This document shows, in pieces, positions 1 through 47,704 of a stretch of DNA of 47,704 nucleotides. Under the pieces are notes generated by a model. It was not told where the DNA came from. It saw only the letters and a program-made list of their open reading frames with translations, and did no database searches. Numbering within the stretch: the stretch's first letter is position 1; each line of letters begins with the position of its first letter. Source of the DNA: a virus; IMG/VR virus record IMGVR_UViG_3300021090_000037, positions 1-47,704 of that record; one strand, given 5' to 3'. The translations under genes were made by a program, and so were the position numbers.

Positions 1-144
1 GTATTGGAACGGTCCAAGGGAACCGGAGGCGGTGAAAACCACATCCGAGCCGACGGCTTTATACGTCCCGGACGTCTGCGCGGAGGAAGAGATGGTCGTT
101 GCGGTCCCCCCCGTCGTATACCCATTTCCGTTCGCGATCTGGGT
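1..144. repeat. Terminal direct overlap, left copy
   Basis: These 144 bases recur at 47562-47704. The only difference is a G-run at about 18-20: GGG here, GG in the right copy. This left copy keeps the junction-spanning gene in frame and the right copy breaks it, so the difference looks like a sequencing or assembly slip. The repeat shows the contig closes to a circle of about 47,561 bp. A real terminal repeat cannot be excluded, but a cut inside a coding sequence points to a circularised or permuted assembly. Confidence 0.9.
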
Positions 145-279
145 GATGTCGGAGAGGTTATTGTTCGTCGCCACAGGAGCAGAATTGGTCAGGGCGACCT
201 TAAAGACATGAGAGGCGAAGTTGATTTCGCCCTCATATACACGCTCGATAAACCCCTGGAATTTGTTGAACGCGACCAT
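1..279 (-). CDS. Structural protein, N-terminal 93 codons (continues at 47561)
   Basis: Minus-strand gene starting at ATG 279 with MVAFNKFQGFIERV. It reads through base 1 and continues at 47561 down to the stop at 47424, giving 138 residues. The joined product has the pattern of a common small phage structural protein: an LKVAL-like strand (here FKVALTNSAPVATN), LSDITQIANGNGYTTGG, then GPFQYAVLYDD and GWWDYGSS. I recognise this as a conserved virion protein but cannot give an exact role. It lies between the capsid-associated genes and the 600-residue virion protein. Its start abuts the stop of the 110-residue gene upstream. Confidence 0.85.
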   Translation of the reverse strand, partial: MVAFNKFQGFIERVYEGEINFASHVFKVALTNSAPVATNNNLSDITQIANGNGYTTGGTATTISSSAQTSGTYKAVGSDVVFTASGSLGPFQY

Positions 280-611
280 TAGTAGTCATCCCCTCCCTCA
301 TCGGAGTCAATCATCGCGGTTAGGTCGGCGATCCCGGACGGCGCAGTCGTCGCAGCCATATTCGGCTTGCCCTCGAGGTCGATTTCAACCCTCCCGGGGA
401 AGGTTTTCGTCGGGCGAGTTTTGCCCTTATCCTTCTCATAATCCCACGGGGAGTCGTAGTCGGTTCCCTTATACGGAGCCCGAACGGATTTGATCGTCCC
501 GTTCGCGGTGACCTGCACCTGTTTGCCGATGCCGAAGTCGGAAAGGTTCGTCTCCGGCTCCACCGCCATTTCGAGGCACTCGCCCCCGTATTCCTTCTTA
601 GAGATGTACAT
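279..611 (-). CDS. Small capsid-module protein
   Basis: 110 residues in the late structural operon, with no family recognised. It begins MYISKKEYGGECLEMAVEPE and ends in an acidic stretch (IDSDEGGDDY). The middle is polar and charged (DYEKDKGKTRPTKTFPG) with no membrane segment. Position three genes after the major capsid gene suggests a head accessory or head-completion role, by context only. Its stop touches the start of the next gene, which suggests coupled translation. Confidence 0.75.
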   Translation of the reverse strand: MYISKKEYGGECLEMAVEPETNLSDFGIGKQVQVTANGTIKSVRAPYKGTDYDSPWDYEKDKGKTRPTKTFPGRVEIDLEGKPNMAATTAPSGIADLTAMIDSDEGGDDY

Positions 612-623
612 GGGAATGGCTCC

Positions 624-968
624 TTAAACGTAGAACATTGCTCCGGTGACTTGATCGGCGACGACAGCGGTGGTGTCCGCATCGGTCCCGACATTCGTGA
701 TGGCGTAGGCGATGCCGAGGGTAAATTGCACGCTCGCCGGCATGGGGAGGTTGAGAGTTGTGAGGGCGGGAATGGGGATGGTTTGGACGGGAATATCCGT
801 GCCAACGGTTGGGGCTGAGGCTTTATCGTACAGCTTAAGGAAAGCTATTGCCGCTCCCGTATTCCCGACCATGATGCCTAGGATCTTCCCCGGCGTGGCT
901 TTTACCGAGACAGGGTTAGTTGTCGCGGCGGATTTAATCCGGACCCTGTTACCAGCTTCCATGGTCAT
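624..968 (-). CDS. Putative head decoration or accessory protein
   Basis: 114 residues, largely beta-type sequence (NRVRIKSAATTNPVSVKATPGKILGIMVGN, then AIAFLKLYDKA and TVGTDIPVQTIPIPA). This pattern is typical of small trimeric phage surface or decoration proteins that follow the capsid gene. I assign no exact family. It is the first gene after the intrinsic terminator at 985-1014, so its level probably depends on read-through from the capsid operon. Confidence 0.7.
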   Translation of the reverse strand: MTMEAGNRVRIKSAATTNPVSVKATPGKILGIMVGNTGAAIAFLKLYDKASAPTVGTDIPVQTIPIPALTTLNLPMPASVQFTLGIAYAITNVGTDADTTAVVADQVTGAMFYV

Positions 969-984
969 TTAGACCTCCAGATAG

Positions 985-1014
985 AAAAAAAGGGAGGGGC
1001 GCAAGCCACCTCCC
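985..1014 (-). terminator. Intrinsic terminator after the capsid genes
   Basis: On the minus strand a stem GGGAGG(T)GGC pairs with GCCCCTCCC (one bulged base) around the tetraloop TTGC and runs straight into seven T residues (985-991). It lies between the 125-residue gene and the 114-residue gene, so it can boost capsid over distal tail transcripts, as in other phages with a partial terminator after the capsid gene. Confidence 0.8.
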
Positions 1015-1050
1015 CCATTCACGCGAGACAAGAAGAATAGAAACCGCCGA

Positions 1051-1428
1051 CTAGGTCGGCACGATCGTCGAGCCGGTGATCACTGCCTGTGACCAGAAGG
1101 CGATAACCCACCAGTTACCCTTCAAGAACTGAAGCGTCACAGTGTCGCCGGCGGTTGAAAGGGTCAGGACGGCGGAGACTGGCGAAGCTCCGGCAAAGTT
1201 GGCCGGGGTGAGCACAGCCGAACCGCCGTCGACCGCATGGACGAGGCGCTTGATCTGCCCCTCTATACCATCAGCGAGGGTAAGTGCGTTCGCACCGGTC
1301 GAGGTGAAGTAGGTCGTTTCGGTGAGGATAGAAACCGCACCAGGACCGGTCATTTCATCGTAAGACCCAGTCACCTTGCCGAGGGTCTTGCAGTCCTTCA
1401 ACTCAGAGTCGAAAAGATTTTGGCGCAT
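1051..1428 (-). CDS. Capsid-associated protein
   Basis: 125 residues, 12 bases after the major capsid gene and in the same operon. The N-terminus is MRQNLFDSELKDCKTLGKVTG. The body alternates short beta strands with Gly/Ala/Thr (GAVSILTETTYFTSTGANALTLADG, VLTLSTAGDTVTLQFLKGNWW), as in small virion surface proteins. Position between capsid gene and terminator implies high late expression and a head role; decoration or head-fibre protein is possible. Confidence 0.75.
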   Translation of the reverse strand: MRQNLFDSELKDCKTLGKVTGSYDEMTGPGAVSILTETTYFTSTGANALTLADGIEGQIKRLVHAVDGGSAVLTPANFAGASPVSAVLTLSTAGDTVTLQFLKGNWWVIAFWSQAVITGSTIVPT

Positions 1429-1440
1429 AGATCGCTCCTC

Positions 1441-2688
1441 CTACAGACCGATAACGGTCGCGGTGAAGTTGCCGTGGTAGTTCATGGTCAGGCCACCACG
1501 GTCAACCTGGATGGAGCATTCGGTTTGGAAGAACCCTCTCCGCACGTCCTCGTCGTCGGCCTGGACGTCATCCTTCGACTTCGTGTCGCGATTTTTCATC
1601 GCAACGTAACGGAGAGAGTCGAAGTCGATATAGAACGCGGAAGACGTATACTTCCCATGCACGTTCATGAGCGGGTGGGAACGAAGGTAAACGCTCCCCT
1701 GCGGCATGCGGAAGCGCATGAACTCGAAGCCGAAGACCTTGACCGGCCCGACGTAGTTGATGTCGGAGTTCGTGTCCGCCGCCACCATCTTGTTGAAGGT
1801 GTTGAGGTAGTTGTTTCCGCAGAAACCAATACGCTCATCGCCGCCACCCGTTTCGTAATCAAACATCGGGTAGAGGGCGTCCAGCATCGTGTTGACGGTG
1901 TTTGTCGTGCCGGAGAAGATGGTCGTGCGGTTCGCCGGAATGAAGTCCCGAAGGCCACCCATATACCGGAGAGGTTTCCCGTTCGTGCCGGTGGTCTCGA
2001 ACTTCTGGCCGTAGAGGATGGACCACTCGATCCCTCGCGCATGATCGAAGGTTTTACGCTTCTTGTCATTGCTCCAGGCGTTGCCGGTCCGGAAGTTGGT
2101 CTGGTCGGTCGTGCCGGTGAGTTCGTAGGTGTCCTTGAAGATCTGCGTCAGGTTGGAGTATTTGATGGGATTACGGGAGACCGCCTGCGGAGCAGGGGTA
2201 CCTTCGGCATAGGCCGAGCCCATCAGGGTGAGCTTGTCGTTGGTAGAAAGCGACACAGCGGTCGAGCCGGCGACACCACGCTCCGCCTGGAACTGGGTGA
2301 CGGACAGGACCTGGATGACCCGCATCACCTCGTCGTTGTGGGTCGTCGTTTCGGTCTTCTCCACCCGGACGAGATCGCCGGGCTTCAAGTGCGTCGCAAG
2401 ACCCCATTGGGCGTCCGGAGTCGTCGCATCTGGATCGGTGGAGTTCACGTTGATGGTGGTCTCGGCGGAGGTGTGCGAAGCGGAGACATTAAGTCTCACG
2501 TTCACATTCGGCTCGTCCCACCAGGAGAACTCGGGGTCGTCCGTCGTGCGTTTCTTCGCCCGGGAGGTGAGCGCGTAGATCGGGCTCGCTCCGTTCGGGT
2601 TCCGAAACATGATCATCTCACGGAAGTTCTTCGGGCGTTCATCGGTCCCGAAGTCACCCGTCGAGCGCAGGCCAGCAACAGCAGCCAT
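1441..2688 (-). CDS. Major capsid protein
   Basis: 415 residues, directly downstream of the putative scaffold gene and upstream of small head proteins, the classical capsid position. The sequence fits the HK97-fold/SU10-type capsids of podoviruses: N-terminal FGTDERPKNFREMIMFRNPNG, a DPEFSWWDE motif near residue 50, a beta-rich middle (TKTTTHNDEVMRVIQVLSV-type), TGTTDQTNFRTGNAWSNDKKRKTFDHARGI-type helices, and a C-terminal QTECSIQVDRGGLTMNYHGN strand. The family name is from recall of these motifs. No protease gene is apparent nearby and no cleavable extension is obvious. Confidence 0.85.
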   Translation of the reverse strand: MAAVAGLRSTGDFGTDERPKNFREMIMFRNPNGASPIYALTSRAKKRTTDDPEFSWWDEPNVNVRLNVSASHTSAETTINVNSTDPDATTPDAQWGLATHLKPGDLVRVEKTETTTHNDEVMRVIQVLSVTQFQAERGVAGSTAVSLSTNDKLTLMGSAYAEGTPAPQAVSRNPIKYSNLTQIFKDTYELTGTTDQTNFRTGNAWSNDKKRKTFDHARGIEWSILYGQKFETTGTNGKPLRYMGGLRDFIPANRTTIFSGTTNTVNTMLDALYPMFDYETGGGDERIGFCGNNYLNTFNKMVAADTNSDINYVGPVKVFGFEFMRFRMPQGSVYLRSHPLMNVHGKYTSSAFYIDFDSLRYVAMKNRDTKSKDDVQADDEDVRRGFFQTECSIQVDRGGLTMNYHGNFTATVIGL

Positions 2689-2713
2689 TTAGTCCCTCAT
2701 GTAGAAAGGAGTT

Positions 2714-3619
2714 CTATTCGTCGCCGGCCCGAAGCTGGGCGTTGAGGAAATCTAGGCCGGCAAGGCTTCCGCCAGATCCTTGTCCCGTGGAGGGAGCTGA
2801 CGCACCCGCAGGGGTAAACGGGCGGGGTTGACCGCGTCGCACACCCGGACGGGCAGGGGCATTAGCTTTCGCCGGAAGGGGGAGTTTGAGGATGGTATGG
2901 GCGGTCTCGCCGAGAAGCTTGATGAACTCTTTCTTCTCCATCGTGGGGTTGAGCCCACGGAGGGTGATAGCAAGATCCTTCAACGGCTTCACATACTTCT
3001 CATCCTTAAGCGCAGGGAAGTCTCCGTAGAAACCGTCATGCACTTCCCGCGTCCGGGTTGTTAGGTCAACGAGGTTCGCAACGACCGTTGGAAGGGTCGC
3101 TTGGAGCGCCTGGTTCACCTGCACCATGGTCAGGAGGAAATTCTTGGCGTCACGCTTCTCGATGAACTCCGCAACCTCCGGAGCGAAACCGAGTGCCTCA
3201 GCCGTTTTGGGGTCGATCTTGAAATGCGTCGTGGCGAGGTTGCCGATGATCGCATCCGCGTTAGCGGCGACAAACTCCTCGATGTTCACGGAGGGCTGAG
3301 GCTGTTCCGTGGCACCGGGTTGCGCAACAGGCTGCTGGGTCTGCTGCACGGGAGGGACTGTAGTGGCAGGGGGAGTTACGGGCTTAACTTCCGTAACGGG
3401 AACCTTAGGGGCAGGTGCGCCGGAAAGGTCCTGAACGACAGGAGGTGCTTTCGCTGCGGGAGGGACAGTCGTCGCGGCGGGTTTCTCCGTACCGGCCGAC
3501 ATGTCGCTTTCATTTAGGTCGACTGGATCGTCCCCGCCTTCGCCGAAGCTCAGGTCGAGGCCACCTTCGTCGAAACCGAAATCGATCGCGCCGTCGTCTT
3601 CACCTTCATTCGTCATCAT
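2714..3619 (-). CDS. Putative scaffolding protein
   Basis: 301 residues between portal and capsid genes. Composition is scaffold-like: an acidic N-terminus (EGEDDGAIDFGFDEGG), a long Pro/Ala/Thr/Val linker (residues about 45-105), a helical charged middle (about 110-230) and a basic C-terminal patch (PARPGVRRGQPRPF). It would guide procapsid assembly and leave before DNA packaging. The start at 3619 overlaps the stop of the 103-residue gene; ATG at 3616 is an alternative. Identification rests on position and composition. Confidence 0.7.
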   Translation of the reverse strand: MMTNEGEDDGAIDFGFDEGGLDLSFGEGGDDPVDLNESDMSAGTEKPAATTVPPAAKAPPVVQDLSGAPAPKVPVTEVKPVTPPATTVPPVQQTQQPVAQPGATEQPQPSVNIEEFVAANADAIIGNLATTHFKIDPKTAEALGFAPEVAEFIEKRDAKNFLLTMVQVNQALQATLPTVVANLVDLTTRTREVHDGFYGDFPALKDEKYVKPLKDLAITLRGLNPTMEKKEFIKLLGETAHTILKLPLPAKANAPARPGVRRGQPRPFTPAGASAPSTGQGSGGSLAGLDFLNAQLRAGDE

Positions 3620-3917
3620 TGGACGTCTCCATGGCTACAGAAAACTCATTGATTATACTCTCCGGAATGCCCATCACGTACTCGTACGTCTCGGCTTCAC
3701 GGAGATCAAGGTTCACGGCCAAGAGGGCGTCCAGAGAACCAGCGGACATTTGGCGCATTCTTACACGCCACGCATGGTCCTGGAGAACACTACAAAGGTA
3801 CTGCCATCCTGGGGTAGAAACAAGCGCTCTAAGCTTCGCGATTACCTCCCGTTTCTGAGCGGAGTCTTTTTCGGAAGGGGTCATTCCCTCGTAAGGGTCA
3901 GGCGGCAAGTCGGCCAT
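3606..3917 (-). CDS. Small protein between portal and scaffold
   Basis: 103 residues, predicted mainly helical (SEKDSAQKREVIAKLRALVSTPGWQYLCSVLQDHAWRVRMRQ), ending acidic. It overlaps the portal gene by 20 bases at its start and the scaffold gene by 14 at its end, so all three are probably co-translated. No family recognised; a head-assembly chaperone or packaging co-factor is possible from context. Confidence 0.7.
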   Translation of the reverse strand: MADLPPDPYEGMTPSEKDSAQKREVIAKLRALVSTPGWQYLCSVLQDHAWRVRMRQMSAGSLDALLAVNLDLREAETYEYVMGIPESIINEFSVAMETSNDDE

Positions 3918-5859
3918 CGGCGTTTCCTATCGGGAGCGGTCCTTGCCCTGGGATCTGGCGAAGGAGGTTGGGATTGGAGGAGGCCGCAGCTTCAGGAAGG
4001 GGTATATCTCCCGGAGCGGGCTGCTGTCCGGGCTGCATCACCTCGATTTTGAATCGGTCGATGTTGCGGATACCGGCGAGCTGTGCAATGTAGGCGAAGA
4101 TCTTCCCGATGTCGTACTTCATGGCGATAGGCGCGGAAGTCATGATGGCTTGGAGAAGCTCCTTCCAGAGGTTCACCTGTGCCATACGGTCAAGGGGGAA
4201 GGTCCCGTCGATCGCGACGAAGTCGAAATTCCCGGCGATGAGCTGGGGGTTGACCTGGAGAAAGGCTGCGCCGGCATTCATGGCAAGGTCGCCGACAACC
4301 CGGACCTTCATGTCAGCATCGAAGTATTGCTGGGAGTTCATGACGATCTGGGAGGCGAAGTCCTCGAACCCGAGGCAGGACATGTATTCGGTCGTAACCT
4401 TTTGCCGCCCTGCAGAGGCTGTGTTGGAGGAGCGAATCTCCGTCGCGGTCCGCCGTCCCGATTTAGTCTGCGTCCCGGTCATAGCATCACTCACGCCATG
4501 GGCTCGTTCGCCGATCCCGACCATCGTGTTCATGTCGGAGACATGGGTGCGGGTGACGTCCATGACGTTGAGCTGTTGCACCGCATCGCCTGGGGTAAGA
4601 CGTGCGCCGGGGCGGAGACGGATAAGCCCGCCTGGAAGCGGGTCGGTTAGGTCCTTCATGTTGACTTTTGAAGGGTCGACGACGAGGAGGTTATTCAACG
4701 CGGCGCGGACGTTATACATGTGAGCGTTGAACAGCCAGTCCATCGTGGTCTGCACGCCCTTGTTGATCTCCGGAAAGCCTCGGTTCGACAGGGCATAGGC
4801 ATCGGGCTCCATCTCGTTGACGGAGAACGGGTACCGGCAGTGCATCGCGCCGAAGGGCTGAGCTCCGATGATCGTTTTCCAGTCGGCGGTTATGGTGAAG
4901 ACCCACTTAGTCGGGTAGGTCGACCCCCCGAGCTTCCAATCTGCGGGGACGAGCTGGACGAAGACCTCATATATCGGGACGATATCAGGGTGAGTTGGGG
5001 AGTCAGAGAAGTCCCGGGCGTAGGCGATATCGAGGTCGATCGCGTCGTCAGTCGGGCGCTCGACGGAGGAATCCTCCCCCCGGTCGTCCATGAAGCGCGG
5101 GAGGATCTTTGCATCGATCGCGTCCAGGTTCATGTAGAACCCATCACGCTCACGTTGTTTGATCGTTAACCACGACAACCGCTGGCGAGTTCCGCAGTAC
5201 TGCCCCTTTTGGAAGTCCCGCATGGCTACGCGAGGGTCGGGGAGGAAGTCGCGTGGGTGACAGTTGAATGCAGCGTTGCCGGTGTAGCCTTGAACCGTGG
5301 AGGTCTGCATCTCCTCGCCAAGATCTGCGCCGGTAAGCTCATCGTATAGGGGGACGATCTCGGTTACCTCCTGGATATCATTCATCCAGTAGTTCCCGAT
5401 GATGCCTGTCCCGTTCTTCGCGGTGTCGTAGAGCCAGGAGTAGATGTTCGGCCCCATCCTCGCGCCACGGTACTGGTAATCGATGAGGGCTTCAACCGCC
5501 ATACACTGCTGTTGGGTCTCGCCGTGCCTCCCGTCGAACTGGAAGATCGGGGTCCGGGACATGAACACGGAGGCCATGTAAGAGAAGGCCGACATAGTCA
5601 CGCCGTAGGTGTAGGGGACCTTGATCGTCGTGAAGCTCGGCTTCCCCTTTACCTCACGGTTATTCCGCCTCCGGGTGTCCGCGTCGGACTCCGGGATGTA
5701 GGCGACCATTTCGTCTTCCGCCTCAGTCCATTTTTTTCTTTTATCCTGGAACTTGCGCTCCGAGAACTTCATGAACCTCCGACACTCGTTGAGGATGAAG
5801 TCATGGAGGGGGGTTCCCCGGCGGATATCTCTACGGGACAGGCTCGGCATTAGGGGCAC
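3898..5859 (-). CDS. Portal protein
   Basis: 653 residues, the size of a podovirus portal. It forms the dodecameric channel at the capsid vertex through which DNA enters and leaves. Features seen: an N-terminal charged helix (NECRRFMKFSERKFQDKRKKWTEAE), then KVPYTYGVTMSAFSYMASVFM near residues 85-105, a DYQYRGARMGPNIYSWLYDTAKNGTGI segment typical of P22-like portals, and a C-terminal helical region. It follows the large terminase gene with a 10-base overlap and precedes the scaffold. ATG at 5850 is a nearby alternative start. Confidence 0.88.
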   Translation of the reverse strand: MPLMPSLSRRDIRRGTPLHDFILNECRRFMKFSERKFQDKRKKWTEAEDEMVAYIPESDADTRRRNNREVKGKPSFTTIKVPYTYGVTMSAFSYMASVFMSRTPIFQFDGRHGETQQQCMAVEALIDYQYRGARMGPNIYSWLYDTAKNGTGIIGNYWMNDIQEVTEIVPLYDELTGADLGEEMQTSTVQGYTGNAAFNCHPRDFLPDPRVAMRDFQKGQYCGTRQRLSWLTIKQRERDGFYMNLDAIDAKILPRFMDDRGEDSSVERPTDDAIDLDIAYARDFSDSPTHPDIVPIYEVFVQLVPADWKLGGSTYPTKWVFTITADWKTIIGAQPFGAMHCRYPFSVNEMEPDAYALSNRGFPEINKGVQTTMDWLFNAHMYNVRAALNNLLVVDPSKVNMKDLTDPLPGGLIRLRPGARLTPGDAVQQLNVMDVTRTHVSDMNTMVGIGERAHGVSDAMTGTQTKSGRRTATEIRSSNTASAGRQKVTTEYMSCLGFEDFASQIVMNSQQYFDADMKVRVVGDLAMNAGAAFLQVNPQLIAGNFDFVAIDGTFPLDRMAQVNLWKELLQAIMTSAPIAMKYDIGKIFAYIAQLAGIRNIDRFKIEVMQPGQQPAPGDIPLPEAAASSNPNLLRQIPGQGPLPIGNADGRLAA

Positions 5860-7340
5860 CCTCCAACTCTTACGAGGGGGTTGAAATTTTCATCGAGTTC
5901 GTCGTCTTGTTCCTCAACCTCCGCCGTAGCGAGGCCATCTATGCACATGGCGACGGCGTCGAGGACGTCATCGTGCGTGACGGCGGGGTAGTCGGTATAT
6001 TGGTCGATGAACTCGGAGTGTTGGGGTAGGACATAAAGCATACCCTGGGAGGCGGGGCCCGACAAGGCGTCGACGATACGGGAACGCTTGGACCGCGTGT
6101 CGGGGGTCTCGTCGATCTCGGTGTATTCGCGGCGAAGGAGCATGGCCTTGGAAAGGAGCCAGGCGAGAGTGCTCTGATACCCGGTGGGCTCCACTCGCAT
6201 TTTCTTCGGCCGCCAACGGGAGCGCATTTCGAAGAAGGTCTTTATGCTCCATTCGGGATCGTGACCCCGGGACATCTTGTAGTCGAGGAGGTAGTAGGCG
6301 CCACGGTAGTATCCTACGCAGGCGAAGACCTCGAAGTCCTTGTTGATATTCCCCCGCTCGAGCTGTGCCTTCGACGGTTTCGGGACGGGGTCGACGGACA
6401 TGACCTTCCACATTTGGTGTATGGGAAGGTCTTCCATGTCGTAGTACTTCAGCCACTCGACCTTGAAGTCGGAGGTCTCCGCTGTGACGAGCTTGCACTC
6501 CATCTCCTTAGCGAAGAGGCTCTTCTTATTTCGAGCTATCGCCCCGATTTTCTTGCGCCTCAGCATCTGCGTGGGGAAGCGATACTCCCAGGCGGACTCT
6601 TGGAAGTCGAGAGGGAGGTCCTCGGTGTCGAACGTCCAGCACCCCTGGCGGACGTTATACCATTCTGGGTCCTTCAGCGCCTGCATCGAGGCGTCTTGTG
6701 GGTGGAACGGGGTTTGGAGCATCGCGAGCATGGCGTTCTCGTTCTCGGTCTCCGGGGCGAGGGAGTTGACGAGGGCGCCGAGGATTTTGTCCTCGATCTT
6801 CAGGCGCTGCTCGGGGGAGGCGGTTGATTCCTCATCGTACGCGTCGTCAACGACGATAAGATCCGGGCGGTAATCGTCAACGTTAATGCCGCGATGAGAA
6901 CCGTGAATACCCATTCCGAGGACCCAGATAGAATGGCCCAGGAGCTTATGGCGAATCTCGAGGGTATCATTGTTCCAGGTGTTCCCGATCTCGAGGTGGT
7001 AGGCTGTCCGGAACCGCTCGTTTGTTTCAATGACCTTCTTAATCCACCCGACGGATTGGAGGGCTTTCCTCTCGCTCGCGCCGATGTAAAGGATCGTCCG
7101 GGATAGTCCGTAGGCGATGCGTCGGATTGTGAAGACCCGGCAGCGGGTTGTTTTTGCGGAACCTCTGTACATCTGGAGGTTAAGCAGGCGGACCTTCGTG
7201 CTCTCCAGGGGCGCCCAGACTCGGCTCTCGAAGTTGGGGAATGGATCGCGAAACGTGTTCGGGAACCACGAACGACAAAAGAAGCGGTAATCAACCGCTC
7301 CTAGTTCGACAACTTCCCGCAGGTCTGGGAGGAGGACCAA
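5850..7340 (-). CDS. Terminase large subunit
   Basis: 496 residues. The packaging motor ATPase and nuclease docks on the portal and cuts and pumps DNA. Walker A is RGSAKTT (residues about 59-65), Walker B is DLIVVDD (160-166) followed by AYDEES, and an LAMLQTPF motif near 230 fits the coupling region. The C-terminal RNase H-like nuclease shows SVDPVPKP (about 315) and HDDVLDAVAM near the end. The N-terminus is intact. It sits directly upstream of the portal gene. The small terminase lies 3 kb away, separated by lysis and small genes. Confidence 0.92.
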   Translation of the reverse strand: MVLLPDLREVVELGAVDYRFFCRSWFPNTFRDPFPNFESRVWAPLESTKVRLLNLQMYRGSAKTTRCRVFTIRRIAYGLSRTILYIGASERKALQSVGWIKKVIETNERFRTAYHLEIGNTWNNDTLEIRHKLLGHSIWVLGMGIHGSHRGINVDDYRPDLIVVDDAYDEESTASPEQRLKIEDKILGALVNSLAPETENENAMLAMLQTPFHPQDASMQALKDPEWYNVRQGCWTFDTEDLPLDFQESAWEYRFPTQMLRRKKIGAIARNKKSLFAKEMECKLVTAETSDFKVEWLKYYDMEDLPIHQMWKVMSVDPVPKPSKAQLERGNINKDFEVFACVGYYRGAYYLLDYKMSRGHDPEWSIKTFFEMRSRWRPKKMRVEPTGYQSTLAWLLSKAMLLRREYTEIDETPDTRSKRSRIVDALSGPASQGMLYVLPQHSEFIDQYTDYPAVTHDDVLDAVAMCIDGLATAEVEEQDDELDENFNPLVRVGGCP

Positions 7341-7342
7341 TG

Positions 7343-7564
7343 TTATTCCTCGTTGATAACGACGGGCTTCCCCGTCTTTTTCTCGATATCGGCGTTGACC
7401 TCCCCCGCGAGCATTTCGGAGATGCCTTTGACCCGGTGACCTCCGCCGTCAATGGGCTCCCCGTCCCGGTTCATGATTGGGGCTTGCTCAGGGTGGTCAA
7501 GATCCACGACCCGATAGATCTCGCGATCCCGCCGCTTTTGCCCTTCCTTCACGCCGGCTCTCAT
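7343..7564 (-). CDS. Small late protein
   Basis: 73 residues, highly charged (MRAGVKEGQKRRDREIYRVVDLDHPEQAP), no membrane segment, no family recognised. Its start overlaps the stop of the 47-residue ORF by an ATGA, and it ends two bases before the large terminase gene, so it is translated with the terminase. A packaging-related function is only contextual. Confidence 0.65.
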   Translation of the reverse strand: MRAGVKEGQKRRDREIYRVVDLDHPEQAPIMNRDGEPIDGGGHRVKGISEMLAGEVNADIEKKTGKPVVINEE

Positions 7565-7704
7565 TTCTTCTTCCCTCCAAATGGGTTTCTTCCGGGAGCT
7601 TTTGGGGGGATCTTCTTCCCCGCCTTGGCAACGGGAGCTTTCTTCGTCGGGGGAGTTTCTTCATTCACCTCCCCCTCGACATTGTAGATGGGTTTCTTCG
7701 CCAT
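7561..7704 (-). CDS. Short basic late protein with RNPF tail
   Basis: 47 residues: MAKKPIYNVEGEVNEE, a Lys/Pro/Ala-rich middle (PPTKKAPVAKAGKK), and the tail PGRNPFGGKKK. It is intrinsically disordered by composition. The RNPF sequence also occurs in the 377- and 277-residue virion proteins (38114-40080). ATGA overlap with the next gene supports translation. Function unknown. Confidence 0.6.
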   Translation of the reverse strand: MAKKPIYNVEGEVNEETPPTKKAPVAKAGKKIPPKAPGRNPFGGKKK

Positions 7705-7714
7705 CGTTTCGACC

Positions 7715-7909
7715 TCAAGCAGCCGGAGAGGGCGGGGAGTTCTTCACATCGTCCTCGCTGACGGTGAAGGACAGTTCTCCATGGATGTAGAAGATGCGGG
7801 GGGAATCTCCCGGCTCCATCCGGTGCTCCTGGACGTTGTCGCCCATCTTGTTGTGGCCGATGATGATGACCGGGTGACCGGCAGGGTGGACGGTGATTGC
7901 AGTGGTCAT
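7715..7909 (-). CDS. Small late protein of unknown function
   Basis: 64 residues, beginning MTTAITVHPAGHPVIIIGHN and ending VKNSPPSPAA. The middle reads as short beta strands (RIFYIHGELSFTVSEDDV). No signal or membrane segment. Its start overlaps the end of the holin-like gene by four bases. Function unknown. Confidence 0.6.
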   Translation of the reverse strand: MTTAITVHPAGHPVIIIGHNKMGDNVQEHRMEPGDSPRIFYIHGELSFTVSEDDVKNSPPSPAA

Positions 7910-8190
7910 GCGGGATTTCCTTCTACTGCGGTCGGGGCGGTGGTCGTTTGCGCCGCCTGGATTTGGTTTACAGTAACTTCGTTCCGGGCTGCACGGGAGC
8001 CGAGGGCGAGGCCGAGACCCCCCATGGCGACCGTGTTGATGATGGTCAGGGTCTCGGGGGTCAGGTTGATCCCCCAGAAGGTATGGACAACTCCGGCGAT
8101 CAGGCCGATGGCGAGGGTGAGGAGGGACACGCCCTCCGTCTTCCCCGGGAGCTGGCCGGTTAGTTTGTCGAGGATGGTCGGGTTATTCAC
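7906..8190 (-). CDS. Holin-like membrane protein
   Basis: 94 residues with two probable membrane segments: SLLTLAIGLIAGVVHTFWGI (about 22-41) and TIINTVAMGGLGLALGS (about 49-65), separated by NLTPETL, and a polar C-terminal tail. Size, two-segment topology and closeness to the amidase gene fit a holin that opens the inner membrane for the endolysin. The WGI-x-LTPE turn is seen in several holin-like families. It could be another small membrane protein, since I cannot match a holin family exactly. Confidence 0.6.
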   Translation of the reverse strand: MNNPTILDKLTGQLPGKTEGVSLLTLAIGLIAGVVHTFWGINLTPETLTIINTVAMGGLGLALGSRAARNEVTVNQIQAAQTTTAPTAVEGNPA

Positions 8191-8375
8191 TGAAGCTGCT
8201 CCGGGTTTACGGGGATTAAAGGAGTTCTGTCATTTGGGCAGGGGTCGGGAGCCTCCTTAAGGGGGTTGTCCCCTACACTCCCGTCTCCTCCCAGGATGAA
8301 GAACTCCTTCTCAAAACCACATAGCGGGCAGCGGAAGCTACTCACTATAGGTCCTCGCTTTTCTTTGCGCCGCAA
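8187..8375 (-). CDS. Small zinc-ribbon-like protein
   Basis: 62 residues with FRCPLCGFEKEFF near the N-terminus (CxxC) and a second Cys further on (DPCPND), suggesting a small zinc-binding knuckle. Basic N-terminus (MRRKEKRG). It overlaps both neighbours by a few bases. The fourth ligand is not obvious, so zinc binding is tentative. Function unknown. Confidence 0.55.
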   Translation of the reverse strand: MRRKEKRGPIVSSFRCPLCGFEKEFFILGGDGSVGDNPLKEAPDPCPNDRTPLIPVNPEQLQ

Positions 8376-8859
8376 TCCACACGTCGCGGACGGCTTTCAG
8401 GTACGCGGACTTCATGTTCTCCGTCTGGGAGTTGAAATCGGGGAGATAGCCGGAGGCTTTGCCGATCACGTTGTGGACCTCGCGGGCGAGTTCGACATGC
8501 TCCTCGCAGGATAGGTCATCGAGATCGAGACGGAAGGATTTCACATGTTCCTCCGAGATGGGGAAGGACATACCGCCGAGGACTTCATTCACCTTCTCCG
8601 TGTCGGACTTCGCGGAGGGAAGGTCGTAGGCGTCGTCGAAGTCTTCGGAAGGAGCGGGGGAGGTGGCTATCCCCTCGGCCGCCTCGGAGAAGGGGACAGG
8701 ACCGGGGGCGCTGGACTGCCAGCCTCCATTGAGGTCCGATATCCCGAAACCGAACGGATCGTTGTCCTCGATTGTTGAGACGGGGTCAGTACCAATGTTC
8801 TCCAGTGTTTGGGTGACCGGCATCTCCTGGCTGGCCGTTGGCTGGGGTTTTTTTGCCAT
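8338..8859 (-). CDS. Late protein of unknown function
   Basis: 173 residues. The first 90 are Pro/Ser/Asp-rich and look disordered (DNDPFGFGISDLNGGWQSSAPG). The C-terminal half is helical (CEEHVELAREVHNVIGKASG, NMKSAYLKAVRDVWIAAQRKA). No enzyme motif is seen. It overlaps both flanking genes in the lysis and packaging cluster; a virion or packaging accessory role is possible. Confidence 0.65.
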   Translation of the reverse strand: MAKKPQPTASQEMPVTQTLENIGTDPVSTIEDNDPFGFGISDLNGGWQSSAPGPVPFSEAAEGIATSPAPSEDFDDAYDLPSAKSDTEKVNEVLGGMSFPISEEHVKSFRLDLDDLSCEEHVELAREVHNVIGKASGYLPDFNSQTENMKSAYLKAVRDVWIAAQRKARTYSE

Positions 8860-9058
8860 TCTCGTTCTCCGAGGGAATAAGCGCGTATACTTTCGCGCGG
8901 GTTAGGGAGCCACGTATGTCGGCGAGGTGGAAGGGCTCGATCTTGTCCTCCCCGCCGTAGACGGCGCAGATGTTCTCGTACACGGTATAGAAGATCTGCT
9001 CGATATGAGATTGCTGCCCTTCGAGGTTTACTCTTGCGAGGGCTTCTTCATGGGTCAT
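8786..9058 (-). CDS. Small late protein, start fixed by ATGA overlap
   Basis: 90 residues starting MTHEEALARVNLEGQQSH. The open frame extends further upstream, but the ATG at 9058 shares ATGA with the amidase stop and gives a sensible start, whereas the upstream extension is Arg/Pro-rich shadow sequence. It is helical and acidic to basic along its length, with no recognised family. It overlaps the next gene by 74 bases. Confidence 0.65.
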   Translation of the reverse strand: MTHEEALARVNLEGQQSHIEQIFYTVYENICAVYGGEDKIEPFHLADIRGSLTRAKVYALIPSENENGKKTPANGQPGDAGHPNTGEHWY

Positions 9059-9690
9059 ACTGACGGCTCCGTGGAGGTGGGGGTTTCGTCGGCCCGGCCG
9101 AGCATCCGGCCTCTTAACCACTCGAGCGGGAAGAGCGGGTTGGTGTCGACCTTCCTTCCGGGGGCGATCTCCCAATGCGGGGCGACCTTATGCACGTCGT
9201 ATTTCTCGCGGATGGCTATTGCAAGGGCGAGGCCGGTGGCGATTTGCTCCGGGGTGTAGGGCATCCACCATCCGGCGCCATGGTTCGGAGTTTCCTTGAA
9301 CTCGATCCCATACGTCTTGATATCGTAGGTCTTGCCGAAGTCTGCCCGGACGTAGTTCGCGCCTTTCACCCCCGCTAGCTTCCCGGGGTTGGCGAACTCC
9401 ACACCGATGGCGAAGCCGTTTACGTTGCTCCTCCCGTGGTAGGAGGATACCCCGGCGTGCCAGCACCGGACGAGGCAGGAGGCGAGCTGGACGATCTCAC
9501 CCTTCCTCCCGATTACGAAATGGGCTGAAGCTTTCGCCTGGGGGTTGCAGAGCCAGGAAACGGAAGTCATATAATCCAGTTGCCCGGCGGTGTCGTGGAC
9601 GATGAGAAGCTCCGGGACGATACTTCCCGATTTGTTCGGGGTCGGGATTACCTTTACCCCGTCGACGAAGTTGTGGGCGTTGATCTTCAT
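9055..9690 (-). CDS. Endolysin, N-acetylmuramoyl-L-alanine amidase
   Basis: 211 residues, Amidase_2 (T7 lysozyme-like) fold, cleaving the amide between MurNAc and L-alanine in peptidoglycan. Zinc-ligand and catalytic positions seen: H32 in LLIVHDTAG, H78 in CWHAG, H172 in PHWEIAPGRKVD with K180 and D182. HFVIGRKGEIVQL (57-69) is the usual strand pair of this family. There is no signal peptide and no extra wall-binding domain, so export needs a holin. It lies between the spanin-like gene and small genes leading to the holin candidate. Confidence 0.88.
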   Translation of the reverse strand: MKINAHNFVDGVKVIPTPNKSGSIVPELLIVHDTAGQLDYMTSVSWLCNPQAKASAHFVIGRKGEIVQLASCLVRCWHAGVSSYHGRSNVNGFAIGVEFANPGKLAGVKGANYVRADFGKTYDIKTYGIEFKETPNHGAGWWMPYTPEQIATGLALAIAIREKYDVHKVAPHWEIAPGRKVDTNPLFPLEWLRGRMLGRADETPTSTEPSV

Positions 9691-9702
9691 TGGGATGACC
9701 TT

Positions 9703-9993
9703 TTAGAATTGAGGACAGATGAGGTTCTTGTTCGCGAGGCACAGCCGGAGAAGGTCCGCTTTGAACGCCACGTTCTCCGGCAGGGTAGGGCCCTTTGCGA
9801 CCGCGATCGATATCTGCGTAACCTGGGTTGTGAGGGAAGATACTTGGGTCTGCAACGCGGTTAGTTGCGTCCCGAGGGATTCGGACACGGTGTCGCGCTT
9901 CCCGAGATACAGGCCGATGTAGATCGCGGTTGGGATGATGAAGGTTAGGATAAGAGCTAGCGGCACGTATCCCCTCGTCAGGTCTCCTGGCAT
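9703..9993 (-). CDS. Membrane-anchored coiled-coil protein, i-spanin-like
   Basis: 96 residues from ATG 9993, preceded on its strand by GGAAGGT at good spacing. The longer frame to 10068 adds Arg/Pro-rich residues and lacks such a site. One membrane segment near the N-terminus (YVPLALILTFIIPTAIYIGLYL, about 9-30) is followed by a heptad-like Gln/Thr/Leu coiled coil (about 35-67). This is the layout of an inner-membrane spanin. It sits next to the endolysin. No o-spanin lipobox gene was found, so the role is tentative. Confidence 0.6.
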   Translation of the reverse strand: MPGDLTRGYVPLALILTFIIPTAIYIGLYLGKRDTVSESLGTQLTALQTQVSSLTTQVTQISIAVAKGPTLPENVAFKADLLRLCLANKNLICPQF

Positions 9994-9995
9994 GC

Positions 9996-10406
9996 TCACC
10001 TTCCGCTCCACGGGATGATCGTCAAGGAGCCGGGCTTTGCGAGGAGCAGCTGGTCCAATCGTAAGCATGTCGCGGGCTCCGGGAGAGGGACATGGGGATG
10101 AAAGACCTTACATATACACACGCGGGAGAGGGAAAGGATATCCTCCCCTGCATAATGGGCGAGCTGGAGAAAGGCAGCGAGGCTCCATTGCGCCTTCACC
10201 TCGATAAGGAGGACATGTTTGAGGGAGGCAAGTTCGTAGTCCACATACCCTCCATTTCGATAGGCTTGGGCTTTAAGGGTATAACCCAGGGGTCTCATTA
10301 CGGATAGAACACCCCCGACCTTCTCTTCATACCTCTTCCCCGCTTTAGTCGATGCCCTCGATGCCCCGAACTCTGCGGGCCTCTGGTAGTCCGTCCTCAT
10401 CGACAT
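9996..10406 (-). CDS. Putative PD-(D/E)XK nuclease-like protein
   Basis: 136 residues with an early helix holding Glu (GKRYEEKVGGVL, about 22-33), then a strand YRNGGYVDYEL (Asp at about 56) and LLIEVKAQW (E-x-K at about 69-71), followed by a helix ending in HYAG. This order of Glu, Asp and E-x-K is the minimal PD-(D/E)XK pattern. It overlaps the small terminase gene by 62 bases. A role in DNA end processing or packaging is plausible from position. No family match was made. Confidence 0.5.
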   Translation of the reverse strand: MSMRTDYQRPAEFGASRASTKAGKRYEEKVGGVLSVMRPLGYTLKAQAYRNGGYVDYELASLKHVLLIEVKAQWSLAAFLQLAHYAGEDILSLSRVCICKVFHPHVPLPEPATCLRLDQLLLAKPGSLTIIPWSGR

Positions 10407-10944
10407 AGGGGGGAAGCTCCACTTGGGGTTGGTGTTCGAGCTGGATGGTCCGGCCGTGATTTAAGGCGGCGATCCTGGCGCGGGAGATGTCCTCGGCGGT
10501 GACCCCGTTGAAGACCATCGTCACGTTTTGGGAGGGTGAAGCTACCCCCGGAACCTGTGCTGGTCCTTTCGCGGGGAGAACCCGGTCGAGAAGGAGTTCC
10601 GCTGCTTTTAAAAGCGTGGCCTCCGCGACGACCGCATCCGGGTTGGCGATGCGCTTGGCGATGGCGTCGATGAGGAGGGAGGTCGTTTCCTCCAGCTTCG
10701 CCTGGATCTCCATGAGGCGGGGGCCGTGCAGGCGCTGGACAAGCTCCGCTCTTTGCGCCATGAACGCATCGGATTTCATGACCTTCCTGACCCACACGGG
10801 CGAGGCGCCGGTTAGGACTGCGACGTCCTCTGCGTTGAGCAGGGGGTGCCTGGCCGTGAGTTCGAGCATCGCCCGGTAAGTCCGCCGTCGCAGGTCGGGG
10901 ATGGCCGCCTCTACGGTTTTCTGCAGGGGGGATAGGTCATTCAT
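10345..10944 (-). CDS. Terminase small subunit (putative)
   Basis: 199 residues and first gene of the late operon. An N-terminal helix-turn-helix-like segment (LNAEDVAVLTGASPVWVRKVMKSDAF, about 36-61) fits the DNA-recognition domain of small terminases. A long helical middle with conserved-looking Leu/Ala heptads (LMEIQAKLEETTSLLIDAIAKRI) could oligomerise. The C-terminus is polar. It would recognise the packaging site and load the large subunit. The call rests on the HTH and on first-gene position, since the large subunit is 3 kb downstream. Confidence 0.65.
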   Translation of the reverse strand: MNDLSPLQKTVEAAIPDLRRRTYRAMLELTARHPLLNAEDVAVLTGASPVWVRKVMKSDAFMAQRAELVQRLHGPRLMEIQAKLEETTSLLIDAIAKRIANPDAVVAEATLLKAAELLLDRVLPAKGPAQVPGVASPSQNVTMVFNGVTAEDISRARIAALNHGRTIQLEHQPQVELPPYVDEDGLPEARRVRGIEGID

Positions 10945-10997
10945 GGGGATGCTGCCTTCATGGGTGTTGCGCTACCCGTCGTTCCGCGCTAGCGTTT

Positions 10998-11050
10998 CGC
11001 TTCGAGCTTGCGCTTCGGGGCTACGCCCCTTCGCTTCAGCTCTTCGCTTC
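10998..11050. repeat. Four CGCTTC repeats with 13-21-13 spacing
   Basis: CGCTTC occurs at 10998, 11011, 11032 and 11045 (GAAGCG on the late strand), so starts are 13, 21 and 13 bases apart, that is two 34-base units. A GGGGC-TAC-GCCCC hairpin (11017-11029) lies between the second and third copies. In the late leader it could bind a protein or affect mRNA structure. Confidence 0.6.
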
Positions 11051-11219
11051 ACTGCGCTGCACTTTGGTTCGCTCCGTAGGTGAGTCTTCTGTCCGTTCCC
11101 GTAGAGGGAGGATAGTTCGGGAGAGGGGAGCAATCCTGCGGCATCCCGGACACAGACCGCTTCAACCCTCCCCCGGTAGAAGGAGGTATAGGGCTGGGCC
11201 TCCTCTCTTCCACGCCACG

Positions 11220-11249
11220 ATTATATCTTGCGCGGGAGAGGCAGGGCAA
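11220..11249 (-). promoter_or_regulatory. Candidate late promoter (sigma70-like)
   Basis: On the minus strand: -35 TTGCCC (11244-11249), an 18-base spacer, and a consensus -10 TATAAT (11220-11225). Transcription would start near 11213, giving a leader of about 270 bases before the small terminase. The same -35 hexamer appears in the early promoter candidate at 11921. Confidence 0.6.
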
Positions 11250-11285
11250 GGGCTCGGGGGAGGAAAGGTGAAGGAGGCGGGGTGA

Positions 11286-11318
11286 AATGGGCAGTTTGCA
11301 GTCCGCTAATCGCCCATT
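11286..11318 (+). repeat. 33-nt hairpin element, left copy
   Basis: A 7-bp stem AATGGGC/GCCCATT encloses a 19-base loop. The loop matches that of the copy at 31702-31734 in 14 of 19 positions, and four of the five differences are transitions. Both loops carry a tandem heptamer (CAGTTTG CAGTCCG here). It lies upstream of the first early ORFs. Confidence 0.65.
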
Positions 11319-11383
11319 GTTTTCGAGGGAAGGGTTTGTTCCGTCCTTTGGAGTGGGACCAGTTTAGTTTTTGGGTCACGCGT

Positions 11384-11438
11384 GGGGGATGGGCTTTGAG
11401 ATAGGGTAGGGCCGGGGAGCCTGGGAGGCTGGCTGGGG
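11384..11438 (+). other. G-rich tract with quadruplex potential
   Basis: The plus strand has seven runs of three or more G: 11384-11388, 11391-11393, 11404-11406, 11409-11411, 11414-11417, 11423-11425 and 11435-11438. Loops are short, so a G-quadruplex is possible. A competing AGCCT-GGG-AGGCT hairpin covers 11418-11430. Confidence 0.5.
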
Positions 11439-11632
11439 TACACGCTCAAGTAGCGGGAGACATTTACCGCACGGGAAGCTAGCGACCTACGTAAGGTAGA
11501 AGAAATAATGAGGCACAACCGAATAAGCAGGGGCCAAGGGCGATAGGCCATGGGAGAAAGCGCTTGAAGAACAGCTTGCAGAAGGCGCCGACTCATGCAT
11601 AGATAGGTCATCGGAACACGCAGGGGGATGAG

Positions 11633-11743
11633 ATGGAACTTACAGAACAGACGGCGAAGGGCTATGTGGTCATGCAGCGTAGAAGACAGAACGAGGCTGC
11701 ACGCCTACACGGATTAGATGATTACCTCTATGGGGAGTGGTAG
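11633..11743 (+). CDS. Short early ORF, 36 residues
   Basis: MELTEQTAKGYVVMQRRR followed by a short acidic tail ending YGEW. A run of five G (GGGGG) sits a few bases upstream as a ribosome site. It is followed after three bases by a second short ORF with its own site, which supports both. The product is small and helical. Phages often encode such peptides at the head of the early block to modify the host, but no function can be assigned. Confidence 0.4.
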   Translation: MELTEQTAKGYVVMQRRRQNEAARLHGLDDYLYGEW

Positions 11744-11746
11744 AAC

Positions 11747-11875
11747 ATGCATAGCATTTCATACCTGCTCGCGGGGCGGTTCTCGGCACAGAAGGTCGGG
11801 GGGCTGGTTTTTATAAAGGTTAGATATTGGGGATGCAATAAGCTGTGCGTTTCGTGGTGCATCACGCAGAAGTAG
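11747..11875 (+). CDS. Short early ORF, 42 residues
   Basis: MHSISYLLAGRFSAQKVGG then VFIKVRYWGCNKLCVSWC, with three Cys residues in eleven positions. A GGGGAGTGG stretch 6-14 bases upstream gives a good ribosome site, and it starts four bases after the preceding stop. It is partly hydrophobic but not a clear membrane segment. It ends 45 bases before the early promoter candidate. Function unknown. Confidence 0.4.
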   Translation: MHSISYLLAGRFSAQKVGGLVFIKVRYWGCNKLCVSWCITQK

Positions 11876-11920
11876 AAAAGAAACTCAAAAAGAAATTCCG
11901 GTTTGGGGGCGATTTAGGAG

Positions 11921-11957
11921 TTGCCCCTTTCCCCGAGTCTCTATATAAACGGACTCG
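11921..11957 (+). promoter_or_regulatory. Candidate early promoter with overlapping dyad
   Basis: -35 TTGCCC (11921-11926), 17-base spacer, -10 TATAAA (11944-11949). The perfect inverted repeat CGAGTC (11934-11939)-N12-GACTCG (11952-11957) brackets the -10 box, so a bound protein would block the promoter; it may be an operator or an mRNA hairpin. The first large early gene starts at 12016. Confidence 0.65.
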
Positions 11958-12015
11958 CAGGGGCGGAAACGTAGGCAATCCCGCCGACTCGCCCTGATCT
12001 TAAGGACTCATCCCA

Positions 12016-12690
12016 ATGGCCAAAACCGATCAAGTCGCAGGCAAGACCGTTAAGGTTCACACTCCCCTTCCCGAGGCGACAAACAGCGCCACCCACGCAG
12101 CTTCTCCACAGAAGGCTGTAGGCGAGGCCTCCGGGAAGGCCAAGAAGAACACGAACATCACGGTCATGTACCTCGACAAGGAAGGGAAAGAAGTCTCCCT
12201 TGGCGCCGACGTTGTCGCCTTGAAGACAATCACGAAAGCGGGGGAGAAGATTGTCGAAATGTCCAAGCTCCCCCCGGCGATGCTTCGCGCCGCAGCTGCT
12301 TTCGGCCTGAACACCACCTTTCGCAACGCTCACAACACGACCGAGCACGCCGGCGGTGACGGAATCCGCGCGCTTTCTAACCGCATCGAGGGAATCCTTT
12401 CCGGAGAATGGCGCGCAACGGGCGATGGGGAAGACTCGGGGATTCCGCTCGTGATCGAGGCTATGATCCGGGCGAAACGCGACGCGAACGCCTACGCGGA
12501 AGGCATGGAAAACAAGTGGCTCGGCGACTACCGCTCCCTCGACAAAGACGGAAAAGCGACGTGGACGAAAACCATGTCCGCGAAACGCCCGATTGAAATC
12601 GCCCTCCTCAAAATCAAAGCCGAGCGCGCCGCAGCGAAAGCCGCGAAAGCCATCGCGGGGACGGACGAGGGTACGGACGACAGCTTCTAG
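12016..12690 (+). CDS. First large early protein, unknown function
   Basis: 224 residues, soluble, with a disordered Thr/Ala/Lys-rich N-terminus (about 1-45), a short strand pair (NITVMYLDKEGKEVSLGADVV) and a helical remainder. It has an Ala/Lys-rich C-terminus (ERAAAKAAKAIAG). AAGGA lies nine bases before the ATG. It is directly behind the early promoter candidate and is followed by a strong terminator, so it forms a single-gene, probably abundant, early transcript. Its pattern around residues 60-130 (LPPAMLRAAAAFGLNTTFRN) resembles the gene at 14397 (a domain following -GEEVSL- and then LARxxxA-type helices), so the two may be distant paralogs. Function not assigned. Confidence 0.8.
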   Translation: MAKTDQVAGKTVKVHTPLPEATNSATHAASPQKAVGEASGKAKKNTNITVMYLDKEGKEVSLGADVVALKTITKAGEKIVEMSKLPPAMLRAAAAFGLNTTFRNAHNTTEHAGGDGIRALSNRIEGILSGEWRATGDGEDSGIPLVIEAMIRAKRDANAYAEGMENKWLGDYRSLDKDGKATWTKTMSAKRPIEIALLKIKAERAAAKAAKAIAGTDEGTDDSF

Positions 12691-12719
12691 CAACAGCCTA
12701 CACCACACAACACCGCATC

Positions 12720-12743
12720 GGGGAGCCTCGGCTCCCCTTTTTT
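12720..12743 (+). terminator. Strong intrinsic terminator
   Basis: GGGGAGC/GCTCCCC stem (12720-12726 and 12731-12737) with CTCG loop, followed by six T. It ends the transcript of the gene at 12016. Its right edge touches the stop codon of the opposing zinc-finger gene. Confidence 0.9.
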
Positions 12744-12951
12744 ATTTCGCCCAATTCGCCTCCTCAATCTGTTTCTTTATCCTATTCCACGCGAGGCGGC
12801 ACGGATCGCCGCAAAACTTCGCATCGGCGCGTTTGCCCTTAAAGCTCGTCTCGCATAAGAGGCATATGCATATTCTACGCGAGGCCTCCTGTTTCCGCCA
12901 TGCATCCCGTATCTCGGCAGGAGTCGCGGTAGTTATTGTGGGTTTGGCCAT
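12742..12951 (-). CDS. Small C2C2 zinc-finger protein on the opposite strand
   Basis: 69 residues. CICLLCETSFKGKRADAKFC followed by GDPCRLAWNRIKKQ gives the CxxC-x14-CxxxC pattern of small bacterial and phage zinc fingers (CxxCgxxFxpKRxDAxFCsxxCRxxxxR). A DNA- or RNA-binding regulatory role is likely for such proteins. It is the only minus-strand gene in the plus-strand early block, reading into the terminator at 12720. The region upstream of its start (12952-13388) carries AT-rich and operator-like sequences. Confidence 0.75.
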   Translation of the reverse strand: MAKPTITTATPAEIRDAWRKQEASRRICICLLCETSFKGKRADAKFCGDPCRLAWNRIKKQIEEANWAK

Positions 12952-13178
12952 TAGAACGGCTTTCTACATATGTTGCACGGATAAAAACGGATAGCATACC
13001 CACACACGCCCCCGCCACCCAAAAATCGCCCCACGGCGCCCGGATCGCCCCACAATCAATTTCCCCCATTTCCCTGCATTCCTTCGGGTCCGTGCTGTCC
13101 TTTTTGCCTAGATCCAGCCCGCTACCTCGACGTGTGTCGCAAAAATATCACACAACCATTCAAGATATGAAAAGGCAT

Positions 13179-13205
13179 AAATTATATATAATTTTTTTTT
13201 TTTTT
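13179..13205 (+). promoter_or_regulatory. 16-base palindrome plus T14 tract
   Basis: The perfect palindrome AAATTATATATAATTT (13179-13194) runs into fourteen consecutive T (13192-13205). It could be an A/T-stem terminator, a DNA-unwinding element, or a bent regulatory site. Such a homopolymer is otherwise absent from the window. Confidence 0.5.
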
Positions 13206-13226
13206 CAACTCTTTATATCATACAAC

Positions 13227-13394
13227 GCCAAATACTTTTTCACTGTGTCATAATTGTCGTAAGGATGGCATTTGGCCCGTTTAGGACTCCACGGATCTAA
13301 AGGAATCAACGGAGTGCCTTAATTCCGTCATAAATACATGCTATATTTCAACTTCTGGTTGCACTAACTCCATCCCGGACCCCACCAAATGCCA
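13227..13394. promoter_or_regulatory. GCCAAAT-type operator-like sites
   Basis: GCCAAAT at 13227-13233, its inverse ATTTGGC at 13270-13276 within TGGCATTTGG (13266-13275), and the exact inverse CCAAATGCCA at 13385-13394. The last copy contains the ATG of the next gene. Three related half-sites flank the promoter candidate, as expected for a repressor or activator; RNA pairing over the start codon is an alternative. Confidence 0.4.
13319..13347 (+). promoter_or_regulatory. Candidate promoter with extended -10
   Basis: TTAATT (13319-13324), 17-base spacer, TATATT (13342-13347), with TG one base before the -10 (extended -10). The -35 is weak. It would drive the gene at 13389 and those behind it. 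Confidence 0.45.
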
Positions 13395-13631
13395 CCTCTC
13401 ACCCGAACTATACCCTCCGGGGGCTCCCCACGCAGGATTGAACTGCAAACGAAGCTTCTCCGGATCAACGAGGACATGAAAACCCTCCAGAAGATGTTGA
13501 GCAAGCATTCGAAGAAAGTACGTCACATTCATAAACTCCACGCGCACCTCGTTTCCCTCCGGACATTCTGGAGGGAAGAGCTTGCAAGGGAAGAAAGGAA
13601 CGACCATGCAATCGAAGACGAAAGAAACTGA
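13389..13631 (+). CDS. Small basic early protein
   Basis: 80 residues, strongly basic and helical (LQTKLLRINEDMKTLQKMLSKH-type heptads, then a His/Lys-rich turn). No clear ribosome site precedes ATG 13389, whose ATG lies inside an inverted repeat. The in-frame ATG at 13476 has GAGG just upstream and would give 51 residues. It overlaps the next gene by 26 bases. Function unknown; a nucleic-acid-binding peptide is possible. Confidence 0.5.
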   Translation: MPPLTRTIPSGGSPRRIELQTKLLRINEDMKTLQKMLSKHSKKVRHIHKLHAHLVSLRTFWREELAREERNDHAIEDERN

Positions 13632-14082
13632 CCTCGACGACAAGAGCGCCGCAGGCGCAAAGCTCGTAAAAAGAGAATTCACCCACCTAGGCACCGTCCA
13701 CGAGGTATTCATCCCCGACGGCCTCAGGTTAATCACAAAAGCGGAACTTTCTTCCACAATCTCCGCGCTCGAAGAGGCGAAACACCTTCTCGCAAGAGCC
13801 CAGCAAGACAAGCGCGCAGCAATACGCGAGGCAACAGAAGCTCTCGCCTCAACCATCATCCGGCAGGAGAAGGCGCTAAAGAGGAAGAGCGCAGAATACC
13901 TCTCCCTCCGAAGGGAAAACGCCCAACTCAAGAGATGCATTTCCTCCCCGATCAGATGGCTTTTCCTTTCCCTCCTGAACCGCGCGATCAATGCGGAGGA
14001 GCGCAACAGGGCGGAAGAAACCAAATCTGTCCTCCGCACCGCAGAAGAACTCCTGAAGACAGAGCACAAGCTCTCCGCGTAA
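13606..14082 (+). CDS. Coiled-coil early protein
   Basis: 158 residues from ATG 13606, chosen because AAAGGAA lies just upstream; the frame opens earlier at 13582. A short N-terminal beta part (FTHLGTVHEVFIPDGLRLI) is followed by a long Ala/Glu/Lys/Arg coiled coil (about 50-125), a hydrophobic patch (PIRWLFLSLLN) and a final helix. No enzymatic motif. Probably oligomeric; function unknown. Confidence 0.65.
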   Translation: MQSKTKETDLDDKSAAGAKLVKREFTHLGTVHEVFIPDGLRLITKAELSSTISALEEAKHLLARAQQDKRAAIREATEALASTIIRQEKALKRKSAEYLSLRRENAQLKRCISSPIRWLFLSLLNRAINAEERNRAEETKSVLRTAEELLKTEHKLSA

Positions 14083-14146
14083 GGAAGTTGCGCGTAAGCG
14101 CTTAACTCACCCATGCAAGGAAGAAGAAAGATCTACGAGGATCGAA

Positions 14147-14332
14147 ATGTCTAAAGGCCCCTCCACCTACGCAAGAAAGCCCTCCGCACCTCGCTACAGC
14201 GAAGAGTACGCCCAATTCCACCTTTCCTCCCAACACGGAAGCAAAAGCTCTTCCGAACTCGACCACTGGAGGCGCGCGCAACGGAAACGCAAGACAAACA
14301 GCGAGAACCGACGGAATAATCGACTAGCCTAA
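14147..14332 (+). CDS. Short Ser/Arg-rich early protein
   Basis: 61 residues, basic and polar, probably disordered (SKGPSTYARKPSAPRYSEEY, later WRRAQRKRKTNSENRRNNR). GAGG lies nine bases before the ATG. The Arg/Asn tail suggests nucleic-acid binding, which is inference only. It is followed by the degenerate 33-nt element. Confidence 0.5.
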   Translation: MSKGPSTYARKPSAPRYSEEYAQFHLSSQHGSKSSSELDHWRRAQRKRKTNSENRRNNRLA

Positions 14333-14365
14333 AGTAGGTGATCTTCACACCGCAAATCGCCCACT
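14333..14365 (+). repeat. 33-nt hairpin element, degenerate middle copy
   Basis: AGTAGGT, 19-base loop, GCCCACT: the same 7+19+7 layout as the copies at 11286 and 31702. The loop agrees with the left copy at 12 of 19 positions and ends in the shared AATC before GCCCA. The stem has one mismatch and one G-U pair. It lies between two genes. Confidence 0.45.
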
Positions 14366-14396
14366 CCCACCCACCTCACACAAAGGCATCCACCCC

Positions 14397-14951
14397 ATGA
14401 CAAAAGTCACCTCATCCCTCCGCATCCACGACGTCACCCAAGCCTGCCGCCATGCTCTCACCCCTTCCCACGGCCTCGTCAAAATCACCTCCATCTCCTC
14501 CACCGCAGGAGACCTCCCCATCATCAAGGCCACAAGCATAAACCCAAACGGCGAAGAAGTATCTCTTTCCGGCCCCTTCTCCCAATTCACCCCTGACCTC
14601 GACCTCCCTGCCAAGCTTGAAACCATCGCCCACACTTCCTCCGCCCTCACCGCCATGCTCGCCGGCATCGCCCGCTTCCGCATCGGCATGGCCTCCGGCC
14701 TCATCGATGAGGCCATGCTTCAATCCCTCCGCAAACTCGCGGAAGACAAATTCGGCGCCCACATCACCGACCTCGCATTCTCCATGATCGCCGGCATAAC
14801 CCGCAACCTCGAGTACAACAGAGCCACCTCCGCCTACACCCCTATCGAGGGGGAGAAGAAAGAGGACGAAGACTCCTCCACCATCGGCATCTTCTACGTC
14901 GACGAGACCGGCATCCACCCCGTTTCCCTTAAGGACTTCCTCAAGGGCTAA
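14397..14951 (+). CDS. Early protein of unknown function
   Basis: 184 residues. N-terminal mixed alpha/beta part (SLRIHDVTQACRHALTPSHG, then ATSINPNGEEVSLSGPFSQF), then a helical part (about 65-140: LETIAHTSSALTAMLAGIARFRIGMASGLIDEAML) and an acidic linker before a terminal strand pair (TIGIFYVDETGIHPVSL). No active-site pattern seen. It ends at a strong terminator. The xGEEVSL then helix layout is reminiscent of the gene at 12016. Codons are strongly C-ending, as in its neighbours. Confidence 0.75.
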   Translation: MTKVTSSLRIHDVTQACRHALTPSHGLVKITSISSTAGDLPIIKATSINPNGEEVSLSGPFSQFTPDLDLPAKLETIAHTSSALTAMLAGIARFRIGMASGLIDEAMLQSLRKLAEDKFGAHITDLAFSMIAGITRNLEYNRATSAYTPIEGEKKEDEDSSTIGIFYVDETGIHPVSLKDFLKG

Positions 14952-14962
14952 AGGAAGTCCTT

Positions 14963-14996
14963 GGGAAGCTCCTCCACCTAGGGAGCTTCCCTTTCT
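14963..14996 (+). terminator. Intrinsic terminator
   Basis: Perfect 10-bp stem GGGAAGCTCC (14963-14972)/GGAGCTTCCC (14982-14991) with a 9-base loop, followed by TTTCTTTCT. It closes the 13389-14951 transcript, immediately ahead of the structured RNA candidate. Confidence 0.85.
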
Positions 14997-15011
14997 TTCT
15001 CTTTCCTCCGA

Positions 15012-15159
15012 CCATGCGGGGCGGAAACTTCCACCGCAACGTCCGGGAAGGGATAGACCATTCGGGCTGTCACCGCGAGAAGGGCTCACCTCACCTTTCT
15101 TGGCCCGAATAAGAAGGAGTTCCCCCTGCTTCTCCTTCTCCCTCTATCCCCCCGCATGG
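15012..15159 (+). ncRNA. Structured RNA candidate with multiway junction
   Basis: Four perfect nested helices: P1 CCATGCGGGG 15012-15021 with 15150-15159; P2 GGGATAGA 15050-15057 with 15143-15150; inside P2, P3 ATTCGGGC 15060-15067 with 15103-15110 (extendable by two G-U pairs) and P4 AGAAGGAG 15112-15119 with 15132-15139. A small GCGG/CCGC hairpin (15021-15037) fills the P1-P2 gap and competes with P1/P2 for one base. No ORF covers it. It sits between a terminator and the ribosome site of the next gene, so it could be a free RNA or a leader element. Stem identities were read directly; expression is inference. Confidence 0.65.
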
Positions 15160-15185
15160 CCGCAGGAAGAAGAAAGGACTTATCC

Positions 15186-15287
15186 ATGTTCCAGCGTTTC
15201 GAGCGTTACCGCCTTGAGTACCTCCTCATCCTAACCGGGCTCTTTATCCAGGGCTCCCTCCTCACAGGTATCTTCCTATGCAGATAG
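15186..15287 (+). CDS. Single-span membrane peptide
   Basis: 33 residues: MFQRFERYRLEYLLILTG and a hydrophobic stretch to IFLCR. It has one membrane segment (about 12-31) with a basic N-terminus. The site GGAAGAAGAAAGG lies 10-22 bases upstream. Its last codons overlap the start of the next gene at 15278, suggesting coupling. It is first after the structured RNA. Membrane peptides of this size occur as inhibitors or anti-host factors in early regions, which is speculative here. Confidence 0.55.
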   Translation: MFQRFERYRLEYLLILTGLFIQGSLLTGIFLCR

Positions 15288-15502
15288 CTACCATCGTCCT
15301 CACCCTCTTCCTCCACACCGGAGAAGACCGCAAACTCGACGGAAGCCACTTCCCCCCAAGGCAAGAGGAGTTCCGCTTCAACTTCCTCACCCCCGAGGCC
15401 TGCACAGCAAAAGCCCTCGAAATCGAAACCGCCTGGGCCTCATCCCCCCGCACCTCCATCTCCTGGGACTGCCTCTACACAGAGGATCTCGACCTGATAT
15501 GA
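15278..15502 (+). CDS. Small early protein with hydrophobic N-terminus
   Basis: 74 residues. MQIATIVLTLFLHTGEDRK resembles a short or degenerate signal sequence, followed by a soluble part with two Cys (ACTAKA, WDCLYTEDL). It overlaps both neighbours (10 and 4 bases). No family recognised; a periplasmic or membrane-attached protein is possible. Confidence 0.6.
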   Translation: MQIATIVLTLFLHTGEDRKLDGSHFPPRQEEFRFNFLTPEACTAKALEIETAWASSPRTSISWDCLYTEDLDLI

Positions 15503-15681
15503 GCGACGCCTCCGCCGACTACATGAAGCTCAATATCGTCCACCTCAAATCTAAAATAGAGGGACTAGAAAGCGAAATACAGCGACTCACCTCCGACCTC
15601 CACAGCGCCATCGAGGAAAACGAGAAGCTAACCACAACCATCGACGTAATTTTAGCTCGACTTAAAGAGGCCAAAACATGA
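15499..15681 (+). CDS. Small coiled-coil protein
   Basis: 60 residues, almost entirely a heptad coiled coil (VHLKSKIEGLESEIQRLTSD then AIEENEKLTTTIDVILARLK). It is coupled by ATGA overlap to both neighbours. Likely dimeric; function unknown. Confidence 0.6.
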   Translation: MSDASADYMKLNIVHLKSKIEGLESEIQRLTSDLHSAIEENEKLTTTIDVILARLKEAKT

Positions 15682-15848
15682 GCGCGGACAAAAAAACCAA
15701 CCTCCCCCTCGGCAATCCCGGCAACCGCACAACTCGCTGCCTCCCTTGCGCCGGAACAGGAAAAACCGTCGAGCCCGACGCATCCGGCAAGCTCATCAAA
15801 ATGGACTGCCCCTACTGCGGCGGAACCGGGAAGGTACCCACCAAATGA
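15678..15848 (+). CDS. DnaJ-type zinc-finger miniprotein
   Basis: 56 residues with two CxxCxGxG motifs, CLPCAGTG and CPYCGGTG, about 22 residues apart. This is half of the four-motif cysteine-rich domain of DnaJ and enough to bind one zinc. No J-domain is present. ATG overlaps the upstream stop, with AGAGG upstream, and ATGA joins the next gene. Small proteins of this type exist in bacteria and phages; a chaperone-mimic or protein-binding role is inference. Confidence 0.65.
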   Translation: MSADKKTNLPLGNPGNRTTRCLPCAGTGKTVEPDASGKLIKMDCPYCGGTGKVPTK

Positions 15849-16054
15849 CCAGAAGCAAAGAAGAGGAAAAAACCACCGCCCTCCTCGGCCACGCCTTCCT
15901 CTACTGGATGGGCGTCTCGACCGCCCTCACCTCCATCGCGACCATGTTCATCTCGCACCTCGCCCTTTTCCTCATCGGCCTCGGCGCCATGATCCTCGCG
16001 GTCATCTTCCGAGGAATCACCACGCGAGGCGAGGAAAGGCGACGCCCCTCATGA
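15845..16054 (+). CDS. Two-span membrane protein
   Basis: 69 residues, starting MTRSKEEEKTTALLGHAFLY. Two membrane segments (about 11-37 and 39-57) end in a basic tail RGITTRGEERRRPS. GGAAGG is nine bases upstream and the start overlaps the preceding stop (ATGA). It could be an early inner-membrane modifier; no family was recognised. Confidence 0.65.
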   Translation: MTRSKEEEKTTALLGHAFLYWMGVSTALTSIATMFISHLALFLIGLGAMILAVIFRGITTRGEERRRPS

Positions 16055-16530
16055 CCGCACGCACCTGCATATGCAGCGCCGTGAACCATCCCCCGTGCTC
16101 ATTCTGCGCGGGGCTTTCCTTTTTGGAGGTCGAAATCCTAGACGAATACGGCCTCCCCGTCCTCCTCTGGCTCCGCGACTACTACCTCCTCCACGAGGGC
16201 CGATGGAACCGGGAAACAGGCGAGGCCGAATTCCCCTCCGATAAAGCTTTCGCCGAGTTCGTTCTACCCCTCGCAGTGCAAGAACTCGCGCTAAGAGAAG
16301 AGCGCAATCAAACAGCCGCAAGAGAGCGTAAAGAGCGCGACGAACGTAAAGAGCGCGACCTTCAATCCGCCCTCTCCATCCTCAACCGTCAATCTCCCCC
16401 CGCTCTCACCCACATCGGCGCAGGGGTCTTCCTCCCCACAGCGGCAGTGAAAGCCTCTTCCGCAAAGATCTACGACCTATCTCTTTTCCGAAAGGAGCGG
16501 AAAAAAAATGGCACGTCCCGCACACCCTGA
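16051..16530 (+). CDS. Early protein with N-terminal Cys cluster
   Basis: 159 residues. CICSAVNHPPCSFC (residues 6-19) gives CxC-x7-CxxC, a probable zinc site. A globular part follows (EVEILDEYGLPVLLWLRDYY), then an Arg/Glu-rich helix (ALREERNQTAARERKERDER) that looks like a single charged helix. It overlaps the preceding gene by four bases and the next by 23. No known function. Confidence 0.65.
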   Translation: MTARTCICSAVNHPPCSFCAGLSFLEVEILDEYGLPVLLWLRDYYLLHEGRWNRETGEAEFPSDKAFAEFVLPLAVQELALREERNQTAARERKERDERKERDLQSALSILNRQSPPALTHIGAGVFLPTAAVKASSAKIYDLSLFRKERKKNGTSRTP

Positions 16531-16993
16531 CAAGCACGACGAGCGGCTCCGCTCCATACTCGAACGAGCCCTAACAGAAGAAATCCTCCTCCCCTGCCCG
16601 GACATGGCGCACGCGAAGCTCATGCGCTCGAAATTCAAGGAAATCATCCGAGCCCATCGGGAATGGGGAACCGGCGAGCATCTCCGCTTCAAGGGCCTCC
16701 GCTTCCGCCTCCGCCTCACCCACGAGCTTCAACCTGCTCGCCCTCACTACGAAGCGGACGAGAAGCGCCACCCCTACACCCTCGCTATGGACAAACGCAA
16801 CGTCCTAGACGAGATCCTTTCCTCCGTCTCAACTTCCTCCACCTCTGTCCCCCTCACTAACAAAACCACGGAGGCTCGGGTAGACGAGTCCGACGAATGG
16901 GACTACGACCCCGAAGAGGAAGAGGACTCCTCCGAGGACGACTACGACAAACTCGCCCACCTCTACCGCATCCCCAAAGAAGGGAGCGTTTAA
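16508..16993 (+). CDS. Early protein with acidic tail
   Basis: 161 residues. Basic N-terminal half (MARPAHPDKHDERLRSILERAL, KLMRSKFKEIIRAHREWG), then a Ser/Thr linker and a very acidic segment (DPEEEEDSSEDDYDK) near residues 137-151. AAAGGAG precedes the ATG. The acidic patch could mimic DNA or bind a host factor, which is speculation. Unrecognised. Confidence 0.65.
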   Translation: MARPAHPDKHDERLRSILERALTEEILLPCPDMAHAKLMRSKFKEIIRAHREWGTGEHLRFKGLRFRLRLTHELQPARPHYEADEKRHPYTLAMDKRNVLDEILSSVSTSSTSVPLTNKTTEARVDESDEWDYDPEEEEDSSEDDYDKLAHLYRIPKEGSV

Positions 16994-17203
16994 ATGCCCC
17001 GCGACTCCCCCTCCATCCGCATACACATCAACCTCGACGCGGACCTTGACGCAAAGCTACGCGTCCTCCTCGCCGACCCAGTAACCAAGCGGGCCAAATA
17101 CGGGAGCATCTCCGCCCTCGTCAATTCCCTCCTTCTCCAATGGGCGGTGAAGGAGTTTGAAGCCCGCAGCAAGAAAGGCAAGACCCCCAATGAGCCAGCT
17201 TAA
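16994..17203 (+). CDS. Ribbon-helix-helix-like small protein
   Basis: 69 residues. IRIHINLDADLDAKLRVLLA is a beta strand then helix, followed by YGSISALVNSLLLQWAVKEF, a second helix. This is the arrangement of Arc/MetJ-type DNA-binding dimers with an insertion between helices. GGGAG lies six bases upstream. An early regulator is plausible; the motif call is by pattern only. Confidence 0.55.
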   Translation: MPRDSPSIRIHINLDADLDAKLRVLLADPVTKRAKYGSISALVNSLLLQWAVKEFEARSKKGKTPNEPA

Positions 17204-17585
17204 CCTCACACTTCCGGGAACCGCACGGGAACCGACAGAAGCGGATGCGCCGGCACCCACGAAGGTAGAAGAGGCCCCGAAGGCGGAGGATACTCCTTCC
17301 GACCTCCCTCTCCACCTCCAATTCACCTCCGTAAGAACAGAACTCCTCGCCATGGAGAGGGCGAAAGCGGAGGGCAAAGAGATCAACATCGACCGGGTTC
17401 AGGAACTCGTCCGTACCGCCGCCGACCTAATGGCGAAGATCCAGACCTCCACAACCGGACCGAAGAAGAAAATCATCGACAAGGACGGCGAAGCCGGCCG
17501 GGAAACCAAGCCGAAAAAGCCGAAGGCGGAAAAAAAACCCTCCTCCATCGCCCACCTCGCCATCCCGGAAGGAGACGATTTCTGA
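17190..17585 (+). CDS. Disordered Pro/Glu/Lys-rich early protein
   Basis: 131 residues from ATG 17190 (the frame opens at 17157, but this ATG follows an AAAGG site and shortens the overlap). N-terminal MSQLNLTLPGTAREP, Pro/Glu-rich linker (20-45), a helical core (LQFTSVRTELLAMERAKAEG, IDRVQELVRTAADLMAKIQ), then a Lys-rich tail. The tail HLAIPEGDDF resembles acidic C-terminal tips of ssDNA-binding proteins, but no OB domain is seen. Confidence 0.6.
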   Translation: MSQLNLTLPGTAREPTEADAPAPTKVEEAPKAEDTPSDLPLHLQFTSVRTELLAMERAKAEGKEINIDRVQELVRTAADLMAKIQTSTTGPKKKIIDKDGEAGRETKPKKPKAEKKPSSIAHLAIPEGDDF

Positions 17586-17755
17586 TGCGCAAGATTAACA
17601 GTTTCCTCCTCCGCCAACGCGACAACATCACGAAAGGAAAAAGCGACCACGTAACCGTCCTCACCTCCGAGGAAGCTTTCCGCCTAGCCCGGCTCCTCCT
17701 CGACGAAGTCGCCCTCGACCAATTCGGAGTTCTCACATGTACATCCTCGGCCTAG
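17585..17755 (+). CDS. Short early protein, 56 residues
   Basis: MRKINSFLLRQRDNITKGKS, then VTVLTSEEAFRLARLLLDEV and a short tail. The ATG overlaps the preceding stop and AAGGAG lies about eleven bases upstream. A strand-helix layout is predicted. It overlaps the next gene by 19 bases. Function unknown. Confidence 0.55.
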   Translation: MRKINSFLLRQRDNITKGKSDHVTVLTSEEAFRLARLLLDEVALDQFGVLTCTSSA

Positions 17756-18048
17756 CCGGACGCCCCGACACCTTCACCTGCAAGGAAGACCTTATCTCCT
17801 TCCTCAAGGCCATAAAAGCGACCTTGAATAAGAAATACCAAAACGCCACGGGAGCCCATATGTTCTTCTTCGTCCACATCCCGGATGCGAAGAGGGTATG
17901 GGTGACCGGCGTAAAAGGCAAGCAAGATACCTTCTGCGCCTACACCACCTCCCCGGAGGCCGTCGCTCAAAGCGAGAAATACTCCAAATTCTACACCCCT
18001 CGCGAAGTCTACCTAATCTCCTTCGGTGACGAAAGGAACGATGCATGA
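17737..18048 (+). CDS. Early protein of unknown function
   Basis: 103 residues, compact alpha/beta (MYILGLAGRPDTFTCKEDLI, HMFFFVHIPDAKRVWVTGVK, TPREVYLISFGDERNDA). GGAG precedes the start. ATGA overlap with the next gene. No motif recognised. Confidence 0.65.
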   Translation: MYILGLAGRPDTFTCKEDLISFLKAIKATLNKKYQNATGAHMFFFVHIPDAKRVWVTGVKGKQDTFCAYTTSPEAVAQSEKYSKFYTPREVYLISFGDERNDA

Positions 18049-18419
18049 CCGAAGAAGAAAAACCCTTCGTCCCCACTCTTTCTCTCGTCGCCGCCCTCGT
18101 CCGCGACTTCACCCCCCGCTGGAACTCCTCAAAACTCCACGGGCAGGAGGACCACTGCGTCTACCGCTGGGAGAATCACGAACGCCTCATCGTCGCGAGG
18201 TTTCCTTTCCGCAAGCACGCCCAAGCCTACGTGAAACAGCTCAACGCGGAGGAGATGACCACCCTCATCCTCCACGCCCTCTACAACGAAACCGGCACCG
18301 ACAGCCTGGAGGAGCGCACCTTCCGCATCCGCCTCACCGCCCTCCACATGGAGCTACCCACCTGCCCCGATCCCGACATGTTCAAGACCGCGTTGTATCC
18401 TCACCCAAAGGCGGAATAA
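18045..18419 (+). CDS. Early protein of unknown function
   Basis: 124 residues with a helical start (PTLSLVAALVRDFTPRW), a strand pair (HCVYRWENHERLIVARFPFR) and a helical middle (KHAQAYVKQLNAEEMTTLIL). Soluble. AAAGGA lies 8-13 bases upstream. The 64 bases that follow (18420-18483) contain no ORF with a standard start, although one frame would encode a hydrophobic stretch. Confidence 0.65.
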   Translation: MTEEEKPFVPTLSLVAALVRDFTPRWNSSKLHGQEDHCVYRWENHERLIVARFPFRKHAQAYVKQLNAEEMTTLILHALYNETGTDSLEERTFRIRLTALHMELPTCPDPDMFKTALYPHPKAE

Positions 18420-18483
18420 AGCGAGTTCTCTTCATTACCTTCCTCATCTACCTCCCCTTCATCCTTCTCCTCGGAGCCCACTC

Positions 18484-19077
18484 ATGGCAAACGCACACAT
18501 CCTCCACGACTTCCACCCCTACACATGGTACGCGATCTCCCTCTACCCGACCCATGCCCGCCTCGCCTCCTACGAAAGCGCCCCGCTCGTCGACCTCCTA
18601 ATCAAGCGCTACAACGCGAAGACCGACAAGTTCGAGTACTTCAAAGTCGAAAACGCCTCCTACCACCACAGATACGGAGGAGCCGACCTTGCATGGTGCT
18701 GCCTCGAAGGCCATCGCCCCATCGCCTTAATGCACGACGGCGAAGACCTCCCCCGCTGGGACGCAAAAAACCTCCTCGTCGACGCCGTCTCCAATCCCCC
18801 CAACATCACGGACATCACCATCTCCCAAGAAGCGTGGAAACGGGAGAAGTTCGAGGAGGAGGCCAACGCCCTCCACGACGCAGCACACGCGGACGAGACC
18901 CACATCCTCGGCGAAGCTGGGGCCCTCGCCTTTCCCGAGGGCACATCCAACCCCCCGAGGAGGGAGACCTTAACCTGCGACGTCCACGGCGACTACCACC
19001 TCTACGACCTCGACACCAAAACCTGCGACTGCGGAGCCAATCGCGACACCGAGTCCGCCGTCGAAACCGGGAGATAA
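18484..19077 (+). CDS. Early protein with C-terminal Cys/His knuckle
   Basis: 197 residues. Mixed alpha/beta N-terminal domain (WYAISLYPTHARLASYESAP, YNAKTDKFEYFKVENASYHH). The C-terminus LTCDVHGDYHLYDLDTKTCDCGANR holds three Cys and two His and looks like a zinc ribbon. It lies four bases before the exonuclease gene and is probably co-translated with it. Function unknown. Confidence 0.65.
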   Translation: MANAHILHDFHPYTWYAISLYPTHARLASYESAPLVDLLIKRYNAKTDKFEYFKVENASYHHRYGGADLAWCCLEGHRPIALMHDGEDLPRWDAKNLLVDAVSNPPNITDITISQEAWKREKFEEEANALHDAAHADETHILGEAGALAFPEGTSNPPRRETLTCDVHGDYHLYDLDTKTCDCGANRDTESAVETGR

Positions 19078-19081
19078 ACCC

Positions 19082-19906
19082 ATGACCGCACTTCTTTCCC
19101 GCCCCTACGACCTCCGCGTCATCGACTTCGAAACCTCCGACCTCCCGGAAAAGTCCGGGCGCATCATCGAAATCGGCTGGACTGACCTCCGCGTCCACAT
19201 AGAGGGGGGCGTCCCCCGCATCGAATACCTCCAGGAACACTCTATGACTTCCCGCTACGGCCTCCCTCGCGGCATGAAGATCGACCCCGCTGCGAAAGCT
19301 GTCCACGGCATATGGGAGGACGATCTACCCGCCTGGAGCGTGCTCGACGCCCTTGCCCTTTCCTCCTACTTCCAATGCGAAGCCGGAACTACCCGCCAGT
19401 TCGACTACCTCATCGCCCATAACTCCAAGTTCGAGGAGGCGATGATCAAGCTCTACAACAACGACCCCATTCAACTCTACACCATTCCTCCTTTCATCTG
19501 CACCATGAAAGTCGCGAAAAGAATCTGGCCCCGAGCGGACTCCCACGCCCTTCCCTTCCTCCGCTACCACGCCGACCTGGAGAAGGGGAGGAGGGACTTC
19601 CGCTGCGACCCACCTCATGCCGCCGGCCCGGACACCTGGCTCACAGCCATGCTTTTTTCCGAAATGCTTTCTACCTTCCACGTATCCATAGAGGAAATGC
19701 GGGCATTCACCGTCGCCCCCGAGTTCCACGCCTTCTGCCCCCTCGGAAAGTACAAGGGAAAAGAATGGAAAGAAGTCGACACCGGCTTCCTCACCTGGAT
19801 AGCATACAAAGTCCCCGACATGGAGGAGGGGTTGAAAGAGGCCGCGAAACTAGAACTCAGCTATAGAGGCGGGGACACCCCCTCCGGGAGATTTAACCGA
19901 TGGTAG
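19082..19906 (+). CDS. DEDDh 3'-5' exonuclease, ExoX-like
   Basis: 274 residues. DnaQ-type fold: ExoI VIDFETSD (D15, E17), ExoII IAHNSKFEEAM (about 111-121) and ExoIII HAAGPDTWLT (H179, D184). The ExoII acid is Glu118 where the family normally has Asp, a conservative but uncommon change. The C-terminal PLGKYKGKEWKEVDTGFLTWI (about 227-247) matches the extra domain of exodeoxyribonuclease X-type proteins. It would degrade single strands in recombination or repair. It opens the recombination module. Confidence 0.85.
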   Translation: MTALLSRPYDLRVIDFETSDLPEKSGRIIEIGWTDLRVHIEGGVPRIEYLQEHSMTSRYGLPRGMKIDPAAKAVHGIWEDDLPAWSVLDALALSSYFQCEAGTTRQFDYLIAHNSKFEEAMIKLYNNDPIQLYTIPPFICTMKVAKRIWPRADSHALPFLRYHADLEKGRRDFRCDPPHAAGPDTWLTAMLFSEMLSTFHVSIEEMRAFTVAPEFHAFCPLGKYKGKEWKEVDTGFLTWIAYKVPDMEEGLKEAAKLELSYRGGDTPSGRFNRW

Positions 19907-20109
19907 AGAAGAAAGACACGCCCTCCTCTGTAGGCAAGATCGACTCCGCCAAACACGAGACCTTCGCAAAAGAGGCCGATCAAAAAGCCGACAACATGAA
20001 AACCATCACCCATGAGGACGTGGTGACTAAAGAAGGCCTCCGCAACCTAGCCAACGAACACCGGAACATCGCCTCCCACGGCTCCCCGGAGAACAAGGAC
20101 AAGAAATGA
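19900..20109 (+). CDS. Small hydrophilic early protein
   Basis: 69 residues, very charged, helical and probably disordered (KHETFAKEADQKADNMKTIT, NLANEHRNIASHGSPENKDKK). It overlaps the exonuclease stop by seven bases and the next small ORF by four. No family known. Confidence 0.55.
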   Translation: MVEKKDTPSSVGKIDSAKHETFAKEADQKADNMKTITHEDVVTKEGLRNLANEHRNIASHGSPENKDKK

Positions 20110-20186
20110 GAGCCTTCCTCTTCCACATCCTCTACCTCCTCTTCGACTCCGCCGACGACAGGAGCGACCCCGAATGGGACAGATAA
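20106..20186 (+). CDS. Very short ORF, 26 residues
   Basis: MRAFLFHILYLLFDSADDRS then an acidic end. The ATG overlaps the previous stop and its end overlaps the nuclease start at 20174, so it may mainly couple translation. The hydrophobic N-terminus could touch the membrane. No independent support. Confidence 0.35.
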   Translation: MRAFLFHILYLLFDSADDRSDPEWDR

Positions 20187-21217
20187 AACTCCCCCTCGAC
20201 CACTACAACATTGGGGAGGCCTACAACCCCCCCTCTCTCCTCCCTCCCGGAGAGAAACCCCCCCTTCCTTCAACCATGGACAGCACGATGCTTGTTGCCT
20301 ACCGTGCCTGTGCCTCAAAGTTCCACCGCGAGCATGTCCTCAAACGCACGACCGCCGTCCTTTCCGTTCATCTACTCGCGGGAGGAACTTTTGCAAGCGG
20401 CATCGAAGCTTACCGTCGAGCTTACTACGCTGACGGCTACTCGAAAGAAACCTCCCTCGACATCGCTTTCCTCGCCGCGAACGTCGCCTGGGGTGAGGCC
20501 GATCCGTTCCCGAAGTTCTCGGGGGAAAGCAAATCCCTCGATCGAGTATTCGCCGCTATTGACAGCTATTTCACTACTTATCCAATCGACACCGACCAAT
20601 TTCAACCACACATCCGCGCCGACGACGGCCACCCAACTATTGAGTTCAGCGCTGCTGTACCCCTCGACCCATCGCTTGGCTTTCCTCTCCATCCTTCAAC
20701 AGGCGAGCCATTTATCTGGCACATACGATCTGACGGCCTTGGCAAATTTCGTAACCTCCCGGTATTCTCCGACGAAAAAACTGCGGTCTCCCTCGGCCCT
20801 ACATGGTCCTCCCGCTGGACCCTTCGAAATCAATTCCTCTCTTACGCCTGGTGCTATCGAGAAATGGGCCTCCCATATCGCACAGCTCTGGTTAGAGGAG
20901 TCGGGCTTTTAAAAACGAAGATCTCCCACGCAGAGTGCCTCGTCCACTACCCCGACCACCTCCTCAACGCCTGGCAGGAGACCGCCGCCTACTCCATGCA
21001 GCAAATGGTCCAGCACTGGGAACAGGACTACTGGCCGGAGGAGTTCGGGGACGCCTGCACCTCCTACGGGAACTGCATCTTCACCGACGTATGCCTAGCC
21101 CCGCCGAGTAGAAAGGAGAACTACCTCGAAGCAAGCTACCAGCCCCGCTCCTGGGACCCCTCCCTCATCCACAACAGGAGGACAGCCCTTGAAGAAGCCT
21201 TCCTCGCATTGGGTTGA
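20174..21217 (+). CDS. Cas4/RecB-like PD-(D/E)XK exonuclease
   Basis: 347 residues. Motifs: SDGLG (D187), DEK-T (D200, K202), and QFLSYAWCY (Q220), the RecB-family nuclease core. Four Cys (C46, C295, C301, C307) are placed as in Cas4/AddB proteins, where they bind a 4Fe-4S cluster that staples the termini. The usual early His of the motif appears absent (GTFASGIEAY). It would resect DNA ends for recombination by the Sak4-like ATPase encoded downstream. AGGAG precedes the start. Codon use in its centre (20280-20920) is visibly less C-biased than at its ends. Confidence 0.8.
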   Translation: MGQIKLPLDHYNIGEAYNPPSLLPPGEKPPLPSTMDSTMLVAYRACASKFHREHVLKRTTAVLSVHLLAGGTFASGIEAYRRAYYADGYSKETSLDIAFLAANVAWGEADPFPKFSGESKSLDRVFAAIDSYFTTYPIDTDQFQPHIRADDGHPTIEFSAAVPLDPSLGFPLHPSTGEPFIWHIRSDGLGKFRNLPVFSDEKTAVSLGPTWSSRWTLRNQFLSYAWCYREMGLPYRTALVRGVGLLKTKISHAECLVHYPDHLLNAWQETAAYSMQQMVQHWEQDYWPEEFGDACTSYGNCIFTDVCLAPPSRKENYLEASYQPRSWDPSLIHNRRTALEEAFLALG

Positions 21218-21545
21218 GAAGGTCATCGATATAAGTGACGTCCTCCCCACCGGCCACATCTTCGCGAAAGGAGTTTCTAAATGCACCTCCCCCCTCCTCG
21301 GCGAGATGTGGAGGATTTACTTCATAAGAGCCGAGAACTGGAAAATCGTCACCGCCCACTCCACCGTAAGATGGACGGTTCTCCTCAACACCAGACACGT
21401 CAACCTAAAGCTTATTCCGGAGCTATCCCCATGTCCCTCACGAAAGACGACAAATACCCCCGCGAAAGAGACGACGACCTCCACGACTGGCTCGCCGAAT
21501 GCGACACCGGCGACAGCAGAAGCTGCGAAGGAGCCGTCAACATAG
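21189..21545 (+). CDS. Early protein with TTG start, possibly frame-disturbed
   Basis: 118 residues. It starts TTG with a perfect AGGAGG eight bases upstream, overlapping the nuclease gene by 29 bases. Residues 1-80 have the C-ending codons typical of real genes here (GHIFAKGVSKCTSPLLGEMW, ENWKIVTAHSTVRWTVLLN). From 21431 on, the C-ending pattern moves to the frame of the next gene and the tail becomes Thr/Ala/Pro-rich, so either the last 38 residues are an overlap tail or the true stop was lost. Function unknown. Confidence 0.5.
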   Translation: MKKPSSHWVEKVIDISDVLPTGHIFAKGVSKCTSPLLGEMWRIYFIRAENWKIVTAHSTVRWTVLLNTRHVNLKLIPELSPCPSRKTTNTPAKETTTSTTGSPNATPATAEAAKEPST

Positions 21546-21691
21546 ACGACCTCTCTTTTAAAGAGGCGGTCGACAAGCTAAAGGAGTTCGGCTGGCAGAT
21601 TTTCAAGAACTCGAAAGGAGAATGGACCCACCGCTGCCAGATATGCAAAGAGGAGAAGATGCGCCTCGCCATGGAGGAGTTGAAGAGGTGA
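21431..21691 (+). CDS. Small acidic early protein with CxxC
   Basis: 86 residues from ATG 21431 (GGAG upstream). Start of the same frame at 21281 has a strong AAAGGAG site but its first 50 residues show shadow-type codon use. Content: RERDDDLHDWLAECDTGDSR, then SFKEAVDKLKEFGWQIFKN and WTHRCQICKEEKMRLAMEEL. The CxxC near the end plus C-terminal helix could be half a zinc site. Unrecognised. Confidence 0.55.
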   Translation: MSLTKDDKYPRERDDDLHDWLAECDTGDSRSCEGAVNIDDLSFKEAVDKLKEFGWQIFKNSKGEWTHRCQICKEEKMRLAMEELKR

Positions 21692-22092
21692 CCAACCTAA
21701 CCGATGCCCGCATCCTCTACGCAACATGGGCGAGGTGCTTCGACCCCTCCTCCTCCGGCTCATTCGACCGCCTATCCTCCCCTGTTCAGGAGGCCTGGCT
21801 CTATCTCGCCGCCACCGCTAAAATGTTAAGCTCCGAGGAGGACGTTCCCCCTCCCATCGTCCCTGGACTCCTCTACCTCGCAACCTGGGACGCAAAAGCT
21901 AGATGGGGGGACAAACTCGCACCCAAGTTCCCCCAGCTATACCTCACCTTCTTCCCGGAGGAGCCATATCTAGGCGGCTACATCGCAGAGCAGGTATGCG
22001 GTAGCTTCCCCATTCTCGTCTATATCCCCATCTTCCCTGAGAAACTCCGCCGCATCCCCGGCATGATCTACCCCCCTTTCCCTCCCATATAA
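21688..22092 (+). CDS. Early protein of unknown function (GTG start)
   Basis: 134 residues from GTG 21688, which overlaps the preceding stop (GTGA) and has GGAGG about 9 bases upstream; the frame opens earlier but without such a signal. Sequence MTNLTDARILYATWARCFDP, PVQEAWLYLAATAKML, then PQLYLTFFPEEPYLGGYIAE and a Pro/Ile-rich end. Soluble or peripheral; no family recognised. Confidence 0.6.
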   Translation: MTNLTDARILYATWARCFDPSSSGSFDRLSSPVQEAWLYLAATAKMLSSEEDVPPPIVPGLLYLATWDAKARWGDKLAPKFPQLYLTFFPEEPYLGGYIAEQVCGSFPILVYIPIFPEKLRRIPGMIYPPFPPI

Positions 22093-22104
22093 GGACACCT
22101 CCCT

Positions 22105-22779
22105 ATGACCGTTAAGGACCGAAAGCTTAAGCTCGCCATGGTCGTATCGACCCCTCACACAGAGTTCTCCCTCTCCTTCGAAGGGGACAACAGCGTCCGC
22201 ATCTTTGAAAAAGGCGAGTTCATGATGCAGATTTATGAGGACGAGACGGAAGAGCTATTCCAAGCCATCATGGAGGGCTTCTCCATCATCAACACCGGCC
22301 AGCTCCCGCAGACCCTCCCCTGCCTAAAAGACCCGCAGCCGGGGAGCGTCGTCGCCCCTCCTCCCGAGAAGGAGCCGGCTCTCATCGAGAAGCTCGACCC
22401 CGTCCATCTCGACGACCCCCACGTCGTCTACCTCCTCCGCCACGACTACAAGGACAACTACTTCTCCGCGAGCGACATGCACGCCGACCGCAGAGAGTAC
22501 ACCGGTCGGCGTGACGAGGCCTTCCCCTTCCCAACTCGCTACGCCGCCCTCCGCTTCACCCAGGGCATGCGGCACCCGACCATCGTCATCCCCGAGGCCG
22601 CTGCCTATCTTGTATCCTGGAAGGTCGCTGAAAACGATGTGGAGCATTTCCATGACGGCTCCGCGATCGGGACCATCCACGAGGCGAAGGCTATAAAGCT
22701 AAGTCTAAAAGAAGCCCAAGCCGTCGCCGCCTCCATCCCCGAGCAGTTCTATATCCAAGTCAAAAAGGTCGTGAAATAA
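22105..22779 (+). CDS. Early protein preceding the Sak4-like ATPase
   Basis: 224 residues. N-terminal strands (KLKLAMVVSTPHTEFSLSFE, NSVRIFEKGEFMMQIYEDE), a Pro-rich linker (about 75-92), and a C-terminal domain with AFPFPTRYAALRFTQGMRHP and ISLKEAQAVAASIPE-like helices. Its stop overlaps the ATPase start by one base (TAATG), so it is co-translated with that recombination gene. No family assigned. Confidence 0.65.
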   Translation: MTVKDRKLKLAMVVSTPHTEFSLSFEGDNSVRIFEKGEFMMQIYEDETEELFQAIMEGFSIINTGQLPQTLPCLKDPQPGSVVAPPPEKEPALIEKLDPVHLDDPHVVYLLRHDYKDNYFSASDMHADRREYTGRRDEAFPFPTRYAALRFTQGMRHPTIVIPEAAAYLVSWKVAENDVEHFHDGSAIGTIHEAKAIKLSLKEAQAVAASIPEQFYIQVKKVVK

Positions 22780-23735
22780 TGGCGTTCATCCCACCAAAGG
22801 GGGCTCCGGCTCCCACCATCTCCGCCCCTCGCCCTTCCGGACCCGTCCGCCCGGTGATCTCCCGCCCGATCATAGTCCGGGACGAGCCACTTACCCCGCC
22901 GGCAATCATGCTCCTCGGCGACATCGGAAGCGGAAAGACCCACTCCATCATCTCCGCGCTAAAGAAAGGCCTCGAAGTCTTCGTCATCATCACGGAGAAC
23001 ACCGGGGTCGAAACCCTCATCGATGCGTGCAAGAAGGAGCACGTCTCCATGGAGCGCCTGCACTGGCGCCGCTGCACCCCGACCCAACAGGGCTGGGACG
23101 TGATGAAGGCCCAGGCCAAGCTCACGAATACCCACAGTGTGGGCGAGCTACAGGAGATGAAGAACGGCCTCGACCGCTTCAAATATCCGGCCTTCATGAA
23201 GCTCCTCGAAGCCTGTGAGAACTTCACCTGCGACCGGACGAAAGAATCCTTTGGGGACATCATGACCTGGGACGACTCTCGCCTCCTCGTCCTCGACTCC
23301 ATGTCCGGCCTGAACGAGATCGTCTCCTCCCACGTCACCGGGCACCGGATCACCATGACCCAGCCAGAGTTCGGCGTCGTGCAAAACCATATCTACCAGC
23401 TCTGTAATACCCTCTGCGGCCTGAACTGCTATTTCATGGTCACCGGGCATATTGAGATGGAGAGCGACGAGGCTAAAGGCACGACCAAATTCATGATCTC
23501 CACCGTCGGGAGGAAGCTCGCCCCGAAGCTTCCGAGGGTTTTTTCCGAAGTCGTCTACGCAAAGAAGGACAACGGGAAATATGTCTGGACCACCGACGAC
23601 TCTAAAGTCATAACAAAGTCCCGCGCACTCCCTGTCGGGACGATGCCAGCGGACTTCGGAATTCTCGTAGACATATATGGAAAACGGAAACTCGAAGCGG
23701 AGCAGGAACTTAAAGATGCCTCAAATACCGCTTAA
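22779..23735 (+). CDS. RecA-like ATPase, Sak4-type recombinase
   Basis: 318 residues. Walker A GDIGSGKT (47-54), Walker B RLLVLDS (D173) followed by MSGLNE, and a C-terminal NxxxxCGLNCYFMVTGHIE strand. Size and arrangement fit phage Sak4 single-strand annealing or strand-exchange ATPases, which act with an SSB. The neighbouring nuclease and putative SSB support this. An AP2-HNH gene overlaps its final 20 bases, so the C-terminus may have been altered by the insertion. Confidence 0.8.
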   Translation: MAFIPPKGAPAPTISAPRPSGPVRPVISRPIIVRDEPLTPPAIMLLGDIGSGKTHSIISALKKGLEVFVIITENTGVETLIDACKKEHVSMERLHWRRCTPTQQGWDVMKAQAKLTNTHSVGELQEMKNGLDRFKYPAFMKLLEACENFTCDRTKESFGDIMTWDDSRLLVLDSMSGLNEIVSSHVTGHRITMTQPEFGVVQNHIYQLCNTLCGLNCYFMVTGHIEMESDEAKGTTKFMISTVGRKLAPKLPRVFSEVVYAKKDNGKYVWTTDDSKVITKSRALPVGTMPADFGILVDIYGKRKLEAEQELKDASNTA

Positions 23736-24180
23736 ACGAGGGGCATTTAAGCTTCTAGGGTACACTACAGTAGATGAGGTAGACTACACCTACCTTAATC
23801 AATTCTCTTGGACATTAGACAGTAGGGGCTATGCTAGTACTCGCATAGATAAAAAAACCTATCGGATGCACTACCTCCTAGGAGGTAAGTGGCAAGACCA
23901 TAAAGATCGAAATAAACTCAACAATACAAGGGGAAATATTCGACCTTGTACACCCCAACAAAATTCTTTCAACCGAAGTCGAAGAGCTACAACCAAAGCC
24001 AAATGGAAAGGCGTAGCTAGAGTAGGCTCACGTTGGAAAGCAACTATCAGGGTAAATGGCCTGCACTGTCATCTAGGCGTATTCAACTGTCCTACACGAG
24101 CAGCCATTGCTTATGATAAAACAGCTTTAAAAATAGGAGGAGAGTTTGCAGCCTGTAACATCTTAAACATAACCGCTTAA
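23716..24180 (+). CDS. HNH homing endonuclease with AP2 domain
   Basis: 154 residues from ATG 23716 (AGGAAC upstream), overlapping the ATPase end by 20 bases. HNH part: MHYLLGGKWQDHKDRNKLNN followed by RGNIRPCTPQQNSFNR. AP2-type DNA-binding part: KWKGVARVGSRWKATIRVNG and HLGVFNCPTRAAIAYDKTA. The gene is strikingly AT-richer than its neighbours, indicating transfer. Free-standing phage HNH-AP2 genes are mobile and cut cognate sites. Confidence 0.88.
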   Translation: MPQIPLKRGAFKLLGYTTVDEVDYTYLNQFSWTLDSRGYASTRIDKKTYRMHYLLGGKWQDHKDRNKLNNTRGNIRPCTPQQNSFNRSRRATTKAKWKGVARVGSRWKATIRVNGLHCHLGVFNCPTRAAIAYDKTALKIGGEFAACNILNITA

Positions 24181-24233
24181 AACACAGTACCCTCAAAGCA
24201 CAGTAACACACTCTAATCTAGGACCTACATCAC

Positions 24234-24743
24234 ATGGCACGTTTCGACAAAGAAGCCTTCCTGCAAGCCGAGTACGAAGAAGCCCTCGACACCGAACGCA
24301 CCCTCTTTCCGGCCGGCGAGTTCGTTGCCCAGGCCCTCGAGGAAATCACCATCATCGAGCCGAAGCCCTTCGTTGACGAGAAAACCGGCGCGACAAAAGA
24401 CGGTTCGCCCCAGCTCCAGATCAAGCTCCTCATCCGCGAGGACCACGCCGTCCGTGTGCGGGAGCAATTCGGATACGACGCCGACCGGCCGGTTTATTTC
24501 ACCACCCGGATGTACCTCGACATCGACTCCGAGTCCGGCTGGCTGGAGTTCGGCCCGAACAAGAACATCGACCTGGGCAAGATCCGGAAAGCCCTCGGCC
24601 AGAACGAGCCGGGTGTCCGCTGGAACTTCTCCAACCTCAAAGGCGCCGGCCCAATCGCTTTCGTCGTGAAGCACGAGAGCTGGGAGAAGAACGGCAAGAC
24701 CGGAATTGCTGAGCGGGCCACCAACTGGGCCGCAGCAGAATAA
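24234..24743 (+). CDS. Putative ssDNA-binding or DUF669-type protein
   Basis: 169 residues starting MARFDKEAFLQAEYEEALDT. A beta-rich core (QLQIKLLIREDHAVRVREQF, VYFTTRMYLDIDSESGWLEF) and a KHESWEKNGKTGIAERATNW-type ending fit the small proteins that accompany phage Sak4 ATPases and bind ssDNA. Family placement is from position and pattern. Return to C-rich codons after the HNH gene shows it belongs to the ancestral module. Confidence 0.6.
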   Translation: MARFDKEAFLQAEYEEALDTERTLFPAGEFVAQALEEITIIEPKPFVDEKTGATKDGSPQLQIKLLIREDHAVRVREQFGYDADRPVYFTTRMYLDIDSESGWLEFGPNKNIDLGKIRKALGQNEPGVRWNFSNLKGAGPIAFVVKHESWEKNGKTGIAERATNWAAAE

Positions 24744-24757
24744 CTATTTCTTCAACC

Positions 24758-24776
24758 GGGGAGGTGCGATCTCCCC
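24758..24776 (+). terminator. Hairpin, possible weak terminator
   Basis: GGGGAG (24758-24763)/CTCCCC (24771-24776) with a 7-base loop, followed by ACCTTTCTT rather than a clean T tract. It lies between two co-directional genes and may give partial termination or protect the upstream mRNA. Confidence 0.45.
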
Positions 24777-24796
24777 ACCTTTCTTACAGGCATCCC

Positions 24797-25027
24797 ATGT
24801 TCGACGTATGGAAAGACAGCAACGGGAAGAGGACTTTCATCCTCCCCGTCACCGGCTACACCGTGACCCTCTTTCACGACAAGCGGCAAGTCCACCTCTG
24901 GCTCTTCGACGGTAACACCTCAAGCGAAGAGGGCACCGTCATCGACATGACCGGGGGTCGAATGATCGGAAGCAACCTCACAATGGGTGAGGCCCTTAGT
25001 CTCATCAACTCCGACTACCTAGCATAG
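24797..25027 (+). CDS. Small early protein of unknown function
   Basis: 76 residues from ATG 24797. All-beta look (MFDVWKDSNGKRTFILPVTG, YTVTLFHDKRQVHLWLFDG) ending in a helix (TMGEALSLINSDYLA). The ribosome site is weak. The frame opens 33 bases earlier without better signal. No family known. Confidence 0.6.
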   Translation: MFDVWKDSNGKRTFILPVTGYTVTLFHDKRQVHLWLFDGNTSSEEGTVIDMTGGRMIGSNLTMGEALSLINSDYLA

Positions 25028-25037
25028 GATCACCTCC

Positions 25038-25328
25038 ATGACCACAATCTTCCCCGGCATGATGCGCCACGCCATCTTTGGCGACGAAACCTCCCCCGAC
25101 AAGATGAACGTTGTCCCGGAGACCGAAGTCGTAGTTTCCCTCCTCCGCCACTCCAGCGGAGTAAAGATCGTTGCCAAGTTTAAGGGCCAAACCGTTATCC
25201 TCCCTGCCGGCTCCGCCGTCCAATACATCTACATCCAAGCCATCACCGCCTCCGGCGCCATCGGCTACGCGGACCCGGAGTCTCCCTCTCCTCCTCTTCC
25301 CCCCTCCATCCTCCGGCCGAGGAACTAG
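25038..25328 (+). CDS. Small early protein of unknown function
   Basis: 96 residues: MTTIFPGMMRHAIFGDETSP, a beta core (EVVVSLLRHSSGVKIVAKFK, TVILPAGSAVQYIYIQAIT) and a Pro-rich tail. It is ten bases after the preceding gene and three before the ParB-methyltransferase gene. No motif recognised. Confidence 0.6.
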   Translation: MTTIFPGMMRHAIFGDETSPDKMNVVPETEVVVSLLRHSSGVKIVAKFKGQTVILPAGSAVQYIYIQAITASGAIGYADPESPSPPLPPSILRPRN

Positions 25329-25331
25329 CCC

Positions 25332-26654
25332 TTGTTCAACTCCATCAACACATCCCTCATCCTCATCAACGAGCGCACCCGTGAACTCGACCCCTCTCAC
25401 CGTGACGAGCTTGCTTCGGACATTCTCCGAAATGGCCTCCTCCAACCCATCATCCTTGGAGACTCCATGGTCTCCCCCCCTCTTGTCGACGGGCTTCATC
25501 GGCTCCGGGCTATTGAAGCGCTCCACGCTGCGGGCGAGACAGTCTTCTACGACGGAGAGCCCCTATTCGTCGGACAAGTTCCCTTCATCCGCTTCGGTGA
25601 CCTGTCCCCGGCTCGCCTTCTCGAAGCTGAGATCGCCGCTAATCTCTTCCGACGTGACCTAACCTGGCAGGAGCGCACCTCTGCCCTCGCCCGCCTTCAC
25701 CGCGCCCAACTGGAGCTTGACCCCAATGCCACAGTTTCCTCCACCGCTGCAAAGCTCGCCGGCGTTACAGGAAAACCCGAAAGCACCCTCCATCGAGCAA
25801 TCACCCAAGCGACCATCATTTCTGATGCTATTGAGGCGGACCCTGAATTGGCTAACGCGAGGTCTCAAACCGAGGCCATGTCTCGCGTCAAAACCGACAT
25901 CACCCGCCTTGCTTCTGGGCTTCTCGAAGGAGGGTTTTCCACTACTAACTCACTCCACACCCTCATCGCCGGGGATGCTTCTAAGATACTCCCGGATCTC
26001 CCAGCTTCGTCCATAGACCTCCTCCTTTCCGACCCACCCTACGGCGTCGGCGCGGACACCTGGACGAGCAAATTCCAGGACGCCCCGCACCACTACAAGG
26101 ACGACTGGAAGTCGGCGGAACGCCTCTACGCGGAGATCCTCCTCCATGGTTTTCGTCTTGGAAAAGAACGTTCAAACGTCTTCCTCTTCTGCGCCATCGA
26201 GCGGTGGCATCTTATCCGTGACATGGCAGACAGCCTCGGTTGGAGTGTTTGGCCTCGCCCGATCATCTGGCATAAGAGCAATGAGGGAATCCGCCCTTGG
26301 GGGCAGAAGGGATATGCATACTGCTATGAAGCCATCCTCTTCGCCTGCAAAGGCCAACGCGGCCTCTATCGAACTGGCTCGGACGTTATTTCAGGAATAT
26401 ATAAAGTTCGAGATCGCGAGCACGGAGCTACAAAGCCGGCAGCTCTCTATTCACATCTCATATCTTCTGCCTGCCTCCCTGGTGATACCGTCCTCGACCC
26501 GTGCTGCGGTTCAGGCACAATATTTGAGGCTGCAACAATCACATCAACAATTGCAACAGGAATTGAAAAGGATGAGCACTATGTTGGACTCTCTCGGCAG
26601 AGATTAGAACTTACAAAAGAAACCCTCGAAATAGAAGAACTGGACACATTCTGA
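25332..26654 (+). CDS. ParB-domain DNA methyltransferase fusion
   Basis: 440 residues from TTG 25332 (GAGG upstream). Residues about 1-110 are ParB/Srx-like (LDPSHRDELASDILRNGLLQ, VDGLHRLRAIEAL), then a helical linker. The C-terminal half is an amino-MTase: catalytic DPPYG (234-238) before SAM-binding DPCCGSGTIFEAA (389-401), the beta-class order. Such phage fusions modify phage DNA against host nucleases. The last 50 codons are AT-rich and unlike the upstream part. A related but different C-terminus lies just downstream (26654-26830). Confidence 0.85.
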   Translation: MFNSINTSLILINERTRELDPSHRDELASDILRNGLLQPIILGDSMVSPPLVDGLHRLRAIEALHAAGETVFYDGEPLFVGQVPFIRFGDLSPARLLEAEIAANLFRRDLTWQERTSALARLHRAQLELDPNATVSSTAAKLAGVTGKPESTLHRAITQATIISDAIEADPELANARSQTEAMSRVKTDITRLASGLLEGGFSTTNSLHTLIAGDASKILPDLPASSIDLLLSDPPYGVGADTWTSKFQDAPHHYKDDWKSAERLYAEILLHGFRLGKERSNVFLFCAIERWHLIRDMADSLGWSVWPRPIIWHKSNEGIRPWGQKGYAYCYEAILFACKGQRGLYRTGSDVISGIYKVRDREHGATKPAALYSHLISSACLPGDTVLDPCCGSGTIFEAATITSTIATGIEKDEHYVGLSRQRLELTKETLEIEELDTF

Positions 26655-26830
26655 TGGCTACCCGGAAGCAAATTAAAGCTCGGCTTAACCTCTTCGGAAT
26701 CGGGATAGGTATCCCCGCCCGAGCCTATGCAATCGGCATTGAACAAGACCCGCACTATCTCGAACTATCTCGAGCAAGGATGACCACCACCTCAGCTGAG
26801 CTTGACGCCGAAGAGTTGGAGAGCTTCTAA
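26654..26830 (+). pseudogene. Leftover methyltransferase C-terminus
   Basis: 58 residues in frame, starting MATRKQIKARLNLFGIGIG. Its last 34 residues align without gaps to the last 34 of the methyltransferase gene at 17 positions, including GIE-x-D-x-HY-x-x-LSR and EEL-x-x-F. The SAM-binding loop before it is degenerate. The ATG overlaps the methyltransferase stop (TGATG) and the stop overlaps the HNH start. It looks like the remnant of an ancestral methyltransferase end after a replacement linked to the HNH gene. Confidence 0.7.
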
Positions 26831-27294
26831 TGGACGACATATTTCCGTTAGAATACGCTCAAACAAATCTGACATACAATTCAGATACGGGAGAGCTTAG
26901 ATGGTTAACAGACGGAACGGGCTTTAGAACTGCTGGTCAATTAGTTAACGGGAGAGACAAAGATGGTTATCTCATTGTCTCAGTTAAGGGTAAACAACAT
27001 AGAGCCCATAAAGTGTGCTGGGCTTTATTTTATGGAGAATACCCTACTTTTATTGTCCATCACGATAACAAGATACGAGATGATAACCGTATAAAAAACC
27101 TCGTAGCTAGCTCTAACCAGCATAACAGTAGAAACCGCAAGGTACATGATCATCAACCTCTAGGTGTCTACAAACACAAGGCCTCAGGTAAGTGGTGCGC
27201 GACCTATAAGACAGCGGTTAGATGGAAACATCTAGGTCTTTATGCCTCAATGGAAGAGGCTGCTAATGCCTTAAAGGAAGGTGGTTATGTCTGA
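26830..27294 (+). CDS. HNH homing endonuclease
   Basis: 154 residues. HNH core HRAHKVCWALFYGEYPTFIV, then HHDNKIRDDNRIKNLVASS and NQHNSRN. A C-terminal GVYKHKASGKWCATYKTAVR and HLGLYASMEEAANAL act as an AP2-like DNA-binding part. AT-rich against GC-rich surroundings. It overlaps the next gene by eight bases and the methyltransferase remnant by one. The first roughly 75 bases of the polymerase gene beyond it are AT-rich too, suggesting a co-converted flank. Confidence 0.85.
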   Translation: MDDIFPLEYAQTNLTYNSDTGELRWLTDGTGFRTAGQLVNGRDKDGYLIVSVKGKQHRAHKVCWALFYGEYPTFIVHHDNKIRDDNRIKNLVASSNQHNSRNRKVHDHQPLGVYKHKASGKWCATYKTAVRWKHLGLYASMEEAANALKEGGYV

Positions 27295-29074
27295 TATATT
27301 TATTGGGACAAGAGGCCCACACAATGCAAGGATTTTAATTGTAGGAGAAAGTTGGGGCGCAACCGAGGAGCGCTTCGAAAAGCCCTTCATGGGGGAGTCC
27401 GGGAATGAGCTTAAGAACATGCTTAAAGAGGCAGGCGTAGACCCGGACGAATGCCTCTACACGAACCTCATAAACGCCCGTCCTCTCGATAACAACTTCA
27501 AACACTTCCTCCTCCGTACACAGGAAGCCAAGGATGAAAAGCTCAAACCCTTTCGGGGAGTATTCCCACGATCAGAACTCCTTGAGGCCTATGATCGTCT
27601 CCACCGACTTATCCTCCACGTCCGACCTGCAATCATTCTGTGCCTGGGCAATTGGGCCCTCTGGGCCGTCACTGATCACATTCGCATCCGAGCCGGGACA
27701 AAGAAAGAGCGCAACAACGGATACAAGCTCGCCACCGGCATCGACACCTACCGAGGGAGCATGGAACGCTCTCAAGCAAGCCTGGGCAGCATCCCCGTCC
27801 TCGCCACTTACCACCCCGCTGCCATCCTACGTATGTGGCCGTGGCGTTTTACTGCGGTATCTGACCTACGAAGAGTTCGAGAGTATATATCCCAACCTCC
27901 CGATCTCCGGAAATGGGGCCGCAGCCCTTCGATCAAGCGGTGGATTGTCCCGGACGTCTCGACCGTCGAGGCCTGGATCGAGGGGTTCTTCCAAGGGAAG
28001 GAGAAGGAAACCGTCCTCGAACTCACGCTCGATCTGGAGACCTACGCCGGCAAGATCCACCTTATGGGATTATCTACCCCTAACTCAACCCGGCTCATCG
28101 TCCCCTTCATGGACGTATCTAAGACAGGGACCAAGCCCTTCTACTCTCCTTATGACTGGCGACGTGTATACCGGGCGATACGTTCCCTCCTCACTGATCC
28201 GCGAGTCCGTCTCGTGGGGCAGAATCTTCTCTATGATGCTCAATACCTTCACAATGAGTTTGCATACGTACCCCGTATCGGTTTCGATACCATGGTGGCA
28301 CAGCATCTTCTATGGCCCGCGCTTCGGAAGGGCCTGGATTTCATGGCCTCTGTCTACTGCGACTTCTACACCTACTGGAAAGAGGATAGAAAAACATCTC
28401 TCGAGAATGAGGATCTCAGCCTCGCCTCAAATTATAACGCTGACGATCTGGACTACACAGAAGATGTGGCAGAGGAGCTAAGGAAGCAGCTCAAAACCGA
28501 AGGAATGGAGGGGCTCTTTTCCGACCGCATGGAGCTAGTCGAGATCCTCCTCGACATGATGATCCACGGGGTCCGCGTCGATGGGAGGAAGAAACGCGCC
28601 CAGTCCCTCGCTATGATGATGACCATGGGGGAGTTAATCTCCTGGCTCGAAGGCGCGATCCCCGACTACCTCAAACCCGTAGGGAAGAAGGGCTCGAAAC
28701 CCTGGTACTCCTCCGACACAAAATTGAGGACGCTGTTCTATGAGAATCTTGAACTGGACCCTATCTACGATAAGGAAACTGGCGAGCCTTCGCTTAATAA
28801 GCATGCCCTCGAACGCCTCGGGTTCAAGTACCCTGAGTTCAAGCCGCTTTTCGGAGCTATTACCCTCTTCCGAAGCGCCCGGACCTTCCGAGGTACTTTT
28901 CTGGACGCCGTTCTCGATCCCGACGGACACTGGCGCTGTGCTTACACTATCACAACTGAGACCGGACGGCTCGCCTCGGCAGAGAACGTTTACGATCGTG
29001 GTGGGAACCTCGCGAACATCCCGCGCGATAGAGAACCTCTAAACTTCTACAACGCAATCGAGCAGCTCAGCTAA
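27287..29074 (+). CDS. UDG-exonuclease-PolA N-terminal part of split DNA polymerase
   Basis: 595 residues from ATG 27287 (AAGGAAGG upstream; GTG 27281 is possible). Residues 1-200: uracil-DNA-glycosylase superfamily domain (VGESWG...PFMGESGNEL, TYHPAAILR), lacking an obvious Fe-S Cys set. Residues about 243-395: 3'-5' exonuclease with DLET (D249, E251), GQNLLYDAQY (D317) and YNADD (Y383, D387). Then thumb and TTETGRLAS...NIPRD, the family-A motif before motif A. The protein stops there at QLS. The palm and fingers with motifs A, B and C are encoded at 29674-30462. Confidence 0.9.
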   Translation: MSDIFIGTRGPHNARILIVGESWGATEERFEKPFMGESGNELKNMLKEAGVDPDECLYTNLINARPLDNNFKHFLLRTQEAKDEKLKPFRGVFPRSELLEAYDRLHRLILHVRPAIILCLGNWALWAVTDHIRIRAGTKKERNNGYKLATGIDTYRGSMERSQASLGSIPVLATYHPAAILRMWPWRFTAVSDLRRVREYISQPPDLRKWGRSPSIKRWIVPDVSTVEAWIEGFFQGKEKETVLELTLDLETYAGKIHLMGLSTPNSTRLIVPFMDVSKTGTKPFYSPYDWRRVYRAIRSLLTDPRVRLVGQNLLYDAQYLHNEFAYVPRIGFDTMVAQHLLWPALRKGLDFMASVYCDFYTYWKEDRKTSLENEDLSLASNYNADDLDYTEDVAEELRKQLKTEGMEGLFSDRMELVEILLDMMIHGVRVDGRKKRAQSLAMMMTMGELISWLEGAIPDYLKPVGKKGSKPWYSSDTKLRTLFYENLELDPIYDKETGEPSLNKHALERLGFKYPEFKPLFGAITLFRSARTFRGTFLDAVLDPDGHWRCAYTITTETGRLASAENVYDRGGNLANIPRDREPLNFYNAIEQLS

Positions 29075-29084
29075 GGAAGCTCCC

Positions 29085-29696
29085 ATGTCCATCCCATCTT
29101 CCCTCTGGATACAAACCCACAATGGAGGTGTTTATGACTACGACTCCTCGGAGAACTCGACACCTATCACCCCTCACACGATTGCTCATTCTCTTGCTCG
29201 CACTTATCGCTTTCGTGGACATTCTCGTTACCGCTGGACAGTTGCCGAGCATTCCCTGCTCGTCCGTAATATCGGGATGCAGCTTCTATCCTCCAATGAA
29301 GAGCGGCTTCTCGCAGCTCCCTATCTCCTCCTCCATGATGCTCACGAGGCCTTCCTCGGTGACATGCCGGCGCCGCTGAAGAAGTATCTCCGGGAGAAAT
29401 ACAAGTTCGACATGACGCAGATGGAGAAGCTAACCGATAAGAGGATCAGAAAAGACCTCAAGCTTAACCCCCCCAACGGCTGGGTCCTCGCCCTTATCGG
29501 TGAAGCCGACATCTATGCCCTCAAGCTAGAGCGTGAAGCCTTCATGGCGTCGAAGCATGAATGGGTCATCGACGAAATCAAAATCCCGATCGATATAAAG
29601 GTGGCGTTAGAAAAGGAGCTTTCCGCTCAAACCCTCACTCGTGTATTCCGGAACGCGATCCAGGACGCCATCCATGCTACACAACCCACTACATAA
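29085..29696 (+). CDS. HD-domain phosphohydrolase between the polymerase halves
   Basis: 203 residues. HD-superfamily metal site: H56 (TVAEHSL), H84-D85 (LLHDAHEAFLGD) and D142 (GEADIYAL). WIQTHNGG and RFRGHSRY match the phage family related to YfbR-type deoxynucleotidases and to the dATPase DatZ. A role in trimming dNMP or dNTP pools is likely. It starts ten bases after the polymerase N-terminal gene and overlaps the C-terminal gene by 23 bases. No PurZ-like gene is present, so diaminopurine DNA is not supported. Confidence 0.85.
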   Translation: MSIPSSLWIQTHNGGVYDYDSSENSTPITPHTIAHSLARTYRFRGHSRYRWTVAEHSLLVRNIGMQLLSSNEERLLAAPYLLLHDAHEAFLGDMPAPLKKYLREKYKFDMTQMEKLTDKRIRKDLKLNPPNGWVLALIGEADIYALKLEREAFMASKHEWVIDEIKIPIDIKVALEKELSAQTLTRVFRNAIQDAIHATQPTT

Positions 29697-30462
29697 GGCC
29701 ACCTCTCAATCCTTTGATTTCCCTCCCATCCGGGACATCTTCATCCCCGATCCCGGAATGACTATCATCGACATCGACCTTGAAGGTGCGGACGCCCGAG
29801 TCGTTGCATGGAGGGTGAAGAGCGAGCGGCTGAAGAAAGCCTTCCGTGAGGGACTTAAAGTCCACGCCGTCAACGCAAAACTTATGTTCCCCTCTTCCGA
29901 ATGTGGGGAGGACGGGATGAAGGAGCCCACCTATACGAAGACAAAGAAATGTACCCACGGCACTAACTATGGCGTCACCGCCCCGACCATGTCCTCCCAC
30001 ACAGGCTTCCCCGTTCATGAGTGTAAATCCTTCATCATCCGATGGCTCCGTGCCAACCCCGAAATCGTCGAGTGGCATAAAGAAATCGAGTTTCTTATCC
30101 AACGCGATCGAGGAATCTCTAACCCCTTCGGATATAAGATCCGATGGTTCGATCGGCCTCACGCTCTCCGCAATAAAGGCCTTGCATGGGAGCCCCAGAG
30201 CGTTGTGGCTGAGGTTACATACCGAGTACTTCGCCGCCTTAGAAAAGAGGAGCCCCAAATTCAACCTCTCATGCAGGTTCACGACTCCCTCGTCCTTCAA
30301 TGCCGGACGATCAACCTTCAATCCTGCCTCCGAAACCTATATCGCATCTGCAATGATATCATCGTTCCTTATCCCGACCCGCTAATCATCCCCTGGGGGC
30401 TAAAGCTTTCCACCTCTTCCTGGGGGGAGGCGACTAAGGCGAAATGGGGAGATTATATTTAG
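29674..30462 (+). CDS. DNA polymerase I catalytic half (palm and fingers)
   Basis: 262 residues from ATG 29674 (GTG 29641 possible). After RDIFIPDPGM, motif A is IDLEGADAR (D35), motif B TKTKKCTHGTNYG (K91/K92, Y99, G100), motif C QVHDSLV (H203, D204), so all catalytic acids are present. It lacks its own thumb and exonuclease, which lie in the 27287 gene. The two must pair for activity. Its start lies inside the HD gene, so the three are translationally linked. Confidence 0.88.
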   Translation: MLHNPLHKATSQSFDFPPIRDIFIPDPGMTIIDIDLEGADARVVAWRVKSERLKKAFREGLKVHAVNAKLMFPSSECGEDGMKEPTYTKTKKCTHGTNYGVTAPTMSSHTGFPVHECKSFIIRWLRANPEIVEWHKEIEFLIQRDRGISNPFGYKIRWFDRPHALRNKGLAWEPQSVVAEVTYRVLRRLRKEEPQIQPLMQVHDSLVLQCRTINLQSCLRNLYRICNDIIVPYPDPLIIPWGLKLSTSSWGEATKAKWGDYI

Positions 30463-30471
30463 GGGAACCTC

Positions 30472-31692
30472 GTGGCAAAGCGCATCTTCGACAGCTGGTT
30501 TAACGGATATAGGAAATACACCTTCAACACTGAAGCCCCCGGAGCTTTCCATTGGTGGACGGCCGTCTCCACCATTGCCGGCGCCATGCAGAGGAAGGTT
30601 TATATCGACCAAAAGACCTTCGACTGGGTTCCGAATTTCTACATCTGCCTCGTCGGCCAGGCCGGGCTGGTCACAAAATCCACCTCCCTCCGCATGGGGG
30701 AGCAACTCCTCCGTAAGTTGGGGAAGAAGATCCGCTTCGGAAGTCAGTCCGGCTCCTGGCAGGCCATGGCGAAGGAGATACAGGACTCGAAGTATCAAAT
30801 CCAGGGAGGGTTAATGTCATGCCCCATAAGCTATTTCGTCTCCGAGTTCGGGACTTTTTTCGACCCGCAAAATCGCGAGCAGGTCGACTTCTTCGTCGAC
30901 TCCTGGGACGCGCAGAAGACAGGGTTCACGAGGTCAACGATATCCGGGGGACAGGTCGAAATCCAGTGCCCCTGTGTGAATATCCTTGCTGCGACCACCC
31001 CGACATGGATCAAGGAGAATTTCACCGCTACTATGGTGGGTGGCGGCTTTGCTTCACGCCTCATTTTTGTGCGCGGTCACGCCAAGAGAAAGCTTATCGC
31101 CTATCCCGGACTGGAGGAGACTGACGAGGACCATCTCAAGCTTCAAGAGCAACTCGTTTCTGACCTCAGACAAATAGGTGAGATGGAAGGCCCGATGCAC
31201 CTCACCCCCGAAGCGGTCGAATGGGGGAGGGACTGGTACCTCGGGCACTACACGAAGAAGCGCCAACTCTCCGGCGAGCGATTCGATGGGTACTACGCGA
31301 GGAAGCAAACCCACATGCACAAGCTCGCAATTATCCTCTCAGCCGCAGAGGGGAGTTCCATGAAGGTGGAGGTGAGGCATCTAAGCCAGGCGAACGATCA
31401 ACTTCTTCTCGTGGAGAAGGATCTCGCGAGCGTAATCGACAACGTAACCTCGAAACAAATCTCGACCACTCATAAGCGGGAGATCCTCTCGATCATACGC
31501 GGGGAGGGAGAGATAGATAGGGAGGAGCTTTACGCTCAGCTCTTCCAGATGATGTCCGGGCCGGACTTCGACAAAGGCCTATCTGACCTAATCAAAGCCC
31601 GGCAGATTACGATATCCCCACGGGGAGGAAAAACGCTCCTTACTATCAAGGATACCTCCCCCGTGGTCGTGCCGATTAAAAAGAAGGGATAG
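30472..31692 (+). CDS. DUF3987-type ATPase, putative replicative helicase
   Basis: 406 residues from GTG 30472 (AGGGGAA upstream). Walker A is GQAGLVTKST (62-71), with a Walker-B-like FVSEFGTF near 121-128 and a sensor-type NILAATTPTW. This fits the DUF3987 proteins found in phage replication modules, thought to act as primase-helicase ATPases. No separate primase was found. It is the last early gene, ending three bases before the right 33-nt hairpin region. Confidence 0.8.
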   Translation: MAKRIFDSWFNGYRKYTFNTEAPGAFHWWTAVSTIAGAMQRKVYIDQKTFDWVPNFYICLVGQAGLVTKSTSLRMGEQLLRKLGKKIRFGSQSGSWQAMAKEIQDSKYQIQGGLMSCPISYFVSEFGTFFDPQNREQVDFFVDSWDAQKTGFTRSTISGGQVEIQCPCVNILAATTPTWIKENFTATMVGGGFASRLIFVRGHAKRKLIAYPGLEETDEDHLKLQEQLVSDLRQIGEMEGPMHLTPEAVEWGRDWYLGHYTKKRQLSGERFDGYYARKQTHMHKLAIILSAAEGSSMKVEVRHLSQANDQLLLVEKDLASVIDNVTSKQISTTHKREILSIIRGEGEIDREELYAQLFQMMSGPDFDKGLSDLIKARQITISPRGGKTLLTIKDTSPVVVPIKKKG

Positions 31693-31695
31693 GTC

Positions 31696-31739
31696 GTAGG
31701 AAGTGGGCAATCTGCAATCTGATAATCGCCCACTTCTAC
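31696..31739. terminator. Hairpin between convergent blocks; contains right 33-nt element
   Basis: A 12-bp stem GTAG(g)AAGTGGGC (31696-31708)/GCCCACTTCTAC (31728-31739) with a 19-base loop. The inner AGTGGGC/GCCCACT core (31702-31734) is the third copy of the 33-nt element. No T tract follows in either direction. Both the early gene and the giant late gene end beside it, so it may act as a bidirectional transcript end. Confidence 0.65.
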
Positions 31740-34700
31740 CTACCTCGGCACCTTCTCCCTACGGGTCACAGCTTCAGGATAAAGCCTATCAACCTGACCT
31801 GTGACCCCCCTCACCGCCTTATTGACCGGGACGCCCGCTTCCTTAAATTTCAGATTGCGTCCCTGCGCCTGCATGGATTTCTTGAGCGTATCGTTCGTTA
31901 TCCGCAGCGCCTTGTCCGGGGCCTCTTCATTAAACCCCCTGATCGCTTTGACAGCGTCCTCAATCCCCTCCTTATCCTTAAGCCTCTTCGCCCGGAACAA
32001 CTCCTGCGTGAGGATCTGCCTCTGCCCCAGCCAATACCTCTGCACCTCCATCTGAGCGCGGGAGTAATCCCACTGCCGGGAGAGTTTCGCAGGGTTAAAC
32101 CCGGCCGCGACGGAGGCAATATCCATCTGGTCGCTCATATCATTTGGATCGAACGAAACGACCGTTGCCCCGGACCTATCCCTTTCCCTCTGCTCCGCCA
32201 TAAGCCGCGAGCTTTTCATCATCGCCCGGAGCGCCCGGGGGAACGTCCTTTCCCACCTCTTCACATCATCGGCCGGGAGGGAATGATCCATGACCGACTG
32301 GTAGATATTGAACGGGACCCCAAGCCACGGGCCAGCAACCTCGCTCGTCACCTGCCCGACAGTCTCCCTCCAGGAGGAACTATCCGGGTTAATCATCCCT
32401 TTAAGTCCGGGGATGAGTTTCCCCATCGACAGGCTTCCCGAAAGGTCAGGCGTAGCGGAGGGTATCCCTAACCCATTCAACGCTGCGGGTATGCCGAACC
32501 CGATGCGAGAGGCCCCATGCAACACAATATCCCCCGTATTCCCCTCGGTCCAATCCGCCATCATCGTCCGAATCATTTTCTCAAAATCGAAGCTCATTCC
32601 GAACTGACGGAGCAACCACTTCATCAGCTCATTTGCATCGTCCGCACCGGGGAGCCCCATCAACCCAGCCGTCGCAGCTAGACCGAGCAGCATCCTCACC
32701 TGCACTCCTCTATCCTGCTTGAAGAGGAAGAATAGCATATTCTGAAGATAGCTCTTAAACATCAAGAGCACGCCCCTCGGCCCGGACATCAGCTTCGGTC
32801 TGGCCCAACGGGAGTATTCAAATTGAGTCGTTCTGACCGCGTCAGCCGCGACCATATACGCCCGGAGATGCGGCTCATCCCACCCCCGGTCCACACGCAG
32901 TTGGTCAGCTTCCTGCTGGTTCCCCGCCATGACCTCATTAACATGAGCACTGTTATTGTCTGCGAGCGCCATCTTATAAGCTGCTCTAAACGTAACCGCC
33001 CGGTTGAACTTTTCAGCGAGGGAGAACGGCGCTGTCCCCCACTGCCCGAGCCGGCGAAGACCTTGCCCGAACTTACTCGTCGATAGGGTCCTTTGCAGTA
33101 CGCTCCCTTGTGATATGGCGGCCAGCTCTTGCGCAAAGCCATCGTCAAGGAGGCGGGACTCATGGGCCTCCTCAATGGCTTCCGAAAGTATGCCCTCATC
33201 CTTCGGCTGAACTCCTCGCAGTTCATTGAAATAATCCTTGCTCACATCCCGGAAGGCGGCCGTCACCTTCCCCATCGTGGTCAGATCGCCGAACTTAGCC
33301 GCGAGGTACGGCATCGCCACCATCGGAACCTGCGTGAGGTTCACGAACGCCGTCGCCGGGACGAACGCAAAATACCACAGATACCCAATCGCCCTCATCT
33401 CCGCCCAATCGGTCGAGGGCTTCATCAACTCCTCATAATGCCGCGTCATGTAATCCGCGATACGAGTTCGAGCATCTTGAGAGATAGGGCTCCCGCTATT
33501 CCGGACGTCTTTAATCGCCCCTTCGAGCCGCTTTGTATATTCCTGCCTCGCGACGAACCGAGCCGCTCGTGCGAAGTAAGTTCCGTAAGCGCGAAGACCA
33601 TCTGCAGAAAAGCCCGGCGTGTTCGCGCGCTCGAGCAACTGACGACGAAAGGAAGTAGTCGGAGCCGCTTGGAGGGCCAGTGCCTCCAGGAGTTTCTTAT
33701 CCTTCTTTTGCTGCGCCGTAAGGTCGGGCTTATCAAGGCCAAGCGCGCTCTCGATATTTCTGAGCGCAAATGCCGGAAGCCCCTGCCATTGCTGGAGGGT
33801 AGGAGAGAGTTCATCTTCGACAATCGAGTTGTCCGCAGGGACTTTATATGTCTTCTCGATCGCGACGACAGCACCATCTCGTTCCTTCTTCGACGAGAAG
33901 GCTTCGAAATGAAGGACCTCTCCTTTGTTATTCCTCACCGTCACGACATACTTCCCAAACCTCATATGCGGGAAATACGGCCGGGCCTTCATCTGAGCCA
34001 CTTCCCCCGAAATGCTCTTCACCTCCTTCGCAAGTTCGAGGGGGTCCTGTATCGTCTCAATTGCCTTTTGAGTCGACACCTCCTCAAGGTAGGACAGGAA
34101 CTGTAGGAAATCTTGACGAATATTAACATATGCGTCGAACGCGGCCTTTTGCAGCCCGTGCTTTTTGACGAGGGTAAGAAGCTCCTGCTCCGTCGGCCAA
34201 CGGGTTTCATGATCCTCCTTCTGTTTCGCCGTGAGGTAGGTCATTTGATCAAGCTCGAAGAGAAGCTTGAACAGCGCATCGGACTGAGCCTTGCCCAGCG
34301 CATGCACTTCCCTTACGCGTGAGTCGGCCAGCGACGCCCAGCTAAGCGCCGTGTTTTCCATGGCCCGGTTAAGGGACTTATACGCCTGTAGACCCGCTAT
34401 ATGGGGGTTCAGGTCGGCCATCTGATGGATACCTAAGATCCATTCCATCATGGTGTTATGTCGATCGGCGACGGCCAGAAGCCCCTTAATCTTTGCCCTA
34501 TCCGCATGGGCATCTTTCGGGAAGATCTTGAGCAGTTGCTTCACCCGGAAGGTAGAGGCTCTTTCCGGGAACATCGTAACACTCTCATCAAGCCCGAGGG
34601 TTTTGGCGTTCTTCACATTCCTCGCAATAGAGTCATTCAACGCCCGACGGGTAGGCTCGGATAGGAAAGGTTCCTCCTGCGTGACCTTTCCCCTCTGCAT

Positions 34701-37700
34701 GAGCTTCTCAAGCCACTCCTGCACGATGAATTCTGGCCGGCCGAGGTTAAGATCATTCCGATAAGGAGCTTCCTTATTCTTTATCCTCGTAATAATTCCA
34801 TCGATGAAGTCTTTGATCTTCCCCGCAGTTGTACGGAAGAATTTCTCCACCGGCCCGACAGGGGTATGAGGCTGCACCATCCAGCGGGTGATATTCGAGA
34901 CGAGCCACTCTTCGAAGTTGTACGCCGCCCTATGACGCCCGCGTTGCTCCCCAATCGTTCGCTCAAGAATAGGATGGGCGACAACCCTCGCGAGTTGGGT
35001 CGCTTTGTTCTGCCCTTGAGAAGCATGCCGTTCGCGACGATACGCCACCTTAAACAGCTCTTGCTGCGGCGTACCCATCCTCTCCCATTCGTACGAAGCG
35101 ATGATCTTCGACGCCTCATGGGCGACATCCGTTACGAACTCTGCAACACGCTCATCCTCTGTGAACATCTTCGTCGTCGGAACGCCGAGGGATTGCGCAG
35201 CCTTTCCAGCAGCGGAGAGGTTAAGCTTCACCACCGGCGGAGGAACTGTATCCCCCTTCTCCGCTTTTGTATACGCGAGGGTATCCTGTCCAACAAGGTT
35301 ATCACTCCGAGCGAGGTTGCCCGCAGTTACCTCATCCTCCATCTTATTCGTGAGATCTTCAAACCCTCCCGCCTCTTGAAATTCCCACACACCTCCCTTG
35401 CCCTGCTTCTCAATGAGGTGGGTTGCACCCGGATATGTCGCGTCAAAATCTGCACGTGACATGTTCTTCAGGGAGGAATCCTTCAACCCCGAGAGCTTAA
35501 TCACCGGCTGAATTCGATACGCATCCCCTCTCTTCTGCCCCGGCTCTCGTTTCGAAACGAAGAACTGCTTCTCCCCCTCCGGTCGTTTGATGAGGGGCTT
35601 CTGCCCAGCGGTTTGCCTCGCATAAAACCACGGATCGACCTGGATAACCGACCGGGGCTGAGGCTGTCCATTCTCCTTAAGAACGACAGACTTCTCATCG
35701 TATAAGGTCCCACGTCCATTCAAGCTCCCCGGCGCGACGATTTCAACCGCCACGTCCGTCCGGATCGCCATAGATTTGAAGATATCCCGGATCATATCCC
35801 CAATAGGAGAAATACCTGGGACGTCTGTCCCGCCAGTTCCCATACCTTTCAGTCCCGCGAGGATACGTCGCACCGAGGTATTATGAAACTGCGACATAAA
35901 CGCCTTCTGCACGGCGGGAGTTTGGAAGATTATCCTCTTCGCAACCCTCGGTTCCCCCGTCCGCTTCGACCGGGATCGGATGATTTTCTGTAGGTCTTTA
36001 TCCTTCCCGGCTGAGGGTTCGGTAATCTCAATCCCCTCCGCAAACCCGTTCGGAGCTAGCTTGCGTAGGAGAGCAAAATTAGGAGTATCAGCTGTGACAT
36101 CGAGGCGGAGGCCTCTATCCACCAGAGACATGAACCGCTCGACCGAAGCCTTTGGAAATTTCTGGAAGCCTTTTGAAACACGACCTGTCCCCTGGAGAAA
36201 TTGTACAAACTCTTTAAGCAGGTTCTTCTGGGTCGGAACGTCCGTGACCCCCTCAAACCTAATCCCCTTCGCCTTAGCCCGGCCGACGTCAAGCTTACGC
36301 GAGATCTGCTGGTCCGCCTGTACCTGACGGGAAAGATCCTGCGTGGGGAAGGCTGTTACGTCGCCCGGACGTACCCGCTCGAGGTCGATGGTTTTCCCTC
36401 TCCCCTCGTCCTCACCAGATAGGCGAGAAAGAACGAAGAAACTCTTCCCATTATCCCTTGTCCGTGTCTCCTTCAGCTCCGCCTTACTCCGCATGGAGGA
36501 CAGGTCAGAGGAAGCCTGCGCCTCCATGAGCTGCGTGTGCTTCTTCGGGTCGCGGAGAACGATCTGGGAGTCAGGAAAGGGCTCAACCCTGGCGCCATTA
36601 TCCATGGCCTGACGGTAGAAGACGGCAGCTTTTGCCAGCGCATTCTCCCTCGCCTGGGGAGTTGTCCCGGTTTTCCCCTTATCCCTCCACTTGATCGCCT
36701 CAACGAGGTTATTCGCCGCCTCCTTTAGCGTGTTCTGGTCGAGGAAATCCACCCGCGAGTCCGCGATGCTCGACGGAAGATCCTCGACAGAAACGGAGAT
36801 ATCCCCCCGATTGACCTTATCCGGGTCGAGGCGGAGATAGGATGTTACCTTGGCGTTAGCGCCATCGTTAAGAGCTTGATCCTGACTCCCAAACGTAAGC
36901 TCCGTGCCCGGAATAGCTGCGGCAAAGAGGCCACGACGGCGGATGTCCACTGTGCCTTGGAGCGCGTCGAGTTCTGCGATGTTGGCCACTCCGACAGTGG
37001 CATCGAGTCCGGGTAGAGAGGCGTCAATCGCAGCTTCAGGTCCCGTAGTAGGGAGTTCGTCGGGACCCTGACCGGTAAGATATGGAACATCCCCCGCAGC
37101 CTTCCGAACATCAGAATCTTTAAGCGCCTCATCTGGATGTGACCCATGATAAAGGGAGAAAAACCCGCCGCCGATACCACCTGCAACGAGGGAGTTCAGC
37201 CGGCGGGAATTTGCCTCGGGGGATAGGTAGCCGTAATTCTCGTCAATGTAGCTCCGGGTGATAATGTCAGCTTCTTCCTGAAGGGCTTCTGTCCCGCCCT
37301 CGGTCGCAGCACCAACTCCCAGCTTTCCGAGCCGTCCGCTTCCTTGGTATATACGATCAAGGAGGTGAGTTGCTTGATTGCCGGTAAGTCCAAGGGATTT
37401 TCCTAACATAAGAGGGAAGACACTTTCAAGCGCACCCTTGGCCGAGCCGGCGAGGAGAGACGCCCCCGTATAGATGTCTTTTTGGGAGTCCCATAGCTCC
37501 TGCCCAGTCGCAGCGCTCTCTATTCCTGCCGCAGTCGCCACGGCTCCCGCTGTCGAGGCGGGAATGGAGTTGATAATCGCACTCCTCGTCGCCGCCTGGA
37601 CACCCTTCTTCGCGAGCATCCCTGCCAGCATGTCCGCCGCGCCCGCTCCCGACATGATCGCCGCAATGAACGGGACAGTTTCGCCTATCGTCCCGGCTGT

Positions 37701-38114
37701 ATACCTCAGCCAGGTAGACGGGTCCATGAGCTTGAGCTGCTCGATAGAGGCTATACCTCTTTGCGCCCCACCAGAAGCTATATCGGAGGAGGTCTGCATG
37801 AGCGCCTCATCGAGCCCGTGCGTATCCGCCCCAGTCCAGTCTTCAACCTTCCTCACCCCAAACGAAGCAAGAGCAGGAGCGGTCGAAACCACCTGCCTCA
37901 CGCCTTGTTGAATACCTGCCCCGAGTTCTCCTAGCCAGGTCTCCGCCTTCGCGTTTCCAAATAACGTTGAACTCTCCGGATGTGGAGATTTGTCGCGGAT
38001 ATCCACGGCTTTCACTTCCGGAGCTTCTGACCTGAATTCGGCCCACGGATCATGCTCGGCCGGAGCCTGTGCATTCACCGCCCTAAATTCAGCCCATGGG
38101 TCATTCTCAGCCAT
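31740..38114 (-). CDS. Giant internal virion protein
   Basis: 2124 residues and last gene of the late block. Two DPWAEFR repeats open it (residues about 5-11 and 22-28). An Ala/Gly-rich hydrophobic part (about 140-215) follows, then long helical regions, and a C-terminal part with YLWYFAFVPATAFVNLTQVP and MLFFLFKQDRGVQVRMLLGL, resembling large polyvalent protein (LPD38-like) segments. The size and order match the ejection proteins of podoviruses that enter the host with the DNA. No lysozyme motif recognised. Family naming is by recall. Confidence 0.75.
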   Translation of the reverse strand: MAENDPWAEFRAVNAQAPAEHDPWAEFRSEAPEVKAVDIRDKSPHPESSTLFGNAKAETWLGELGAGIQQGVRQVVSTAPALASFGVRKVEDWTGADTHGLDEALMQTSSDIASGGAQRGIASIEQLKLMDPSTWLRYTAGTIGETVPFIAAIMSGAGAADMLAGMLAKKGVQAATRSAIINSIPASTAGAVATAAGIESAATGQELWDSQKDIYTGASLLAGSAKGALESVFPLMLGKSLGLTGNQATHLLDRIYQGSGRLGKLGVGAATEGGTEALQEEADIITRSYIDENYGYLSPEANSRRLNSLVAGGIGGGFFSLYHGSHPDEALKDSDVRKAAGDVPYLTGQGPDELPTTGPEAAIDASLPGLDATVGVANIAELDALQGTVDIRRRGLFAAAIPGTELTFGSQDQALNDGANAKVTSYLRLDPDKVNRGDISVSVEDLPSSIADSRVDFLDQNTLKEAANNLVEAIKWRDKGKTGTTPQARENALAKAAVFYRQAMDNGARVEPFPDSQIVLRDPKKHTQLMEAQASSDLSSMRSKAELKETRTRDNGKSFFVLSRLSGEDEGRGKTIDLERVRPGDVTAFPTQDLSRQVQADQQISRKLDVGRAKAKGIRFEGVTDVPTQKNLLKEFVQFLQGTGRVSKGFQKFPKASVERFMSLVDRGLRLDVTADTPNFALLRKLAPNGFAEGIEITEPSAGKDKDLQKIIRSRSKRTGEPRVAKRIIFQTPAVQKAFMSQFHNTSVRRILAGLKGMGTGGTDVPGISPIGDMIRDIFKSMAIRTDVAVEIVAPGSLNGRGTLYDEKSVVLKENGQPQPRSVIQVDPWFYARQTAGQKPLIKRPEGEKQFFVSKREPGQKRGDAYRIQPVIKLSGLKDSSLKNMSRADFDATYPGATHLIEKQGKGGVWEFQEAGGFEDLTNKMEDEVTAGNLARSDNLVGQDTLAYTKAEKGDTVPPPVVKLNLSAAGKAAQSLGVPTTKMFTEDERVAEFVTDVAHEASKIIASYEWERMGTPQQELFKVAYRRERHASQGQNKATQLARVVAHPILERTIGEQRGRHRAAYNFEEWLVSNITRWMVQPHTPVGPVEKFFRTTAGKIKDFIDGIITRIKNKEAPYRNDLNLGRPEFIVQEWLEKLMQRGKVTQEEPFLSEPTRRALNDSIARNVKNAKTLGLDESVTMFPERASTFRVKQLLKIFPKDAHADRAKIKGLLAVADRHNTMMEWILGIHQMADLNPHIAGLQAYKSLNRAMENTALSWASLADSRVREVHALGKAQSDALFKLLFELDQMTYLTAKQKEDHETRWPTEQELLTLVKKHGLQKAAFDAYVNIRQDFLQFLSYLEEVSTQKAIETIQDPLELAKEVKSISGEVAQMKARPYFPHMRFGKYVVTVRNNKGEVLHFEAFSSKKERDGAVVAIEKTYKVPADNSIVEDELSPTLQQWQGLPAFALRNIESALGLDKPDLTAQQKKDKKLLEALALQAAPTTSFRRQLLERANTPGFSADGLRAYGTYFARAARFVARQEYTKRLEGAIKDVRNSGSPISQDARTRIADYMTRHYEELMKPSTDWAEMRAIGYLWYFAFVPATAFVNLTQVPMVAMPYLAAKFGDLTTMGKVTAAFRDVSKDYFNELRGVQPKDEGILSEAIEEAHESRLLDDGFAQELAAISQGSVLQRTLSTSKFGQGLRRLGQWGTAPFSLAEKFNRAVTFRAAYKMALADNNSAHVNEVMAGNQQEADQLRVDRGWDEPHLRAYMVAADAVRTTQFEYSRWARPKLMSGPRGVLLMFKSYLQNMLFFLFKQDRGVQVRMLLGLAATAGLMGLPGADDANELMKWLLRQFGMSFDFEKMIRTMMADWTEGNTGDIVLHGASRIGFGIPAALNGLGIPSATPDLSGSLSMGKLIPGLKGMINPDSSSWRETVGQVTSEVAGPWLGVPFNIYQSVMDHSLPADDVKRWERTFPRALRAMMKSSRLMAEQRERDRSGATVVSFDPNDMSDQMDIASVAAGFNPAKLSRQWDYSRAQMEVQRYWLGQRQILTQELFRAKRLKDKEGIEDAVKAIRGFNEEAPDKALRITNDTLKKSMQAQGRNLKFKEAGVPVNKAVRGVTGQVDRLYPEAVTRREKVPR

Positions 38115-39247
38115 TACGGGGCAACCCCTCTAGTTACTTTTCCATTATGCTCGAAGAGGAATTTTGTTCCACTTGGGAGCTTCTTCGCATCCGCAGGAGT
38201 TTTGATAAACGGAAGACTATCTAACGTCTCCGTCCCCCCCACATTTGGAGCCGTCGCAGGTTTCGCCGGAATGTCCAGCTTCTGCGCCTCGGCGAGGATC
38301 GTATTAAACTTCTCCGTCGGATCGATGTCGCCTGTTCCGAGGATGTCCTCCTGGTTAAGGGTTTTCAGCCGTTGGGCGAGGTAGAGCTTACCCTTCGGCC
38401 CGAGATTCGCAGAGGCGGCGGCTTCGTCGAGGGTCGTGGGTTGTTTTCCCTTCAACCTCTTAGACCGGGAGGACTCCCCCGATGCGAGGTCCTCGGCAGA
38501 TGCCCGATAGTTCGCGGCCTTCGCTTTCGACTCCTCAATATCCGCCCCAGTCTTCCCCGTCTTGAGCTTCTGGTTCGCCGCCTCGGTTTGAATTCCCCTC
38601 TGTCGATCTTCCTCGTTGGTGTTGAGCTGCTGCGCCCGTCCGGCTGCGGCTGCACCGCCTCCCACAGCTTGCCCTATCTGGGAAAGGGAGTTTCCCCAAC
38701 TCGGGGTCATCAGGTTCAACCCGATCTGGAGCATCATAGCTTTGAGTGGATCAGCGACTTGAGAGGCTCCCCCAACCGGAACCCTTAGCGTCCCATCGGG
38801 ACCTGGTACCGCCGCTCCGCCAGGACCACCTCCTCCTGCGAACGGGTTTCTTTCAGGTAGAGGAGGGCCCTCTCCCTCTTCGTCTTCTCCTGGAATATTT
38901 TCCGCCGGAGTTTCTTCTTCGCTTTTCGCAGTTGCGTCCTTTTTTTCAGGAAGGGGAACGTCAGATGAGGGAGCATTGTAGTACCTCCTCGCTTCAGCCT
39001 CAGCCTTATCACCTTTCAATTTCGTCACGGCGGGGGAGTCACCCGTAAGTCCGAAGGTCAAGCCCCCCATGCTTGGCCCTTGGAGGATAGAGTTGAGGAA
39101 GCCTGCTCCGGGAGAAGGGGGAGGAGCTGCACCTCTCAACGGGTTCGGAGAAGGCACCCCCGGTCCTACCTCCGGGGTCGCAGGCGGGCTCCCGAATAGC
39201 CAGTCCAAAATCCCCGGCATCTGCCCGAGTGGAGGATTTGCAGCCAT
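38114..39247 (-). CDS. Gly/Pro-rich virion protein
   Basis: 377 residues. Disordered N-terminal half (PPATPEVGPGVPSPNPLRGA, LPERNPFAGGGGPGGA), then a helical part (MMLQIGLNLMTPSWGNSLSQ, AAGRAQQLNTNEEDRQRGIQ) and a compact end. It overlaps the giant gene by one base and is likely an internal or ejection-complex protein. It shares the RNPF tag with its neighbours. Unrecognised family. Confidence 0.7.
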   Translation of the reverse strand: MAANPPLGQMPGILDWLFGSPPATPEVGPGVPSPNPLRGAAPPPSPGAGFLNSILQGPSMGGLTFGLTGDSPAVTKLKGDKAEAEARRYYNAPSSDVPLPEKKDATAKSEEETPAENIPGEDEEGEGPPLPERNPFAGGGGPGGAAVPGPDGTLRVPVGGASQVADPLKAMMLQIGLNLMTPSWGNSLSQIGQAVGGGAAAAGRAQQLNTNEEDRQRGIQTEAANQKLKTGKTGADIEESKAKAANYRASAEDLASGESSRSKRLKGKQPTTLDEAAASANLGPKGKLYLAQRLKTLNQEDILGTGDIDPTEKFNTILAEAQKLDIPAKPATAPNVGGTETLDSLPFIKTPADAKKLPSGTKFLFEHNGKVTRGVAP

Positions 39248-40080
39248 TACACACCTCCGGAGAAGAGGGGATTCCTCTGCGGAACCTGCGGCTGCCCCGC
39301 TCCAAACATGGAGGTGAGAAGCGCCTCAAGTGAGTTCGGGTCCGCGTGGAAGGAGGGATTTGGGGAAGGAACTGGCGGGTGCATTGTAGGAGCCCTCGGC
39401 GTCGGAGCTATCTCCGGGTTGTTCGGAGCAGGCGGAGGTGCCGGCGGGGTAGACATCCTATTCCCCATGCCTTGCGCCTCCTGCATCATCGGAGGAACCT
39501 GCGTCATTCCCTGCGACTGGCCTGGACCCCGGATCATATTCGCGAGGATCTCCTCATCCGGGCCCCCCTGCTGGAAGGGATTGCGCTCGGGAAGATCCAT
39601 CGTCGTGGGCATTTGCGTAAAAGGAGAGCCCCCCATCGGAGCCTCCGTCGTCCCGCCTCCCATCGAAGGACTTGGCATCCCTCCGGAGAACATGGACATG
39701 AGCGCCTGCGCCATCATGGAGAGAGGGTCATCTCCCGGAGCGGCCATATCCCCTTTCGTCCCTTGCACTGCTTGCTGCTGAGGTACCATCGCGTCGTTCC
39801 TTGTTCCCGTATCGAGTTCAGCTGTGGCCCGATTTCTCGGAGGAGGGGGCTGCTTTCCCTTCGGGGGCTTTCCAAAGATACCCTCTACCTCCCCCCGAGA
39901 AGCTCCCGGTTTGCCCATTTCCTGCATAAGGAGGGGGATATTAATGAGCGGGCCAGTTTGATTTGGACCAGGGACGGTTATATAGTCCGCCTGTCCTGGT
40001 CCATAGGTTTGATAGCTCTCTGGCCCCCCAAAAAGGCTGTAGAACTTCCCCGGATCGCCGGAGCCCTTACCCGCAACCAT
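39247..40080 (-). CDS. Pro/Met-rich virion protein
   Basis: 277 residues, dominated by Pro, Met, Gly and Gln (MMAQALMSMFSGGMPSPSMG, PPAPPPAPNNPEIAPTPRAP). It carries LPERNPFQQGG and ends PQRNPLFSGGV. Its N-terminus is more ordered (SLFGGPESYQTYGPGQADYI). Overlaps both neighbours by one base. A flexible virion protein near the tail or internal core is likely; function unknown. Confidence 0.7.
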   Translation of the reverse strand: MVAGKGSGDPGKFYSLFGGPESYQTYGPGQADYITVPGPNQTGPLINIPLLMQEMGKPGASRGEVEGIFGKPPKGKQPPPPRNRATAELDTGTRNDAMVPQQQAVQGTKGDMAAPGDDPLSMMAQALMSMFSGGMPSPSMGGGTTEAPMGGSPFTQMPTTMDLPERNPFQQGGPDEEILANMIRGPGQSQGMTQVPPMMQEAQGMGNRMSTPPAPPPAPNNPEIAPTPRAPTMHPPVPSPNPSFHADPNSLEALLTSMFGAGQPQVPQRNPLFSGGV

Positions 40081-40397
40081 TACCTCCCCGCGAGGAGCTG
40101 CGCGAACGTCGGCAACTGCGGCACATTTGCCCGCCTCTGCGCAGCCGCGTTGAGCGCCGGATTGATCGTGTCCTCCATACGCTGCAAGAAGGGCAACTGC
40201 GTACCAGAAACACCTCCAGAGAACACGGGCTTTGTCGCGGAGGGAGGGTTGACCGCCTGGAACGCCTTCGCGCCGGCGGCGAGGTTTCCGCCTATGCCTC
40301 CCCCCGTTCCCGGAGCCGGCGCTTCCCCCAATCCTCCCGGCCCTCCCGGTCCGCCGAAGGCATTTTGACCCAGAAGCATTTGAAGAAATTGATCCAT
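40080..40397 (-). CDS. Small Gly-rich virion protein
   Basis: 105 residues: MDQFLQMLLGQNAFGGPGG, a Gly/Pro stretch, then KPVFSGGVSGTQLPFLQRME and a helical Ala/Arg end. Shares FSGGV with the tail of the preceding (277-residue) product. Likely belongs to the same assembly. Function unknown. Confidence 0.65.
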   Translation of the reverse strand: MDQFLQMLLGQNAFGGPGGPGGLGEAPAPGTGGGIGGNLAAGAKAFQAVNPPSATKPVFSGGVSGTQLPFLQRMEDTINPALNAAAQRRANVPQLPTFAQLLAGR

Positions 40398-40406
40398 TTT
40401 CGCCTC

Positions 40407-41195
40407 CTACATAAATGCGAGCATTGCGGCGATGCCACCTAGCCCCTGCATAAGAGGGTTGGATTGTGGCTGCGCCCCTGTCACGGTCCCGGTTGTCCCT
40501 CCCCCAGGGGTAGCAGCGCTCGCTCCGAGGAGTTGAAGCCCGAGGTTGAAGGGAAACATCTCCTTATCGAACTCTCCCTGGTCCTGTTGCTGGGTAAGAG
40601 CCCGGCGTTGCGAGCCCACCGTGTCCTGCGCGACCTGGGGGAATAGGGAGGCGGATTGAGTTTGAGGGGTAAGGGCTATCCCCTTAAGCATGGCGTCGAG
40701 ATTTTGCCCATACGCTGTGTTGAGGAGCTTGTTCGACGTATCCCCAACCGCCGTCTCGTAGGTCGAGGCTGCATAATCCCCGGCCTGTTTGCTCTTTGAG
40801 GAGCCCAATGCACCGGCCTGGATCGCTCCACCCCTCACACCCGGCATGACGACCTTTTGGAAATTCTCCGTAAGGGGCCTAACCGCCGCATCTACAGCAC
40901 CTTTAAGGTAAGGATTGCTGTCCAGGTTCATCACATCGCCGGACGTGAGGAAATTCGTGGCCTTCCCCGCATTTCCAGCGAGGGTTTCGAGATCCCCCCC
41001 CGGTGCAGCCTTGGCGAGAACGCCTTCTTGGCTCTGCGTCTGAGCCGGATCGAACCCCGGGACGGAAGGAGGTGTCGGCGTGTTAGTCGTCGTGGGCTTT
41101 ATCAGCCCCATCGCCGAGTTCATCAACTCCCTTTGTTCCGGGGAGAGTACCTGCTGCGTCGTCTGCGTTACGTTCGACGTTTTCGGAGGATTCAT
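40407..41195 (-). CDS. Virion protein with Ala-rich core
   Basis: 262 residues. A Thr/Pro-rich start (TSNVTQTTQQVLSPEQRELM), then a helical Ala/Gly core (VMPGVRGGAIQAGALGSSKS, YAASTYETAVGDTSNKLLN) and a Gly-rich C-terminus. Such proteins precede ejection-protein genes in podoviruses. It overlaps the preceding gene by 113 bases in another frame. Exact role unknown. Confidence 0.68.
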   Translation of the reverse strand: MNPPKTSNVTQTTQQVLSPEQRELMNSAMGLIKPTTTNTPTPPSVPGFDPAQTQSQEGVLAKAAPGGDLETLAGNAGKATNFLTSGDVMNLDSNPYLKGAVDAAVRPLTENFQKVVMPGVRGGAIQAGALGSSKSKQAGDYAASTYETAVGDTSNKLLNTAYGQNLDAMLKGIALTPQTQSASLFPQVAQDTVGSQRRALTQQQDQGEFDKEMFPFNLGLQLLGASAATPGGGTTGTVTGAQPQSNPLMQGLGGIAAMLAFM

Positions 41196-41616
41196 TCCTT
41201 ACCTCTTTGATTAAGGAGATCTGGGCAAATTCATATCCAAGAGGTTTGAGAAGCTTGCCCCACGCTGCTCGCCCGTTCACGTAGACGTAATCCGCTTCGA
41301 TCATCTCGGCGAAGAGGTCAATTCCGGTGAAGAATTTCTCGACGTAGCCTGCTACATTCCACCCTCCACACCATACGACCGTTATGATCTTCGCCCTTGG
41401 CGCACAGGCGACTTCAGTGAGGGCGAATATCTCAACAATATCGCCATCTCCGCCGATCCAGAGCTGGTAGATTTCATCCTGGACCAGATTGATAACGTCG
41501 GTGGTGGTGAGGAGCGGTAGCCAAAGCTCCGGATGCCTTTCTAGAACAGCCTGAAGTCGAGGGAGATAGGGTTGGGCCTCAGATACGTCAAGAATTTTAA
41601 CCCAAGTTTGCGCCAT
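41083..41616 (-). CDS. GNAT-fold-like late protein
   Basis: 177 residues. KLLKPLGYEFAQISLIKEV and YVYVNGRAAWGK resemble the C-terminal helix-strand of GNAT-like proteins common in phage virion operons. The IVEIFALTEVACAPRAKIIT region is the central strand pair. An acetyl-CoA loop is not evident. The last 38 codons overlap the 262-residue gene in another frame and are acidic. May be a chaperone-like or virion component. Confidence 0.65.
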   Translation of the reverse strand: MAQTWVKILDVSEAQPYLPRLQAVLERHPELWLPLLTTTDVINLVQDEIYQLWIGGDGDIVEIFALTEVACAPRAKIITVVWCGGWNVAGYVEKFFTGIDLFAEMIEADYVYVNGRAAWGKLLKPLGYEFAQISLIKEVRNESSENVERNADDAAGTLPGTKGVDELGDGADKAHDD

Positions 41617-41634
41617 GTTCTTCCCCTCCTTCCT

Positions 41635-42039
41635 CTAATATTTACGTTTAAGGTAGAGCTTAAATGTTAAATCCAACGATATGTTAAGTCCCGACGAAGG
41701 CTTACCTACAACGGGTTTTATAAAAGTCATCACGTTGCTAATTACAAAGAGGGTGTTATTGTTATATACACCAGCTCCTCCCGTTACATTAATAATTGGG
41801 ACGTTGAAATTTATCGGAGTCTCCTCCTCGGTCGAGGCCCAGCTATGTCCAGTTGGTGTTGGGTCTGAACCTGCTTTAACCCCTGAAATTTGAGATATAT
41901 ATGTATCCCAGCCGGTGCAATCGAATTCTTGGCCCTCATCCCCCATATCTACGCTGAGAGGTTTGATAAGGTTTGGCCACGTCAAGGTGATGACGCCGCT
42001 TTTCTTATTAAGAGCTATCGCATAGTTGATTATAGACAT
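41635..42039 (-). CDS. Beta-rich structural protein
   Basis: 134 residues, mostly beta (GVITLTWPNLIKPLSVDMGD, INFNVPIINVTGGAGVYNNN, LNISLDLTFKLYLKRKY). AT-richer than most of the operon. It overlaps the preceding gene by one base. A tail or fibre-associated protein is probable from place. Confidence 0.68.
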   Translation of the reverse strand: MSIINYAIALNKKSGVITLTWPNLIKPLSVDMGDEGQEFDCTGWDTYISQISGVKAGSDPTPTGHSWASTEEETPINFNVPIINVTGGAGVYNNNTLFVISNVMTFIKPVVGKPSSGLNISLDLTFKLYLKRKY

Positions 42040-42341
42040 TAGCCTAACCTATTCCATGTTGAGTTGTAGAAACAATAGATGCCTTTGTTGTCCCCAGGGT
42101 TAACTCCTGTTCCGAGAGGGTCCCAGCCTACGCTCTCATTTAGCCCTGGGTTAGGGATACCGCTCGCAAATGCGATAAGTCCTTCACGAGGTTTCGCTGG
42201 TGCCGTATATAACTTCTTTAAGAGTAATCCGTCCGCTCCGAAATTGAAAGCGCTCTCAAGGGCACGCTTAACGTCCTCGAGCCACTTCACAACAAGGCTC
42301 AGATCACTCCGGGAGGGCGCAGGAGGAAGCTGGATCGGCAT
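42039..42341 (-). CDS. Small tail-associated protein
   Basis: 100 residues: an N-terminal helix (RSDLSLVVKWLEDVKRALES) and a C-terminal part ending YCFYNSTWNRLG. The ending resembles the tail-end of virion proteins that describe a position (VGWDPLGTGVNPGDNKGIYC). Overlaps both neighbours by a base. Unassigned. Confidence 0.65.
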   Translation of the reverse strand: MPIQLPPAPSRSDLSLVVKWLEDVKRALESAFNFGADGLLLKKLYTAPAKPREGLIAFASGIPNPGLNESVGWDPLGTGVNPGDNKGIYCFYNSTWNRLG

Positions 42342-43939
42342 TAGTTATCTCCCAGGGGCTGGATATCTACATCATAACCGGAGATCTCAGCTCCCGGATC
42401 GAGGGTATAGTGGAGAGCGGGAAGGCGAACGTTGAGCGGGTCCCCTGGTGGGTCGATAAAGTTGAACTCCTGCCCAGGGGTGAAGGTCACGGGGGTGAGG
42501 TAGGTCGGATCAGTCCCGATTTGCGGACTTCCCCCGAACTTGACCGCCACAGGACCCCCGGTCACCTTCGGCCAGAGGCGAGTAACAAGGCGATTTTGCT
42601 GATAATCAAGGAGTGGGGCTCCTTCCCTGTCCTGCCCGATGATTGCGAGGGCAGTTCTCTCCACAGTAGCGACGAAAGGCGTCCCATTGAAGTCAGTTCC
42701 TAGATCACCTTGGAGGAGATGGGTGTGGGATTGGTCCGCGAGGATGAGTTTCCGCCGAGATTCATCCTGATACTGAAGCGGGCCGACGTTGTCGTAGGTT
42801 ATGGAGGAAGAGAGGCTATCGTAGGTCGTTGTCGACGGAGCTTCGACCACCCCCGTAGCTCCATGCACCGCAACTACATCCCGGAAGGTGATGGTGTTCC
42901 TCCGATAGTTCCACACAATCGCGAGATTCGGCACCTGCATACCATTTTGCGGGTAGCAAAACCACACCTCATCCTGCGCGGGATTGTCCACAACGAAGGA
43001 GGCTTTGTAAAACTGGGGGTCGATGTCCGCGTTGAGGAATTTCCGGATCTTTTTATCCACGACGCTCGTGAAGTTCTGCCCGTCGAAGAAGCCGAGATCC
43101 TGTCCGTTATTCAGGAAGTGAACCTGCGTCCCGTTCATCGGGAGAGTTAACGGCGTAACACATCTCTTAGCTAGAATTCCCGCCGTCTGAAGCTGCGTGT
43201 CGAAAGACATAATAAGCTGCCCTCCGATATGCCTCATAATCCAGGTACTTTCCGCCTTGTAGATTATGAACATGTCCCGGAGAGTCATCCCGTCGACGAT
43301 TTCACCCGAATTCACGTCGGAAAGGTCGAACTCAAGCGCATCGACAGCTGGGTCGGTCTCATCCCAGGAGGTCGGAAGCACCCCCGGCTCCGCACTATCC
43401 GACACCAGCACCCTATGCGGGCGAACGTCACCAGGGGCGGAGGTGTTCAAGGCGACGAGGTAGTTTTTATACGACCTAACCACCTCGGCTTTAAGGCTCG
43501 CCGGCCATGCGGGAAGGTCTGCGAAGTCCGTGACGAGGGATATCGTCCCCCAATACTGCGGCGTGTCGTTCCCGTTGTTTAGGATGGGCACTCCCTGGAA
43601 GATCGTCGAGTTCCAGTCCTCCGGGGCGTCGGCGATGTAGTTCGTAACGCGAGAAAGATCTGCATGAGCGCCCGAATTGTAGCCATAGATCTTACTCCCA
43701 GCTCCGATAGCGGTCGCATAGATCCAGAACGACCCCGCCCCGACCTGCACGTTCGTGACATGGGCTGGCGCACCGGAGGGAGGCTCCATAACCTGTGCCT
43801 CTCCCGTGAACCTGACCGCTTTATTGTCGATGAAACGAACGTTTCTCGCGTTCGTCCAGGCTTCCGGGGGTTGAGCATGGTCGGGCTCGTCAGACACGAT
43901 GCCATGCCGGGCGATATTTGCGACAGGGATAACCGGCAT
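42341..43939 (-). CDS. Tail nozzle/stabilisation protein (P22 gp10-like)
   Basis: 532 residues. Opens MPVIPVANIARHGIVSDEPD, PEAWTNARNVRFIDNKAVRF, and has a beta-propeller-like body (VRSYKNYLVALNTSAPGDVR, RDMFIIYKAESTWIMRHIGG, QVHFLNNGQDLGFFDGQNFT, VPNLAIVWNYRRNTITFRDV). This is the signature of podovirus packaged-DNA stabilisation or nozzle proteins. It would close the tail and retain the DNA. Location between collar fibre and small tail genes agrees. Confidence 0.8.
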   Translation of the reverse strand: MPVIPVANIARHGIVSDEPDHAQPPEAWTNARNVRFIDNKAVRFTGEAQVMEPPSGAPAHVTNVQVGAGSFWIYATAIGAGSKIYGYNSGAHADLSRVTNYIADAPEDWNSTIFQGVPILNNGNDTPQYWGTISLVTDFADLPAWPASLKAEVVRSYKNYLVALNTSAPGDVRPHRVLVSDSAEPGVLPTSWDETDPAVDALEFDLSDVNSGEIVDGMTLRDMFIIYKAESTWIMRHIGGQLIMSFDTQLQTAGILAKRCVTPLTLPMNGTQVHFLNNGQDLGFFDGQNFTSVVDKKIRKFLNADIDPQFYKASFVVDNPAQDEVWFCYPQNGMQVPNLAIVWNYRRNTITFRDVVAVHGATGVVEAPSTTTYDSLSSSITYDNVGPLQYQDESRRKLILADQSHTHLLQGDLGTDFNGTPFVATVERTALAIIGQDREGAPLLDYQQNRLVTRLWPKVTGGPVAVKFGGSPQIGTDPTYLTPVTFTPGQEFNFIDPPGDPLNVRLPALHYTLDPGAEISGYDVDIQPLGDN

Positions 43940-43949
43940 TGATGCCCTC

Positions 43950-44948
43950 CTAGTCCGTTTTGATGATCCACTTAACGTTCACGTTACGCGGACGCGTTTC
44001 ATTCCCACCCGCAGCGACAGTCGTAAGAGTCGACTGTGACTCAACTCGCGTTGCACCGGAGCCGGTAGGGGAGGAGGAAAGAATTGCGCCGGGGAAATCA
44101 TGGGTATGGGAGAAAAACTGGTGCCCTTGCTTCGTGCCGACATTAGCTCCGACTGTTGAGTCACCTCGATCGGTACGAGAGGCGCTATCGGGGTCTCGAC
44201 TAGACCCAGGGTCCATACCCCGCAGGAATTCGCCTCGATAGTCTGGAAGGGTGAAATGGGTACCATCTGCCGCGCCGTACGTCACACCGAGAACTATAAA
44301 GAGATTTGGGAAAGAGGCGCGAAGAAGGGAGGAGCCATCACACTCCAACCAGCCTGAGGGCGGTGTTGCCGTCGGCCAAGCAACTATCGACCCAATAGGA
44401 GGGGAGAAGGCAAATCCCACCGTCTTAGGGGAGTCATCAAGGAGGACAAGGGACTTTCCCACGTCCGTTGCGACTACCGCAGGGATAGGATCGGTCTCAA
44501 TAACCGCTTTCCCGTTTTGCTTGTAATACCAAACGACCTTATTCGCCGTCCCTCCGCCACAGAGGACAAGCATAAAATCCCCGATCGCGGTTGTGATGTT
44601 AGCGCCGGAGGGGAGTTCAAGATTGGTCGCGTGGTGTGTAAGAATTCGAACGGTGGAGAGGCGAACAAGCTTTTGCTGCCCCGCCACACCGGAGGCGAAG
44701 CCGGTTATCGTCGTAGTCCCGAGGAGGTTGGTCGAGTTTGACGCAGCCGCCCAGAGGGCTGGAGTGGCGGAGTCGGCCACGTCAACCCTCGCTTGCTCAA
44801 GGTATTTTGCAAGCGTTACGGAGGGAAAAGATGCCTTCAGGACGGCTTTAATCAGCCGCATATGATCGTCCGCTTGTTTGAGCTGGTCGCTTCCCGGAGG
44901 GTTCGCCGTGACAAGATCTTCAAGAAACGTTGCGCTTTCGAGAGCCAT
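43950..44948 (-). CDS. Collar-domain tail fibre protein
   Basis: 332 residues. N-terminal segment MALESATFLEDLVTANPPGS with QADDHMRLIKAVLKASFP is the common adaptor of short fibres. The phage collar domain is at about 190-260: PIGSIVAWPTATPPSGWLEC, PDYRGEFLRGMD and GTKQGHQFFSHTHDF. The end GGNETRPRNVNVKWIIK is also typical. It is a receptor-binding or fibre candidate and starts one base after the adaptor gene's stop. Confidence 0.88.
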   Translation of the reverse strand: MALESATFLEDLVTANPPGSDQLKQADDHMRLIKAVLKASFPSVTLAKYLEQARVDVADSATPALWAAASNSTNLLGTTTITGFASGVAGQQKLVRLSTVRILTHHATNLELPSGANITTAIGDFMLVLCGGGTANKVVWYYKQNGKAVIETDPIPAVVATDVGKSLVLLDDSPKTVGFAFSPPIGSIVAWPTATPPSGWLECDGSSLLRASFPNLFIVLGVTYGAADGTHFTLPDYRGEFLRGMDPGSSRDPDSASRTDRGDSTVGANVGTKQGHQFFSHTHDFPGAILSSSPTGSGATRVESQSTLTTVAAGGNETRPRNVNVKWIIKTD

Positions 44949-45614
44949 TTACTGAGTCTCCCCCATAGCCATGCGGCGGTTAGCGAGTTGACGGGCAAGG
45001 GTATGATCGGTGATGGACTGAAGCGCCGAGCCCTTTTTCTGCTGGAAGTACTGCATGGCCGTGGCGTCCCGGATTGCATGGGCGTAGTTCTCTCCGGCCA
45101 TACCTATCAGGACCCACGGGGCGTATTTTAGCCAACGGTTCTCGTCGAGGCCGTCATCCATTAACTCCTGCTTTTGGTAGTAGATCATCTTGTAGGTGTA
45201 GGATAGGTCAGGAGTCGGAAAGATACGAAAGTAATCACCGGTGAGAGCGTAGGCGAATTTGAAGCTCGTTCGGTTTGAGGCAAGTTCCGCCGTTGTCATG
45301 CGGGAGACCGTCTGCCGGAGATCATCCGCATCGTATTTGTTGAGGAGTTTTTCCCCTCCATCAGGGAGTTGGAGCCACAGGGCGTCCTCCTCATACTCCA
45401 ACATGAAGTCGGTGGGGAGGAGGATGCGCTCCTCATCGGGAGGGGAGGAGACGGAAGACCTTTCAGTCAGGAGGAACCAGGGGAGAGGTTCAACTGGATA
45501 GGTCGTTTCAATCTGCTCCTGCGCATCCTGGATGATTTCGATAATCGTCGCATCGCCGGTTTGGCGAAACCCGCACTGACGCTTGATGATATTTACAGCT
45601 CGTTGAAGATTCAT
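44949..45614 (-). CDS. Head-tail adaptor (P22 gp4-like)
   Basis: 221 residues. MNLQRAVNIIKRQCGFR, then EIIQDAQEQIETTYPVEPLP and PWFLLTER resemble the adaptor proteins that bind the portal and begin the tail. FRIFPTPDLSYTYKMIYYQK is typical of the family. It overlaps the 600-residue gene by four bases and precedes the collar fibre. The family call is by pattern. Confidence 0.8.
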   Translation of the reverse strand: MNLQRAVNIIKRQCGFRQTGDATIIEIIQDAQEQIETTYPVEPLPWFLLTERSSVSSPPDEERILLPTDFMLEYEEDALWLQLPDGGEKLLNKYDADDLRQTVSRMTTAELASNRTSFKFAYALTGDYFRIFPTPDLSYTYKMIYYQKQELMDDGLDENRWLKYAPWVLIGMAGENYAHAIRDATAMQYFQQKKGSALQSITDHTLARQLANRRMAMGETQ

Positions 45615-47413
45615 GTCTCCTCCGTCCAGGTATCAGAGATAGGGGGCTCTTCTGTCCAAGAAGAGGATATAACCGGGGCCTCGCTCCAGGAGTCGGAAGC
45701 AGGGGAAGACTCCTCCCACACCCAATGACGATGGGGGGAAAGGATAGCGTCAAAGCCGGAATACGAGAACAGGCCAAAGTCGGCAGGAAGAGTTATCCCT
45801 TTAGATAGGCCTGCGTCCTGACCAGTATAGGTGAACGACCCGAAGGCAGCAGAGATTTTAAGGTCTTGACGTAGGATTGCAGCTTGGCCAGAAAGAGTAT
45901 AACTTCCCTGCCCAGCGGTTAGAACTCTTCCAACAAATAGCCCCGCCGTCTGTCCTGTGTACGTAAACGAGCCTACGTCAGCGGCAATCGATATTGCACC
46001 GGAGGCAACTTTGAACGATGCAACGTTGAGGGCTTTGGTATCGATCCCGGCAGTTACGCCAACGTCATCTGACTGGATACTTCGACCATTTTCCAGTGCT
46101 CCGGACCAATATGACCCAGAGGACATAACCATAGTGGTACTGTCAAATACGAGGTCAATATCCTCCGACACCCCAGTCCAAACCGTCGTCATGTCATCGA
46201 GATAGGCACGTCCGAAGGTCGCGGCGATCATAACCCCAAACCGAGGGACATCAACGCTTACGCTTACGACCCCATCTCCGCCGATTTCGATAATGCTATC
46301 CTGGTCGTAGATAGGAGAGGCTGTATCTGACCCCGTAATTCGATAAGCGTCGAGGCCGTGGATGTGACCGTTAACCGCCGCGCTAGTGCTCCAGGTTACA
46401 ACGATATTCCCCGAGGTTCCTGTTGGGACGTTTGCCCACCAGAGGCTCGATACGACGCCCTCTACCGGGTCGTTTTGTTGGTTGATTAGCGTCGCCGCGA
46501 CACCACCAATTGTGATGCTATTAACCACACCGACGCCATCTCCTGCAAGACCGCCGACACCAATGGCGATAATACGGTCGGCATTTGCTGCGCCAAAAGG
46601 AACAGAGGCGGAGGTTGTAGTGAAACCCAAAGTACTATCGGTCTCACCACGGGCGAGAAAGGAATGCTTTACGCCGGCAGGGTTATCAACAGATTGTCCA
46701 GTAGAGGGGAACGATCCGACGTTTGCCTTAACGTTGAACTTCGCACGGAAGGCTCCGACGATCGTTACCCCCCGAGCAGAGAGCGCGGCAGTCCAGTTGA
46801 AAGTCCCCGTCGCGCCGGCAGTGGCTTTAATTGCGGAGGATATTGCTAGGCCAGCGTCACTTCCTCCCGTCGAGCCAACATCCGTATGCTCAGTCCAGTC
46901 CGCCTGCGCCGGATCAGTCGCGCGAGCATTGGAGGCGCAGGGGTTAGTCGCGCCTCTCGCCGCACACTCCGCCATGATGAGGAGTTCATCTTCCTCAACA
47001 GTCGTTATTGTCGCGGTAGATTGGGTGACGCTAGCTGCGCCAAGGGTAGAAGAAGAGGCTTGATCGAAGACGGGAACGCCTCCATCCGTGCGCCGATAAG
47101 CGAGAATTGCACCTCTTGCAATATCGGCTGCTCCCCACGCCCATCCGAGGGCAGGAGCCGAACCCCCTCGAACGATATAGTCCATCCGGCCGGAGGCGAT
47201 GGAGGCAGTGGTATTGACTGTGTTATTCCCGGAGGCTTGGGACGCGACGTTTGTCCAACCTGCCGGAATTGTTGGGACCGCAGCGGTACGGGAGACGATG
47301 CAGGCGACCATAAGGTCACCCGACGCAACGCCCGCCGGCTCAGCGAGGGTAAGCGTCCCCGCTGCGGTTATCTCGGCCTGCGCCCCGACAGCTACGAGGG
47401 ACCATAGGGACAT
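45611..47413 (-). CDS. Repeat-containing virion surface protein
   Basis: 600 residues. Two beta-sandwich-like domains (about 1-215 and 235-460; both with a GDGV/IxIGG-type pattern and an ASGDLMVACIV/ADRIIAIGVGG strand), then a VGSFTYTGQ-type motif repeated about five times (near 225 and 470-565; e.g. GSFPSTGQ, GSFTYTGQ, GSYTLSGQ, GLFSYSG). The C-terminus has a Trp-centred repeat (SDSWSEAPVIS, SSWTEEPPIS, DTWTEET). Such repeats occur in phage surface adhesins. Role in host binding is inferred. Confidence 0.72.
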   Translation of the reverse strand: MSLWSLVAVGAQAEITAAGTLTLAEPAGVASGDLMVACIVSRTAAVPTIPAGWTNVASQASGNNTVNTTASIASGRMDYIVRGGSAPALGWAWGAADIARGAILAYRRTDGGVPVFDQASSSTLGAASVTQSTATITTVEEDELLIMAECAARGATNPCASNARATDPAQADWTEHTDVGSTGGSDAGLAISSAIKATAGATGTFNWTAALSARGVTIVGAFRAKFNVKANVGSFPSTGQSVDNPAGVKHSFLARGETDSTLGFTTTSASVPFGAANADRIIAIGVGGLAGDGVGVVNSITIGGVAATLINQQNDPVEGVVSSLWWANVPTGTSGNIVVTWSTSAAVNGHIHGLDAYRITGSDTASPIYDQDSIIEIGGDGVVSVSVDVPRFGVMIAATFGRAYLDDMTTVWTGVSEDIDLVFDSTTMVMSSGSYWSGALENGRSIQSDDVGVTAGIDTKALNVASFKVASGAISIAADVGSFTYTGQTAGLFVGRVLTAGQGSYTLSGQAAILRQDLKISAAFGSFTYTGQDAGLSKGITLPADFGLFSYSGFDAILSPHRHWVWEESSPASDSWSEAPVISSSWTEEPPISDTWTEET

Positions 47414-47423
47414 TCATATTACC

Positions 47424-47561
47424 TCACGTTGCCTGAATTATCCCGTTCGTCGCGTCGAAGTCGACCGTGAAGGTCTCACCGGAGGCTAAGGTAGGTGAGG
47501 AGCCGTAGTCCCACCAGCCGACGAGAGCGTCGTTCGCATGCGTATCGTCATACAAAACGGC
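47424..47561 (-). CDS. Structural protein, C-terminal 45 codons (continues from 1-279)
   Basis: Second part of the junction-spanning gene. Reading on from base 1 gives AVLYDDTHANDALVGWWDYG, then SSPTLASGETFTVDFDATNG and IIQAT before TGA at 47424-47426. The closing GWWDYGSS and TVDFDATNG strands are hallmarks of this conserved small virion protein. Bases 47562-47704 duplicate 1-144, with a one-base loss that breaks the frame in that copy only. Confidence 0.85.
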   Translation of the reverse strand, partial: AVLYDDTHANDALVGWWDYGSSPTLASGETFTVDFDATNGIIQAT

Positions 47562-47704
47562 GTATTGGAACGGTCCAAGGAACCGGAGGCGGTGAAAACC
47601 ACATCCGAGCCGACGGCTTTATACGTCCCGGACGTCTGCGCGGAGGAAGAGATGGTCGTTGCGGTCCCCCCCGTCGTATACCCATTTCCGTTCGCGATCT
47701 GGGT
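47562..47704. repeat. Terminal direct overlap, right copy
   Basis: 143 bases equal to 1-144 except for one missing G near 47580. In this copy the structural gene would shift frame just before the GPFQYAV segment; the left copy does not. It is best treated as an assembly overlap and removed when the genome is made circular. Confidence 0.9.

Follow-up and report, generated by a model that had tools for sequence, protein, structure and literature searches.

The gap between two genes in the genome of an uncultured virus of bacteria (an IMG/VR virus record of 47,704 bases, here called the window) almost certainly holds a selected RNA structure, which spans positions 14993-15178 and whose reading direction, as judged from folding and comparison, is that of the operon. 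Gaps in phage genomes are mostly read as empty, while this one holds an elaborate RNA whose shape survived the replacement of roughly half of the letters in its helices, which makes its function worth testing. Upstream of the structured element is the gene at 14397-14951, and downstream of it a series of very small genes begins at 15186. Its plan consists of a closing stem (P0/P1), a small hairpin, helix P2 and a three-way junction from which P4 and a bulged P3 branch off. The features of the region are given below, together with their counterparts in two related viral genomes, L002 and L003.

14963-14991, + strand: hairpin of 11 bp with a T/C tail, just 3' of the stop codon of gene 14397-14951 (terminator scan)
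14993-15010, + strand: 5' strand of P0, a pyrimidine tract, near-identical in L002 (RNAfold; alignment)
15012-15020, + strand: 5' strand of P1, pairing with 15151-15159 (fold; three two-sided changes in L002)
15021-15037, + strand: small hairpin Pa between P1 and P2, stem 15021-15024/15034-15037 (fold; weak, pair probability 0.36)
15038-15049, + strand: linker carrying CGUCCGGG, present in L002 too (sequence)
15050-15057, + strand: 5' strand of P2, pairing with 15143-15150 (fold; hand alignment with L002)
15060-15067, + strand: 5' strand of P3a, pairing with 15103-15110 (fold; hand alignment with L002)
15068-15075, + strand: one-sided bulge of 8 nt, of equal length and position in L002 (5644-5651) (fold)
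15076-15102, + strand: P3b hairpin, 9 bp (15076-15084/15094-15102), with the loop ACCUC common to L002 (fold)
15103-15110, + strand: 3' strand of P3a (fold)
15112-15139, + strand: P4 hairpin (15112-15119/15132-15139), with the loop CCCCUGCUUC common to L002 (fold; alignment)
15143-15150, + strand: 3' strand of P2, abutting P1 without a linker, as in L002 (fold)
15151-15159, + strand: 3' strand of P1 (fold)
15161-15178, + strand: 3' strand of P0, including the ribosome site AAAGGA at 15173-15178 (fold; mean unpaired probability 0.05)
15186-15287, + strand: gene for a 33-aa hydrophobic peptide, in the window and L002, with mostly synonymous changes in the core
15278-15502, + strand: gene for a 74-aa protein, overlapping the peptide gene and conserved in L002 and L003

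For 15012-15159, RNAfold returned a minimum-energy fold made up of the four helices P1-P4 of the original prediction. Its stability (-63.2 kcal/mol, z -3.81) was matched by 0/200 dinucleotide shuffles and that of the full element (z -4.80) by 0/1000, in agreement with the earlier view that chance formation was unlikely. P2 has the 8 bp first described, whereas P1 forms 9 bp (15012-15020/15151-15159) instead of 10, because both helices as listed used C15150. P1 was the outermost helix first listed; P0 (14993-15010/15161-15178) extends this closing stem further outwards. P3 does not end with the two G-U pairs that had been proposed and instead opens into the 8-nt bulge, which is followed by the 9-bp P3b. 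The ribosome site does not favour 15129-15141 as its partner, the alternative that had been suggested; 15164-15178 is predicted to pair mainly with the pyrimidine tract at 14993-15007. As for the terminator placed upstream, a hairpin is indeed found at the equivalent position in both phages, with a different sequence in L002; it has an 11-bp stem in the window, but its T tract is interrupted (TTTCTTTCTC) and that of L002 is weaker. This hairpin might serve as a weak terminator or as a 3' stabiliser. Within the element, the conserved motif GGGCGGAAA spans 15019-15027, where Pa begins, and is identical in L002. The GGGAA of the window linker is complementary to UUCCC of the P4 loop and could form a pseudoknot.

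To the left of approximately 11 kb the window genes are mostly encoded on the - strand; a + strand block then occupies 12 to 31.7 kb, and beyond 31.7 kb the genes are again on the - strand. The + strand block starts with small unknown proteins, followed by an exonuclease, a RecA-like ATPase, which resembles phage entries named 'putative DNA helicase', a DNA polymerase and others. The capsid protein shares 22-43% identity with its counterparts in a small number of scattered phage isolates, with Microcystis phage Mel-JY34 as the best match. An AT-rich stretch at 13118-13208 contains a run of 14 T residues and, on the - strand, a sigma-70-like promoter with 11 of 12 matching positions; it is 89% identical in L002 and is likely a control region or origin. 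The order of the genes and this promoter-like divergence region suggest that the element belongs to an early region. Further along the + strand block, a 56-aa protein at 15678-15848 carries CxxCxGxG-type repeats and shows weak similarity to DnaJ zinc domains and anti-TRAP, below the Pfam cut-offs. A 167-aa ORF at 23677-24180 resembles, by eye, proteins of the homing-endonuclease type, and a similar-looking ORF is located at 26830-27294. After the RecA-like gene and before the gene that follows it, the window has about 450 bases that are absent from L002, and the 167-aa ORF falls within them. A 203-aa ORF at 29085-29696 seems to split the DNA polymerase (27281-30462) into two parts, 27281-29074 and 29641-30462.

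Folding stability was scanned along both strands in 150-nt segments (1842/1904) that were compared with shuffles. Across the core of the RNA junction (segments starting at 15001 and 15051), the + strand folds better than the - strand relative to their own shuffles. The most stably folded 350-nt stretch of the + strand relative to shuffles was 14851-15200, and across both strands it was outranked only by the convergent-gene junction near 31500-31900. This junction of converging genes (31501-31900) contains an inverted repeat (GAAGTGGGC...GCCCACTTC, near 31700-31737), which is probably a two-way terminator. Two further regions stood out in the scan. The + strand fold at 17801-18000 is unusually stable (z -4.8, 0/200 shuffles) and lies within the coding region of gene 17737-18048, and a very stable long stem (z -4.8) was detected on the - strand at 8201-8350, in and around the gap after gene 8338-8859.

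Relatives were sought by scanning viral contigs with seven protein queries and one DNA pattern, by scanning genome contigs, and by searching a phage collection with megablast of the region and tblastn of two phage proteins. No close relatives beyond L002 (IMG/VR 3300049228_000125) and L003 were found in the viral contigs, genome contigs and phage collection. Conserved proteins of L002 are 90-93% identical to those of the window, and those of L003 75-80%. The gap at the equivalent gene junction of L002 (5532-5754) folds on the same plan, with P0, P1 set directly on P2, and a junction of P3a, its one-sided bulge of 8 nt, P3b and P4; the stability of this fold (z -3.9) was matched by 0/1000 shuffles. 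Only 42 of the 84 paired positions (50%) carry identical letters in the window and L002, and the motifs GGGCGGAAA after P1, CGUCCGGG before P2, ACCUC in the P3b loop and CCCCUGCUUC in the P4 loop are common to both. In tree distance the two folds lie 89 apart, compared with 177 +/- 23 for shuffled L002 sequences, and their cores (P2-P4) 27 apart, compared with 81 +/- 11; neither value was reached by any of 1000 shuffles. The gene preceding the RNA appears to lack its middle in L002 (5361-5492, compared with window 14397-14951), in frame and with its ends kept (approximately 44/184 codons). L003 carries a different and very stable row of hairpins in its gap (4283-4497, z -6.4), where the ribosome site AAAGGAGAG is paired with CUCUCCUUU. 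This fold is no nearer to the window fold than L003's own shuffles are, and no match to the window covariance model was detected in L003. Mel-JY34, Vibrio phage VS-ABTNL-3 and MW202489, which are distant but have related capsid or helicase genes, also gave no convincing model match.

The covariance model, built from the window sequence alone, identified L002 at 5546-5739 (E 5e-4 in 279 kb) and nothing comparable elsewhere. With filters off, cmsearch gave L002 just 12.4 bits over a shorter span, and this evidence is therefore of moderate weight and dependent on the search mode, unlike the shuffle tests. A long insert in the L002 linker led plain MAFFT to misplace P2 and P3, and its alignment was set aside in favour of model-based and hand-made alignments. 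In the model-based alignment, 94.7% of the cells pair and 12 of the 48 pairs are changed on both sides, a result that 0/500 shuffles reproduced (slid controls gave 1-2). Alignment of the helices by hand yielded 18 two-sided changes in 42 pairs and three broken cells. Both alignments lean towards structure. P1 is flanked by identical sequence stretches, and its three two-sided changes are independent of alignment fitting. The refuting condition first named, helices broken without compensation in homologous phages, turned out in favour of the RNA in L002, the sole close homologue, where compensatory changes are present and the architecture is kept. Covariation between two sequences argues strongly for the existence of the structure and weakly for its details, such as the small hairpin and the pseudoknot between linker and P4 loop.

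The core of the 33-aa peptide, LLILTGLFIQG, is identical in the window and L002, and the codon changes read there are synonymous. The peptide gene was not found in L003, where the RNA is missing as well, and both are present together in the window and L002 (three genomes in all). The peptide start follows the outer end of P1 after about 26 nt in the window and 53 nt in L002. The unpaired probability of the ribosome site is 0.05 in the window, where 22 other gene starts average 0.37; it is 0.57 in L002 and 0.2 in L003. An insert of about 30 nt shifts the ribosome site of L002 outside P0, and masking alone is therefore unlikely to be the conserved role.

The best explanation, put forward tentatively, is that the element is a cis-acting structured leader of the pair formed by the 33-aa membrane-peptide gene and the 74-aa gene. 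Transcripts that pass the 14963-14991 hairpin by read-through would fold into the junction, and the closing stem, over the ribosome site in the window or just upstream of it in L002, would keep translation of the peptide low until opened. Opening might occur by an RNase III-type cut of the long stem or through a protein or other factor that recognises the conserved loops and the bulge; this step is the least certain part of the proposal. Fold stability, the L002 architecture, the model match and the two-sided changes were counted for a cis-acting leader, as were the spacing from P1 to the start codon, the co-occurrence of RNA and peptide, the burial of the window ribosome site and the folding preference of the + strand. 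Counted against it were that masking is not conserved in L002, that the complex conserved core with its bulge and loops exceeds the needs of a simple masking stem, and that two sequences only carry the RNA, with peptide co-occurrence resting on three genomes.

That masking is not conserved in L002 also speaks for a free-standing non-coding RNA, a serious though less probable rival. Such an RNA would be processed out of the operon message, or be transcribed from a promoter that escaped notice, and would act in trans, on the phage itself or on its host. Its contact sites would be the conserved loops, the bulge and the linker, and the unpaired motifs (GGGCGGAAA, CGUCCGGG, ACCUC and CCCCUGCUUC) are indeed conserved amid strongly altered helices, in an RNA with paired ends and a long processable stem. 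However, no promoter-like site was found just upstream, and the loops pair no better than shuffled loops with the phage gene starts of the window; the search of phage gene starts, for which several coordinates on the L002 side are approximate, revealed no target that beat shuffled loops. A more specific version, rather doubtful at present, places the element in a new family of phage non-coding RNAs with a compact fold, which would be released from the early transcript and, as the cell is taken over, would use their conserved loops and bulge to contact a protein or RNA of host or phage.

It is unlikely that the element is mainly an intercistronic processing or stability element, in which P0/P1 would form an RNase III site that splits the upstream and downstream messages, with the inner part mainly a protective fold. 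The long imperfect stem does adjoin the hairpin after the stop codon, and the different hairpin row of L003 suggests that stable structure at this junction may be a shared need, but such stems need not retain an inner three-way junction, an 8-nt bulge and identical loop motifs. Very improbable are a role at the DNA level, as a replication start, a cruciform or a packaging site, and a function as a packaging RNA of the phi29 type. Inverted repeats could equally form in DNA, and the packaging RNAs of the phi29 family are likewise three-way junctions whose fold is conserved despite variable sequence (PMC12670572), but the G-U pairs and the better relative folding of the operon strand point to RNA. 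The required pairing between hairpin loops was not found either, as the P3b and P4 loops share no complementarity of at least 4 bases in either phage and just the linker-to-loop pairing of the window is available; the lack of an Rfam match and the phi29-unlike gene layout of a 47.7-kb genome also count against packaging. Chance folding of pyrimidine- and purine-rich sequence is scarcely credible, since biased composition yields many stems in this genome but 0/1000 shuffles matched either the stability or the similarity to L002, and the changes relative to L002 are compensatory.

No Rfam 15 family reached the gathering threshold in the window, as anticipated when the element was assigned to no known class, and permissive Rfam scans of the window and L002 loci returned only sub-threshold, chance-like matches that differed between the two. 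The element is thus a candidate for a new and narrowly distributed RNA family, of a general kind that is known (structured RNAs in phage gaps), and the window and L002 provide a two-sequence seed for it. This suggests that structured phage RNAs may change too fast for plain sequence searches. The RNase III sites between the early genes of T7-like phages are simpler stem-loops, which share with the element the location of stem structures in early-operon gaps; the element differs by its three-way junction and conserved loop motifs. Type I toxin mRNAs have structured 5' leaders, and the likeness lies in the presence of such a leader ahead of a very short peptide of hydrophobic character, with the ribosome site paired in the window. 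No antisense RNA gene as in those systems was seen, the putative peptide gene overlaps a longer conserved gene, and masking is not kept in L002. The c4 antisense RNA of P1/P7-type phages (RF01695) is a structured regulatory RNA whose loops are believed to base-pair close to a ribosome site (PMC12197685). As a phage RNA that acts through its loops it comes nearest in concept; the element does not match its Rfam model, and complementarity of this kind to the phage's own gene starts was not found beyond the level of shuffled loops. Nearest in look is the phi29 packaging RNA, which likewise comes from a phage, has closed ends and a three-way junction, and keeps its fold through sequence change. 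The element differs in being operon-internal, in matching no Rfam model and in the 8-nt one-sided bulge of P3, and it shares the three-way junction closed by a helix of the 5' and 3' ends, to which it adds the linker and hairpin between P1 and P2.
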